Below, one piece after another: positions 1 through 45,697 of a stretch of 45,697 nt of DNA. Under the pieces are notes generated by a model. The model did no database searches. It worked only from the letters and a program-made list of their open reading frames with translations, and had not been told where the DNA came from. This DNA is from a virus: positions 1 to 45,697 of IMG/VR virus record IMGVR_UViG_3300025423_000034; one strand, given 5' to 3'. Each line of letters starts with the position of its first letter. The stretch's first letter is position 1. A program made the position numbers and the translations under genes.

Positions 1-75
1 TATTATTATTGCAACGTAGGGGCTTGGGATAAGCCTTACGTTTTAACCAATAATGATTTAAAGGTAGCAGCATGA
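1..75 (+). CDS. 3' end of an unidentified gene (partial)
   Basis: Frame 1 is open from the first base and stops at the TGA at 73-75. It encodes 24 residues with a protein-like composition, including CNVGAWDKPYVL. Its stop overlaps the start of the next small gene in an ATGA arrangement, which is typical of coupled phage genes. The upstream part lies outside the window and I cannot assign a function. If the window were circular, an in-frame TAG from the last three bases would directly precede position 1, so the reading frame would have no start. That argues against a simple join of the two ends or against this being a gene. Confidence 0.4.
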   Translation, partial: YYYCNVGAWDKPYVLTNNDLKVAA

Positions 76-155
76 ATACTTTATTAGATTGGATCATTGC
101 CAGTGGTCTAATGTTACTTGTATCAATTTTATTCTGGCAAAGTTTAGGGTTTTAA
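72..155 (+). CDS. 27-residue single-span membrane peptide
   Basis: This short reading frame begins MNTLLDWIIASGLML and is almost wholly hydrophobic, so a single transmembrane helix is likely. The start overlaps the preceding stop (ATGA), and a weak ribosome site AAGGTAG lies about 6 bases upstream. Tiny membrane peptides are common among early genes of phages, but this one has no recognisable family. The function is unknown and it could be spurious. Confidence 0.4.
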   Translation: MNTLLDWIIASGLMLLVSILFWQSLGF

Positions 156-184
156 ATCATTCTACTTTTTAAGGATACTACGTC

Positions 185-490
185 ATGAAAGCATACGATT
201 TTATTATTATTGCCAATCCATCAAAAAAAAATACATCTAATAACTGGTTTACTATTCTGCCGATGGAATACTTGCACAAGGGTATTTTCACGGGAACGGT
301 AGTACAGTTATTCGATCATATAAACCACGTTAAAAACCTGATTATCGAGGAAAACGATTTTCAACCGCTTAACGGTTTTCATATCAGCGCGATTCTACAA
401 TCAGGACAGCGTAAACCCGCAAAGTGGGATAAAACTAGAAAATTACTTGCCAGTTATTACCATGCTCTACCCCTTGATATTGCCGCTTAA
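185..490 (+). CDS. hypothetical early protein, 101 residues
   Basis: Starts with ATG after AAGGATACTACGTC, a good Shine-Dalgarno site, and ends with TAA. The product is soluble and slightly basic, begins MKAYDFIIIANPSKK and has no motif I recognise. It sits 29 bases before the DnaN-like gene, which has the same AAGGATACTATT leader, so the two are probably co-transcribed and could both serve DNA replication. That is inference from position only. Confidence 0.6.
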   Translation: MKAYDFIIIANPSKKNTSNNWFTILPMEYLHKGIFTGTVVQLFDHINHVKNLIIEENDFQPLNGFHISAILQSGQRKPAKWDKTRKLLASYYHALPLDIAA

Positions 491-519
491 TTCTACGATT
501 AAATAAGGATACTATTACC

Positions 520-1179
520 ATGAAAATCTACGCTCCACTTAACGCTATTAAAGCAATTTCAAACCTTGCAGCGACTAAGGATATCCGATATTACTTAAAC
601 GGCGTGTATATCCGCGCCAACGCCACACAAACTACGATTGTCGCAACCGATGGCCACGTCCTGGGGGTTTATAAAAATAAACAAGAAAATGAAATAGATG
701 ACGGTCAATACTATGATTTTATTTTGCCGCTTGATACCGTGAAAAACCTTAAACCCGCGCACCGTATCAAGGATGAATTGGTAGAGTTTGAGTTTACGCC
801 AATTGATCATATGAAAGTTACATCGGTAAAAGTAAACAGTGTATCTATTAAAATGCTATCCGCTACCGTTGACGGGCGTTTTCCCGACTGGCAGCGAGTA
901 CTTGTGAAGGAAGTAAGTAACACGGTCGGAAATTATGATCCTGAGTTATTGGCGCGGTTTATCAAGGTAGCAAAGGAGTTTGATAAAAAACCGCACGACG
1001 TTATTCTTCATCAAAATGGGGATAATTCTGCGGCAATTACCATTGATCAAATATATAATTTTATAGGCGTGATCATGCCAATTCGCTCTAGTGTTGTGCC
1101 GGCTTACGAGGGATGCACTCGGTTTTTTGATCAACCGCCCGTGATCATCAAGCCAGTATTGGAAAAGGAAGCAGCATAA
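520..1179 (+). CDS. Short DnaN-like sliding clamp homologue (Pol III beta, about two domains)
   Basis: The 219-residue product contains signatures of the bacterial beta clamp: RYYLNGVYIRA (23-33), ATDGHVLGVY (42-51), DGRFPDW (118-124) and a C-terminal VIMPIR (184-189). In Escherichia coli DnaN the first three belong to the middle domain, and MPMR is the C-terminal tail. This protein therefore appears to hold the middle and last domains only, against about 366 residues and three domains in host clamps. Family knowledge: clamps encircle DNA and tether polymerase. Inference: it may form a ring with a different subunit number, join host clamp rings, or bind clamp-dependent host proteins. It has an AAGGATACT ribosome site and overlaps the next gene by TAATG. 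I am confident of the homology and unsure of clamp activity. Confidence 0.8.
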   Translation: MKIYAPLNAIKAISNLAATKDIRYYLNGVYIRANATQTTIVATDGHVLGVYKNKQENEIDDGQYYDFILPLDTVKNLKPAHRIKDELVEFEFTPIDHMKVTSVKVNSVSIKMLSATVDGRFPDWQRVLVKEVSNTVGNYDPELLARFIKVAKEFDKKPHDVILHQNGDNSAAITIDQIYNFIGVIMPIRSSVVPAYEGCTRFFDQPPVIIKPVLEKEAA

Positions 1180-1358
1180 TGGATAAAAAAACAATGATTA
1201 CTTACAAAAAACTGCAATTAGAATATTTGGAGTTTTTTAACAATTATTTGACGGTAGAAAAGTTTGCAGAACATAGAGGACTAAATATTGAAATTGCAAA
1301 AATGATCATTGAAAATGGCAAATTTATACACGAAAATATACAATCATTCGAGGATTAA
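1179..1358 (+). CDS. hypothetical 59-residue protein
   Basis: The ATG at 1179 shares bases with the stop of the clamp-like gene (TAATG), so translation is probably coupled. The product is rich in Lys, Glu and Asn and is predicted helical. It contains TVEKFAEHRGLNIEIAK, which looks like a small helix-turn-helix and could bind DNA. No family is recognised. The next gene begins two bases after the stop. Confidence 0.55.
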   Translation: MDKKTMITYKKLQLEYLEFFNNYLTVEKFAEHRGLNIEIAKMIIENGKFIHENIQSFED

Positions 1359-1359
1359 A

Positions 1360-1527
1360 ATGGATATCGCAATTTATATTAAAGATAATCAAGGATGGCA
1401 ATTGGATAAAACCGTTAATTCGGATGATAAAAATCTTCACAAAGAAGATAAGTTTTTTATTGATCGACTCTTAATTGACGGATTGGAATATATAAAAGTA
1501 GGCCACACCATGTATTCAATTATCTGA
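1360..1527 (+). CDS. hypothetical 55-residue protein
   Basis: The frame is open further upstream to 1309, but ATG 1360 is preferred because it directly follows the previous stop and has GAGGATTAAA just upstream. The product begins MDIAIYIKDNQGW and has alternating strands and charged loops. There is no recognisable domain. It belongs to the same run of closely packed early genes after the clamp homologue. Confidence 0.55.
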   Translation: MDIAIYIKDNQGWQLDKTVNSDDKNLHKEDKFFIDRLLIDGLEYIKVGHTMYSII

Positions 1528-1535
1528 GGATCAAT

Positions 1536-1709
1536 ATGCTTACCGTACAATTCGCAAATTATAGTGAAGCATTGAAGCATCGAGCAAACAACGGAGGATG
1601 GATTTTCTTAACGGATCAAGCCGAAGCATACTGGTTCAATCTAAAGTTCACTCCTACCAAAATATTTTTGCATCATTCTCTTAAAGGTAAAAGCGGAGGA
1701 TTATATTAA
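1536..1709 (+). CDS. hypothetical 57-residue protein
   Basis: Begins MLTVQFANYSEALKHR after a GAGGATCAAT ribosome site, eight bases past the previous stop. The segment NNGGWIFLTDQAEAYWF suggests a small alpha/beta fold. No family is recognised. It is the last gene before a strong terminator, so it closes the early forward operon. Confidence 0.5.
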   Translation: MLTVQFANYSEALKHRANNGGWIFLTDQAEAYWFNLKFTPTKIFLHHSLKGKSGGLY

Positions 1710-1785
1710 ATGGGAACCCACCATCAAGTAGGGTAGGAAAGAGAGTAACCATTCCCCCCCACGCGCTCTAGTTTTTATCCATTAC

Positions 1786-1813
1786 AAGCCCGTCATCGAA
1801 CGGGCTTTTTTTT
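1786..1813 (+). terminator. Rho-independent terminator after early operon
   Basis: The stem is AAGCCCG (1786-1792) paired with CGGGCTT (1801-1807), with an 8-base loop and an uninterrupted run of T to 1813. It follows the last small early gene and precedes the packaging operon. Confidence 0.85.
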
Positions 1814-1831
1814 CGCCTAGTCAATTCTCTC

Positions 1832-1851
1832 GCGCCGATCGTCATCGGCGC
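1832..1851. other. Perfect 8-bp hairpin of unknown role
   Basis: GCGCCGAT (1832-1839) and ATCGGCGC (1844-1851) form a perfect GC-rich stem closed by CGTC. No T-tract follows, so it is not a classical terminator. It may be an operator, a processing site or a terminase-recognition element; the sequence does not decide. Confidence 0.5.
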
Positions 1852-2087
1852 AAGCCAATAATCGCGCAAAAATCTGCGGGTAATCGCATAAAAAAGGTAC
1901 TGATCTCCCCCTACCATCGCAATTCGCGCAGCCCTATCCTCTGCGCTTTTTTCTTCCCCTTTTTCCCTAAAAACGCCTTTTAAAAGTGCCGAAAATTTTT
2001 ATAAAAAAATATAAAAAGGCGGTTTCTGGTATAGTTTTTCGTAATTATAAAAATCTTATCCCTGACGTTTTTGTAAGGAACCGATAC

Positions 2088-2465
2088 ATGAGCGCACAAC
2101 TCGTTGATTCTAAAGGTAAAAAGAAAACTGGTCGGCCTTCACACAAGCCGACTGAACAAACACGGCAGACCGTCCGTGACTTGTCTGCCTTTGGCATTAC
2201 GCATGAGCACATTGCCCGTAGGCTGGGAATTACGCATGAGACGTTGGTGAAGCATTACAAAGATGACTTGGAAGACGGTCACATTAACGCGGTGATGAAT
2301 GTAGCAAACGCTTTGTATCATCAAGCCACGGTCATGCAGATTCCTGCTAGCACGATGTTCTTTTTGAAGACGCGTGGTCGCTGGCGTGAGACGGATGACG
2401 GGAACAATAAGTTGGTGATTGAGGTTAAGGGTGCGCTGCCGCTAGATGACGACAATCCAGATTGA
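2088..2465 (+). CDS. terS: Terminase small subunit
   Basis: The 125-residue product has a helix-turn-helix, FGITHEHIARRLGITHETL (about 43-61), preceded by a basic GRPSHKPT arm, as in DNA-recognition subunits of phage terminases. It binds the packaging site and brings the genome to the ATPase. ATG 2088 is chosen because GTAAGGAACCGATAC lies just upstream; an upstream ATG at 1986 in the same frame would add 34 residues of low-quality sequence without a ribosome site. It overlaps the large subunit by 20 bases. The assignment rests on the HTH, the length and this position. Confidence 0.8.
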   Translation: MSAQLVDSKGKKKTGRPSHKPTEQTRQTVRDLSAFGITHEHIARRLGITHETLVKHYKDDLEDGHINAVMNVANALYHQATVMQIPASTMFFLKTRGRWRETDDGNNKLVIEVKGALPLDDDNPD

Positions 2466-3729
2466 TCCACCGACTTTTCACAGGGGTCAGGCTAATCTGT
2501 GGAAGAACCGTGGCAGACTGAATGCGGTGTGTTGTGGTCGGCGATGGGGCAAGACGAAGTTCTTGGTGACGCTGGCGGCTCAGTATGCTTTGCAGGGTCG
2601 CAAAGTCGGTATATTCGCACCTGAGCACCGTCAGTTATTTGAGCCGTATGAAGAGTTGGCAGCGATGTTAAAGCCGGTCACGCGCAACTCTAGTAAGAAT
2701 GACGGGATCATTCGCACCATCAATGGTGGGCATTTGGATTTCTGGTATTTGACCGACAATGAATTGGCGGGTCGTGGACGCGAATATCACTTGGTGTTGG
2801 GTGATGAGATGGCGTTCTCGAAAAATGCGCAAATGATGGATATTTGGAAGAAGTCGATTAAGCCGACCATGTTGACGACCAAGGGTCATGCTTGGATGTT
2901 TTCGACTCCCAATGGCGTGGATCAAGAGAATTTCTTTTTTCAAATATGCCGTGATCCCGATTTGGAGTTCAAGTTTCACCATGCGCCGACAGCATCGAAT
3001 CCTTATGTGCCGCAGGACGAGTTGGCGAAAGAGGAGAAGAGTAATCATCCGCTGGTTTTTCAACAGGAGTTTTTGGCTGAGTTTATATCTTGGTCAAATA
3101 GTACGTTTTTCAAGTTGGAGTACTTCTTGGTTGACGAGCAGCCGGTTGATTACCCTGAGAAGTGTGATGCGGTGTTTGCGGTAATGGACTGTGCGGTGAA
3201 GAGTGGCAGTGAGAATGACGCGACAGCGGTGATGTACTTTGCGGTGAATCGTCACTTTGGGCATAAGTTGGTTGTGTTGGACTACGATGCGTTTGCGATC
3301 GAGGCAGCCAGTTTAGAGTATTTGGCTCCGTTGATATTAGAGCGGTGCGAAGAATTGGCGAAGGCTACATCTGCGCGGAATGGGAGTTTAGGTGTGTTTG
3401 TTGAAGATGCAGCGGGTGGGAGTGTGTTGCTGCAATGGGCGAAAGCGAGAGCATGGCCTTTTCACGCGATTGATTCTAAGTTGATGGCGAAGGGTAAGGA
3501 CGAGCGAGCGATGGCAGCGGGTGGCCCGGCTCACGCGGGGGATTGTAAGGTCAGCCGTCATGCCTTTGAAAAGACGATTGTGTGGAAAGGCAGGACGATG
3601 AATCATTTCCTTCAGCAAGTGACTACGTTTAGAATTGGGGATAAAGAGGCATATAAACGTGCTGATGACTTATTGGACACCTTTACTTATGGTGTAGCAT
3701 TATCCTTAACTGATAACAGGGCAATATAA
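2446..3729 (+). CDS. terL: Terminase large subunit (packaging ATPase and nuclease)
   Basis: The 427-residue motor protein has Walker A GRRWGKT (31-37), Walker B HLVLGDE (115-121) and a coupling motif STPNG (153-157). The C-terminal nuclease carries acidic residues in VMDCA (Asp248), VEDAAGG (Glu320, Asp321) and ADDLLDTF (Asp407, Asp408, Asp411). It translocates DNA into the prohead and cuts concatemers while docked on the portal. Length and motif order are normal for the family. It starts inside the small-subunit gene and stops just before the portal start. Confidence 0.95.
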   Translation: MTTIQIDPPTFHRGQANLWKNRGRLNAVCCGRRWGKTKFLVTLAAQYALQGRKVGIFAPEHRQLFEPYEELAAMLKPVTRNSSKNDGIIRTINGGHLDFWYLTDNELAGRGREYHLVLGDEMAFSKNAQMMDIWKKSIKPTMLTTKGHAWMFSTPNGVDQENFFFQICRDPDLEFKFHHAPTASNPYVPQDELAKEEKSNHPLVFQQEFLAEFISWSNSTFFKLEYFLVDEQPVDYPEKCDAVFAVMDCAVKSGSENDATAVMYFAVNRHFGHKLVVLDYDAFAIEAASLEYLAPLILERCEELAKATSARNGSLGVFVEDAAGGSVLLQWAKARAWPFHAIDSKLMAKGKDERAMAAGGPAHAGDCKVSRHAFEKTIVWKGRTMNHFLQQVTTFRIGDKEAYKRADDLLDTFTYGVALSLTDNRAI

Positions 3730-3730
3730 A

Positions 3731-5137
3731 ATGAGTTATGTCAGCCTTTCCAATATGGGCCTCAATAATCAGCTTCAGCAGTTGTTGGAGCAAGACACGA
3801 TCGAATGGGGAACCAATGCTGGCTATCAATTAGCCAAAGATGTGTTTTTGTATCATCCGCTTGGCTACCGGATTGCTGCCGGGCCATTGAAGCTGGCGAT
3901 GTCGAAGTCGCGCGAGATTAAGTTTGCCCGTGGGCCGGAAGTGATGTTGCGCGAGGCATTTGAACGCGAGTGGAAGGCATTGGCGTGTGATAACCACATC
4001 TTTGCGACCATGACGCAATCAAGGGTGTATGGCGTGGCAGCGATGGTGATTGGTGCGCGTGGTCATCCCACTGATAAGCCGATTGATCCGTGGGAATACC
4101 AGAACTTAGATTTGTTTATTCATACCTTTGACGCATTGAACTTGGCGGGGTCGATGGTGTTGAATCAGAACCCCAATGCGATTGACTTTCAAGGCAAGAC
4201 GGATGGGATTACCGGTGCGGGTCAGCCGTATGCCAGAGCGAATTCATTGGTGATGTTGAATGAATTCCCGGTGTACTTGGCGTTCAACTCAGCGGGCTTT
4301 GGTTTCAACGGTCGCTCGGTGTACCAGCGGGCAATTTATCCGCTGCGATCCTATTTGTTGGTGATGCAAACCGATGCGATGGTGGCGCGGAAAGCCGGGT
4401 TGATTGTAGCGAAGATCAAACAAGCGGGTTCGATTGTCAGCAACATGATGGCAAAGGCTACCGGATACAAACGATCTATTCTCCAGCAAGGCGGTACGGA
4501 CAATATTCTGTCGATTGATACCGATGAAGACATCGAGGCGATTGATCTGAACAACGTCAATGAGGCATTGACAGCCAGTAGACGTAACATTCTGGAAGAC
4601 ATCGCTGCTGCGGTGGATATGCCCGCACGGTATTTGACGCAAGAAACCATGTCTACCGGGATGGCTGAAGGGACTGAAGATGCTGCTGAACTGATGCGCT
4701 ATATCAGTGATATCCGTAAGCAGATGGAACCGCTGTATGAGAAGCTCAATAAAGTCGTGGCGCACCGTGCATGGACGCGGGAATTCTTTGATGCTTGTCA
4801 GAACGAGTATCCTGAATCGTATGGATCAATGTCTTACGAAGCAGCATTCTATGATTGGTTTAACGGAATGTCTTTTGTCTGGCCTGATTTGAATGAAGAG
4901 AAAGCCAGCGATGCGGTGAAAGTGGACGAGATTAAGTTGAAGGGCATGACCGAGATTTTGCGTACCCTACTTCCTATTGCTGATCCTGAGAATCGTGCGC
5001 GGATGTTCCAGTGGGCGCAAGATAACTTGAATGAGATGGGTACAATGTTTGCGCAAGACATGGAATTGGATATTGAATCCATGCAGACTTATGTGCCGCC
5101 GGATGAAGCCGAATCGAAGTTACCCGCAGCCCGATGA
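3731..5137 (+). CDS. Portal protein (DUF1073-like)
   Basis: The 468-residue protein directly follows the large terminase. The central region and the segment ILEDIAAAVDMPARYLTQETMSTGMAEGTEDAAELMRYI (about residues 281-318) resemble DUF1073-type portals, where a helix-loop-helix with a small-residue stretch precedes the stem. It would form the dodecameric ring at one capsid vertex through which DNA passes. Its end overlaps the head morphogenesis gene by four bases (ATGA). There is no separate sign of truncation. Confidence 0.85.
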   Translation: MSYVSLSNMGLNNQLQQLLEQDTIEWGTNAGYQLAKDVFLYHPLGYRIAAGPLKLAMSKSREIKFARGPEVMLREAFEREWKALACDNHIFATMTQSRVYGVAAMVIGARGHPTDKPIDPWEYQNLDLFIHTFDALNLAGSMVLNQNPNAIDFQGKTDGITGAGQPYARANSLVMLNEFPVYLAFNSAGFGFNGRSVYQRAIYPLRSYLLVMQTDAMVARKAGLIVAKIKQAGSIVSNMMAKATGYKRSILQQGGTDNILSIDTDEDIEAIDLNNVNEALTASRRNILEDIAAAVDMPARYLTQETMSTGMAEGTEDAAELMRYISDIRKQMEPLYEKLNKVVAHRAWTREFFDACQNEYPESYGSMSYEAAFYDWFNGMSFVWPDLNEEKASDAVKVDEIKLKGMTEILRTLLPIADPENRARMFQWAQDNLNEMGTMFAQDMELDIESMQTYVPPDEAESKLPAAR

Positions 5138-5982
5138 TTGATCAAAAGAAGATTGACGAAAAGAAGAAGGACAAGAAAGACGAATTATTGTTTCTTGCCT
5201 TACTAATGTTGGCAATCAATCACTATCAAGAACAAGGCTATACCAGTGAATCTGATCTAAAACGATGGGTAAAGATACTGAAAGAATCCGCTGAAAAGAC
5301 GGTAAAAAGCCCAATAAAGCTCGAAAAAGACACAAAATCTGCATTAAATGGCACTTATAAACGGTTAATTACGCAAAAAGGTGCTTTAAAACGCCATAAA
5401 GGTATCAATAAGTCTACATTAGACAAATATGCTCCTGCTTTCAAAAAAGAACTGGATCGACGTATTTTGGCAAGCCAGAACATCATTCAATTACACCGCG
5501 AGACAGCGATCAACGATACTTTGCGAAACTTTCAAGGTTGGGCAACAAGTATTCCTCCCGGTGGTAGCCAAGCCGTGGATAAGATCGAAGAGCGCACTCG
5601 AATCAAAAAGGCGTTGGTTTCATTGCCTATCTTGGTAAGCAATGTGATTCACGACCAAGAGCACAAGTTATCCACAGTCATCCATGAATTGATTGCCGAG
5701 AAAGGCGGTGCGATTGCGATGGTATGGCATTCAATGTGGAGACTGCCGGGCTATCACTACCGTCCTGACCACAAAGAGAAAGACGAACAGGTGTATTTGT
5801 TGAAAGATAGTTGGGCGCGAGCAAAAGGATTAGTTGTTGGTGAATATTACGAAGATGACGTAGCAGTTGGAGTGCTGCCGAATTGTAAGTGTTTTGCGGA
5901 ATGGATATACGATGTGACTGATCTTCCAACTGAGCTTTTGACAAGCAAAGGTCAAGAGTGGATTGCACAGAAAGCAAAATAA
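5134..5982 (+). CDS. Head morphogenesis protein (Mu gpF / SPP1 gp7-like)
   Basis: The 282-residue product has a Lys-rich helical N-terminal half and the C-terminal signature of minor head proteins: WRLPGYHYRPDHKEKD (about 203-218), then LPNCKCFAEWIYDV (about 250-263), where the Cys pair and His would bind metal. Such proteins sit at the portal vertex and may enter with the DNA. Its start overlaps the portal stop, as in related phages. The specific function remains poorly defined in the family. Confidence 0.8.
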   Translation: MIDQKKIDEKKKDKKDELLFLALLMLAINHYQEQGYTSESDLKRWVKILKESAEKTVKSPIKLEKDTKSALNGTYKRLITQKGALKRHKGINKSTLDKYAPAFKKELDRRILASQNIIQLHRETAINDTLRNFQGWATSIPPGGSQAVDKIEERTRIKKALVSLPILVSNVIHDQEHKLSTVIHELIAEKGGAIAMVWHSMWRLPGYHYRPDHKEKDEQVYLLKDSWARAKGLVVGEYYEDDVAVGVLPNCKCFAEWIYDVTDLPTELLTSKGQEWIAQKAK

Positions 5983-6020
5983 GGTGAAAATCCCTTGCAT
6001 GAACATATTGGTGATCCACC

Positions 6021-8447
6021 ATGCCCACAACTAGCCCTGCTCAAGAGCGTTTAATGCAAGCCGCTTGCCATACTCCCGGTGGGTTTGGTGGCGTTCCACA
6101 GTCTGTTGGATGCGAGTTTGTGGGGAAATCTCCTAAGCGTAATGACATGAAAGCCTTGAATAAAGAATTGCAAGGCGTATACGCTGAATTGTCCAAGATG
6201 AAACAAGATGCGGAAGCGTGGACAAAGAAAGAAGGCAAGAATCCTGAAGGCGGTTTAAATGAAAAAGGTCGTGCTTCTTACAATAAAGAGCATGGCGCAC
6301 ATTTAAAGCGTCCGCAGCCCGAAGGCGGGGCAAGAAAAAAATCATTCTGCGCCCGCATGAAGGGCATGAAAGCCAAGTTGACTTCCGAAAAGACGGCACA
6401 TGATCCAAATAGTCGAATCAATAAGTCCTTGCGGAAGTGGAATTGCGATGAATCTATGCTGGATGCTGATCCATGCTGGGAAGGGTATGAGCAATACGGC
6501 ATGAAAGAGAAAGGCGGCAAGCAAGTGCCTAACTGTGTGCCGAAGTCCGACTTTGAGCCTTCTGGCATTATTCACCCGAACCCCTACCCTATTGGGCCAC
6601 AAGGCGGTGCAGCAACCCGTGCAGCGGGGATTATGTTTGAAGCACCGGATGGCACGATATTGATGTTGCGCCGTGGCAATGGCGGTGATTTTCCGTATCA
6701 CTTTGCGATACCCGGTGGGCATTTGAATGGTACGGAGACGGCTGAAGAGGGAGCGCGGCGCGAAGTATTTGAAGAAACAGGGTTCATGTATGAAGGCGAT
6801 TTGATTCCTGTCCACGATAATGGACAATTCATAGCGTTCTATGCGGCTGACCCTGTGCCGAAGTTTACGCCAAAGTTAAACTATGAATCCGATGGATTTG
6901 TTTGGACTGATCCTGATCATCTGCCGATGCCGATACATCCCGGTGACATTGATGCGTTTAAGGTTGCGGCTGCGGATACCGAGTTGGATGTAGCGCGGTT
7001 GATGGCTGAAGGCATTTTGCCAAGCCCCCAGCCTTTTGCAAATATGCACTTATTGGCGATTCGCATTACGGGTACGGGTTTGGCGTATCGTTCCAGCATC
7101 GAGGAACACGTTTGGCGCGACAAGTCCTTGTATATGAACGAAGATTTCTTGCAGCGTTGCAATGGTCTGACGGTGATTATGGATCACCCGGACAGCAGTA
7201 TTTTGGACAGCAAAGAATTCAAAGATAGGGCGATTGGCAGTATTCTGTTACCCTATTTCCACGGTGATGACGAAGTATGGGGCATTGCCAAAGTTTATGA
7301 TTCGGACGCAATGAAAGAGATCAGCGAGGGCGATATTAGTACAAGCCCAAGCGTGGTATTTGACGAGCGTTCGGGTAATCGGAATTTGATCACCGAGAGT
7401 GGCGATCCTTTATTGATTGAAGGAAAACCATTTTTGTTAGATCATATCGCCATTGTCACCAAACGCAGAGGCAGTAAAGGTGTTTGGGATAAGGGCGGCC
7501 CTGCCACTGGTGTACTTCTTAACAATCCTGAGGTGTCTGATATGACCGATATGAACCAAGCCAAGGCAGATGCCCAAGGCGACAAACTGGATGCGATTCT
7601 GAATGCTATCCATAATATCTCCGCTCGCGTAGATGCTATGGAAAAGAATCTTCCCCAAGAACCCCTAACCCACATTGCGGCTGGTAAGGCAGATGACGAA
7701 GCCAAGCACAAAGTACGTTCTTACGTCCGTGGTGGCGATGATGCCAAGAAAGACGATGATGACGACCGCATGGACGAAGAAATGATGGCGGCTGATCGTA
7801 AGAAGCGCAAAGACGATGATGACGACAAGATGCGCAAGGACGATGACGAAGAAGATATGCGCAAAGACAATATGATGGAAGGCCCAGCCGGACACATGAA
7901 GTTTAGTGACAAGAAGCGTAAAGATGCTGAGGGTTCTGATCCTAAAGAGCATGGCCCTGCTGGTGAAATGAAGCCTGATGACGATGATGATTGCTATTCC
8001 GATGAAGAGAAAGAGGAAATGGCGAAGAAGGCTGATGAAGAAGAAATGATGATGGCTGATGCACAAGCAAAAGCCGATTCAATCTATTCCGCATTTGGCA
8101 AGTCAGCGAGTCGTCCTTTACAGGGCGAAGGTTTGATGGCGTATCGCAAGCGTCTATTGCGTGGTTTGCAAGCGCATTCAGATTCTTACAAAGACATCAA
8201 CTTACGCAATATCAAAGACAAGGCATTGTTGGCTTTGGCTGAGAAACAGATTTTTGCAGATGCAGTGAATGCTGCGGCTCGCAATGACAGTCAGATTGGT
8301 AGCGGCAACTTGATCGCAATTGAAGAGCGTGATCGTGCTGGTCGTACCATTACCAAGTTCAAGGGTGACGTTAATTCTTGGCTGGAAAGTTTCACTGTTC
8401 CCGCCCAGCGTGTTGTTGCCTTTAACACCCAAAACAACCGTAAATAA
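6021..8447 (+). CDS. Fused DUF6321 / Nudix / DUF2213 prohead protease / scaffold polyprotein
   Basis: The 808 residues fall into five parts. Residues 4-34 form a TSPAQERLMQAACHTPGG-type phage module. Residues 36-142 match a DUF6321-like Cys- and Lys-rich domain (NPEGGLNEKGR, FCARMKGMK, RINKSLRKWNC). Residues about 200-310 form a Nudix domain with the full box from Gly233 through Arg247-Glu248 and Glu251-Glu252 to Gly254. Residues about 340-460 resemble the DUF2213 capsid maturation protease, with MDHP (His389) and STSPSV (Ser440/442). The rest is an Asp/Lys-rich, low-complexity scaffold-like region and a helical tail. Protease and scaffold in one chain are known in phages; an intact Nudix hydrolase in front is unusual. 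Likely role: guides capsid assembly, then digests itself, possibly releasing a free Nudix enzyme. Confidence 0.85.
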   Translation: MPTTSPAQERLMQAACHTPGGFGGVPQSVGCEFVGKSPKRNDMKALNKELQGVYAELSKMKQDAEAWTKKEGKNPEGGLNEKGRASYNKEHGAHLKRPQPEGGARKKSFCARMKGMKAKLTSEKTAHDPNSRINKSLRKWNCDESMLDADPCWEGYEQYGMKEKGGKQVPNCVPKSDFEPSGIIHPNPYPIGPQGGAATRAAGIMFEAPDGTILMLRRGNGGDFPYHFAIPGGHLNGTETAEEGARREVFEETGFMYEGDLIPVHDNGQFIAFYAADPVPKFTPKLNYESDGFVWTDPDHLPMPIHPGDIDAFKVAAADTELDVARLMAEGILPSPQPFANMHLLAIRITGTGLAYRSSIEEHVWRDKSLYMNEDFLQRCNGLTVIMDHPDSSILDSKEFKDRAIGSILLPYFHGDDEVWGIAKVYDSDAMKEISEGDISTSPSVVFDERSGNRNLITESGDPLLIEGKPFLLDHIAIVTKRRGSKGVWDKGGPATGVLLNNPEVSDMTDMNQAKADAQGDKLDAILNAIHNISARVDAMEKNLPQEPLTHIAAGKADDEAKHKVRSYVRGGDDAKKDDDDDRMDEEMMAADRKKRKDDDDDKMRKDDDEEDMRKDNMMEGPAGHMKFSDKKRKDAEGSDPKEHGPAGEMKPDDDDDCYSDEEKEEMAKKADEEEMMMADAQAKADSIYSAFGKSASRPLQGEGLMAYRKRLLRGLQAHSDSYKDINLRNIKDKALLALAEKQIFADAVNAAARNDSQIGSGNLIAIEERDRAGRTITKFKGDVNSWLESFTVPAQRVVAFNTQNNRK

Positions 8448-8458
8448 GGACTGCCAAC

Positions 8459-9073
8459 ATGAGCGCATCTATTTCACTTCAGCCGATGGCAGTCACCAAT
8501 GCTGCTGGCCTGTTTCAAACCAACTCCAATGGCTTCACCCAAGGTGATGCACAGGACGATCCCGCAGTAAAGTTTGCTTTATCAGGCGGCGTACTTTCAA
8601 CTTCTGCAACCACTCCTTTATGGGGCGGTGTGCCGATCTCTGAAGATATTCCTGCTGCGTCTACCGTACCCGGTTCCGGCGTATTGGGTAGCACTGTGTT
8701 GCAAGCTACAAGCGATGCAAACACCACCGGTATTTGCGTATTCAATCAGGCTTATGGTGGTATTACGACACCTCAGTCTGATGTACCTTTATTCTCACCC
8801 GGTATGTCAGTGAACTTCTACCGTTTGGGTTCTGGTGCGCGTATTCCCCTGCGTTGTTCAGCAAGCCTTGTATCTTTAGACGGTGGTTTAATTACCCAGC
8901 AAGTGTCTTATGATTTCTCCGCACAAGAGTTGATTCCTTATGATGGTACAAACGCTTTCCCTGTCAAAGTATTGCGTATCAGCGTATCGAACAACAGAAC
9001 GGTTTCGTATAACTCTGGAACGGGTAATGCGAATTGGGCAACCAATGAATATGTGGCTCTTTGCCTAATCTAA
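8459..9073 (+). CDS. Head decoration (cement) protein
   Basis: The 204-residue protein lies between the protease/scaffold and the major capsid gene. It is rich in Gly, Ser and Thr with predicted beta structure, and contains GDAQDDPAVKFALSGG and a FSPGMSVNFYRLGSGARIPL segment like those of phage structural cement proteins. It would stabilise the expanded capsid by binding outside the shell. The ribosome site is AAGGACTGCCAAC. The family assignment comes from composition and position, so the exact class is uncertain. Confidence 0.7.
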   Translation: MSASISLQPMAVTNAAGLFQTNSNGFTQGDAQDDPAVKFALSGGVLSTSATTPLWGGVPISEDIPAASTVPGSGVLGSTVLQATSDANTTGICVFNQAYGGITTPQSDVPLFSPGMSVNFYRLGSGARIPLRCSASLVSLDGGLITQQVSYDFSAQELIPYDGTNAFPVKVLRISVSNNRTVSYNSGTGNANWATNEYVALCLI

Positions 9074-9095
9074 CCTAACGAAAGGATAACTAGCC

Positions 9096-10127
9096 ATGTC
9101 AGCATTCGCACCCAGTTTTATTACCGCCAATCCTCACTTTATGATGCCTGAGTTCATCATTCAGTATTCATTGGCATCCGGCGCATTCACTACCTTGGCA
9201 ACTGAGAAGCCCATGACCCGCTTGGGAACTGGCGATCTTTATGTGTATGCCAAGAAAATGCAATTGACCACTCAAGTTTCTGCAAATCAGTCCACTGTGA
9301 ACCAATTGCCAAGCGCAACGGTGATCCCCAACATGATCAGCACTCCTACCTATCGCATTCAAACCCGTGCGCAGTATGACGGTTTTGATGAGACTGCTGC
9401 TGGTCATTGGGGTTTCTCTCTGCCCGAAGCGATGCGTTTAGCTGCACGTCAAGGTATTGCGCAGCAGATGCGTAATGCACTGTTGTATGGTTTCAACAAC
9501 GCCAATTCTGGTGAAGGTCTGTTGAACACTGCGGGCGCGACCACCGTAACCCTTCCTGCTGACAGCAATGGCAACACCACACTGTCAACATGGGATTCTG
9601 GTCAACTTGCACAGTTCTTCTTGAACTTGATTGGCGGTTTGAAAGTTCGTACTCTGCAAATTGGTCAGCCCCTACGTTTAGTGTTCTTGGCTCCTCAGCG
9701 CGTAATCAGTCAGTTGTCTTACGGCGGTATTGTGCAGTTGACCCAATTCCAACGTATTGGTGCAGGTGTTGAGACTGCTGCTGGTGTAATCGAAACCGTT
9801 GCTCAATGGGCGGGCGGTGACGATGTGTCTTTCGCAGTGGACGATACCCTGATTGGTCAAGGTGCTGGCGGTTCAGATGCGATCCTGTTGATTGCACCAG
9901 AAATCAAGATTCCTAAAGCCAACAACCAAATCAACACCAACATTTTTGCAACTCTCACACCGAACACCACAGCAACTAGCTTGATGTTGATTGACGTGGC
10001 TGCTCCTACTGAGATTCCTACTCCCTTGCCTGATGCCGCATTGACTGTACTTTTCACCATGAGAGCTACCTCAGGTTGGGTACTACGTCCAGAAGCACTG
10101 ACCGTTTTAAGCGCGTTTTACTCTTAA
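9096..10127 (+). CDS. Major capsid protein (DUF2184-like)
   Basis: The 343-residue product follows protease and cement genes, as expected for the capsid subunit. It contains the RAQYDGFDETAAGHWGFSLPEAMRLAARQGI segment (about residues 90-120) and a NNANSGEGLLNTAGATTVTLP stretch typical of DUF2184 HK97-fold capsid proteins. No delta domain is present; scaffold function lies in the upstream polyprotein. Ribosome site AAAGGATAACTAGCC. A strong terminator follows 16 bases after the stop, so high-level expression of head genes ends here. Confidence 0.85.
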   Translation: MSAFAPSFITANPHFMMPEFIIQYSLASGAFTTLATEKPMTRLGTGDLYVYAKKMQLTTQVSANQSTVNQLPSATVIPNMISTPTYRIQTRAQYDGFDETAAGHWGFSLPEAMRLAARQGIAQQMRNALLYGFNNANSGEGLLNTAGATTVTLPADSNGNTTLSTWDSGQLAQFFLNLIGGLKVRTLQIGQPLRLVFLAPQRVISQLSYGGIVQLTQFQRIGAGVETAAGVIETVAQWAGGDDVSFAVDDTLIGQGAGGSDAILLIAPEIKIPKANNQINTNIFATLTPNTTATSLMLIDVAAPTEIPTPLPDAALTVLFTMRATSGWVLRPEALTVLSAFYS

Positions 10128-10143
10128 TTCTGCGTCAATCAAG

Positions 10144-10168
10144 AAAGCCCCTTCGGGGGCTTTTTTGT
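10144..10168 (+). terminator. Rho-independent terminator after capsid gene
   Basis: AAAGCCCC (10144-10151), loop TTCG, GGGGCTTT (10156-10163) and a T-run. The 20-base stem-loop is identical to the one at 14991-15010. TACAAT follows at 10171. Confidence 0.95.
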
Positions 10169-10186
10169 TTTACAATCTAAAAAGAC

Positions 10187-10217
10187 GAAGGCCAACTACT
10201 TATGGCAGTTGGCCTTC
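10187..10217. other. Perfect 11-bp inverted repeat in leader of next gene
   Basis: GAAGGCCAACT (10187-10197) and AGTTGGCCTTC (10207-10217) flank a 9-base loop. No T-tract follows. It sits just after a terminator and a TACAAT box, so it would lie at the 5' end of a transcript started there, where it could protect or regulate the message. The rest of this 165-base gap shows only a GGAGAC ribosome site for the next gene. Confidence 0.6.
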
Positions 10218-10292
10218 TAGCCAAGGTATGAGGAACCACCCCCCAATCTTGGATAACCGATTATATCTAATCCAACCACCGGAGACACATTT

Positions 10293-10796
10293 ATGCCATC
10301 TTTTTATATTGCTAATTGCTCAAAACAAGAACGAATGTTCTGCTATTCGCTGCCGGAGAATCCACGACCATTTGTGCAGATGATTCGTGCGGGCGCACAG
10401 ATCAAAATTGATATGTCGCAAGACCATATTGATTCGATTGTGAATCAACATGAAGCATACGGTTTTGTGGATGCTAAGAAGGTAAACAAGAAATTTTCGG
10501 GATATTGCTATTCGATTAATAAGCCAATTTCGTTAGAAACAATTGAAGCCGGAATTGCGCAAACAGAACAAGATGCCGATGACCGTGCAGCAGATATGCG
10601 CGAAATTGGTGCAATTGTGACTGACAACATGATTGCGCAAAAGGCGCAAGAAATGGGGATGACGCAAAAAGGTTTAACGGAAGTCGAAATTACCGAACAA
10701 TCTACCGGCCCATCCGATAACAGAAATTTGATAAGCGAAACGATTGAAGTTCCAAAAGAGGGAATCGCCCCTAAACGCGGTCGCCCACGCAAATAA
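10293..10796 (+). CDS. hypothetical 167-residue protein with a basic GRP tail
   Basis: Begins MPSFYIANCSKQERMF after ACCGGAGACACATTT. The first 80 residues look like a compact alpha/beta domain (PRPFVQMIRAGAQIKIDM), followed by an acidic helical linker. The end is KRGRPRK, an AT-hook-like tripeptide that could contact DNA or the packaged genome. It has its own terminators on both sides, so it is a separate transcription unit between the capsid and connector genes. It may be a minor virion protein. No family assigned. Confidence 0.65.
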   Translation: MPSFYIANCSKQERMFCYSLPENPRPFVQMIRAGAQIKIDMSQDHIDSIVNQHEAYGFVDAKKVNKKFSGYCYSINKPISLETIEAGIAQTEQDADDRAADMREIGAIVTDNMIAQKAQEMGMTQKGLTEVEITEQSTGPSDNRNLISETIEVPKEGIAPKRGRPRK

Positions 10797-10801
10797 CAGA
10801 C

Positions 10802-10822
10802 CGCCCCTTTTGGGGCGTTTTT
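10802..10822 (+). terminator. Rho-independent terminator
   Basis: CGCCCC (10802-10807), loop TTTT, GGGGCG (10812-10817) and TTTTT. TACAAT follows at 10826-10831, just before the next gene. Confidence 0.9.
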
Positions 10823-10857
10823 GTTTACAATGATGGCATCACAAGCAAGAGGTGACT

Positions 10858-11421
10858 ATGCCTGTAGTCGTAATGCCATTTTACCCGCCAACCCTTGAGG
10901 GTTACATTACCTTCTTGCTGAATCAGGGTTTCCCTGCGGAAGCCATTTTTGTGCAAACTCCTGCGAATTTGGCAATTGATTCCGTTGCGGCACAAGCTGC
11001 GCTATTGGCAGAACCCGAAGCGTTATTGGTGGCACAGATTTCCGCACAACAATTGCCCACGCAATGGGTGACATGGAGTTATGAGAACGCCATCGCAAAC
11101 GTCTATGATTTAATTGCAACGTTAATTCCAATTAACTACACATTGGCAGTTTACAATTGGGCAGCGGATTGGCTGTGCAATTGGTCACCGGATCAATCAG
11201 GACAGAAATTTTTTGCTGATTTGCAGCAAGAATGGAATTTGCAGACACCCATGACCGGGTTAGTCACACACGCGAGCGATCAAGGCACGGAAAGCAGCTA
11301 TGCTGTATCCGAGGCCATGCAAAACATGACAATTGGATCATTAAACCAATTCCGTACACCTTATGGTCGCGCTTATCTGGCAATTGCTCAGTCCACCGGT
11401 ACGTTGTGGGGTTTGACATGA
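10858..11421 (+). CDS. Putative head-tail connector protein
   Basis: ATG 10858 follows AAGAGGTGACT, which fits a ribosome site better than the in-frame GTG at 10852. The 187-residue product is helical in its C-terminal half, with YTLAVYNWAADWLCNW followed by a Gln-rich segment. Its size and place after the capsid gene match head-completion or adaptor proteins that extend the portal. It ends with an ATGA overlap into the next gene. The assignment is mostly positional. Confidence 0.55.
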   Translation: MPVVVMPFYPPTLEGYITFLLNQGFPAEAIFVQTPANLAIDSVAAQAALLAEPEALLVAQISAQQLPTQWVTWSYENAIANVYDLIATLIPINYTLAVYNWAADWLCNWSPDQSGQKFFADLQQEWNLQTPMTGLVTHASDQGTESSYAVSEAMQNMTIGSLNQFRTPYGRAYLAIAQSTGTLWGLT

Positions 11422-11828
11422 AGTTAAGCCTTGGCGTAATGGATGGCCCGCACTGGAGTCCAGACGATTCTGCGCCAACCAGCATTTATGAAGTTGCGAA
11501 AGAATTAGAGGTTGATTACGGAATTATGGAAGATTTTGTTTTAACGCAAGGTCAGATGATGGCTGATGCGTTAGCAAGATCGGTCGTTGATTCATTTGAA
11601 TTACTGAACGAAGAAGGCGTAAATCTATTCGCATTAGGCACTTATGATATTCAACAAGAATTCAAAACAACATTAGACGAACAACGCTTGGATTATCATA
11701 TTGCTGGCGTACCAACAAAACGATCTATAGAAGGATATGTAATGGGCATTAAAACAGGTCAGCCACGCCCATCGTTTATAGATTCTGGTGATTATGTCAA
11801 TGCCTTTGCTGCCAAGGTAAGTAAATAA
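11418..11828 (+). CDS. Putative neck / tail completion protein
   Basis: The frame is open upstream to 11232, but that stretch lies inside the previous gene; ATG 11418 gives an ATGA overlap and a 136-residue product. It starts MKLSLGVMDGPHW and contains GQMMADALARSVVDSFELL, a helical region followed by short strands. In this gene order such small proteins are head-closure or tail-completion factors. No specific family is recognised. The next gene begins on the last base of its stop. Confidence 0.55.
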   Translation: MKLSLGVMDGPHWSPDDSAPTSIYEVAKELEVDYGIMEDFVLTQGQMMADALARSVVDSFELLNEEGVNLFALGTYDIQQEFKTTLDEQRLDYHIAGVPTKRSIEGYVMGIKTGQPRPSFIDSGDYVNAFAAKVSK

Positions 11829-12793
11829 TGCCAGCTTTAACAAAAAAATCCCAAAGTCAGATTGCAGCTGGTTTGATCACAGGCGTTCAAACCCTTTCTG
11901 CGCAAGAAACGATTATTTTCACGCTCTATGTTGCAATTGTTTTGCCAGTAGACCAAACGCTATTTTGGGTGCTGTCTACGGAGGTCAATGGTGTTACTTT
12001 GATGCACAACTTTGGCGCGGTTATGCCGCCGACTAAAATAACAGTAACGCCCACTTCTTTGCACCACACAATTGAGACAGAACAGCGCGAAGACGATACC
12101 TTTGGTCGCACAGGCATTATTTTGACAACCAATCAAGAAATCAAAGATTTAAATCAATTGGCTCCGCAAGCATTGTATCTAGCGACAATTGCCGGGGTGC
12201 AATATTCCTTTTCCAAGCAACACGCTTACTATGATCAGGCTGGGTTGTATCACTACACGGGTATTGCGGTCGAACCCGCGATGGCAAGTCAGGTAATTAA
12301 CGACACAAGCTATTTAAATGAATTACCTGTTGTCAGCAATTCTTTGCCCTATTGGTTAAGCATTCCAACCAATGTGCCGATGACGTATACCAGTTTCTTG
12401 GTTCCCGCAAACACCAAACCGCCTTATGCAGTTATTCATATTGAACCAGATCATACGAATGCGATACAGGCATTGCCGGTCATTGATTCTTTGGGAAATC
12501 CGTGGCAACTGGTTTACGATGATGTCATCATAACGACCTACGGTCTACGCAATAATGAGGCGTTGACGTATCTACAAGATATTTTGAATTGGATTACTTT
12601 GAATGGTAATCAGATGGGTTTGATGAGTATGCCAGCGGTAAGAGATATGAAACGAACGCAGCGCGAATTGACCACTTTGGCGCAAAAAAAGACCATCAAA
12701 TTCAGAGTGTCTTATTATCAAACGGCTGCGCTTGAAATTGCCCAAAAACTGATTCAACACGCTACAATGTCGTATATTGTGGAACCGCTGTAA
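11828..12793 (+). CDS. Putative neck or tail-terminator structural protein, 321 residues
   Basis: Starts at the ATG that shares a base with the preceding TAA (TAATG). The N-terminal two thirds are Thr/Val-rich and beta-like. The last hundred residues (WQLVYDDVIITTYGLRNNEAL, then a helix and KFRVSYYQTAALE) have the strand-helix-strand pattern seen in tail-terminator proteins. It stands between connector candidates and the sheath. Inference: a ring protein at the head-tail junction. I cannot name the family. Confidence 0.5.
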   Translation: MPALTKKSQSQIAAGLITGVQTLSAQETIIFTLYVAIVLPVDQTLFWVLSTEVNGVTLMHNFGAVMPPTKITVTPTSLHHTIETEQREDDTFGRTGIILTTNQEIKDLNQLAPQALYLATIAGVQYSFSKQHAYYDQAGLYHYTGIAVEPAMASQVINDTSYLNELPVVSNSLPYWLSIPTNVPMTYTSFLVPANTKPPYAVIHIEPDHTNAIQALPVIDSLGNPWQLVYDDVIITTYGLRNNEALTYLQDILNWITLNGNQMGLMSMPAVRDMKRTQRELTTLAQKKTIKFRVSYYQTAALEIAQKLIQHATMSYIVEPL

Positions 12794-12834
12794 AAGCATC
12801 ATAATGACCCCAGCCCCTTAACAGGAGATTTGAC

Positions 12835-13194
12835 ATGGCTATCGGCCCCTTATCAGCAGCAACTTTAACGAATCCTTCCAGCGCGGCTGTGCTGGGTATT
12901 ACCGATGCGAACCGTGTTCAAGTCGTAGGCAGTTCAGTCTCACGCCGTCTTAACATCACTGCTGTTACCCAAGTAAAAACGGGTGCGGGGCGTGTTGCTA
13001 GTGTTTCGGTTTTGGTTGCCGGTTCTGGCGTAGGTGGCGTGAATGATTCCGCTACTACAGGCGGTGCTGGCATTACCAATCAATTAGCTGTGATTCCCGC
13101 GACTGTTGGCGTGTATGAAATTGATTTCCCATTCACTGCTGGCTTGGTTATCACTCCCGGTACTGGACAAACGCTTGCTGTTTCATACGTTTAA
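12835..13194 (+). CDS. Small beta-rich structural protein
   Basis: The 119-residue product, after AGGAGATTTGAC, is low in charge and rich in Gly, Ala, Val and Thr. It contains GRVASVSVLVAGSG and ends PGTGQTLAVSYV, a pattern like small virion beta-sandwich proteins. It directly precedes the sheath gene. It could decorate the tail or capsid. Function is inferred only from composition and position. Confidence 0.6.
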   Translation: MAIGPLSAATLTNPSSAAVLGITDANRVQVVGSSVSRRLNITAVTQVKTGAGRVASVSVLVAGSGVGGVNDSATTGGAGITNQLAVIPATVGVYEIDFPFTAGLVITPGTGQTLAVSYV

Positions 13195-13207
13195 TTGAGG
13201 AACTGCC

Positions 13208-14512
13208 ATGTCTAATCAAATCGTTACAGTCGCAGTTACCTCACTGGTTGCTCCGGCTCCTAATACTTACCAAGGCAAAGGTTGCTTGGTATCGCAAGGC
13301 GGCACGAATCTTACCGAAGGTTCAAGCATTTACTTAGCACAACTTTCTGATTTAACTGAAATCCTACAACCTTCAGTTGTCATTAGTACCATCTCATGGG
13401 CTTCTGAAGTTGCAACTGTTACGACCGCAACTACTTTGGGTATTGCATCAGGTACAGTAATAGGAATTACAGTTGCTGGATGTACTCCCGCAGGGTTCAA
13501 CGGTAGTTTTGTTGCTACTGTAACGGGTACAACCACATTCACTTATGAATTGATGAATGATCCCGGCACATTGACTGTTCCCGGTACAGCACAAGCACAA
13601 GGTGCGACTGATCTTAATGCGATGGCAACCACTTGGTTTGCACAAGGTTCTAGCACTGGTGTGTACGTGCTTGAAGTGGGTGCAGTACCGGTTGCTACGG
13701 CTGTGGCAAATTTTGACACATGGTTAATTGCGCATCCGCTGACATACTATGTCTTTGTGATTCCGTCATATTGGGATACGGTAGCGGCGTTTAAGACTTT
13801 AGCCAACACCTATACATCGAATACAGCGCAGACCTATTTCTTTGCTCCTGTAACCAGCAGCACTACGACACACTATAAAGGTCTCAAATCCGTGTTTGCT
13901 TGGTATACCAATGCAAATGCCGGAGCGACAGAGTGGGATGGTGCAGCGATGGCATGGCAAGTTTGTTCTGCCGCACCTAGCCCTGCACGTTCGGTTCCCC
14001 CTTTCTCCTTCCGCTACTTGTTTGGCGTAACTCCTGTTACTTTGTCGCTTACTCAGCAAACTGCATTGAAAGCAGCGTTTGTGAATTGGGTGACTACCGG
14101 AGCAGAGGGTGGTATCTCAAACAATATGCAAGTATGGGGAACCACCGGTGACGGCAATGATTTCTTGTACTGGTACTCAGTGGATTGGGTGCAGATCAAT
14201 GCAAACTTGATTATCAGCAACACGATTATCAATGGCAGCAACACAACGTCAAATCCTTTGTACTACAACCAAACTGGTATCAACCGTTTACAGGCTTCTG
14301 CTCAGAGCGTGATGAATACAGCAATTGGTTATGGTCTTGCATTAGCACCTGTTAAAGTTACTGCGGTTGCTTTCACAACGTATGTTGCTGAGAATCCAAG
14401 TGATTACGCTACGGGTACTTACAACGGTTTGGCTGTGACATATACACCCAGCACCGGATTCACTCAGATTACATTTAATGTAACTGTCTCTAACTTCCCG
14501 ATTGGAGTGTAA
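13208..14512 (+). CDS. Contractile tail sheath protein (DUF3383-like) with inserted domain
   Basis: The 434-residue product begins with a strand-rich region and has the sheath-type segment ATTWFAQGSSTGVYVLEVG, then a Rossmann-like core (FDTWLIAHPLTYYVFVIPSYW). It would polymerise around the tail tube and contract on infection. Residues about 57-125 (ISWASEVATVTTATTLG to TGTTTFTYELMNDPG) look like a small phage Ig-like or E1-FCCH-like beta domain inserted near the start, probably displayed on the outside of the sheath. The tube gene follows four bases after the stop. The family call rests on recognisable DUF3383 patterns. Confidence 0.8.
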   Translation: MSNQIVTVAVTSLVAPAPNTYQGKGCLVSQGGTNLTEGSSIYLAQLSDLTEILQPSVVISTISWASEVATVTTATTLGIASGTVIGITVAGCTPAGFNGSFVATVTGTTTFTYELMNDPGTLTVPGTAQAQGATDLNAMATTWFAQGSSTGVYVLEVGAVPVATAVANFDTWLIAHPLTYYVFVIPSYWDTVAAFKTLANTYTSNTAQTYFFAPVTSSTTTHYKGLKSVFAWYTNANAGATEWDGAAMAWQVCSAAPSPARSVPPFSFRYLFGVTPVTLSLTQQTALKAAFVNWVTTGAEGGISNNMQVWGTTGDGNDFLYWYSVDWVQINANLIISNTIINGSNTTSNPLYYNQTGINRLQASAQSVMNTAIGYGLALAPVKVTAVAFTTYVAENPSDYATGTYNGLAVTYTPSTGFTQITFNVTVSNFPIGV

Positions 14513-14515
14513 GAA

Positions 14516-14986
14516 ATGGCTAATCCTAATCAATTCACGCCGCAAGGTACATTAAACCGGATACAAGCACAGGTACAAGTTCCTGCTTATCCGATTCTCA
14601 ATGTATCTGCATCTTTCTTGGGAACAGATGCAATCAGTATTGCTTTCACCGGTGAGCAAACCAATATGTTGACCAGTTTGACGGGGCTGGTGACTTCACC
14701 CGCTCCGTATCAGACTGCGGTAATCAAGATGCATTTGCTACGCACTCAAAACCTGTCAGCTTTGTACAAGCAGCAGATTGAGTTCAGCACCTTGATTGGT
14801 GACATTACTATCTATCCAGATAGTGCTAGTTTGCCTACTTATGAAATTGCGAATTGTGCAATTGTGGAAGTGGCTGAATTACCGTTTACAGGTCGTGATG
14901 CAGGATTTATGGTTACGATCCAAGGAACCTACTACATTAACTCTGTACTCTATACTGGATTTATTGCAAATCCTGCTGGGGTTTAA
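14516..14986 (+). CDS. Tail tube protein
   Basis: The 156-residue product lies immediately after the sheath, where contractile phages place the tube subunit. It is beta-rich, contains FTPQGTLNRIQAQVQVP and SIAFTGEQTNMLTS, and ends GTYYINSVLYTGFIANPAGV. Stacked rings of it would form the inner conduit for DNA. A strong terminator follows five bases after the stop, suggesting that sheath and tube are made in excess over the following tail genes. Confidence 0.75.
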   Translation: MANPNQFTPQGTLNRIQAQVQVPAYPILNVSASFLGTDAISIAFTGEQTNMLTSLTGLVTSPAPYQTAVIKMHLLRTQNLSALYKQQIEFSTLIGDITIYPDSASLPTYEIANCAIVEVAELPFTGRDAGFMVTIQGTYYINSVLYTGFIANPAGV

Positions 14987-14990
14987 TCAT

Positions 14991-15013
14991 AAAGCCCCTT
15001 CGGGGGCTTTTTA
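14991..15013 (+). terminator. Rho-independent terminator after tail tube gene
   Basis: AAAGCCCC (14991-14998), TTCG loop, GGGGCTTT (15003-15010) and a short T-tract. It copies the capsid-gene terminator base for base. No TACAAT box follows, so transcription of the tail chaperones probably relies on read-through. Confidence 0.9.
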
Positions 15014-15032
15014 ACTTAGGGAACCACCTCCC

Positions 15033-15596
15033 ATGTCTGAAATCACTATTTCTAGTGACTTTAATTTAGTCATTCCTATTGAAGAAGAAAATACGCTTTG
15101 GGTGCATTCAATGCCGATTCCCAAAGAAGTGTTTAAGAAGTTTTATCTTCCGCTGTCTAAAGCCTTTAGCGTATTACACGCTGAAGGCATCAATATGTTG
15201 GCTGGCCCAAAAATCTCCATTTATTTGCTAGAAGAAGTGGCAGAGAAAATGGGGCAATTGGAAAACGTCAAAGCGGGTTTAATCAATGAAATCAGACGTT
15301 TAACGAGTGTTTGTGTATTAGATGAAAAGGGTTGGATTGTTTTGCCATTAGAAGTTGCGGTAAAACAAAAGAAGATTTCGCAGGATTCAGTGGAGGAGGT
15401 CATCAGTGCAGCGGTTTTTTTTACATTAAATTGGCACGGCCTACCGAGATTGATCCGCAAGACGATGATCCAGAGCGTAGCCGAAATGCACAATTGGTCT
15501 TTGACATCATTGATGCCTATGGAATGGATCAATACATTGCAGACATCGACTCCGGTCGAAGATTCTACGACACCCACCTCATCAGTTCCGCATTAG
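15033..15596 (+). CDS. Tail assembly chaperone, short form (gpG-like)
   Basis: This 187-residue zero-frame product is helical, starts MSEITISSDFNLVIPIEEEN and lies between the tube and tape measure genes, the standard place for tail chaperones. The chaperones coat the tape measure during tail assembly and are absent from the mature virion. Past residue 127 it runs across the slippery T-run. It ends ATTPTSSVPH-like (TTPTSSVPH), a low-complexity tail that suggests the last part is little constrained because the same DNA encodes the frameshifted domain. Confidence 0.8.
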   Translation: MSEITISSDFNLVIPIEEENTLWVHSMPIPKEVFKKFYLPLSKAFSVLHAEGINMLAGPKISIYLLEEVAEKMGQLENVKAGLINEIRRLTSVCVLDEKGWIVLPLEVAVKQKKISQDSVEEVISAAVFFTLNWHGLPRLIRKTMIQSVAEMHNWSLTSLMPMEWINTLQTSTPVEDSTTPTSSVPH

Positions 15597-15712
15597 AGTG
15601 GGGAGCGGGAATAGGATTTACTGAAGTTTTTAAGACACTCGGTTATGCAAGTGCGTTAGAATTTAGGCAGCGGTATATAATCCGTGCCATTCAGACAAGG
15701 GGTGTCTTGTGA
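15033..15712 (+). CDS. Tail assembly chaperone, frameshifted long form (gpG-T-like)
   Basis: A -1 shift at 15416-15422 joins the first 130 codons to the frame that runs from 15422 to the TGA at 15710-15712, giving about 226 residues. The second domain contains YIKLARPTEIDPQDDDPERS and RFYDTHLISSALEWGAGIGF, and has no ribosome site of its own at its upstream end. In lambda and many other phages the T domain binds tail tube subunits while G binds the tape measure. The overlap, the direction of shift and the position all fit. The only uncertainty is efficiency. Confidence 0.8.
15416..15422 (+). promoter_or_regulatory. Slippery heptamer T TTT TTT for -1 frameshift
   Basis: In the reading frame of the chaperone gene, T at 15416 and codons TTT 15417-15419 and TTT 15420-15422 form a canonical X XXY YYZ site inside a run of eight T. 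After slipping, the next codon is TAC at 15422. A purine-rich GGAGGAGG at 15392-15399 lies about 17 bases upstream, where it could act as a stimulatory Shine-Dalgarno-like element. Confidence 0.85.
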
Positions 15713-18300
15713 GCAAGTTTCGCAGTGTTATCGACATTGATGTAAAAGCGGAATCGTTTACTACGTTTCTGGAAGCGTTCAATCGCTATAAAGAAATGTT
15801 GGACAAGATGCCCAAACAATGGGCGCAAGTTAGCGATGCAATTAGAGAGGCAGCGGGTGCTGCGGATTCTCTGAAGGCAGTCAGCACCAGTGCAGATCAG
15901 ATTGCTCAATCTATTGCCAAGGTAGATGCCAATCTTCAAAACGTAACCAAATCAGCAAAATCCGTTACCGATGCCATCAAGCAAACGGCTGAAGCGTTTC
16001 GGGCTGTCGGTTCAATTCCGACTTTAAAAGATCAAACTCAAGAAAAGATTAAAGAATCGCAACCAGTCACTGAAAAAGTAAAGAAGGAAGAAGATTCGCG
16101 TCAAAAGGAACAGGAAAAGGCTGCGAAAGAGTTAGAAAAAAAACGTGTTGCTGAAGAAAAAGCGGCTAAGAAGTATGCTGAAGAAGTTGCCAAGGCACAG
16201 GCTAAAAAAGATCGTGAAGAAGCAAAAGCGCGTGAAAAGCAAGAAAAGGCAATTCTAGCCGAGCAAAATGCCAAAGAAAAAGAAATCCAAGCCGCGCTCA
16301 AAGCTCAAGAAAAGTTTGATAAAGCACTCAAGAAAGAACAAGACAAGAAATTGGCGCAAGAAGAAAGTGCCAAAACAAAACGTCAGAAACAAATGGCGCA
16401 AGAAGAAAAGGCCATTGACGATGAGATTAGCAAAACCTTAAAGGCTAGAGAAAGATATCAAGCACAGGTTGAAAAGCAACGTCTAGCCGAAGAAACAAAA
16501 CAACAGAAAGCGGAAGAAAAGAAACGTGTTGCCGATGAAAAGGCAGCAACGATTGATGAACAACGCCGTTTGAAGTTTGAAGAAAACGCGAAGAAACAAG
16601 AAGAACAAGATTTGATGCGAGATTTCAAACGCCGGCGTCAATCCATTCCGTCTATCTTGTCCGATGATCGCGCACTCAATAAAAAGAAAGATGAAGAGTA
16701 TGAGCGTGAGCGCAACAATGGTTACAAAGAAGCCGAAAAGAATGCCAAAAAGATTGAAACGCCGTTCAAAAGCATACGCAGTGAAGTCAATGAAACAACC
16801 AAAACCCTAAAAGAATGGGCAACGCTAGGTCTTGGTGTGGCAGGACTATATGAGGCCAAGAAATTTACTTTTGATTATGGCGCAAAGGTAGCCGGCGAGA
16901 TACAAGAAGCAAAAGGCTTGGGATTGTCGTTGACCGAAAAACGTGCAGCCGAGGCATCTGAAAAGTACGGTATCAATGCTGGTGAAGTCTTATCCACCAT
17001 TGCCGAAAAGTCACTCAGCTTTCAAACACGCGATGTGATGCGTGAATTTGTGGGTGCTGCGCCACAAGCATCAAATCTCGAAACGTACAAAAAACTGTTG
17101 GAATATGCGTTTAAAGAGGTTAAGAAACCGAATTTTGGTATTGAATCGCAAGCCGGTCAGGTTTTGACTAAATACTTTGGTATGAGTGCTGCGGCAATCA
17201 ATCAATTGAAAAACACATCTGAAACCGAACAAAAAGCGCGTATGGCAAATCTGGATGCTTTGCTTAAAGAAACGCCTGAGATGAAAAAATCCGCACAAGC
17301 AATCACGAAATTGGGTGATGCAACATCGGTGAATCTTGCAAAAATGTCCAATGCTTGGACAGAATTTGTAGGAAAAATATCGCCCGGATTGATCAACATT
17401 GAAAACGGTTTTACCGATGTCATGGTGGGTATGTCAAAAGGTTTGGGGGGTGTTGCCGAACTGTTTGAACATTCCTTTGTAGAGAATTTAGAGAAAGCCG
17501 TAGAAGGTTTGTGGCTGACCATAAAGGGTACATTTGATCTAAGAGATTTATTTGATTCTGATCTGCAAGCAAAGAATACGCCTCCGTTAGACAAAAGCTC
17601 TTGGTTGTACAAGATGTTATATGGAGAAACCGCTGTTAAATCTCCTGCTGCTCCGGCTTCGTTAAAAGATGTACCAAAAGGATTGTTTGGAAAAGAAAGC
17701 AGTGCTGGTCCGGCTAATGATTTTTCTTACAAAGGCCCGATTGTTTACGACAAGAGCAAATTTGCAGAAATTGAAAAAGCAGAGGGATTGCCAGCCGGAA
17801 CATTAGCAAAGATTGAACAAAACGAAAGTGCCGGTGGAAAGAATTTAAGTTATGCCGGAAAAGGAGCGTATGGCTTTTTTCAGATGAAACCGTCAACGGC
17901 AAAGGATTATGATCCAAATGTCACGATGGAAGATTTGTATGATGAAAAGAAATCAGCGCAATTGGCGGCAAAGCATTTGCATCGTTTGATGACCAAGACG
18001 CATGGCAATTTGTCTGAAGCGGTTTTGGCTTATCATCAAGGCGAAACCATTTTGGATAAAGGAGCAAGTCCACTATCTAAGGCAGGGCCGCTGGGCAAAG
18101 ATTTCTTGCGGAAATTTGAAAATCAACCCGCCAATGCTGGAATCACGCCACCATCACCGGTAGATGGTAATAAAAAGACAAGTTCGGCATACCCCTTTAC
18201 TATCATTCAACCACAATCTGTTGTGGTGCAAAATATGACAGGTAGTCTGGTTCAACAAGGTGCATTACAGGCCGCTACTGGATTGACACAAGCAGCATGA
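15709..18300 (+). CDS. Tape measure protein with lytic transglycosylase domain
   Basis: The 863-residue product starts with GTG 15709, overlapping the long-chaperone stop. Residues about 105-350 are a highly charged Lys/Glu/Ala coiled coil, followed by hydrophobic helices around residue 375. The C-terminal region carries an SLT domain: KIEQNESAGG with the probable catalytic Glu near 706, GAYGFFQMKPSTAKDYD, and AVLAYHQGE. The protein sets tail length and is ejected ahead of DNA, and the SLT domain would open peptidoglycan. Its length is within the usual range for a myovirus. It ends with an ATGA overlap into the next gene. Confidence 0.9.
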   Translation: MSKFRSVIDIDVKAESFTTFLEAFNRYKEMLDKMPKQWAQVSDAIREAAGAADSLKAVSTSADQIAQSIAKVDANLQNVTKSAKSVTDAIKQTAEAFRAVGSIPTLKDQTQEKIKESQPVTEKVKKEEDSRQKEQEKAAKELEKKRVAEEKAAKKYAEEVAKAQAKKDREEAKAREKQEKAILAEQNAKEKEIQAALKAQEKFDKALKKEQDKKLAQEESAKTKRQKQMAQEEKAIDDEISKTLKARERYQAQVEKQRLAEETKQQKAEEKKRVADEKAATIDEQRRLKFEENAKKQEEQDLMRDFKRRRQSIPSILSDDRALNKKKDEEYERERNNGYKEAEKNAKKIETPFKSIRSEVNETTKTLKEWATLGLGVAGLYEAKKFTFDYGAKVAGEIQEAKGLGLSLTEKRAAEASEKYGINAGEVLSTIAEKSLSFQTRDVMREFVGAAPQASNLETYKKLLEYAFKEVKKPNFGIESQAGQVLTKYFGMSAAAINQLKNTSETEQKARMANLDALLKETPEMKKSAQAITKLGDATSVNLAKMSNAWTEFVGKISPGLINIENGFTDVMVGMSKGLGGVAELFEHSFVENLEKAVEGLWLTIKGTFDLRDLFDSDLQAKNTPPLDKSSWLYKMLYGETAVKSPAAPASLKDVPKGLFGKESSAGPANDFSYKGPIVYDKSKFAEIEKAEGLPAGTLAKIEQNESAGGKNLSYAGKGAYGFFQMKPSTAKDYDPNVTMEDLYDEKKSAQLAAKHLHRLMTKTHGNLSEAVLAYHQGETILDKGASPLSKAGPLGKDFLRKFENQPANAGITPPSPVDGNKKTSSAYPFTIIQPQSVVVQNMTGSLVQQGALQAATGLTQAA

Positions 18301-18953
18301 GTGATTTTACAAACTTTCAATTAGCGTATGAAATATCGCCAATATTCTTTGTAGACGGTATTGCGCAGGGCATGACAGATGGCACGATGCCTGTTGCAAA
18401 CCTATTGGAAGCGGGTTATTTCAATAACGTAAATAGTGCTGGAACCTATTTATCTTCAAACCAATTAAACAATTTTTTTGCGCATTTCAAACCTGTGCCG
18501 GGATCAATGCTAACGAACTGGCAAGTTGCAAATTATCCCTTCGCAAACAGCGTCATAGCTGCAAATGCCAGTATTGCGCAACCGCTGCAAGTGTCTTTAT
18601 TGATGATGTGTCCTGCCAGCAACGGAATCAGTTTTTCAGCGCGACAATCTATTTTGAGCAATTTGCAAACTCAAGTGCAAAACCATGTTGCACAAGGCGG
18701 TACGTTTGATATTTTAACTCCTGCTTATGTCTATCAAACGTGTTTGCTCACTTCGCTGCGCGACATTACAAGCATTGAGGATCGTCAGGTGCAGTCAATA
18801 TATCAATGGGATTTTATACAACCATTACTGACACAACAGCAAGCGTCTATCGCAACCAATCTGCTTTACACAAGATTGGAGAAAGGATTTGTTATCGCGG
18901 GTACTGATACGAATTCCGGTTTGACAAGCGTGACACCAAGGACAGGGCCGTAA
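18297..18953 (+). CDS. Tail/baseplate protein, 218 residues
   Basis: Starts in an ATGA overlap with the tape measure gene. The first half (FQLAYEISPIFFVDGIAQ) and the helical C-terminal half (QSIYQWDFIQPLLTQQQASI) match the layout of proteins between tape measure and hub in contractile phages. It may be an initiator of tube polymerisation or a hub-linked factor. No named family is seen with confidence. Confidence 0.6.
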   Translation: MSDFTNFQLAYEISPIFFVDGIAQGMTDGTMPVANLLEAGYFNNVNSAGTYLSSNQLNNFFAHFKPVPGSMLTNWQVANYPFANSVIAANASIAQPLQVSLLMMCPASNGISFSARQSILSNLQTQVQNHVAQGGTFDILTPAYVYQTCLLTSLRDITSIEDRQVQSIYQWDFIQPLLTQQQASIATNLLYTRLEKGFVIAGTDTNSGLTSVTPRTGP

Positions 18954-18955
18954 TT

Positions 18956-19225
18956 ATGGCGATCACGATTGTTCCTTTTACCCCTGTAACAAACGCCAAT
19001 TTCCAATTCTTTCCAGAATTAGATGGGGTGACTTATACGGCAATCATCACATGGAATGCTTTTGGATTGAGGTATTACATTACTTTGATCACCAATCAAA
19101 ATGTGACAATATTTACGCAACCGTTGATTGGTTCACCGGCAAATTACAATATCAATCTAGCACAAGGCTATTTTACAACTCCTTTGGTATATCGCCAGAT
19201 GCTTCAACAATTTGAGATTGGTTGA
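18956..19225 (+). CDS. Small baseplate plug-like protein
   Basis: The 89-residue all-beta protein contains PFTPVTNANFQFFPELDGVTY and a FGLRYYITL core followed by LIGSPANYNINL. This resembles the short baseplate plug family known from Pam3-like myophages, which sits between hub and tube. It lies directly before the hub gene and shares TGATG with it. The assignment combines pattern and position. Confidence 0.65.
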   Translation: MAITIVPFTPVTNANFQFFPELDGVTYTAIITWNAFGLRYYITLITNQNVTIFTQPLIGSPANYNINLAQGYFTTPLVYRQMLQQFEIG

Positions 19226-20193
19226 TGCGGTACTACGATCTTCAGATTATCAGTAAAGACGATGGTCGAATATTAAATCAATGGTCATCTTTATATTTGA
19301 ACGGTGCGCGAAAAGGATCGTTTAATCCCGGCTCTCAAAACATTGAGATTGATATTACGGCATTTAACTATGCAACCCCTTTGGGAAGTTCTAGCGTCAG
19401 AGTATGGGGCGTGGGTTTAAATGACATAGGGCAAGCGGCTAATTACAATGGGCAACTTTTTCTTTTGTCAGCGGGTATGTCGGCGGGCGGGTATCCCCTC
19501 GCCAATCCTAATCAAGCCGGTGTGATATTAAAAGGACAGGTTTTTCAAGCTATTGGTAACTACCAAGCCGCTGTTCTGACGTTAGATTTTTTCGTCATAT
19601 ATGGTCAGCTAGTCAATCCGCTTAACTTAGTGTTGAATTGGACAAAAGGCACAGAGTTGAGCGTGGCAATTGAGCAAGCGTTAAAGACTGCTTATCCAGC
19701 CGGAACAAATATTAATGTCAATATCAGTCAAAACATAAGAGCGACTGAAACACAAAATGTTCCAGCATTGTCGCTTACAGCATTTGCGACAAAATGTTAT
19801 GAATATAGCAAACGTGCGATTAAAGATGACAAATACATAGGGGTACAGATTTCACCATCGGCTGACATGACCACGATCAATGTTTACGATGGAACGGTTA
19901 TTACACCGATCAAAACTTTGCAATATAACGATTTAATTGGTCAACCCGCATGGCTAACATTTTCAACAATCAGTTTTAAAACTGTTTTGCGATCGGACTT
20001 GAGTGTGAACACGTACATCAAGATGCCGGAAGCGGCTTTTAAACAAACGGCTGCAAGTTATCCTGCATTTAAACAAACATCATTGATGCAAAATAAGTTC
20101 TTAATCACGCAGTTACGCCACGCGGGAAATTACCGGCAACCCGATGGAAATAGCTGGTGTACGATTTTTAATGCCGTGCAGATACAAGAATGA
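19225..20193 (+). CDS. Baseplate hub protein (gp27/gpD-like)
   Basis: ATG 19225 shares bases with the previous stop (TGATG) and is preferred over the TTG three bases earlier. The 322-residue product has N-terminal strands, then a second module (GTELSVAIEQALKTAYPAG) like the hub domain in which a short helix packs on a beta barrel. Hubs trimerise under the tube and hold the spike encoded next. Its end overlaps the spike gene by four bases. The length is typical. Confidence 0.7.
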   Translation: MRYYDLQIISKDDGRILNQWSSLYLNGARKGSFNPGSQNIEIDITAFNYATPLGSSSVRVWGVGLNDIGQAANYNGQLFLLSAGMSAGGYPLANPNQAGVILKGQVFQAIGNYQAAVLTLDFFVIYGQLVNPLNLVLNWTKGTELSVAIEQALKTAYPAGTNINVNISQNIRATETQNVPALSLTAFATKCYEYSKRAIKDDKYIGVQISPSADMTTINVYDGTVITPIKTLQYNDLIGQPAWLTFSTISFKTVLRSDLSVNTYIKMPEAAFKQTAASYPAFKQTSLMQNKFLITQLRHAGNYRQPDGNSWCTIFNAVQIQE

Positions 20194-20792
20194 GCGATTT
20201 AAATCAAAAAGTACCGTTAGCACAATCGCTCAATACGTTGGCGATCCATACTGCCAATGATACGGTTGGACGTATGGGGCAATCATTGCCTTGTACGGTG
20301 GTTGCCATCAACAACGGTTTTGTGACTGTCAACTTTGAAGTAAATAGTTACTTTACTCTGCCACAGATTGAAGTTCCGATTGCAATGTCACAATATGTAC
20401 GGCTACCCATTCAAGTTGGTGACATAGGCTTTTGTGTAGCAGCAGATGCGTTGCTGGGTGGTTTAACAGGATTGGGTTCTGGAGTGCCTGATTTAACACC
20501 GCCGGGTAGTTTATCTGCATTAGTATTTGTGCCAATTTCCAAAATGTCATGGCAGATGGTTAATCAGAATCAATTGGTGCTGTATGGCCCGGATGCCGTT
20601 GTGATTCGCGATATTAACAATACGGTATCAATTACAGTCAACGCTTCAGGTGTCTCAATTATTGGAAACGTAACAGTACAAGGTACAATCACGGCATCGG
20701 GCGATGTTGTCGGTGGCGGGATTTCTCTTGAGAATCATGTTCATGGCGGCGTACAAAGCGGTGGTAGTACGACTGATAAGCCACAAGGATAA
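20190..20792 (+). CDS. Central spike / baseplate assembly protein (gpV-like)
   Basis: The 200-residue product has an OB-like N-terminal domain (SLPCTVVAINNGFVTVNF), a repetitive beta region (GVSIIGNVTVQGTITASGDV) typical of a trimeric beta-helix, and a tip motif NHVHGGVQSGG with His183 and His185 that would bind iron, as in P2 and phi92 spikes. It pierces the outer membrane when the sheath contracts. It follows the hub gene in normal order. Confidence 0.85.
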   Translation: MSDLNQKVPLAQSLNTLAIHTANDTVGRMGQSLPCTVVAINNGFVTVNFEVNSYFTLPQIEVPIAMSQYVRLPIQVGDIGFCVAADALLGGLTGLGSGVPDLTPPGSLSALVFVPISKMSWQMVNQNQLVLYGPDAVVIRDINNTVSITVNASGVSIIGNVTVQGTITASGDVVGGGISLENHVHGGVQSGGSTTDKPQG

Positions 20793-20795
20793 AAG

Positions 20796-21131
20796 ATGCG
20801 AACCTACGGAAGAGACAATACGGGAACTTGGGTACAAGTGGCAACGGATGCTGCCACCGGTGATAACTCAAATGTCTGGTTTACGACTTTATTGCAAAAT
20901 TTATTGTTAAATCAAGGCGAATCACCTTTTTATTCAAGAAATGGCATTCCAGCATTACAAAGTGTCAGAACGCAAATGTTTCCTACAATAGCGGTCAATT
21001 CGGTACAAAGTTATTTTGCTCCTTATTTTTCCAGTTTAGTTATCACTCGAAACCCAGCAACCTATCCATCTTATTCAGTAAGCGCAGTAACGCTTCAAGG
21101 ATCACCAATCTCTGCCACAATCGCATATTGA
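20796..21131 (+). CDS. Baseplate wedge protein (gp25/gpW-like)
   Basis: The 111-residue product begins MRTYGRDNTGTWV and contains TLLQNLLLNQGESPFYSRNG, the motif of gp25-like wedge proteins that nucleate the sheath. It follows the spike directly. In most related phages the J and I proteins come next, but here a fibre cassette of about 8 kb intervenes before the J-like gene at 29843. Confidence 0.75.
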   Translation: MRTYGRDNTGTWVQVATDAATGDNSNVWFTTLLQNLLLNQGESPFYSRNGIPALQSVRTQMFPTIAVNSVQSYFAPYFSSLVITRNPATYPSYSVSAVTLQGSPISATIAY

Positions 21132-21169
21132 TCGGATACAATATCGAAAATCTCTCATAGGAGCCATCC

Positions 21170-21517
21170 ATGTCTGCACCCTCTCAATTTGGACAAGAAA
21201 CGATGGCGAATTCAATGCCTGTGGTATGGGCTTCGGATCAAACACCTGTAGCAAATCCCCTGAGTATTTTGACGGGTCAAGTCACTGTAACCACCACTGC
21301 AACTGCCCTACCCTCTCATACTATTGTGCGCAGCATCACAATTACTGCAACTGCTTCCAATACTGGCAAAATCTATGTCGGCGCATCTGACGTGACAACC
21401 TCTACAGGTTATGCTTTGGCGGCTGGTAATAGTGTCACGATTGCTGTGCAGAATACGAATGTAATTTACATTTTGGGTCAGAATACTTCCGATACATTGA
21501 GTTGGATCGCCAATTAA
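21170..21517 (+). CDS. Small virion protein with SMPVVWASDQ motif
   Basis: The 115-residue product, after ATAGGAGCCATCC, has QETMANSMPVVWASDQTPV and a beta-sandwich half with GKIYVGASDVTTSTGYALAAG. Similar motifs recur in phage structural proteins near baseplates and fibres. It opens the fibre cassette, so it may be a fibre-attachment or decoration protein. GGATACAAT at 21134-21142 could be a promoter box for it. Confidence 0.65.
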   Translation: MSAPSQFGQETMANSMPVVWASDQTPVANPLSILTGQVTVTTTATALPSHTIVRSITITATASNTGKIYVGASDVTTSTGYALAAGNSVTIAVQNTNVIYILGQNTSDTLSWIAN

Positions 21518-21527
21518 GGGCTGAACC

Positions 21528-22430
21528 ATGAGTTTATCGAATGCGTATGTCAATCAGTTAGCCCCAGCGACACTACCGATCTCTGGTTCATCGCTTGCCG
21601 TAATGACGGTGGACGGTGAGAATCTACTTCAAACAACGGTAGGCCATCTCTTTGATCCTTTGCAGATTTTGTCTCGCAATGGTTTCAACGGAACGCTTAC
21701 GGTTGTTTCTAATGCGCCGATTATTACTTTAAGCACTTCAGTCAGCGGTGTTTTAAAAGGTTTGAACGGCGCGTTGACCACAGCCGTTGCCGGTACAGAT
21801 TACGTTACTCCTAATGGAAACGTAGCAACTGCGAGTGGAATCAACGGTGGTGCGGCAAATCAGATTGTATTTCAAGCGGGCGCGAATGTATCCACATTTG
21901 CCCCTGCTCCCACTGTCAGCAATACATTGCTGTCTTGGGATGGTGGAAGTTTCCAATGGGTATCAGGCGGTGCGGGTGGCAGTTATTTTGCCGGAACAGG
22001 TTTAACGCTTTCTGGAACCACATTTAGCATTACCAATACCGGTGTTGGCGCAGGAATGTATGGATCGACTTCTACGGTTCCCAATATTACCGTTAATGCG
22101 CAAGGCCAAATTACAAACGCGGTCAATCAGAATATAGCGATTGATGCGTCACAGGTCACTACGGGGCAACTTTCTGTTGCTCATGGTGGAACCGGTTCAG
22201 CCAGTCTGACCGGATATGTAAAGGGGGCAGGAACATCGCCCTTATCAGCAGTAGCATCAATTCCTTATACTGATGTATCCGGTTTGGGAAGCATGGCAAC
22301 ACAGAACGCAAGTTCTTTAAATATCACAGGCGGTTCTATCAACGGAACAACTATTGGCGCAACCACCGCTGCCGCTGGTTATTTCACTACTCTTAACGCA
22401 ACATCCGGGTTATCCGGCGGTTCGTTTTAA
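21528..22430 (+). CDS. Tail fibre protein 1, 300 residues
   Basis: A low-complexity Gly, Ser, Thr and Asn-rich chain with phage fibre repeats such as VSGVLKGLNGALTTAVAGTDYV and GTGLTLSGTTFSITNTGVGAG. It ends NATSGLSGGSF. The pattern fits a trimeric beta-structured shaft or connector. Two further fibre genes follow, and two of the three share a GGSF or GGTF end. It has no recognisable receptor-binding domain, so it may link the baseplate to longer fibres. Confidence 0.75.
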   Translation: MSLSNAYVNQLAPATLPISGSSLAVMTVDGENLLQTTVGHLFDPLQILSRNGFNGTLTVVSNAPIITLSTSVSGVLKGLNGALTTAVAGTDYVTPNGNVATASGINGGAANQIVFQAGANVSTFAPAPTVSNTLLSWDGGSFQWVSGGAGGSYFAGTGLTLSGTTFSITNTGVGAGMYGSTSTVPNITVNAQGQITNAVNQNIAIDASQVTTGQLSVAHGGTGSASLTGYVKGAGTSPLSAVASIPYTDVSGLGSMATQNASSLNITGGSINGTTIGATTAAAGYFTTLNATSGLSGGSF

Positions 22431-22447
22431 TCCTTAGGAGAAATATT

Positions 22448-24463
22448 ATGGCAGCAAGTGGTTATACACCCATTCAGCTTTATTACAGCACAAGCACTGG
22501 CGTAACGCCTTCTGCTTCAAACCTTGTAGACGGCGAATTAGCACTGAATATTGCCGATGGTAAACTGTTCTATAAAGACAGTTCCGGCAACGTACAGTTA
22601 CTTGCTGAATCTGGCGGTAACGGTGTAACGCTGTTTTCCGGCGGTTCGACCGGTCTTACTCCCTCATCACCCACCGCTGGCTCAATCACCTTGGGTGGTA
22701 CACTTAATGTCGGCAATGGCGGTACGGGTGGTACAGCAACTCCGACCGCTGGCGCAGTGGCTTATGGCGATGGCAGTGCTTACGCATTTACTTCTGCGGG
22801 TACTTCTGGACAGATTCTAAAGTCCAACGGTTCGTCAGCACCTACCTTCGTCAACGCATCGTCCGTTGCCGTATCAAGCCTGTCTTTTGGTTCTACTGGC
22901 TTATTGCCTAACTCCCCCACCCAAGGCGCAATTACTGTTACCGGTACTTTAGGAACAGGCTACGGTGGTACTGGTTTAACTTCATTCACTTCTGGTGGTG
23001 CGGTTTATGCAAGTTCCTCATCCGTTCTGACCACTGGTACATTGCCGATCACCGCTGGTGGTACAGGCACAACCACTGCAACTGGTACAGGCGACTTAGT
23101 GTTGGCTTCTAGCCCCACTTTGGTTACTCCTAACCTTGGCACTCCTTCTGCAATTAGCTTAACCAATGCAACCAACGTACCTGTAAATCAGGCTACCGGA
23201 ACATTGGCAGTAAGCAACGGCGGTACGGGTGGTACTTCTTTCACTGGTTATATCATTGGCAATGGTTCATCTGCATTTACTGCATCGACCACCATTCCTA
23301 CCACTGATTTGTCTGGCACGATCAGCAATTCACAGTTGGCTAATGATTCGGTCACGATTGGTACAACCGCAATCACATTGGGTTCATCTTCACTAACCTT
23401 GGCTGGTTTGACCTCTGTCACCGTTACTCAAGATCCTACCTCTGCACTGCAATTAGCTACCAAGCAGTATGTTGATTCTGTTGCACAAGGTCTGTCTGCG
23501 AAGGATTCTGTAGCTGCTGCGACCACTGTTAACTTGAATGCAACTTACAACAACGGCACTTCCGGTGTTGGCGCAACCTTAACCAATGCTGGTTCACAAG
23601 CTGCGTTTTCTGTTGATGGCTACTCTGCATCGGTTGGTGATCGCATCTTGGTTAAAAATCAAACCGCTGCTGCTGATAACGGTATTTACGTTGTTACCAC
23701 TTTGGGTTCGGGTTCTTCCAATTGGGTACTGACCCGTACTGCCGACATGGATACATGGGCGCAAGTGGACGGCGCATTTGTATTTGTTGAAAGCGGCACA
23801 ACAAACGCAAGCACTGGCTGGGTCAGCACTGTTGGCGCAGGTGGAACGATTGGTACAACTGCAATTACCTTCACTCAGTTCTCTGGTGCAGGTACTTACT
23901 CTGCTGGTACAGGTCTAACCCTAACCGGTACACAGTTCTCCATCACCAATACCGCAGTTACCGCTGGTTCTTACACCCTTGGTAACTTCACGGTTAATGC
24001 TCAAGGTCAGTTGACTTCCGCATCGTCAACCAGCACCACTGGTTCTGGCAACGTGGTATTGGCTACCAGTGCTACTTTGGTGACACCGAACCTTGGTACA
24101 CCAAGTGCTGTTGATTTGACCAATGCGACCAATGTGCCTGTCAATAATGCGACCGGTACTTTGGCTGTTTCTAACGGTGGTACAGGTGCAACAACCATTT
24201 CTGGTGTCGTATACGGTAATGGTACTTCTGCATTCTCTGCTGCGACTGGATCACAGATTGCGTCTGCAATCGGTTCAACCGCAGTCACCAATGCAACCAA
24301 TGCTGCAAACGTATCTGTTGCATCTGATACATCAGACACCACGACTTATCTGGCTTTTGTGACCAGCAATTCCGGTAACAATGCTGTTAAGATCAATTCC
24401 GGTCTGACGTTCAATGCTTCAACTGGCGCGATCACTGGTGGAATTTCCGGCGGTACGTTCTAA
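22448..24463 (+). CDS. Tail fibre protein 2, 671 residues
   Basis: Begins MAASGYTPIQLYYSTSTG followed by TPSASNLVDGELALNIADGKLFYKD, a common N-terminal module of environmental phage fibres. The body has repeated GTGYGGTGLTSFTSGGAVY, VLASSPTLVTPNLGTPSA and NATNVPVNQATGTLAVSNGGTG units, with a conserved QLATKQYVDSVAQGLSAKDSV module near residues 335-358. It ends GGISGGTF. The N-terminal module is shared with the next gene, so the two arose by duplication or module exchange. Likely a fibre shaft. No enzymatic domain is visible. Confidence 0.85.
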   Translation: MAASGYTPIQLYYSTSTGVTPSASNLVDGELALNIADGKLFYKDSSGNVQLLAESGGNGVTLFSGGSTGLTPSSPTAGSITLGGTLNVGNGGTGGTATPTAGAVAYGDGSAYAFTSAGTSGQILKSNGSSAPTFVNASSVAVSSLSFGSTGLLPNSPTQGAITVTGTLGTGYGGTGLTSFTSGGAVYASSSSVLTTGTLPITAGGTGTTTATGTGDLVLASSPTLVTPNLGTPSAISLTNATNVPVNQATGTLAVSNGGTGGTSFTGYIIGNGSSAFTASTTIPTTDLSGTISNSQLANDSVTIGTTAITLGSSSLTLAGLTSVTVTQDPTSALQLATKQYVDSVAQGLSAKDSVAAATTVNLNATYNNGTSGVGATLTNAGSQAAFSVDGYSASVGDRILVKNQTAAADNGIYVVTTLGSGSSNWVLTRTADMDTWAQVDGAFVFVESGTTNASTGWVSTVGAGGTIGTTAITFTQFSGAGTYSAGTGLTLTGTQFSITNTAVTAGSYTLGNFTVNAQGQLTSASSTSTTGSGNVVLATSATLVTPNLGTPSAVDLTNATNVPVNNATGTLAVSNGGTGATTISGVVYGNGTSAFSAATGSQIASAIGSTAVTNATNAANVSVASDTSDTTTYLAFVTSNSGNNAVKINSGLTFNASTGAITGGISGGTF

Positions 24464-24493
24464 TAGCAATATTACTTTTGAGAGAAAACGCAA

Positions 24494-27400
24494 ATGGCTC
24501 AGTCCGGTTATAGCAAAATACTAATTTACGGTTCTGGTACTACTGGTAACACGCCTTCGGCCTCTAATATGACCAATAGCTCTGCTGGTGCAGAGTTAGC
24601 GATCAATTACGCTGATGGCATTCTGTTCTACAAGAACGGTAGTGGCACGGTTACTAAATTAGCTTCTGCATCAACCGCAGCGGGCAATTTGCCCGGTGGC
24701 GCAGCGGGAACAGTTGTATACCAAAGTGCTACCGGAACCACCGCCTATACTGCCGCCGGAACATCGGGGCAGTATTTGGTGAGTGGCGGCACTGGCTCTC
24801 CGACATGGGCCACAATATCTTCAACCTTGGTTTCTTCCTTTAGCGGAGGCAGCACAGGGTTGACACCCAATTCAGCCACGACCGGCGCGATTACGCTTGG
24901 CGGTACGTTGGCAACGGGTTATGGCGGTACAGGACTGACATCCTTTACAAGCGGTGGTGCGGTGTACGCGACCAGCACATCGGCTTTGACTACCGGAACG
25001 CTGCCTGTTTCTGCGGGCGGTTCTGGTGTCACTGTTAGTACAGGTGCAAGTTCAAACGTATTACGCGATGCAAATGCAAACATTACTGCAAACGCATTCT
25101 TTGGTGGTTATACAAATGTTGCTGCATCGGGAACACAGATTACATTATTGGCTTCATCGACACCTGTTTATACCGTATCCGGATCAGGTGGACAGGTTAT
25201 TAAGTTGCCTGATGCAACTACGCTGCCGATTGGCGCGATTTATTCGTTTAACAATAATCAAACCAGTGGTGCGATTACTGTAAACAACAATTCAAATACA
25301 TTAGTGGTATCCGTGCCTTCTGGTGCGTATACGAATGTTGTATTGCTTACAAATGCAACTGCTCCGGGAACATGGGATCGTCACGACGAAGCCCCTTCTA
25401 ATGTCTCTTGGTCAACCAATACATTGGATTATGCTGGTTCGATTACCTCTGCGACATGGAATGGATCGACTGTTGCGGTCAACCGTGGCGGAACGGGGAT
25501 TACCTCTTTGGCATCCGGTGCATTGCCTTATGGTAATGGCACATCTGCGTTTAATGCTTTAACGATTGGTACATCTGGTTATGTGCTGACATCGAGCGGT
25601 ACTGCGCCGCAGTGGACAGCACAATCTTCATTGGTGATTGGTACTGCGACTAACTTAGCCGGTGGTGCTAATGGCTCAGTGCCTTATCAATCGGGTGCGG
25701 GTACGACTACTTTTTTAGCGGGCAACACGTCTACCACACCCAATTTCTATACTTCTACGGGTACAGGATCGGCTGCACAAGCACCCACGCTCACCAGTTC
25801 GACAGGATCGGGTAACGTAGTATTAGCAACAAGCCCAACATTAGTTACACCAGCATTAGGAACCCCAAGTTCTGCAACTTTAACTAATGCAACGGGTTTA
25901 CCAATATCAACTGGCGTTTCTGGTCTTGGTACTGGTGTTGCAACTGCATTGGCAGTAAACACCGGATCAGCGGGCGCAGTTGTGCTTTTCAACGGATCAT
26001 TGGGAACCCCGGCGAGCGGAACGGTGACAAACCTTACCGGAACTGCATCTATTAATATTAACGGCACAGTTGGAGCAACAACTCCCACTACCGGAGCGTT
26101 TAGCACGGTCAGTGCGTCAGGACAGATCACAAGTACGGTTTCAACTGGAACCGCTCCATTTGTGGTTTCAAGCACTACTCAAGTTGCTAATTTAAACGTA
26201 GCAACAGCAGGAACTGCTACAACTGCAACGAACGTAGCAAGCGGCACAACAGGTGCAATTCACTATCAATCTGCACCTTCTACAACAGCTTTTTTATCTG
26301 GCAATACGACTACAACACCACAATTTGTTACTTCAATAGGAACTGGATCGGCTGCTCAAGCACCAACTTTAACGTCCAGCACCGGTACAGGTAATGTGGT
26401 GTTGGCAACTTCACCAACATTGGTGACACCGGCATTGGGAACGCCTAGCGCATTGGTTGGAACTAACATTACGGGTACGGCTTCTGGATTGTCTATCGGC
26501 GGTAATGCTGCAACTGCTACCACTGCTACTAACCAATCCGGTGGTACTGTAAATGCTACGTCTATCACTAACTCAGGCTTGACCGCAGGGCGTGTTGTTT
26601 ACACCACAACGGGTGGGTTAGAGACGGCTTCGGCTAACCTGACATTTAACGGTACAACGCTAACAACTGCTAATGACGCTTCTATTAATGGTCTGACGGT
26701 GGGTAAGGGTGCGGGTGCTGTTACAACCAACACGGCATTTGGATTAAATGCTTTATCTACAAACAGCACAGGTAGTGCTAATACAGCAGTTGGTGATAAT
26801 GCTTTAACGAGTAACTCAACCGGAACTGATAATTCTGCATTTGGACTAAACGCATTAAATAAAAATACAGCAAGCTATAATTCAGCTTTTGGCGTTAGTT
26901 CTTTATATGCGAATACATCAGGTACATTCAACACTGGATATGGCTGGAATTCATTACCAGCAAACACAACTGGTTCTTACAATGTTGCGGTAGGCCCATA
27001 CTCACTAAACGCCAACACCACCGCATCTAACAATACAGCAGTAGGTTATCAAGCTGGGTATAGTAATACTACAGGTGATAGAAATTCATTCTTCGGTAGA
27101 GTAGCTGGATATAGCAATACAACCTCAAGTGGCAACAACTTTTTTGGTCAGTATGCTGGTTACTCAAATACAACAGGAACAGAAAACTGTGCTTTTGGTG
27201 GTTCAGCAGCATCAAACTCTGCTTTGCAATCAAATAGCACAGGTAGCTACAATACTGCATTAGGTAATGCTGCGTTAGGCTCTAACACATCCGCATCTAA
27301 TAACACCGCAGTGGGGTATCAGGCTGGGTATAGTAATACTACAGGTGCTTACAATACTTTCTTAGGTAGGGTAGCTGGATATACAAATACTACAGCCCAA

Positions 27401-29140
27401 GAAAATACAGCCGTAGGTAATGCTGCTTTATATCAAAATTCTACTGGCGCTCAAATTACTGCATTGGGTTCTAATGCTTTATATAACAATACTACAGGCT
27501 CCAACAATACAGCTTTAGGTAACTACGCACTCCAAGCCAACACCACCGCATCTAATAACACAGCAGTAGGTTATCAGGCTAGTTATAGTAATACGACAGG
27601 TACAAATGTTGTTGCTATTGGTTACCAATCAATGTATTCAAATACAACTGGGGGTTATACAGTAGCGATTGGTAGACAGGCCGGTTATTCTTGGAGTAAT
27701 GCTTCTGAAGGTAATGGTTCAGTCTTTATTGGTGATAGTGCCGGTAAAAATACTACAGGACATGATAATACTTTTGTAGGTGCTAGTAGTGGATTTGCAA
27801 CCACAACAGCATTATGGAGTGCAGCATTCGGTAGTGGGGCATTACAATCAACTACAACTGGTAATTACAATACTGCAATCGGAGCACAATCGCTCCAAGC
27901 CAACACCACCGCCAATACCAACACGGCGGTAGGATATCAATCCCTATACAGCAATACGACTGGCGCACCCAATACTGCTGTCGGCACAACGTCTTTATAT
28001 TCAAATACAACAGGAACAAACAATTCCGCTTTTGGTACTGACGCTTTATACGCAAACACTACCGGAGGAAGTAATACAGCGTTAGGTCGTTCTGCCTTAG
28101 TCGCCAACACCACCGCATCTAACAACACAGCAGTAGGTTATCAAGCTCTTTACTCCAACACCACCGCTTCTAACAACACCGCATTTGGATATTTGGCTGG
28201 ATTTAATAATACAACAGGTGGTGATAGCACAGGTATAGGTGCGTATGCTTTATACTCAAATACAACAGGAAATTACAACACGGCGGTTGGTGAAAATGCT
28301 TTAGGGTTAAACACCACCGCTAATAACAACACAGCAGTAGGTTATCAGGCTGGGTATAATAATACGACAGGTTCTTCAAGCACTTTTGTTGGTTACCAAG
28401 CTGGTTATGCTTCAACAGGAAATACAAACTGTAGTATTGGATTTCAAGCTGGATATTACTGCACAGGAACCGCAAATACATTTGTTGGACCAAATAGTAC
28501 TGGTGCCTTGATTACATCAGGCTCAAAAAATACAGTTATTGGTGGATTCCAAGGCAACTCGGGCGGCCTAGACCTCCGCACAGCATCTAACTACATCGTG
28601 CTGAGTGATGGGGATGGGAATCCTAGAGGTATTTTTGATGGTAGTGGTAACTTTATTGTAAATGGAACTGCTACAACTGGTGCAGGAAAAAGCAATTTAT
28701 ATTTTGCATCAGGGTCAAATGGATTTAGCGTAGTTTCAACAGATAACACTACAAATGCTTCATTTATGCAAATGTATGCTAATGGCTCATTTTGTGGAAA
28801 CATTACTCGTGTAGGAACTACTAGCGCAGTCCTATATGGTTCTGCTTCGGACTATCGTTTAAAAACAAATGTATTTCCAATGATTGGGGCATTAGACACA
28901 GTTTCTAAATTAAACCCTGTTACCTATGATTGGAAATCTGGAGGCTCTTCACAAGGTTTTATTGCACATGAACTTCAAGCAGTTTTACCTGATGCTGTTA
29001 CTGGTAAAAAAGATGATGTTGATTTAGAAGGAAACCCAAAATACCAAACTATCGACACTTCATTTTTAGTAGCCACATTGACAGCAGCAATACAAGAACT
29101 TAAAGCTGAATTTGACGCATACAAATCAACCCATCCATAA
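24494..29140 (+). CDS. Giant tail fibre with YadA-like repeats and S74 chaperone, 1548 residues
   Basis: The N-terminus (SGYSKILIYGSGTTG, ELAINYADGILFYK) matches the module of the preceding fibre. Residues about 1-740 are GTGN/LVTPALGTPSA-type fibre repeats. Residues about 750-1310 are tandem NTAVGYQAGYSNTTG-like repeats similar to YadA/Hep-Hag adhesin heads. The last 97 residues form an intramolecular chaperone (peptidase S74), with ASDYRLKTN starting near 1451. In such proteins, autocleavage before the Ser of SDYRLK releases the trimeric fibre after folding, so mature length would be about 1451. It is probably the main receptor-binding fibre. The repeat region looks AT-richer than the first half. 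Confidence 0.9.
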   Translation: MAQSGYSKILIYGSGTTGNTPSASNMTNSSAGAELAINYADGILFYKNGSGTVTKLASASTAAGNLPGGAAGTVVYQSATGTTAYTAAGTSGQYLVSGGTGSPTWATISSTLVSSFSGGSTGLTPNSATTGAITLGGTLATGYGGTGLTSFTSGGAVYATSTSALTTGTLPVSAGGSGVTVSTGASSNVLRDANANITANAFFGGYTNVAASGTQITLLASSTPVYTVSGSGGQVIKLPDATTLPIGAIYSFNNNQTSGAITVNNNSNTLVVSVPSGAYTNVVLLTNATAPGTWDRHDEAPSNVSWSTNTLDYAGSITSATWNGSTVAVNRGGTGITSLASGALPYGNGTSAFNALTIGTSGYVLTSSGTAPQWTAQSSLVIGTATNLAGGANGSVPYQSGAGTTTFLAGNTSTTPNFYTSTGTGSAAQAPTLTSSTGSGNVVLATSPTLVTPALGTPSSATLTNATGLPISTGVSGLGTGVATALAVNTGSAGAVVLFNGSLGTPASGTVTNLTGTASININGTVGATTPTTGAFSTVSASGQITSTVSTGTAPFVVSSTTQVANLNVATAGTATTATNVASGTTGAIHYQSAPSTTAFLSGNTTTTPQFVTSIGTGSAAQAPTLTSSTGTGNVVLATSPTLVTPALGTPSALVGTNITGTASGLSIGGNAATATTATNQSGGTVNATSITNSGLTAGRVVYTTTGGLETASANLTFNGTTLTTANDASINGLTVGKGAGAVTTNTAFGLNALSTNSTGSANTAVGDNALTSNSTGTDNSAFGLNALNKNTASYNSAFGVSSLYANTSGTFNTGYGWNSLPANTTGSYNVAVGPYSLNANTTASNNTAVGYQAGYSNTTGDRNSFFGRVAGYSNTTSSGNNFFGQYAGYSNTTGTENCAFGGSAASNSALQSNSTGSYNTALGNAALGSNTSASNNTAVGYQAGYSNTTGAYNTFLGRVAGYTNTTAQENTAVGNAALYQNSTGAQITALGSNALYNNTTGSNNTALGNYALQANTTASNNTAVGYQASYSNTTGTNVVAIGYQSMYSNTTGGYTVAIGRQAGYSWSNASEGNGSVFIGDSAGKNTTGHDNTFVGASSGFATTTALWSAAFGSGALQSTTTGNYNTAIGAQSLQANTTANTNTAVGYQSLYSNTTGAPNTAVGTTSLYSNTTGTNNSAFGTDALYANTTGGSNTALGRSALVANTTASNNTAVGYQALYSNTTASNNTAFGYLAGFNNTTGGDSTGIGAYALYSNTTGNYNTAVGENALGLNTTANNNTAVGYQAGYNNTTGSSSTFVGYQAGYASTGNTNCSIGFQAGYYCTGTANTFVGPNSTGALITSGSKNTVIGGFQGNSGGLDLRTASNYIVLSDGDGNPRGIFDGSGNFIVNGTATTGAGKSNLYFASGSNGFSVVSTDNTTNASFMQMYANGSFCGNITRVGTTSAVLYGSASDYRLKTNVFPMIGALDTVSKLNPVTYDWKSGGSSQGFIAHELQAVLPDAVTGKKDDVDLEGNPKYQTIDTSFLVATLTAAIQELKAEFDAYKSTHP
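26740..28440 (+). repeat. Tandem coding repeats in giant fibre gene
   Basis: Imperfect repeats of about 45 to 60 bases encode NTAVGYQAGYSNTTG-like units. Several blocks such as CACCGCATCTAACAACAC and GCAGTAGGTTATCA recur almost unchanged (for example near 27015, 27295, 27540, 28105 and 28320). The frame stays open throughout, so gain or loss of whole units by recombination would alter fibre length without disrupting it. Confidence 0.85.
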
Positions 29141-29149
29141 GGAGCAATC

Positions 29150-29485
29150 ATGTCCATCACATACACCACCACCATTAACTCGATGTACTGCGTACAGTCA
29201 CCACAACCAGACTACGTTGTGAATGTTTTGTTCGTAGTTTCCGGTACTGACGGAACGCACACTGCCTCTATTGACGGCAACGTACAGTTGGCTGTTGAAG
29301 CAAGCGATCCTAACTTTGTGCCTTACGCACAACTTACTCAGACGATTGTGTTGGGTTGGATCAACGCACAAACCGACAATCAAGCAAATTACTATGCAAA
29401 TATTGATGGTCAGTTGGAATCCATTATCAACCCACCAGTATCACCACAAAACACACCTTTGCCTTGGTCATCGGTAACAAAGTAA
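29150..29485 (+). CDS. Small fibre-associated protein (DUF7936-like)
   Basis: The 111-residue product follows the giant fibre after AAGGAGCAATC. It contains TIVLGWINAQ and ends NTPLPWSSVTK, the pattern of a widespread family of small phage proteins found next to tail-fibre genes. Its role is unknown; fibre assembly or attachment is likely from position. The family name is from memory of the pattern and is tentative. Confidence 0.65.
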   Translation: MSITYTTTINSMYCVQSPQPDYVVNVLFVVSGTDGTHTASIDGNVQLAVEASDPNFVPYAQLTQTIVLGWINAQTDNQANYYANIDGQLESIINPPVSPQNTPLPWSSVTK

Positions 29486-29488
29486 TTG

Positions 29489-29494
29489 TATAAT
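29489..29494 (+). promoter_or_regulatory. Candidate -10 box TATAAT
   Basis: A perfect TATAAT lies three bases after the previous stop, 45 bases before the next start. The best -35 (TTGGTC, 29464-29469) is 19 bases upstream and poor. A small hairpin, TCCGG with CCGGA, follows at about 29503-29520. It may be a weak promoter. Confidence 0.3.
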
Positions 29495-29538
29495 CCCGAT
29501 ATCCGGTAACACCGCCGGACATCATTTGGAGAATAGAA

Positions 29539-29772
29539 ATGTCTGATCAAGCACAAACTGAAGTACAAGCACATCCTCAAATTTCATTGCCTTTGGATTT
29601 AGTCAATGCAGCACTGGCTGCACTTGGCGAGTGCAAAGCAAAAGATGTGTTCAACATTATTCAAGGCATTCAGAACATCGCATTGCCTCAACTGCCTGAA
29701 GAACTGCGCAATCCCCCTGCTGCCGATCCTCCTGTTGCTGACGCTGCCCAAGCCGAAGCACCCGCTGCTTAA
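29539..29772 (+). CDS. hypothetical 77-residue helical protein
   Basis: After TTTGGAGAATAGAA, the product has a helical core, LPLDLVNAALAALGECKAKDVFNIIQGIQNIAL, followed by a Pro/Ala-rich acidic tail. Similar short helical domains with LPxxLVxAVLxYL patterns occur in many phages beside structural genes. Function unknown. A strong terminator follows. Confidence 0.65.
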   Translation: MSDQAQTEVQAHPQISLPLDLVNAALAALGECKAKDVFNIIQGIQNIALPQLPEELRNPPAADPPVADAAQAEAPAA

Positions 29773-29791
29773 TCAGTAGTTTATCGTCAAT

Positions 29792-29817
29792 AAAAAGGGG
29801 CTTTTTAGCCCCTTTTT
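29792..29817 (+). terminator. Rho-independent terminator ending the fibre cassette
   Basis: AAAAAGGGGCT (29792-29802), TTTT loop, AGCCCCTTTTT (29807-29817): an 11-bp stem that could work in both directions. GCTACAAT at 29818-29825 follows, before the J-like baseplate gene. Confidence 0.9.
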
Positions 29818-29842
29818 GCTACAATCGCGTATAGGAGGATTT

Positions 29843-31288
29843 ATGGCTACATCCGTGACTATACCGACAGTATTATCCATCGCCGGGGCGCAACCGACAC
29901 CACCTAGTACGCTGAATGCGGAACTGATTGCAATTGCTCAGACGCTATCACCCGGTCTGACAGCATCATTGCCCGCCTCGCTGATCGAAGATTTATCTTC
30001 TACCGCTACCGGTGCAGTATCACTTTGCGATCAAGCCTATGTTGAGTTACTCAATAGTGTTACTCCCTATGGAGCAAATGCCTTCATTCTCAATCAATTG
30101 GGAATTATGTATGGCATTCAACCCGGTGCAGCCAGCAATACATCGGTTTATGTGCAATTTACAGGCACTCCCGGTTTCGTAATCTCAAAAGGTTTCATTG
30201 TTTCAGATAGTACTTATCAGTATGTAATTCAAGATGGTGGCATTATTGGTGCAGCACCACCCGGTGGAACCAATGGTCTTTCCGCACAATTATTTGCGGT
30301 AGCAACGGTATCTGGATCATGGGCAGTTCCAGTTGGAACAGTTACAACGATTTCAACCTCTGTGCCAACCAGCATACAGTTAGCGGTGACTAATCCGGTC
30401 ACGGGTACGCCATCAGAGGCGGCTGAAACGACCGAGCAATATCGCGCAAGAGTACTAGAGGCTGGACAGGCATCCGCGCAGGGAATGCCAACATTTCTAA
30501 AAACACAATTAGCAAAAGTACCCGGGGTACTCAATCGTTTGATTTCTTTACAGCAAGTCGTGGGTGGTGGTTGGCTCATTATGTGTGCTGGTGGTGATCC
30601 CTATTTAATGGCCTATGCGGTTTATCAAGGGCTATTTGATATCAATCAGTTATTACCCTCTCAGTTAAAAGTCACTGGTATCACGAATGCCAACCCCGGC
30701 GTGATGACAACCGATTTAACGCATGGGTATTCCACAGGTCAAGTCATCAATGTGACGGGTGTAACGGGAATGACAGGAATCAATAACACGCCGTTGACGG
30801 TGACAGTTATCACACCCAACAGTTTTAGCATTGGAAAAAACACAACGTCATCCGGTACTTATGTTTCAGGCGGTATCGTTACTCCAAATCTAAGAAATCA
30901 ATTAGTAAGCATCAATGATTTCCCTGACGTATATTCCATTCCTTTGGTGATTCCATTCTTTCAGTTTACAACCGTTGCAATTACTTGGAATACGATTGCA
31001 ACCAATGTTGTTTCAGCATCAGCCATAGCATCGCTGGCTGGACAACCGATTGTGAATTATGTGAATTCGATTGCTGTAGGTCAACCGCTCAACATTTTTG
31101 AATTACAAACCGTCTTTCTAGCATCTATATCAACTTTGGTGCAGCCTAGTCAAATCAGCGTAATTAATATTATTGTGACTGTGAATGGTATTGAACTTTC
31201 GCCTTTGGCTGGTACTGGCTTGATTTATGGTGATCCACAGTCATACTTTGAAACGACTTTGGGTCAAGTTTCGGTGACGCAACAATAA
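29843..31288 (+). CDS. Baseplate J-like wedge protein with inserted beta domain
   Basis: ATG 29843 follows TAGGAGGATTT. The 481-residue product has J-family features, including SLCDQAYVELLNSVTPYGANAFILNQLG, the segment AAETTEQYRARVLEAGQA and a C-terminal strand-rich part. Residues about 276-352 (VTGITNANPGVMTTDLTHGYS to TSSGTYVSGGIV) look like an inserted E1-FCCH-like or Ig-like beta domain that breaks the family fold. The wedge links the hub ring to fibres and triggers contraction. It sits at the restart of the baseplate module after the fibre cassette. Confidence 0.85.
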   Translation: MATSVTIPTVLSIAGAQPTPPSTLNAELIAIAQTLSPGLTASLPASLIEDLSSTATGAVSLCDQAYVELLNSVTPYGANAFILNQLGIMYGIQPGAASNTSVYVQFTGTPGFVISKGFIVSDSTYQYVIQDGGIIGAAPPGGTNGLSAQLFAVATVSGSWAVPVGTVTTISTSVPTSIQLAVTNPVTGTPSEAAETTEQYRARVLEAGQASAQGMPTFLKTQLAKVPGVLNRLISLQQVVGGGWLIMCAGGDPYLMAYAVYQGLFDINQLLPSQLKVTGITNANPGVMTTDLTHGYSTGQVINVTGVTGMTGINNTPLTVTVITPNSFSIGKNTTSSGTYVSGGIVTPNLRNQLVSINDFPDVYSIPLVIPFFQFTTVAITWNTIATNVVSASAIASLAGQPIVNYVNSIAVGQPLNIFELQTVFLASISTLVQPSQISVINIIVTVNGIELSPLAGTGLIYGDPQSYFETTLGQVSVTQQ

Positions 31289-32040
31289 TGGCTACCACGA
31301 ACGTCACGCGCCAGACGATCATCCCGTCCTACCCTTACGTTCAATATAACGATGATGCGAACATTGTGGCATTCTTCCAAGCCTACAATATTGTGGCTCA
31401 AGAATACCTTAATGCTTTCAATGCTTTAAACCTGCCTGTTTACACCAATCCGGTCATCATCAATTATTTGCTGGATTGGGTGGGCGCGGGATTGTATGGT
31501 AATCCTAGACCGACTTTATCGGTCGGTAACTTGGTTGGGGCAGGAACATATAATTCTGATGATTATAATATTGATACTTACAATCGGTTTAACCAAGTGA
31601 GTATCGGTCAATATTTTGAAACCAGTGATGATGTTTACAAGCGGATATTGACGTGGAATTTATATAAAGGCGATGGTAAGCAATTCAATATTGCTTGGTT
31701 GAAACGGCGTTGTATGAGGTGGTTGATTGGGCCGAATGGAGCGGCTCCGTTTTTGACTGAAACCTATCCGGTATCGGTTGAGTTTGATACCGCAGAACAT
31801 CCCGGCAAAGATGTTGTCACAATTAAAATCTATCTTACTCAAACCGTTATTGTTGCGGAACAGGGAGATTATGATTTCCCCGAATACAATACTAGCGTTT
31901 ACAATAACACCAATACAACAACCCGACATACTGAATACGGATTTTTGCCTATAGTGGCATACCAGCTTCAAGAAGCAATTGATAGTAATGCGGTGAATTT
32001 GCCATTTGGGTACACATTTTTTGTAGACGTAGAGGCTTAA
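31288..32040 (+). CDS. Baseplate I-like wedge protein
   Basis: Starts by sharing a base with the J-like stop (TAATG). The 250-residue product contains YLNAFNALNLPVYTNPVIINYLLDWVGAGLYG and NLYKGDGKQFNIAWLKRRCMRWL, patterns typical of gpI-like wedge proteins that bind J and anchor fibres. A Tyr/Asn-rich C-terminal loop (YDFPEYNTSVYNNTNTTTR) may contact the fibre. The next gene begins two bases after the stop. Confidence 0.75.
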   Translation: MATTNVTRQTIIPSYPYVQYNDDANIVAFFQAYNIVAQEYLNAFNALNLPVYTNPVIINYLLDWVGAGLYGNPRPTLSVGNLVGAGTYNSDDYNIDTYNRFNQVSIGQYFETSDDVYKRILTWNLYKGDGKQFNIAWLKRRCMRWLIGPNGAAPFLTETYPVSVEFDTAEHPGKDVVTIKIYLTQTVIVAEQGDYDFPEYNTSVYNNTNTTTRHTEYGFLPIVAYQLQEAIDSNAVNLPFGYTFFVDVEA

Positions 32041-32041
32041 T

Positions 32042-32692
32042 ATGACAGTTCTTTTGGCATCCAATCAAGGTACGACAACATTGGGCGCACCGCTATTATC
32101 ATCCGGTACTGTCATCACCGTGGCTGTGGATACGGGTGGTGTATTTCCTAGCCCTGCTGCCGGGCAAGGCTTTACCGTAACGTTGTCCGATGCAGCTACA
32201 TCATTGATTCGTGAAATCTGTTTATGCACTGCAAGAACGAATAATCAATTAACTGTTTTACGCGCACAAGAAGGCACAATTGCTCGAAATTGGGCAACGG
32301 GCGACATTGTATCGAATCTTATTACTTCTTCTTTGGTGAATAACTATACCGTGCAACCAGACACCTTACAGAATTCAAAATTTACTTACGCTGCTGCTAC
32401 TGGAACGCCAGATGCGATTTTAGTCACGATTACCAGTATGTTGACTGCAATTAACGATGGCATGGCATTCAGTTTTAGAGCAATTTTTGCGAATACAACC
32501 AATACTCCTACGTTGCAATTAACACTAGGCAGCACTCAACAAAGTGCAATCACTATTGTGAAGATGGACAATCAAGCCTTGTTGACGGGTGACATTCAAC
32601 CCGACATGATTTGCAACATGGTTTATAACAACCAATATTCAAAATGGGTTTTGTTAAACCCAATCAATAGTGCTGCCGGAGGATCATTCTAA
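32042..32692 (+). CDS. Baseplate-proximal fibre protein, 216 residues
   Basis: The product shares its plan with the first 210 residues of the next protein: an N-terminal strand module with SGTVITVAVDTGGVFPSPAAGQGF, a CTARTNNQLTVLRAQEGT segment, then TPDAILVTITSMLTAINDGM and a WVLLNP end. It stops with SAAGGSF instead of continuing to a collar domain. It therefore looks like a duplicated stub or an adaptor to which another fibre binds. The two genes overlap by one base. Confidence 0.75.
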   Translation: MTVLLASNQGTTTLGAPLLSSGTVITVAVDTGGVFPSPAAGQGFTVTLSDAATSLIREICLCTARTNNQLTVLRAQEGTIARNWATGDIVSNLITSSLVNNYTVQPDTLQNSKFTYAAATGTPDAILVTITSMLTAINDGMAFSFRAIFANTTNTPTLQLTLGSTQQSAITIVKMDNQALLTGDIQPDMICNMVYNNQYSKWVLLNPINSAAGGSF

Positions 32693-34347
32693 TGGCTGTC
32701 ATTATTGCTGCAAACAATGCGTCCACAACGATTGCTAACTCAATCAGTTCGACCAATACAACGATTACTTTGGCTACGGGAACGGGTGCGGCATTTCCTT
32801 CGCCTACTGGCGATCAAGCATTTAAGTTATCTTTAACTGATGCAACTACTCGGTTGCAGCATGAGATCACGTTATGTACTTCACGGACAGGCGATGTATG
32901 TACAGTGCTTCGCGGTCAGGAAGGCACGACTGCTCAGGCATGGTCGGCGGGTGATATTGCTTCTAACTTGCCCACTGCCGGTACGATTGCCAGCACCGTT
33001 CAAGTAGATCAATTACAGCAAAACGTCTATCAATTTGGCGTAGCGACCGGAACAGCAGATATCATCACATTGACTTTGCCATCTAGTTTGACTGCATTAA
33101 ACGATGGAATGATGATCACGTTTAAATCTACGGCGAGCAACTCGGTCAACAATCCTACGCTTACATTAACTTTAGGAACCACGGTTCTTGGCCCGTATGG
33201 AATTGTGAAGGGTGCAAATGTAACACTGGCAACCGGAGATATTCCGGGTGCTTATGGTGATGTACAGATGATTTTTAATAGTACTTTTGGAGCATGGGTA
33301 TTATTAAATCCAACAACTAGCCCTGCTTCTAGCACGATCACACAGCCAACAGGCTCGGTGATTATGTGGACGAATGTTACACCGCCTTCAGGATGGTTGT
33401 TATGTAATGGCCAGGCTGTATCGCGTACCAGTTATTCTGGATTATTTGCGATATTAGGAATTAGCTTTGGTTCTGGAGATGGCTCAACAACATTTAATGT
33501 GCCGAATTTCCAAAACTTGATGCCGATTGGTGCGGGTGCTATTTATGGATTAGCGGCAAGTGGTGGATCAATTACGACTACACTGACCACACCTAACCTA
33601 CCCTCTCACAATCATAGTGCTGTATCAACGTCTACTTCCACGTCTAATTCGATATCAAATTCGACTGCGACTTCTAATTCTGTTTCTACTAGCACTCCAA
33701 CTGGTTCCGCAATTTCTTCTTCCGTTGCCACGCCAACTGGATCGGCGGTATCAACATCAACATCCACGACCACAGGTACAGCGGTATCTACTTCAACCAG
33801 CAATACGACTGGAAGTGCAACTGCTGTCTCGACTTCTACCTTCACGGGTAATGCGCTTGGAGTGCATACGCACAGTGCGGTAGATAGTGGACACATTCAC
33901 AATATTCCGTACAGACCTAATGCAAGTAGTTCTGGTGGTGGTGGATTCGATGTGGCTTATCCACAACCAACGAGTTATAACACCGCAACAGGTTTTGCAA
34001 ATGTCACCATTGGAAGCACATCTGCTGGTACGCCATCTGGATCGGTAACGACAAACACGGCAGTTACTTTGGTTGGACTAGGAACTACAACTAGTACCAA
34101 TACTGCATTGACGTTGAACACCAGTACTAACACTTCAACATCATTAACGCTCAGTACTCCTGTTTCAACTACTACCACATTGACATTGAGTGTGCCTGTA
34201 TCCACAACAACGACTACATCGGTGAATACCACTACTGCGACAACAACAGGAACAATTACTGATACGAGCATTGGTAACACTGGATCAGGTTCGGCGTTTA
34301 ATACAATCAGCCCCTATTTGGCTGTTTATTTCATTATCAGGACTTAA
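32692..34347 (+). CDS. Tail fibre with phage collar domain, 551 residues
   Basis: Residues 1-210 are paralogous to the preceding protein (TGAAFPSPTGDQAF, CTVLRGQEGT, TALNDGMMI, WVLLNPTTS). Residues about 220-285 form a phage tail collar domain (PPSGWLLCNGQAVSRTSYSGLFAILG, FNVPNFQNLMPIG). Then come metal-binding-like HNHSAV and HTHSAVDSGHIHN motifs and long Ser/Thr-only stretches. The end, NTISPYLAVYFIIRT, is the usual terminus of collar-type fibres. It probably forms a trimeric tip that binds the host. The Ser/Thr tract is low complexity and prone to change. Confidence 0.85.
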   Translation: MAVIIAANNASTTIANSISSTNTTITLATGTGAAFPSPTGDQAFKLSLTDATTRLQHEITLCTSRTGDVCTVLRGQEGTTAQAWSAGDIASNLPTAGTIASTVQVDQLQQNVYQFGVATGTADIITLTLPSSLTALNDGMMITFKSTASNSVNNPTLTLTLGTTVLGPYGIVKGANVTLATGDIPGAYGDVQMIFNSTFGAWVLLNPTTSPASSTITQPTGSVIMWTNVTPPSGWLLCNGQAVSRTSYSGLFAILGISFGSGDGSTTFNVPNFQNLMPIGAGAIYGLAASGGSITTTLTTPNLPSHNHSAVSTSTSTSNSISNSTATSNSVSTSTPTGSAISSSVATPTGSAVSTSTSTTTGTAVSTSTSNTTGSATAVSTSTFTGNALGVHTHSAVDSGHIHNIPYRPNASSSGGGGFDVAYPQPTSYNTATGFANVTIGSTSAGTPSGSVTTNTAVTLVGLGTTTSTNTALTLNTSTNTSTSLTLSTPVSTTTTLTLSVPVSTTTTTSVNTTTATTTGTITDTSIGNTGSGSAFNTISPYLAVYFIIRT

Positions 34348-34351
34348 GATT

Positions 34352-34819
34352 ATGCACGAAGACTTACACTTTGATCACGATGGCATCGACTTAGTAAAAA
34401 TGGCTGAAGGCTGCAAGTTGACTGCGTATCAGTGTCCGGCTGGTATTTGGACAATTGGTTATGGCAGCACAGGCGGTGATGTTGTTGAAGGATTGTCGAT
34501 TACTGCGGCACAGGCTGAAGCAAGATTGTTACATGATGTACGTCACGCTGAAGATTGCGTGAAAGCGTTTGTCAAAGTTGAAATAAACCAACATCAATAT
34601 GATGCTTTGGTAGACTTCTGTTTTAATGTGGGCGGTGGAAACTTTGCGCAGTCTACTTTGCTAAAAAAGGTCAATGCAAATAAGTTTGACGAAGTTGAAC
34701 AAGAGTTTTTGCGTTGGGATAAAGCGGGTGGACGTGTATTAAAAGGATTACATGATCGCCGTATCAAAGAAGCAGAACTATTCAATGAGGAAGAAGATGG
34801 ACACACAAACGCTGATTAA
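34352..34819 (+). CDS. Endolysin, T4-type lysozyme (muramidase)
   Basis: ATG 34352 gives 155 residues; the frame is open further upstream into the fibre gene but that part is not lysozyme-like. The catalytic pattern is EGCKLTAYQCPAGIWTIGYG: Glu19, Cys28 and Thr34 with the same spacing as Glu11, Asp20 and Thr26 of T4 lysozyme. Cys in the Asp position occurs in part of this family. It cleaves peptidoglycan between MurNAc and GlcNAc. There is no signal or SAR segment, so export must depend on the holin. Its end overlaps the next gene by 23 bases. Confidence 0.9.
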   Translation: MHEDLHFDHDGIDLVKMAEGCKLTAYQCPAGIWTIGYGSTGGDVVEGLSITAAQAEARLLHDVRHAEDCVKAFVKVEINQHQYDALVDFCFNVGGGNFAQSTLLKKVNANKFDEVEQEFLRWDKAGGRVLKGLHDRRIKEAELFNEEEDGHTNAD

Positions 34820-35021
34820 CGCTGGCTTTGGAATAGCGGGTTTCTTTGGTGGCTGGATACTCAATAATCTGTCATCTTCAATCATTAAGATCGAGGATAA
34901 ACTGTCCGCTATGCCAGACAAATATATAAATAAAGAAGACTATCAGCGCGACATCAATAGAATTTTGATGAAGTTGGATCAAATTTTTGAAAAATTGGAT
35001 GCCAAAGCGGATAAGCCATAA
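34797..35021 (+). CDS. Membrane-anchored coiled-coil lysis-module protein
   Basis: ATG 34797 follows GAGGAAGAAG inside the lysozyme gene. The 74-residue product has one N-terminal transmembrane helix (NAGFGIAGFFGGWILNNL) and a charged coiled-coil tail (DYQRDINRILMKLDQIFEKLDAK). This layout is widespread in phage lysis cassettes and resembles holin-associated or XhlA-like proteins. It could be an antiholin or a short spanin component, but no proof is in the sequence. Confidence 0.65.
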   Translation: MDTQTLINAGFGIAGFFGGWILNNLSSSIIKIEDKLSAMPDKYINKEDYQRDINRILMKLDQIFEKLDAKADKP

Positions 35022-35170
35022 TGGATACCGTTGAACTTCTTGCAAAAATTTGGCCTATGGTAATTGGTTTTATTACTTTGGTTATCGTATTGGCAAAAAT
35101 GGATGTAAGAATTGGCATGATTGAAGATAAGGTTAAAACCCTTTTCGATCTTTGGAATAAGAGGAACTAA
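35021..35170 (+). CDS. 49-residue membrane protein of lysis module
   Basis: The ATG shares a base with the preceding TAA (TAATG). One hydrophobic helix (MVIGFITLVIVLAKM) is followed by a short amphipathic tail ending FDLWNKRN. It lies between two other membrane proteins in the lysis cassette. It is probably a holin partner. The start is well defined by the overlap; the function is inferred. Confidence 0.6.
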   Translation: MDTVELLAKIWPMVIGFITLVIVLAKMDVRIGMIEDKVKTLFDLWNKRN

Positions 35171-35171
35171 C

Positions 35172-35681
35172 ATGGCTGATTGGATTGATACTATTGCAAA
35201 ACTGGCTCCGACCGTAGCATCAGCCCTTGGCAGCCCAGTGGCTGGTATGGCAATCAGCGGATTGGAATCGGCTTTGGGTATGTCAGGTGATGACGTACAA
35301 AAAATGGTTGAATCCAATAAAATGACTGCCGAACAAGTTGCTGCAATTCAATTGGCTGAAGTGAATTTGAAGGCTAAGGCACAGGAACTAGGATTGGATT
35401 TTGCCAAGTTAAGCAATGATGATCGTGCGTCTGCGCGAGATATGCAGAAAAACGTCAAATCATGGGTTCCCCCTTTTCTCGCAGTTGCGGTTACTGTTGG
35501 ATTCTTCGGAATATTGGTAGGCCTGATGTTGGGCAAAATCAATCAGGCTACTGAAGTAGATATTATGTTGGGTAGTTTGGGTACAGCCTGGACAGGAATT
35601 TGTGCCTTTTATTTTGGTAGCTCTGCTGGATCACAGGCGAAAGACGAGGCGATCCACGCAAAGATGAATCAAGTAAATTAG
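35172..35681 (+). CDS. Holin of the three-TM type (GTA-holin-like)
   Basis: The 169-residue protein has a helical N-terminal domain (LAPTVASALGSPVAGMAISGLE), then DDRASARDMQ and hydrophobic helices WVPPFLAVAVTVGFFGILVGLM and GSLGTAWTGICAFYFGSSAG, ending in a polar tail. This is the pattern of 3-TM phage holins of gene-transfer-agent type. It would open the inner membrane so that the muramidase can reach the wall. ATG 35172 follows AAGAGGAACTAAC. It converges with a minus-strand gene, overlapping by four bases. Confidence 0.8.
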   Translation: MADWIDTIAKLAPTVASALGSPVAGMAISGLESALGMSGDDVQKMVESNKMTAEQVAAIQLAEVNLKAKAQELGLDFAKLSNDDRASARDMQKNVKSWVPPFLAVAVTVGFFGILVGLMLGKINQATEVDIMLGSLGTAWTGICAFYFGSSAGSQAKDEAIHAKMNQVN

Positions 35682-35851
35682 TTTTCCTCCAGATCGTCTA
35701 GCTCTTTCCTCGGCAGACGATCTTTTCCCCCTCTTCGAGAGGGGGTCTTTTTCTCTATTATTTCACCGCAGCGCAAGCATTCCAAATCTCCGTCTGGATC
35801 GCGCCACCAAGTATGGGGCTTGCCATCAATGCACATCTTGTCTTCAGCCAC
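35678..35851 (-). CDS. 57-residue putative zinc-finger protein
   Basis: A GTG start at 35851, with GCAGGAATCATC upstream, opens a 57-residue frame ending at 35678. It contains CIDGKPHTWWRDPDGD and then CLRCGE: Cys7, His13, Cys25 and Cys28 could ligand one zinc. The remaining half is basic and acidic, RRGGKDRLPRKELDDLEEN. It overlaps the holin gene tail to tail by four bases, and its 3' half contains two terminator hairpins for the opposite strand. Small treble-clef-like proteins of this kind occur in many phages with unknown roles. The motif supports a real gene; the function is open. Confidence 0.6.
   Translation of the reverse strand: MAEDKMCIDGKPHTWWRDPDGDLECLRCGEIIEKKTPSRRGGKDRLPRKELDDLEEN
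35691..35723. terminator. First hairpin of convergent terminator pair
   Basis: AGATCGTCT (35691-35699) and AGACGATCT (35715-35723) form a perfect 9-bp stem, followed by TTTT on the plus strand. It lies inside the minus-strand zinc-finger gene. Confidence 0.6.
35727..35752 (+). terminator. Strong rho-independent terminator after holin
   Basis: CCCCCTCT (35727-35734), loop TCG, AGAGGGGG (35738-35745), then TCTTTTT. It ends rightward late transcription. The same bases encode TPSRRGG of the reverse gene. Confidence 0.85.
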
Positions 35852-35866
35852 GATGATTCCTGCGAT

Positions 35867-35947
35867 CTAAGTTAAGTATTGGACTATCAGAAAAGATAAG
35901 AACCCCAGCAAGCCTCCAATAATCAATCCTATGCGAAACTCTAGCAT
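35867..35947 (-). CDS. 26-residue membrane peptide
   Basis: The ATG at 35947 overlaps the TAG of the upstream winged-helix gene. The product MLEFRIGLIIGGLLGFL and so on is a single hydrophobic helix. The overlap and the lack of charged residues suggest a real tiny membrane protein, but the size leaves doubt. Confidence 0.45.
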   Translation of the reverse strand: MLEFRIGLIIGGLLGFLSFLIVQYLT

Positions 35948-36282
35948 TTGACGGCCCTCATGACTCGTTGTGCGCGGCCTGATTTGCCTTTGCGCGTCTC
36001 ACCCGTATACTCAATCAACCCTTTATCAGCCAACGCTTTGTATCGCGCCGTGACGCTGCTGTAGGGTAATCCATCGAGCGCATGAAGGACATCATCGCTA
36101 ATGCAACCAAGCCGACCAAATGCAGCGATTGTTCCTAGTACTAATTGCTCTAAGTTGCTGGTGTCCACTGAATGTGCTGCTGCCTTAGACGTGTTCGGGC
36201 TACTGGCGCGAACCAATTTATGAGGATCAGTACCAAATATTTTATCAAACACTTTTTTATCAAACAGGTTCGTCTGTATCAT
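35941..36282 (-). CDS. Winged-helix DNA-binding protein
   Basis: The 113-residue product follows AGGAGAAAAACCCA. Its C-terminal half, LEQLVLGTIAAFGRLGCISDDVLHALDGLPYSSVTARYKALADKGLIEYTGETR (about 44-97), reads as a winged helix: helix, turn, recognition helix, then a wing ending in basic GKSGRAQRVMR. Similar phage proteins act in transcription control or replication. It sits near the end of the leftward operon and overlaps its upstream neighbour by 23 bases. Confidence 0.7.
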   Translation of the reverse strand: MIQTNLFDKKVFDKIFGTDPHKLVRASSPNTSKAAAHSVDTSNLEQLVLGTIAAFGRLGCISDDVLHALDGLPYSSVTARYKALADKGLIEYTGETRKGKSGRAQRVMRAVKC

Positions 36283-36493
36283 TGGGTTTTTCTCCTATTT
36301 GATGCAGTTGTTCAATTTTGCGGGCAAATGAGATGTAGCCTACGCTGGCTTTCCACAAATCATGCAGTTGATTGGGGCTAAGTGGCTGCTTCTTCTGCGA
36401 TTCCAATATAAGATCGGCGAAAACTCCGTAATTACTATATGACTTTTCCCAGAGTTCCTTGATTTCTGCGGAAGGTCGTTTTAATGCGCTCAC
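36260..36493 (-). CDS. hypothetical 77-residue helical protein
   Basis: Begins MSALKRPSAEIKELWEKS, overlapping the preceding stop by ATGA. All-helical, with DLILESQKKQPLSPNQLHDLWKASVGYISFARKIEQL. No family recognised. It lies in a run of overlapping small genes and probably depends on translational coupling. Confidence 0.55.
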   Translation of the reverse strand: MSALKRPSAEIKELWEKSYSNYGVFADLILESQKKQPLSPNQLHDLWKASVGYISFARKIEQLHQIGEKPNDTDEPV

Positions 36494-36675
36494 TGTAATC
36501 TCCCATTGCTGTTTAATGCTTCCAATAACATTCTGATGGCACGATCACATCGTTTGGCCTCGGTGTCATCACCGTCCACTTTATATGGCATGGTAACGCT
36601 GCCATCGGTGTTGCTGGCATAAAACGTCACGTCTTGAAGTGCATCTAATGCAGCTATCATTGCTTCGCGTGTCAT
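36490..36675 (-). CDS. hypothetical 61-residue protein
   Basis: Translation would start at ATG 36675 with GAGGATAAGAACAT upstream, a leader motif repeated before three other genes in this operon. The product MTREAMIAALDALQDVTFY contains a central GSVTMPYKVDGDD strand pair and a helix. Function unknown. Confidence 0.6.
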   Translation of the reverse strand: MTREAMIAALDALQDVTFYASNTDGSVTMPYKVDGDDTEAKRCDRAIRMLLEALNSNGRLQ

Positions 36676-36941
36676 ATGTTCTTATCCTCTGCTTGCCCTC
36701 TTGCTCTGATTTGATTTGCAATTCCAACTGCTGTGCCGTTTTGAGGTGGGTGAGAAGTCAAACTTATGTGCATTGCATAGCGTTGCTTTTCAGCAATTTC
36801 AATACACGCTTCACGCTCATGCTCCGCTACCAGTTTGGCAAATGCGTTAATGTTTTCCAAATTACAAGTAAAGTCTGAACTCATGTCGTGCGGGTCAAAC
36901 CCAGCCTGTCTAGCCATCTCAATGATTTCTTGTTGTGTCAT
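36672..36941 (-). CDS. Small phage protein of the MTQQEIIEMARQAGF type
   Basis: The 89-residue product has MTQQEIIEMARQAGFDP at its start, then INAFAKLVAEHEREACIEIAEKQ. These two segments recur in many phage early-region proteins of unknown function and are distantly like the FAELIVREC family members downstream in this operon. It overlaps neighbours on both sides by four bases. Confidence 0.65.
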   Translation of the reverse strand: MTQQEIIEMARQAGFDPHDMSSDFTCNLENINAFAKLVAEHEREACIEIAEKQRYAMHISLTSHPPQNGTAVGIANQIRARGQAEDKNI

Positions 36942-37141
36942 CTGTTCTCTTCCTTACTTTCTATCGTTCTACGCCCATCATCAAACCCTTTTTGGTATGC
37001 TTGCGCTACGTTGTCAGACCGTTTTTTACCAAGTAAATACGATTCTATCGCCGCTTCAGTTGCGTAGTCCCATCGGGCTACAATGCGCAATATTTCTTGA
37101 TGCTCTTGCGTGGTCAACATATCAGGAAAAATTTTTTTCAT
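36938..37141 (-). CDS. hypothetical 67-residue helical protein
   Basis: The frame is open from 37183, but ATG 37141 is preferred because AGAGGGCAG lies directly upstream. The product MKKIFPDMLTTQEHQEILRIVARWDYATEAAIESYLLG is helical with a short basic tail (KKRSDNVAQAYQKGFDDGRR). Function unknown. Confidence 0.55.
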   Translation of the reverse strand: MKKIFPDMLTTQEHQEILRIVARWDYATEAAIESYLLGKKRSDNVAQAYQKGFDDGRRTIESKEENR

Positions 37142-37346
37142 CTGCCCTCTTGTCTGATTCAACTTTAATACACAATGCTTCATATAACCTAAAATAAGTA
37201 CCTTTGTCTGCGGTCAATTCATCACATCGGTCATCCAATTCTAGAATACGGTCTGCGGCAATTTTCAACAGCATGGACAGGGCAATATTGCCACCAGCAC
37301 TTTCACTGGCTGTGTTCAGCGTATCAACAAGTTCTTGATTGGTCAT
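37122..37346 (-). CDS. hypothetical 74-residue helical protein
   Basis: ATG 37346 shares bases with the stop of the upstream paralogue gene (TAATG). The product MTNQELVDTLNTASESAGGNI then LLKIAADRILELDDRCDELTAD suggests two helices forming a coiled coil. No family is named. Overlaps the next gene by 20 bases. Confidence 0.55.
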   Translation of the reverse strand: MTNQELVDTLNTASESAGGNIALSMLLKIAADRILELDDRCDELTADKGTYFRLYEALCIKVESDKRADEKNFS

Positions 37347-37537
37347 TATTCAACTCCAAAATGTTCAAACAACTTTTGTTCAATATCAACAAAATCTCCG
37401 CATCCATTATTGATAGAAACTTCGGCACATTCCCTGACAATCAACTCTGCGAACTTTTCGAGTTTGGTGGGAAGACCATCAGGGTTGTATGTTGGTAACC
37501 CGGCCTCATGGGCAAGTTCTCGAATTCGTTCGTTCAT
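37346..37537 (-). CDS. FAELIVREC-family protein, copy 1
   Basis: ATG 37537, after TTGGAGTAGAAGA, gives a 63-residue product beginning MNERIRELAHEAGLPTYNP, with EKFAELIVRECAEV and ending KLFEHFGVE. The frame is open further upstream but the ribosome site and paralogues fix this start. Three relatives lie in the same operon (37534, 38624 and 38836). The family is widespread in phages of Gram-negative hosts and has no known function. Confidence 0.75.
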   Translation of the reverse strand: MNERIRELAHEAGLPTYNPDGLPTKLEKFAELIVRECAEVSINNGCGDFVDIEQKLFEHFGVE

Positions 37538-37737
37538 TCTTCTACTCCAAAATGATAAATAAGTGTGTCTGGTGTTATCCAAGGCTCGCTAGAATCATAA
37601 TGCTCAGCAATTACATTGGCGCATTCCCGCACAATCAAATCGGCAAACTTAAAAGGATCCAACTCACCTGCCACATAGTCACCATTGCCCTCTACAATGA
37701 TTGCTTGGTCATACAGTTCCATCAGACGTTCGTTCAT
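37534..37737 (-). CDS. FAELIVREC-family protein, copy 2
   Basis: The 67-residue product starts MNERLMELYDQAIIVEGN and has FADLIVRECANV and the end YHFGVEE. Its first half is nearly identical to the gene at 38836-39012, in both protein and DNA, so one arose from the other recently. It carries the AAGGATAAGAACAC leader. Confidence 0.75.
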   Translation of the reverse strand: MNERLMELYDQAIIVEGNGDYVAGELDPFKFADLIVRECANVIAEHYDSSEPWITPDTLIYHFGVEE

Positions 37738-37774
37738 GTGTTCTTATCCTTGAGTTTTGCTTGCGTATATGTAA

Positions 37775-38308
37775 TTAAATCTTTTCACAAATCCTACGCA
37801 GTTCTATTTCTTGGGCATTTTTAGCAGCAGCCCTTACAGCATCCCTTGCAGCAGCCCCCGCAGCAGCCCCCGCAGCAGCCCACGCAGCATCCCTCGCAGC
37901 ATCCCACGCAGCAGACCTCGCAGCAGCCCTCACAGCAGCCCACGCAGCATCCCTCGCATCAGCCCTTGCAGCATCCCACGCAGCATCCCTCGCAGCATCC
38001 AATTCATCGGCTGTTGCTTTCTCATTGGCATAACGCTCTGCAACATCTAAGGCATCGAGGCTTCGTTGGTCTTTCATTAAATGTTGCACTTGTCTAGCGC
38101 ACCATACGGCGTAAAGTCGAAGTTCACGTTCATGTTCTTCCACGGCTATCAGACACCAGAAAGCATCGTCTAGACCGTTGCTGTCTATGATGGTTGAGAT
38201 TGGCAATGGCGCATCGTCTGCTTTAGTTTTTCCAAGATAGCGCAACAGCTTTTCCCATCTTTTTACGCATGGGCTATGTTCTCTAATTTTGTTCAAAGTC
38301 GTTTTCAT
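37775..38308 (-). CDS. Phage protein with Ala-rich AARDAAWD repeats
   Basis: The 177-residue product starts MKTTLNKIREHSPCVKRWEKLLRYLGKTKADD, then has STIIDSNGLDDAFWCLIAVEEHERELRLYAVWCARQVQHLMKD. This conserved front half is known from many phage and prophage proteins of unknown function. The second half is ARDAAWDAARADARDAAWAA-type repeats forming a long amphipathic helix. Repeat number varies between relatives, so DNA slippage likely changes its length. Its start overlaps a 19-codon frame (ATGA). Confidence 0.8.
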   Translation of the reverse strand: MKTTLNKIREHSPCVKRWEKLLRYLGKTKADDAPLPISTIIDSNGLDDAFWCLIAVEEHERELRLYAVWCARQVQHLMKDQRSLDALDVAERYANEKATADELDAARDAAWDAARADARDAAWAAVRAAARSAAWDAARDAAWAAAGAAAGAAARDAVRAAAKNAQEIELRRICEKI

Positions 38309-38364
38309 TTTTGCTCCTGCTCTGGCTCTGCCAAGGCTTCTTTGATTTCTTCTTTGGTTTTCAT
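38305..38364 (-). CDS. 19-residue micro-gene ending in PEQEQK
   Basis: ATG 38364 follows AAGGATAAGAACAC and its TGA overlaps the next start. The product MKTKEEIKEALAEPEQEQK resembles the IKEALAQPEQEP segment that occurs in many phage early proteins. It looks like a remnant of that family or a leader peptide coupling translation of the Ala-rich gene. Confidence 0.4.
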   Translation of the reverse strand: MKTKEEIKEALAEPEQEQK

Positions 38365-38370
38365 GTGTTC

Positions 38371-38631
38371 TTATCCTTGAGTTTTGGTGTAGAGAGGAAT
38401 TCCCGCAGACCCATCAGTTACTTCACGCCATATACCATCGCTAAACTTAGCAAACTTACCCACAGGCTCGAAATGCTCTTGACTTGGTTGTGCATCAGGG
38501 CATTGCAAATACAGTTCACCCATATCGCAAGTTTGCTTTCCTAGTAGTGCCTGTTTGATTGCCCACCGAATCGCATCACGAGTGCTTGCATGGCCTTGAA
38601 TAGCCGTCTCAATAATTTCTTGTTCAGTCAT
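38371..38631 (-). CDS. hypothetical 86-residue protein
   Basis: ATG 38631 overlaps the preceding stop; the open frame upstream of it lies inside another gene. The product MTEQEIIETAIQGHASTRDAIRWAIKQAL then YLQCPDAQPSQEHFEPVGKFAKF and ends GIPLYTKTQG. The end, P-LYT, is a common C-terminus in a group of phage early proteins with PEQEPVA-type segments. Function unknown. Confidence 0.6.
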   Translation of the reverse strand: MTEQEIIETAIQGHASTRDAIRWAIKQALLGKQTCDMGELYLQCPDAQPSQEHFEPVGKFAKFSDGIWREVTDGSAGIPLYTKTQG

Positions 38632-38836
38632 CTTCAACTCCAAAATGTTCTTGTAGTTTTTCAACCAGTTTAGAACGGCTAGCAAATTCACCACCAACAC
38701 CAACAATGTCAATACATTCCTTGACAATCAACTCGGCAAACAGGACGAATTCAGCGTCCCATCTCGAAATAAAATTACTCGGCATAAATCCAGCCTGTTT
38801 GGCAAGTTCTCGAATTTGAAACTTTTCTTCTTTCAT
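38624..38836 (-). CDS. FAELIVREC-family protein, copy 3
   Basis: The 70-residue product starts MKEEKFQIRELAKQAGFMPSNF and carries VLFAELIVKECIDI and the end KLQEHFGVEDD. It is a more divergent member of the family seen at 37346 and 37534. Start and previous stop share bases (TAATG). Confidence 0.7.
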   Translation of the reverse strand: MKEEKFQIRELAKQAGFMPSNFISRWDAEFVLFAELIVKECIDIVGVGGEFASRSKLVEKLQEHFGVEDD

Positions 38837-39012
38837 TATTCAACTCCAAAATGTTCAAAAATGTTCAGTGCCTCATTTCCAGTGACTTTGCGAGCACATT
38901 CCCGCACAATCAACTCGGCAAACTTAACAGGGTCTAACTCACCTGCCACATAGTCATCATTACCCTCTAAAATGATTGCTTGGTCATACAGTTCCATCAG
39001 ACGTTCGTTCAT
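38836..39012 (-). CDS. FAELIVREC-family protein, copy 4
   Basis: ATG 39012, overlapping the stop of the glycine-rich gene, gives a 58-residue product that begins MNERLMELYDQAIILEGND and includes KFAELIVRECARK and the end IFEHFGVE. It is close to copy 2. An upstream in-frame start at 39066 lies within the neighbouring gene and is unlikely. Confidence 0.7.
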   Translation of the reverse strand: MNERLMELYDQAIILEGNDDYVAGELDPVKFAELIVRECARKVTGNEALNIFEHFGVE

Positions 39013-39302
39013 TCTTCTACTCCTTGCATTACAACGACACTTCGTTGGTTCAGCATCCTGAGACATCCAACCGTTCCGTAGCCGTAGCCGTAGCCGTCTC
39101 CGTTGCCGTAGGCGATGCCGTAGCCGTTGCCGTTGCCGTTGCCGTAGGCGATGCCGTAGCCGTAGCCGATGCCGTCTCCGTAGCCGTAGCCAATGCCGTT
39201 GCCGTAGCCGTCTCCGTTGCCGTAGGCGATGCCGTAGCCGTAGCCGTAGGCGATGCCGTAGCCGTTGCCGTCTCCGTTGTCGTAGCCAATAGGTCTAAAC
39301 AT
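39009..39302 (-). CDS. Gly/Tyr/Asn/Asp hexanucleotide-repeat protein, 97 residues
   Basis: ATG 39302 shares bases with the stop of the upstream gene (TGATG), and the frame ends in an ATGA overlap with the next, so both borders fit the minus-strand operon. After MFRPIGYDNGD, the chain is GYG, GNG, GDG and GIAYG units until a short end, CLRMLNQRSVVVMQGVEE. Alternative frames of the repeat are also open but lack matching neighbours. The role is unknown; a disordered or sticky chain is likely. Confidence 0.6.
   Translation of the reverse strand: MFRPIGYDNGDGNGYGIAYGYGYGIAYGNGDGYGNGIGYGYGDGIGYGYGIAYGNGNGNGYGIAYGNGDGYGYGYGTVGCLRMLNQRSVVVMQGVEE
39075..39288 (-). repeat. Hexanucleotide coding repeat tract
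   Basis: About 214 bases consist of roughly 35 hexamers such as CCGTAG, CCGTTG, CCGTCT and GCGATG on the plus strand. The unit length keeps the reading frame whatever the copy number. All three of the frames I examined here are open because the units lack stops. Confidence 0.9.
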
Positions 39303-39604
39303 CACAAACCCCAACCATCTGAAACGGGGACGCAAAACACTTCAGCCACCTCTGGAATATCAACACCGTTCGGAATTGTCTTGATTATGACGTTTTCAGA
39401 TTTTGGATTGGCGATCATTCCGTCAAATCCGATTGTGTCCCATCGTACTACGTTGACGGCACGGCTCAATCGAATCCGTCCGTTTTCACGAACTACATCA
39501 CCGGCAAAAATCCACCCACGATCAACGACAATAACTGCTCTGTTTCCTGATGGTGCGCTATCTGCACGAACATACTCAACGCCATTAATTGTAATTGTTT
39601 CCAT
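39302..39604 (-). CDS. Phage early protein, DUF6948-like
   Basis: ATG 39604 has AAAGGAGAATCAAAA upstream, a much better site than the in-frame ATG at 39640. The 100-residue product begins METITINGVEYVRADSA and contains VIVVDRGWIFAGDV and AVNVVRWDTIGFDGMIANP, matching a common phage family in which an RGW strand pair precedes RRWGT-like residues. Function unknown. Confidence 0.65.
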   Translation of the reverse strand: METITINGVEYVRADSAPSGNRAVIVVDRGWIFAGDVVRENGRIRLSRAVNVVRWDTIGFDGMIANPKSENVIIKTIPNGVDIPEVAEVFCVPVSDGWGL

Positions 39605-39677
39605 TTTTGATTCTCCTTTAGTTAATAAATTGTCGCTCATCTGTTCTTATCCTTCAGCTTGGCTCCATATTCAAATG

Positions 39678-39902
39678 TCATTTTCCTAATACCTCGTATA
39701 ATTTCTGGCGGTAGTGTCTGGCCTTGTCATAGTCCGTTTTTGCTTCGCCCTTTACACCAGCTCTCATGGAATATTTAATGATGTTGCCTTTCAAAAAGCC
39801 GATGAATTCCTCTTTGGTTAAAAGGCACTCCATCACCTCCCACGGCTGCATCCCCATGTCTTTGTAATGCGTACCGCCATATTGAATTTGATCCGCTTTC
39901 AT
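39678..39902 (-). CDS. DUF3310 (SaV-like) protein
   Basis: The 74-residue product starts MKADQIQYGGTHYKDMGMQPWEVM and has FLKGNIIKYSMRAG followed by YDKARHYRQKL. This is the full DUF3310 pattern found in many phages near replication genes and sometimes annotated as nucleotide-kinase-like. It is soluble and helical. The exact role is not known. Confidence 0.85.
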   Translation of the reverse strand: MKADQIQYGGTHYKDMGMQPWEVMECLLTKEEFIGFLKGNIIKYSMRAGVKGEAKTDYDKARHYRQKLYEVLGK

Positions 39903-40147
39903 TTCTGTGCCTCAAAGTGTCGCCACAAACCATACTTTTCCACATAGCCCTGCCAATTCAGCCCTGTTTTTAAACAGAGCGGCAGCATGGAAAACAGTGG
40001 CATCAGTTTAGCCAGTTCGTAAGGCGTAATGTCTTGCTGTGGATTGAATACCCAAAACACGCCGTGGTCATCCGACAGCTTAATGCTGCCCATGCTGGGT
40101 GCATCGGTTTCGGGTCGCGCAAATATTTTACGAAAACCGATAAACAT
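39899..40147 (-). CDS. hypothetical 82-residue protein
   Basis: Follows GGAGAAGGTAA and overlaps the DUF3310 gene by four bases. The product includes MGSIKLSDDHGVFWVFNPQQDITPYELAKLMPLF, which looks like a small alpha/beta domain, then WQGYVEKYGLWRHFEAQK. Similar proteins occur in phages but no function is known to me. Confidence 0.6.
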   Translation of the reverse strand: MFIGFRKIFARPETDAPSMGSIKLSDDHGVFWVFNPQQDITPYELAKLMPLFSMLPLCLKTGLNWQGYVEKYGLWRHFEAQK

Positions 40148-40405
40148 TTACCTTCTCCAAGATGGATAGCAATTAACCTGTACAGGTACTTGTACGCTGC
40201 CATTGGAGTATTGTTGGTTCATATATTCAATGCTGGGTCGCATATTGGCATCCAGACAATTATGCGTTTGTTGAATAACTTGATCTTGCGTCATGGCCTG
40301 TAAACCGTTATATCCGCGAATAGGCGCGTTCTCTTTTTGATACATAGGTGTTTGTGAACAGGCTGCGAGTGCGAGTGCTGCAAAAGCGATGAAGGTGGTT
40401 TTCAT
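40148..40405 (-). CDS. Small lipoprotein, 85 residues
   Basis: The start, MKTTFIAFAALALAACSQ, is a lipoprotein signal with a lipobox LAAC and lipidated Cys16. The mature part is polar with two more Cys (NCLDANMRPS and VNCYPSWRR) that could form a disulphide in the periplasm. It is an early gene and is not Pro-rich like Rz1, so a superinfection-exclusion or envelope role is more likely than a spanin. That is inference. Confidence 0.7.
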   Translation of the reverse strand: MKTTFIAFAALALAACSQTPMYQKENAPIRGYNGLQAMTQDQVIQQTHNCLDANMRPSIEYMNQQYSNGSVQVPVQVNCYPSWRR

Positions 40406-40421
40406 GGCTATTTCCTTTTAA

Positions 40422-40637
40422 TTAAAATGAGGCTGCTTCTACTGGTCGATAATCAAAGCCGATGGCTTTCCATTTCTTAATGATTGCTGCTGATGGCTCA
40501 ACGTATAAACCAATCATTGGTTCAGGCAGTTTCGAGCCGGGTTCACCGGGCAAGATCACGATATAACCAACTAATTTTGGTGCTTCTTGCACTGGTTCAG
40601 CAGTAGCCATGTCTTGAATATCATTTTCGTTTAGCAT
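40422..40637 (-). CDS. hypothetical 71-residue acidic protein
   Basis: Preceded by ACGGAGAAATAG. After an acidic start (MLNENDIQDMATAEPVQEAP) it has KLVGYIVILPGEPGSKLPEPMIGLYVEPSAAIIKKWKAIGFD, suggesting a small alpha/beta fold. It overlaps the next upstream gene by 17 bases. No family recognised. Confidence 0.55.
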   Translation of the reverse strand: MLNENDIQDMATAEPVQEAPKLVGYIVILPGEPGSKLPEPMIGLYVEPSAAIIKKWKAIGFDYRPVEAASF

Positions 40638-40833
40638 CTATTTCTCCGTATTTAATGTGATGTCGGCGCAGTAGACCAGTTAGACGTGCAATGTGGCTGG
40701 TGTAATCTATCTGGTCGTTCTGCATTGTTATTAGTTCGTGTTGCAATTGGTCTATCTGTGTTTCCGTTTTTTGGTAGTAGAAAACTCCACTACCGATGGC
40801 GAGTATTGCGATGATAACGATGGTAAATTGCAT
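40621..40833 (-). CDS. 70-residue membrane protein with coiled coil
   Basis: A strong ribosome site, GAAGGAGGAAGA, precedes ATG 40833. The first 20 residues (MQFTIVIIAILAIGSGVFYY) form a transmembrane helix, followed by a coiled coil, TETQIDQLQHELITMQNDQ. It has the layout of a short i-spanin, and a lipoprotein gene lies two genes downstream, but it is short for Rz and outside the lysis module. Confidence 0.6.
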   Translation of the reverse strand: MQFTIVIIAILAIGSGVFYYQKTETQIDQLQHELITMQNDQIDYTSHIARLTGLLRRHHIKYGEIDAKRK

Positions 40834-40955
40834 TCTTCCTCCTTCAATTTGCTAGGTGGAATCCAACCATATTTAGCCCACGTCTTACTGACATCTGTTT
40901 TTGCTGCTGGGGTGTATGGCATTCCATCCAATAACCGTTGAGTAAGTTTTTGCAT
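40752..40955 (-). CDS. hypothetical protein of the RLLDGMPYTPAAKTDVSKTW type
   Basis: After AAGGATAAATC, the product MQKLTQRLLDGMPYTPAAKTDVSKTWAKYGWIPPSK resembles a short family common in early regions of enterobacterial phages. The conserved part ends about residue 36. The remaining 30 residues overlap the start of the next gene by 82 bases and probably add little. Confidence 0.65.
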   Translation of the reverse strand: MQKLTQRLLDGMPYTPAAKTDVSKTWAKYGWIPPSKLKEEECNLPSLSSQYSPSVVEFSTTKKRKHR

Positions 40956-40973
40956 GATTTATCCTTCATTTTC

Positions 40974-41078
40974 TTAAAAACTTAACAATACGCTTAGTAG
41001 AATCCAAAGGGCAAACAGTGTGACGATGGCTAAAATCACTTGTAGTACAATCGGCATTTCGTATTGTTTATCAATCAT
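40974..41078 (-). CDS. 34-residue membrane peptide
   Basis: ATG 41078 overlaps the upstream stop by a few bases (ATGATTGA). The product MIDKQYEMPIVLQVILAIV continues as one hydrophobic helix to LLSVLLSF. It is short, but the overlap and composition suggest a real membrane protein. Confidence 0.5.
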   Translation of the reverse strand: MIDKQYEMPIVLQVILAIVTLFALWILLSVLLSF

Positions 41079-41361
41079 CGCGATTACTCGCATTCAATTG
41101 ATCCACGATACGCCCGTCAATTTGCTCGGTGATCGCTGCAAAGAATGTGCTGCCCAGCGTGACGGGGCCAGCCTCGAACGCGGGCAATAGATCAGTGGAT
41201 TCGAGCACGTATTCGATAATGCTTTCCCACTCTTCCCGCGCTATTTTGCGAGACAACTTGCGGTATTCATAATCTGAAATACAATCAATTGGATCATAAT
41301 CATCGGGTGGTGTTAGATTGTCATAATGACTTTGGGCTTCAGACAGCGTGGTGGTACGCAT
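41071..41361 (-). CDS. hypothetical 96-residue protein
   Basis: Preceded by AAGGAGATTCATT. It is acidic, begins MRTTTLSEAQSHYDNLTPPDDYDP and has a helical segment REEWESIIEYVLESTDLL and an end DQLNASNRDD. It is the gene right after the RHH regulator, so it might be a partner of that regulator. No family recognised. Confidence 0.6.
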   Translation of the reverse strand: MRTTTLSEAQSHYDNLTPPDDYDPIDCISDYEYRKLSRKIAREEWESIIEYVLESTDLLPAFEAGPVTLGSTFFAAITEQIDGRIVDQLNASNRDD

Positions 41362-41372
41362 AATGAATCTCC

Positions 41373-41540
41373 TTATTTGATTTTAGATAATGCTTCTTTC
41401 AACATAAACCGGATTTGATGACTGACTGAGCGTTCTTGCTGTTCAGCCAGTTGTTTCAACTTATCTAACATTTGTTTATCAACACGCACGGTAAACCACT
41501 GTTCACCATCCGCATTTAATTTGTCTGTCTGCTTTGGCAT
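41373..41540 (-). CDS. Ribbon-helix-helix (Arc-type) DNA-binding protein, 55 residues
   Basis: A near-perfect ribosome site, TAAGGAGGTCTA, precedes ATG 41540. The product MPKQTDKLNADGEQWFTVRVDKQMLDKLKQLAEQQERSVSHQIRFMLKEAL has one strand (QWFTVRV) followed by two helices with the turn SVSHQIRFML, as in Arc/MetJ repressors that bind DNA as dimers with the strand pair. It lies 12 bases from a consensus promoter flanked by a 9-bp inverted repeat, so it probably represses its own operon. Confidence 0.8.
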   Translation of the reverse strand: MPKQTDKLNADGEQWFTVRVDKQMLDKLKQLAEQQERSVSHQIRFMLKEALSKIK

Positions 41541-41551
41541 TAGACCTCCTT

Positions 41552-41580
41552 AATATATGCGTGAGATTTGGTGTTGTCAA
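41552..41580 (-). promoter_or_regulatory. Consensus sigma-70-like promoter for RHH operon
   Basis: Read on the minus strand, TTGACA (41580-41575), a 17-base spacer and TATATT (41557-41552). The -35 box is perfect. It would start transcription just before the ribosome site of the RHH gene and serve the long string of small genes to its left. Confidence 0.85.
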
Positions 41581-41598
41581 TAAATTTATATCTCACGC
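41559..41598. promoter_or_regulatory. Putative operator: 9-bp inverted repeat around the -35 box
   Basis: GCGTGAGAT (41559-41567) and ATCTCACGC (41590-41598) are perfect inverted copies with centres 31 bases apart, about three helical turns. One half lies in the promoter spacer and the other upstream of the -35 box. Two bound RHH dimers would cover the promoter. The binding protein is inferred. Confidence 0.75.
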
Positions 41599-41637
41599 GC
41601 AATACTGTTAAAATATCCTTTAGAATCAAAGACTTGG

Positions 41638-42045
41638 TCAGAAAGGTATATCGTCCTCAAAACCTTCCATAGCATCACGTTTAGGTTCCGCAGCAGCAGT
41701 CCGTTTAGGTGCGGGTGCTTCTTCTGGTGCATCGCGTTTGGTCAATTCGATGCTGGTGATGCGTCCTGCCAGTTTGCTGCCGGATGAACCGTCCTTCTTT
41801 TCGTAAGTTTGAACGTGCAGATCATCGAGCGTCACGCATACTGTGCTGCCCTTGCTTAGATAGGGCTGCAATGCTTCAGCTAATTTGCCCCACAGTGCGC
41901 CGTCTACCCACTGGCTAGGCTTGAATCCATCTTCGCCCTTGCGACCGTAGTTGTAGGCCAAAGACAGGCTCAATACTGCGTCATCGTTTTTGGTGTAACG
42001 GATTTCGGGTTCGTTACCAATTCGTGCTAGTCCGATCAATTGCAT
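41638..42045 (-). CDS. ssb: Single-stranded DNA-binding protein
   Basis: ATG 42045, after TAAGGAGAACACT, gives 135 residues. It has the OB-fold pattern MQLIGLARIGNEPEIRYTK, SLAYNYGRKGEDGFKPSQWVDGALWGKLAEAL, and an acidic tip EGFEDDIPF as in E. coli SSB, which recruits partner enzymes. It lies between the exonuclease and the RHH operon. It would coat ssDNA during replication and recombination. Confidence 0.9.
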   Translation of the reverse strand: MQLIGLARIGNEPEIRYTKNDDAVLSLSLAYNYGRKGEDGFKPSQWVDGALWGKLAEALQPYLSKGSTVCVTLDDLHVQTYEKKDGSSGSKLAGRITSIELTKRDAPEEAPAPKRTAAAEPKRDAMEGFEDDIPF

Positions 42046-42055
42046 AGTGTTCTCC

Positions 42056-42715
42056 TTAAAGTTTAATCGCGTAATTGCGTAGTTGTGCTTCCATTTCATC
42101 TACTTCATACAGAAATTGTCTGATAGCAGTATCCAGCTTGCTGATGTATTCGTTATCACGCTCAACTCGAACGATGAATAATTGAGCGTTGGCTGGCATT
42201 CGGGGATCGTATGAACAAAAATATCCATAAGGCGCGTTCATCAGCCAAATCTGGCCCTGCACTTGCGGTTTATGTTGATCAGGTAAACCGCCCTCCAGCA
42301 TCCATTCAACGTGGGTGGATGTTTCAGGGCATTTGATTTCCAAAATAGCTGTGCCTTCATCGGTATGAATAATGCGATCAGGTGATACGCCACACATAAT
42401 ATTTGGATGTTTAACAAAGCCAATTTCATCCAATAGCAAACCCGTGTGAATACTGAATTGCTCGGCTGCTTCGTCTTCGTGATCTGTTCCCCACTGCATC
42501 GCTGCATTGACAAAGAATGTTGTAGCGTTACCTGTAATACGCTCTGCAACCAATTGAATCTTATACTTCTTACGGTACGCTGATTCGCCGGTCTTAGTGG
42601 TTGCCATAACGTCTTTAAACTTGCTACCAGTAGCGCGGCCTAGTCGCTCAAGAAACCATTGTGCGGAGCGTTGTTCAACTTGCTCGCTTGGGACGTGATC
42701 AATCTCTTCGCTCAT
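42056..42715 (-). CDS. YqaJ-type exonuclease (lambda Exo-like)
   Basis: The 219-residue product has the family motifs QRSAQWFLERLGRATGS (15-31), HE (79-80), SPDRI with Asp113 and LEIKCPE with Glu126 and Lys128, then KPQVQGQIWL. This is the metal-dependent nuclease core that degrades the 5' strand of dsDNA and hands ssDNA to an annealase. The Erf-like annealase is two genes upstream, making a two-component recombination system. Confidence 0.9.
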   Translation of the reverse strand: MSEEIDHVPSEQVEQRSAQWFLERLGRATGSKFKDVMATTKTGESAYRKKYKIQLVAERITGNATTFFVNAAMQWGTDHEDEAAEQFSIHTGLLLDEIGFVKHPNIMCGVSPDRIIHTDEGTAILEIKCPETSTHVEWMLEGGLPDQHKPQVQGQIWLMNAPYGYFCSYDPRMPANAQLFIVRVERDNEYISKLDTAIRQFLYEVDEMEAQLRNYAIKL

Positions 42716-42924
42716 TCTAGTTTTCCTTGAAAATAAGTAGACATTGCGACTAAATGAAGTAGTTGCTTTTCTAAACCCTCAGCCATTTCTTCATTCTTCA
42801 TAGCCGCGTTAAACCAAAAAGTTGAATTAGATGTTAGTTCTGTCACTTCTTCACGCAACCGATGAACTTCAAGACGCAATTCGTTTAATTCACGCAACGA
42901 TGGCTTATCTTCGTTCTTTTTCAT
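42712..42924 (-). CDS. 70-residue coiled-coil protein
   Basis: The product MKKNEDKPSLRELNELRLEVHRLREEVTELTS has heptad-like spacing, followed by a second helix. It lies between annealase and exonuclease genes with ATGA overlaps on both sides, so it may be an adaptor of the recombination complex, though no such partner is known to me. Confidence 0.65.
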   Translation of the reverse strand: MKKNEDKPSLRELNELRLEVHRLREEVTELTSNSTFWFNAAMKNEEMAEGLEKQLLHLVAMSTYFQGKLE

Positions 42925-43469
42925 GCCTCCAACTCCTTCTTGCGATAGTCTTTAACATCCGCATGGATCGTTCGCTGTTCGGGTGTTAATCCTTTCCACG
43001 TTTTCGCCAAGTCATCGAGCGAATTGCTTTGCTTGATCAACTTCACGACTTCTTGATCTTGTTCCATCGGCTTGGCAGATGGACGAGTATTACGCTGGCT
43101 GGCAGCATTACCATCGTCATCTAGTTCCGCTGCAATCCCAAAAGCGGTTTGCAAGCTGTAGCGGCGGCAATACGTCATAGCACTTCCAACGGCTTGTGGC
43201 GTTTTTTGGACGATGGGCATGGTCAAGGGAGCCAAATCCATGATTTGCCCGGATTCATGCAGCACCTTAGTCGTGACAGTGATGGAATCAGCATCGCTTA
43301 CGCAGTCCTGTACGAAGGCCAAGCCTAGTCCGTCACAGGCTAAATTGACGACATCAATGATGGCTGCCAAATCAGCGTACTTGTTTTTGAAGTGGGAATT
43401 ACTGGCATTCTTCTTTGCGTTCTCAGACCGCTGACGAGCGGTGATCAACGCTTTGATCAGTTCTTGCAT
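42921..43469 (-). CDS. erf: ERF-family single-strand annealing recombinase
   Basis: The 182-residue product contains SENAKKNASNSHFKNKYADLAAIIDVV, VTTKVLHESGQIMDL and KTPQAVGSAMTYCRRYSLQTAFGI, the core of P22 Erf-like proteins. These form rings on ssDNA and anneal complementary strands, often to circularise or repair phage DNA. It is the first gene of the leftward operon, after AAGGAGACACC, and pairs with the YqaJ exonuclease. Confidence 0.9.
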   Translation of the reverse strand: MQELIKALITARQRSENAKKNASNSHFKNKYADLAAIIDVVNLACDGLGLAFVQDCVSDADSITVTTKVLHESGQIMDLAPLTMPIVQKTPQAVGSAMTYCRRYSLQTAFGIAAELDDDGNAASQRNTRPSAKPMEQDQEVVKLIKQSNSLDDLAKTWKGLTPEQRTIHADVKDYRKKELEA

Positions 43470-43541
43470 GGTGTCTCCTTGGTGGTTAAGTGAGTGTCAC
43501 CCACGGGTGGTTCGTGGGGAGTAGTGCAACGACACAACACG

Positions 43542-43570
43542 AATATACGCTGACAGCAGATCGTGCGCAA
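43542..43570 (-). promoter_or_regulatory. Candidate promoter for leftward recombination operon
   Basis: On the minus strand, TTGCGC (43570-43565), a 17-base spacer and TATATT (43547-43542), about 70 bases upstream of the Erf start. A short inverted repeat CACCC-AC-GGGTG at 43498-43509 lies in the leader. Confidence 0.6.
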
Positions 43571-43575
43571 GAAGT

Positions 43576-43605
43576 TTTACAAGTTTTTTTTGCAAAAGTT
43601 ATAGG
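43576..43605 (+). promoter_or_regulatory. Candidate promoter for rightward replication genes
   Basis: TTTACA (43576-43581), an 18-base spacer and TATAGG (43600-43605), 62 bases before the HTH gene. It is divergent from the leftward promoter with only five bases between the -35 boxes. The rest of the gap 43470-43667 holds nothing else I can name. Confidence 0.5.
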
Positions 43606-43667
43606 TTGCATCTTGTGAAGCCTTATAGAACATGATTATGATGTGCGTCATGCAAGGAGAAACGCTA

Positions 43668-43982
43668 ATGAACAACCTTTACAACCATCAAGTCGATGAA
43701 GCGCAAAGACTGTTAAACGAACTTCGTAATAGAGTGATTGCAACCGGATTGCCATTTGTTGATATTGCTGCAATGGCGGGTATGCACTACACAACGCTGA
43801 CTAAGTTTTTACAAACAGGCAGAAGTATATCTTTTAATAATTATTGTTCTTTAATTATGTTTTGCCGAGACGTGGAACAAATGTCCGCTGCTATTTACGA
43901 TAGTCATTTAAAAGAAAAAGACAACAAACTTAGATTGATAAAAAAACGAAATGCGTCAACACCAGAAAACGCAACCGTTTAA
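43668..43982 (+). CDS. HTH protein, 104 residues, first rightward gene
   Basis: ATG 43668 follows CAAGGAGAAACGCTA; in-frame ATGs at 43632 and 43650 lack a good site. The product contains VDIAAMAGMHYTTLTKFLQTGRSISFNNYCSLI (about 29-61), a helix-turn-helix of the Cro/XRE type, and a basic tail. Its place next to divergent promoters suggests an early regulator controlling both operons. It lacks a repressor oligomerisation domain. Confidence 0.7.
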   Translation: MNNLYNHQVDEAQRLLNELRNRVIATGLPFVDIAAMAGMHYTTLTKFLQTGRSISFNNYCSLIMFCRDVEQMSAAIYDSHLKEKDNKLRLIKKRNASTPENATV

Positions 43983-44010
43983 TTTTCATTTTAAGGGGGA
44001 GTTCAATCCC

Positions 44011-44877
44011 ATGAATTACTATTATTTTCATATTTCAGATTATCGTGCAGCAACCGCACATTTAACAAATGAAGAAGATTTAGCCTATCGCCGTTTAATA
44101 GAAATGTACTACGATCAAGAGGCTCCAATACCCCTCGAAACCAACTGGCTAGCGCGTAGGTTGCGGATTGGTTCCGATGTGCTAGAAAGAGTGTTAAATG
44201 ACTTCTTCTTTTTGACCGAAAATGGGTGGAGACACCATCGCTGCGATGAAGAAATTGATAGCTATCACAAAAAACAGAAAACAGCGCAGGAAAACGGAAA
44301 AAAAGGTGGAAGGAAAAAAGCCGATAACTCATTGAGAATAAAGAATAATTCTAAAGCTAAAACCAAGTCGCTAGCGGATAGGAACCCGCTGGGTAGCGAA
44401 TTGGAACCCAACCCTAACCCAGCATCTAGCAACTGTCTACCTAACCAATCTCCAATAATCATTAACCAAGATAATTCTTTAAACCCCCCTACCCCCCTTG
44501 CTGGGGGGAGTGAGCGCAAGGGAAAGTCTCGTTCATGGTCAGATGACTTCACTCCAAACGAAACCACGCTTGAATACGTAAAACAACATAATCGTGAATT
44601 GGAATATGAATTATGTCGTTTTAGAGATTATTGTTTAGCACATGGCAAAAAATATATTGATTGGCAAGGCGCATTTAGGAATTGGATCACCAGCCCTTTT
44701 AATAAACCCCCAAATGGATCAAACCACAATGGAAACAAAACAATCCAGCAACAACGATTCGAAGCAAACAATTACATATTTAACCGTGGACGAAATGTTG
44801 GTACAGGTGGTCGAACCATTGATGCGCCGGATGAAGATTCTGTTCGGCGACAAATTGAATCTAAATTACCCTTCTGA
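44011..44877 (+). CDS. DUF1376 replication initiation protein (O-like)
   Basis: ATG 44011 lies downstream of TTAAGGGGGAG. The 288-residue product begins MNYYYFHISDYRAATAHLTNEEDLAYRRLIEMYYDQE, the DUF1376 domain found in YdaU-type replication proteins, with a winged-helix-like region to about residue 80. A KKQKTAQENGKKGGRKK linker follows, then a C-terminal FTPNETTLEYVKQHNRELEYELCRFRDYCL domain. It probably binds the origin and recruits the loader encoded next. The two genes overlap by about 160 bases. Confidence 0.8.
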   Translation: MNYYYFHISDYRAATAHLTNEEDLAYRRLIEMYYDQEAPIPLETNWLARRLRIGSDVLERVLNDFFFLTENGWRHHRCDEEIDSYHKKQKTAQENGKKGGRKKADNSLRIKNNSKAKTKSLADRNPLGSELEPNPNPASSNCLPNQSPIIINQDNSLNPPTPLAGGSERKGKSRSWSDDFTPNETTLEYVKQHNRELEYELCRFRDYCLAHGKKYIDWQGAFRNWITSPFNKPPNGSNHNGNKTIQQQRFEANNYIFNRGRNVGTGGRTIDAPDEDSVRRQIESKLPF

Positions 44878-45502
44878 GGTATTAGACGAATTGTATTCAA
44901 CATGGGCAACGGAATTAAGTGAATTCCCCGTGGAACAGATTCGCACAATCTGGCCCATGATTAAAGATCAACAATTCCCGCCTTCACTGTCCGACATCAT
45001 TTCTTGGTTAAAGCCAAAGATTCATTACGAGCAATTATTCATTGAGGCAGCAAAAGGCGATTTTTATTTGAAAGCCGTCTTTGAAGCAGCGCAGCAATAT
45101 GGGCAATATGATTTGCGCCGGGACAATTACGATAAAGCGAAAGCACGTTGGAAGGTTATTCTTGACCAGTGCTTTATGAGATATGGAAAGGATATTTATA
45201 TTCCACCACCGCGGTTGGAAAGCAAGACCGTTGAAAAGCCCAATTCTGAGTTCATGAATCAAATTAAAAAACAGATCGACAGCATTTTGAAAAAGAAACC
45301 AGCGAGTGGAGGTAAAGATTGGGCTTACAAATTATTAAACGATTTTAAAAATGGCGAATCACTTTGTGAGGCTCAAATACGCTGTGTGAGCGAGGCATTG
45401 GGAATTGAATCCAATGTGCTGCGGATGACGCAAAAACCTGCCAAACCCGCTCAAAATGAGCCTATAGCTCCTTCGAGAAAGGACAGGGTGATCGTGGATT
45501 AG
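44714..45502 (+). CDS. Lambda P-like helicase loader
   Basis: The frame is open from 44642; ATG 44714 (262 residues) is one of several possible starts, and 44795 (MLVQVVEPLMRRM) is also plausible because the ribosome sites are poor. The product has ILFGDKLNLNYPSEVLDELYSTWATELSEFPVEQIRTIWPMI and PPSLSDIISWLKP, the pattern of phage P-like proteins that load host DnaB. It overlaps the DUF1376 gene heavily, so translation may be coupled. Its stop lies inside an inverted repeat. Confidence 0.7.
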   Translation: MDQTTMETKQSSNNDSKQTITYLTVDEMLVQVVEPLMRRMKILFGDKLNLNYPSEVLDELYSTWATELSEFPVEQIRTIWPMIKDQQFPPSLSDIISWLKPKIHYEQLFIEAAKGDFYLKAVFEAAQQYGQYDLRRDNYDKAKARWKVILDQCFMRYGKDIYIPPPRLESKTVEKPNSEFMNQIKKQIDSILKKKPASGGKDWAYKLLNDFKNGESLCEAQIRCVSEALGIESNVLRMTQKPAKPAQNEPIAPSRKDRVIVD

Positions 45503-45551
45503 TGTTCAGACTGACGAGAAGGGGGATAGAATCCACGATTGGATAGTCTGA
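45491..45551. other. Interleaved inverted repeats, potential H-type pseudoknot
   Basis: Arm A ATCGTGGATT (45491-45500) pairs with AATCCACGAT (45530-45539), and arm B TCAGACT (45506-45512) pairs with AGTCTGA (45545-45551). The order A-B-A'-B' allows a pseudoknot in RNA with stems of 10 and 7 bp. It begins over the stop codon of the P-like gene. Confidence 0.6.
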
Positions 45552-45570
45552 TGATGTAGGGTAGCATGAG

Positions 45571-45600
45571 CGATGTTGTAAACGATTGTAGAGCGTTGTA
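45571..45600 (+). repeat. Three 10-bp iterations ending TTGTA
   Basis: CGATGTTGTA, AACGATTGTA and GAGCGTTGTA follow each other exactly, placing TTGTA once per helical turn. They lie about 70 bases past the replication genes and may be protein-binding iterons. Three short copies could also arise by chance. Confidence 0.5.
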
Positions 45601-45626
45601 GATGGTCAACTTCATGGAGAGCGATA

Positions 45627-45697
45627 ATGGATAACGTAGAAGATGTATTGATGGTGAAGATTGATATTATTGAGCGTAATTTAGATATATTGAATAG
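45627..45697 (+). CDS. 5' end of an unidentified gene (partial)
   Basis: ATG 45627 follows CATGGAGAGCGATA, a good ribosome site. The 23 visible codons, MDNVEDVLMVKIDIIERNLD, predict a helix. The gene runs off the window edge. No function can be assigned. Confidence 0.45.
   Translation, partial: MDNVEDVLMVKIDIIERNLDILN

Follow-up and report, generated by a model that had tools for sequence, protein, structure and literature searches.

The gene at 6021-8447 of the window, which is the whole stretch of 45,697 nucleotides of viral DNA that was analysed, encodes a T4/herpes-type prohead protease and scaffold that also carries a Nudix hydrolase, probably active judging from its conserved catalytic box. 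While the domain anatomy of this 808-aa protein is nearly certain, its function is a matter of weighing. In the best explanation, which we hold to be about evenly poised between right and wrong, the protease-scaffold would carry the Nudix as an accessory cargo that stays in the head, enters the host along with the DNA and acts on a nucleotide-diphosphate compound at an early stage of infection.

The gene belongs to a head module ordered as TerS, TerL, portal, MuF-like protein, the 6021-8447 gene, one further gene and major capsid protein (Table 1). It is thus placed between the portal and major capsid genes, as is the case for prohead proteases of the T4 gp21 or herpes type. Its product matched phrog_6216 over residues 199-803 (PHROGs, E 3e-149), and the major capsid gene was also matched by phrog_264 major head protein (E 5e-10) and weakly by PF09950. 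The order proposed by the sequence-only reading, that is DUF6321 followed by an intact Nudix and a DUF2213 protease, was borne out by Pfam at residues 72-140, 199-306 and 363-484, with all three calls exceeding the Pfam gathering scores. These scores, the Nudix fold of the model described below and a 99% identical copy of the protein on a second contig (L008/L010) rule out a misread frame or a chance match. The phage, which comes from fresh water, has a contractile-tail gene set, in which a tail sheath gene was found. Elsewhere in the window, a protein of 1548 aa at 24494-29140 ends in a Peptidase_S74 chaperone domain and is probably a tail fibre or spike. Moreover, a fragment with the central domain of DNA polymerase III beta (PF02767, E 8e-13), labelled RusA-like by PHROGs, is present at 520-1179; gp15 of phage Bcep781, near the head genes, bears the same annotation.

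Table 1. Features of the 6021-8447 gene and of its head-module neighbours in the window.
Feature	Position	Strand	Basis or remark
Gene for N-motif, DUF6321, Nudix, DUF2213 protease and scaffold (808 aa, ATG start)	6021..8447	+	
N-terminal motif, residues 1-34 (MPTTSPAQERLMQAACHTPGGFGGVPQSVGCEFV)	6021..6122	+	phrog_16759; common to Shewanella phage QDWS
DUF6321, residues 72-140	6234..6440	+	Pfam, E 3.6e-21
PCW...VPNCVP motif, residues 148-174, between DUF6321 and Nudix	6462..6542	+	recurs in many relatives
Nudix hydrolase domain, fold at residues 195-319	6603..6977	+	Pfam and model
Nudix box, G233 to G254 (GHLNGTETAEEGARREVFEETG)	6717..6782	+	sequence, per-position conservation
DUF2213 prohead-protease domain, residues 321-503	6981..7529	+	Pfam and model
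H389, candidate catalytic His	7185..7187	+	invariant, 55/55
S440, candidate nucleophile (STSP)	7338..7340	+	invariant, 55/55
H475, candidate third residue (LDHIA)	7443..7445	+	invariant, 55/55
Scaffold stretch, acidic, coiled, low confidence, residues 504-670	7530..8030	+	low pLDDT, long helices
C-terminal scaffold module, conserved, residues 676-800	8046..8420	+	AQxxADS...GExxxYRxRL kept
Portal protein (context)	3731..5137	+	PF06381, E 2.8e-11
MuF-like head morphogenesis protein (context)	5134..5982	+	phrog_324, E 1e-18
Major capsid protein (context)	9096..10127	+	phrog_6671, E 3e-138

The Nudix domain (PF00293) was recognised with an E of 1.1e-12 and 48.6 bits against a cut-off of 21.1. Its box reads G233-x5-E239-x7-R247-E248-x2-E251-E252-x-G254, and the full GX5EX7REUXEEXGU pattern is present from G233 to F255; the boundaries Gly233 to Gly254 given earlier, with the catalytic Glu and Arg all in place, match the sequence exactly. 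An AlphaFold2 model of the whole protein, built on a 55-sequence alignment, was of high confidence at residues 201-490, with 92-197 and a large part of 545-656 poorly modelled. Its Nudix part (pLDDT about 95) resembles 4dyw over 118 residues (VIA Z 16.1, rmsd 2.2).

The box has been well kept in related proteins. Among 55 non-redundant relatives, a wider set ranked by whole-protein similarity and therefore favouring Nudix carriers, 52 had a real Nudix and 51 of these kept both R247-E248 and E251-E252; the sole loss of a catalytic Glu was an E252K change in an Erwinia prophage copy (L098, 4562-6178). The search was repeated with the protease domain alone as query to avoid this ranking bias, and Nudix was then found in 79 of the 80 nearest relatives, with RExxEE intact in all 79 carriers. 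Loss of box residues in close relatives would have spoken against a working enzyme; for the RExxEE residues, it was seen in none of these carriers. The strict box pattern was missed in 19 of the 79, one of which is cut by a contig end while the others have one extra residue ahead of RE. In the nearest relatives, the median pairwise dN/dS, calculated from pairs that are not independent, was 0.15 for Nudix and 0.08 for the protease. The Nudix is thus under purifying selection, which is most simply explained if the enzyme has to remain active, as had been supposed from the conserved box.

The sequence gave no decisive signature of the substrate. Matches to NCBIfam subfamily models were weak and all far below cut-off, including the NudE model (E 1e-3 to 1e-4), which did no better than MutT. 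A Pro some 16 residues beyond the box is a mark of ADP-ribose pyrophosphatases; the window protein has Ile at that position, and Pro was present in 8 of 58 aligned domains. No consistent marker residue was observed downstream of the box among these 58 Nudix domains. Finally, as regards a link to known defence systems, PADLOC gave only a weak match over the Nudix to one uncharacterised candidate model.

The part that follows the Nudix was identified as DUF2213 (PF09979, residues 363-484, E 9.1e-6, 26.2 bits against a cut-off of 22), a domain matched at E 1e-3 in 28 of the 55 wider-set relatives. Folded alone, it was modelled with a pLDDT of 90. Its best PDB match was T4 gp21 (5jbl, Z 10.3, 131 residues, rmsd 2.8), with proteases of herpesviruses coming next at Z 5-7; the predicted fold agrees with the maturation-type protease that had been proposed there. 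A search of solved structures by sequence with the protease profile yielded no credible relative, so that the link to gp21 comes from the fold comparison only. H389, S440 and H475 were found in all 55 relatives, and they align with the corresponding His of the Bcep781 and Bm1 DUF2213 proteases, the Ser of LSCGY in Bcep781 and the His of NHVAL in Bcep781, respectively. We infer that these three are the catalytic residues. Downstream, the scaffold stretch (504-670) differs in length among relatives, and the C-terminal scaffold module is encoded by a separate reading frame in L033 and L040.

The Nudix is found on different genes across phages, always in the same region. Seven Nudix-bearing complete isolate genomes were compared and each contained exactly one Nudix, in the head module. 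It is borne by the protease in PdC23, Chronis, QDWS and YenM_29.18, while in Bcep781 it forms the C-terminal part of the portal, the DUF2213 protease of that phage being devoid of it. Bm1 has a stand-alone Nudix gene between a MuF-like gene and the protease, and in Sonali the domain lies between portal and MuF (portal-Nudix-MuF). In a tree of the domain, a single group of protease-fused Nudix was neither proven nor rejected (p-AU 0.48), and a separate origin from the portal-fused domains was not proven either. This distribution bears on a first rival explanation, in which the Nudix does its work in the infected cell's cytoplasm, ahead of assembly or while it proceeds, cleaning up nucleotide pools, RNA caps or defence signals; its fusion to an abundant late protein would serve expression alone. 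Any active enzyme would show such box conservation and selection, and phage Nudix genes do occur alone, some of them beside tail genes. Nevertheless, a single Nudix per complete genome examined, placed in the head module whether or not the protease bears it, does not fit easily with this explanation, and late expression would probably come too late for most defences. We therefore regard it as unlikely, while leaving it a real share of the probability.

A second rival explanation is that the Nudix serves as a nucleotide sensor or regulator of the protease or portal during assembly. The model lends it some credit: the Nudix ends in a helix (307-316), the protease opens with another (321-329), and the junction (about 307-336) is short and of high confidence, with no disordered linker. 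In addition, the fusion has lasted across divergent phages. On the contrary, natural absence of the whole domain leaves the protease and scaffold in place. L149, a sequence with no ambiguous bases, encodes full-length N-motif, protease and scaffold but no Nudix, and the proteins of Rac-SA53, Apl-pPE4 and Serratia oryzae (L099), all of which retain protease and scaffold, were also found to be without it. Relocation of the Nudix to another place was ruled out in the genome records of Rac-SA53 and Apl-pPE4, and no Nudix was found in four other Nudix-less contig records, which may be fragments. Since protease and scaffold persist in such cases, the Nudix is accessory and dispensable for assembly in these phages. 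This also disfavours, as a required role, the nucleotide sensing that the sequence-only reading had put forward. The Nudix-free protease of Bcep781 likewise argues against a regulator, and a domain that has kept all its catalytic Glu is more likely to turn over a substrate than just to bind one. A sensor or regulator is thus quite improbable.

The same junction bears on the fate of the Nudix. In phages with a two-ORF version (e.g. L033 and L040), it is the scaffold that is encoded apart, and Nudix and protease share one reading frame. Together with the ordered junction, this suggests that Nudix and protease are likely a unit, and a free Nudix is not favoured. The earlier proposal that the protease frees the enzyme inside the prohead is weakened to the same extent; the natural places for cleavage would rather be the disordered stretches on either side of the unit. 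In T4, head proteases of the gp21 fold digest core proteins and themselves, and the Nudix could likewise be a passenger of little use that is packed after synthesis and then degraded into peptides along with the scaffold, a very improbable outcome for a domain that is under purifying selection and has retained its catalytic residues near-perfectly.

The region ahead of the protease was also found to vary by whole pieces. DUF6321 occurs in 35 of the 81 near relatives, a count that takes in the window, and L161 and L156 respectively contain and lack it at one spot (VPRFGSD...DPCWEDYHQ) in an otherwise similar sequence, so that it behaves as a mobile cassette in these comparisons. DUF6321 is thus not a trait of the window alone, as an overly narrow pattern (K[KR]SFCAR) applied to a different set had suggested. 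L176 and L177 are nearly identical over the compared stretch except that their first 40 residues are exchanged (MPFKSEQQRKAMYAAASGHSNIGIPKSVGEKF versus MPATSPAQERLMQAAAHTPGGYGGVPQAVGKEF), a clean swap that suggests recombination of a short N-terminal tag. Moreover, L087 (4251-6710) encodes an 820-aa protein with a PBECR1 nuclease, an effector domain known from phages, placed between N-motif and Nudix, followed by the DUF2213 protease, and in L075 and L076 another domain occupies the Nudix slot. From the DUF6321 cassette, the N-motif swap and the PBECR1 insertion, the N-terminal slot is seen, at the level of sequence, as one that accepts exchangeable parts. A bolder proposal, which we make tentatively and would not expect to hold in full, is that the protease N-terminus is a swappable cargo slot (Nudix, PBECR1, DUF6321 and others) by which effectors are loaded into the head, the Nudix being delivered joined to the protease as a counter-defence enzyme that cleaves nucleotide signals. 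Besides, matches to the window protein were obtained in 527 phage records, the majority from cyanophages and the majority via the DUF6321 region, and in Synechococcus phage Sf-CH8 a DUF6321 protein (L190, 3131-4339) is encoded with the small terminase on one side and virion structural genes on the other.

The reading of the Nudix as a head-delivered accessory enzyme draws on the intact box, the Nudix fold, the signature of selection, the protease fold with its invariant His-Ser-His, the head-module position and the natural absence of the domain without loss of protease or scaffold. The PBECR1 effector in the same slot of L087, as well as the tail sheath of the window phage taken with the concentration of phage Nudix in myoviruses, also point in this direction. 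According to this reading, the scaffold tail would draw the protein into the prohead, and its flexible parts, at the N-terminus and in the scaffold, would be cut during maturation. The Nudix would then remain in the head, probably without being severed from the protease core, and enter the host together with the DNA, where it may early on break a nucleotide-diphosphate compound such as an alarmone, an NAD or ADP-ribose derivative or an RNA cap. If the Nudix is indeed delivered by the particle, the phage would face host nucleotide signals ahead of any expression of its own genes, and the head protease would serve as a loading device as well. Natural comparison pairs are at hand, namely L149 and its neighbours (Nudix absent or present), L161 and L156 (DUF6321 present or absent), and Bcep781 and Chronis (Nudix on the portal or on the protease).

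Fusions of Nudix to MuF, portal and capsid-processing serine peptidase have been reported, with a concentration of phage Nudix in myoviruses, and packaging followed by injection was predicted for the head-fused ones (Iyer et al. 2022, PMC9503650). Packaging and injection are plausible here as in that prediction, judging from gene position only. A NUDIX-DUF2213 association taken from Pfam is also listed in PMC8770471. The combination is therefore less unusual than the sequence-only reading had supposed, and a unique architecture is ruled out by this report, by PHROG 6216, which spans the fusion, and by several cultured phages that carry it; several such genes are already named NUDIX hydrolase in databases. 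What is new here are the retention counts, the natural absence of Nudix, its head-module position on different genes, the cassette slot and the likely Nudix-protease unit. The RothD paper describes a conserved structural region and contains neither virion proteomics nor mention of Nudix, and nothing was found in the literature on Bcep781 virion content with Nudix.

The window protein shows the same capsid-peptidase fusion as the head-fused Nudix of Iyer et al. 2022 (PMC9503650), its locus differing by the addition of DUF6321 and the PCW...VPNCVP motif on the upstream side; as for the T4 NudE clade named in that work, its match to the NudE model is weak and below cut-off. When the same architecture was sought in other phages, Nudix-DUF2213-scaffold proteins were found in Klebsiella phages Chronis and RothD, Pantoea phage PdC23 (Certevirus), Yersinia phage vB_YenM_29.18 and Shewanella phage QDWS. 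These PHROG 6216 phages share the gene order of the window (TerL, portal, next gene, protease gene, next gene, capsid) and their proteins are 39-42% identical to that of the window but without DUF6321; the enterobacterial ones start directly with the Nudix, unlike the window protein. The closest Nudix not fused to a protease in the phage collection is that of Bcep781-like phages (Naesvirus), at about 41-44% identity. Like the window phage they have a DUF2213 protease in the same module, whereas their Nudix is on the portal.

T4 gp21 and the herpesvirus assemblins share the fold of the window protease and, for its candidate catalytic residues, the conserved H, S, H order, with no recognisable sequence similarity to it, and they are not known to carry a Nudix. 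Finally, polyvalent phage proteins are multi-domain virion proteins with effector domains, including some that join PBECR to MuF or to the portal (Iyer et al. 2017, PMC5512222). Unlike them, the window protein has one recognised enzyme domain besides the protease, while its relative L087 has two effector-type domains, PBECR1 and Nudix.
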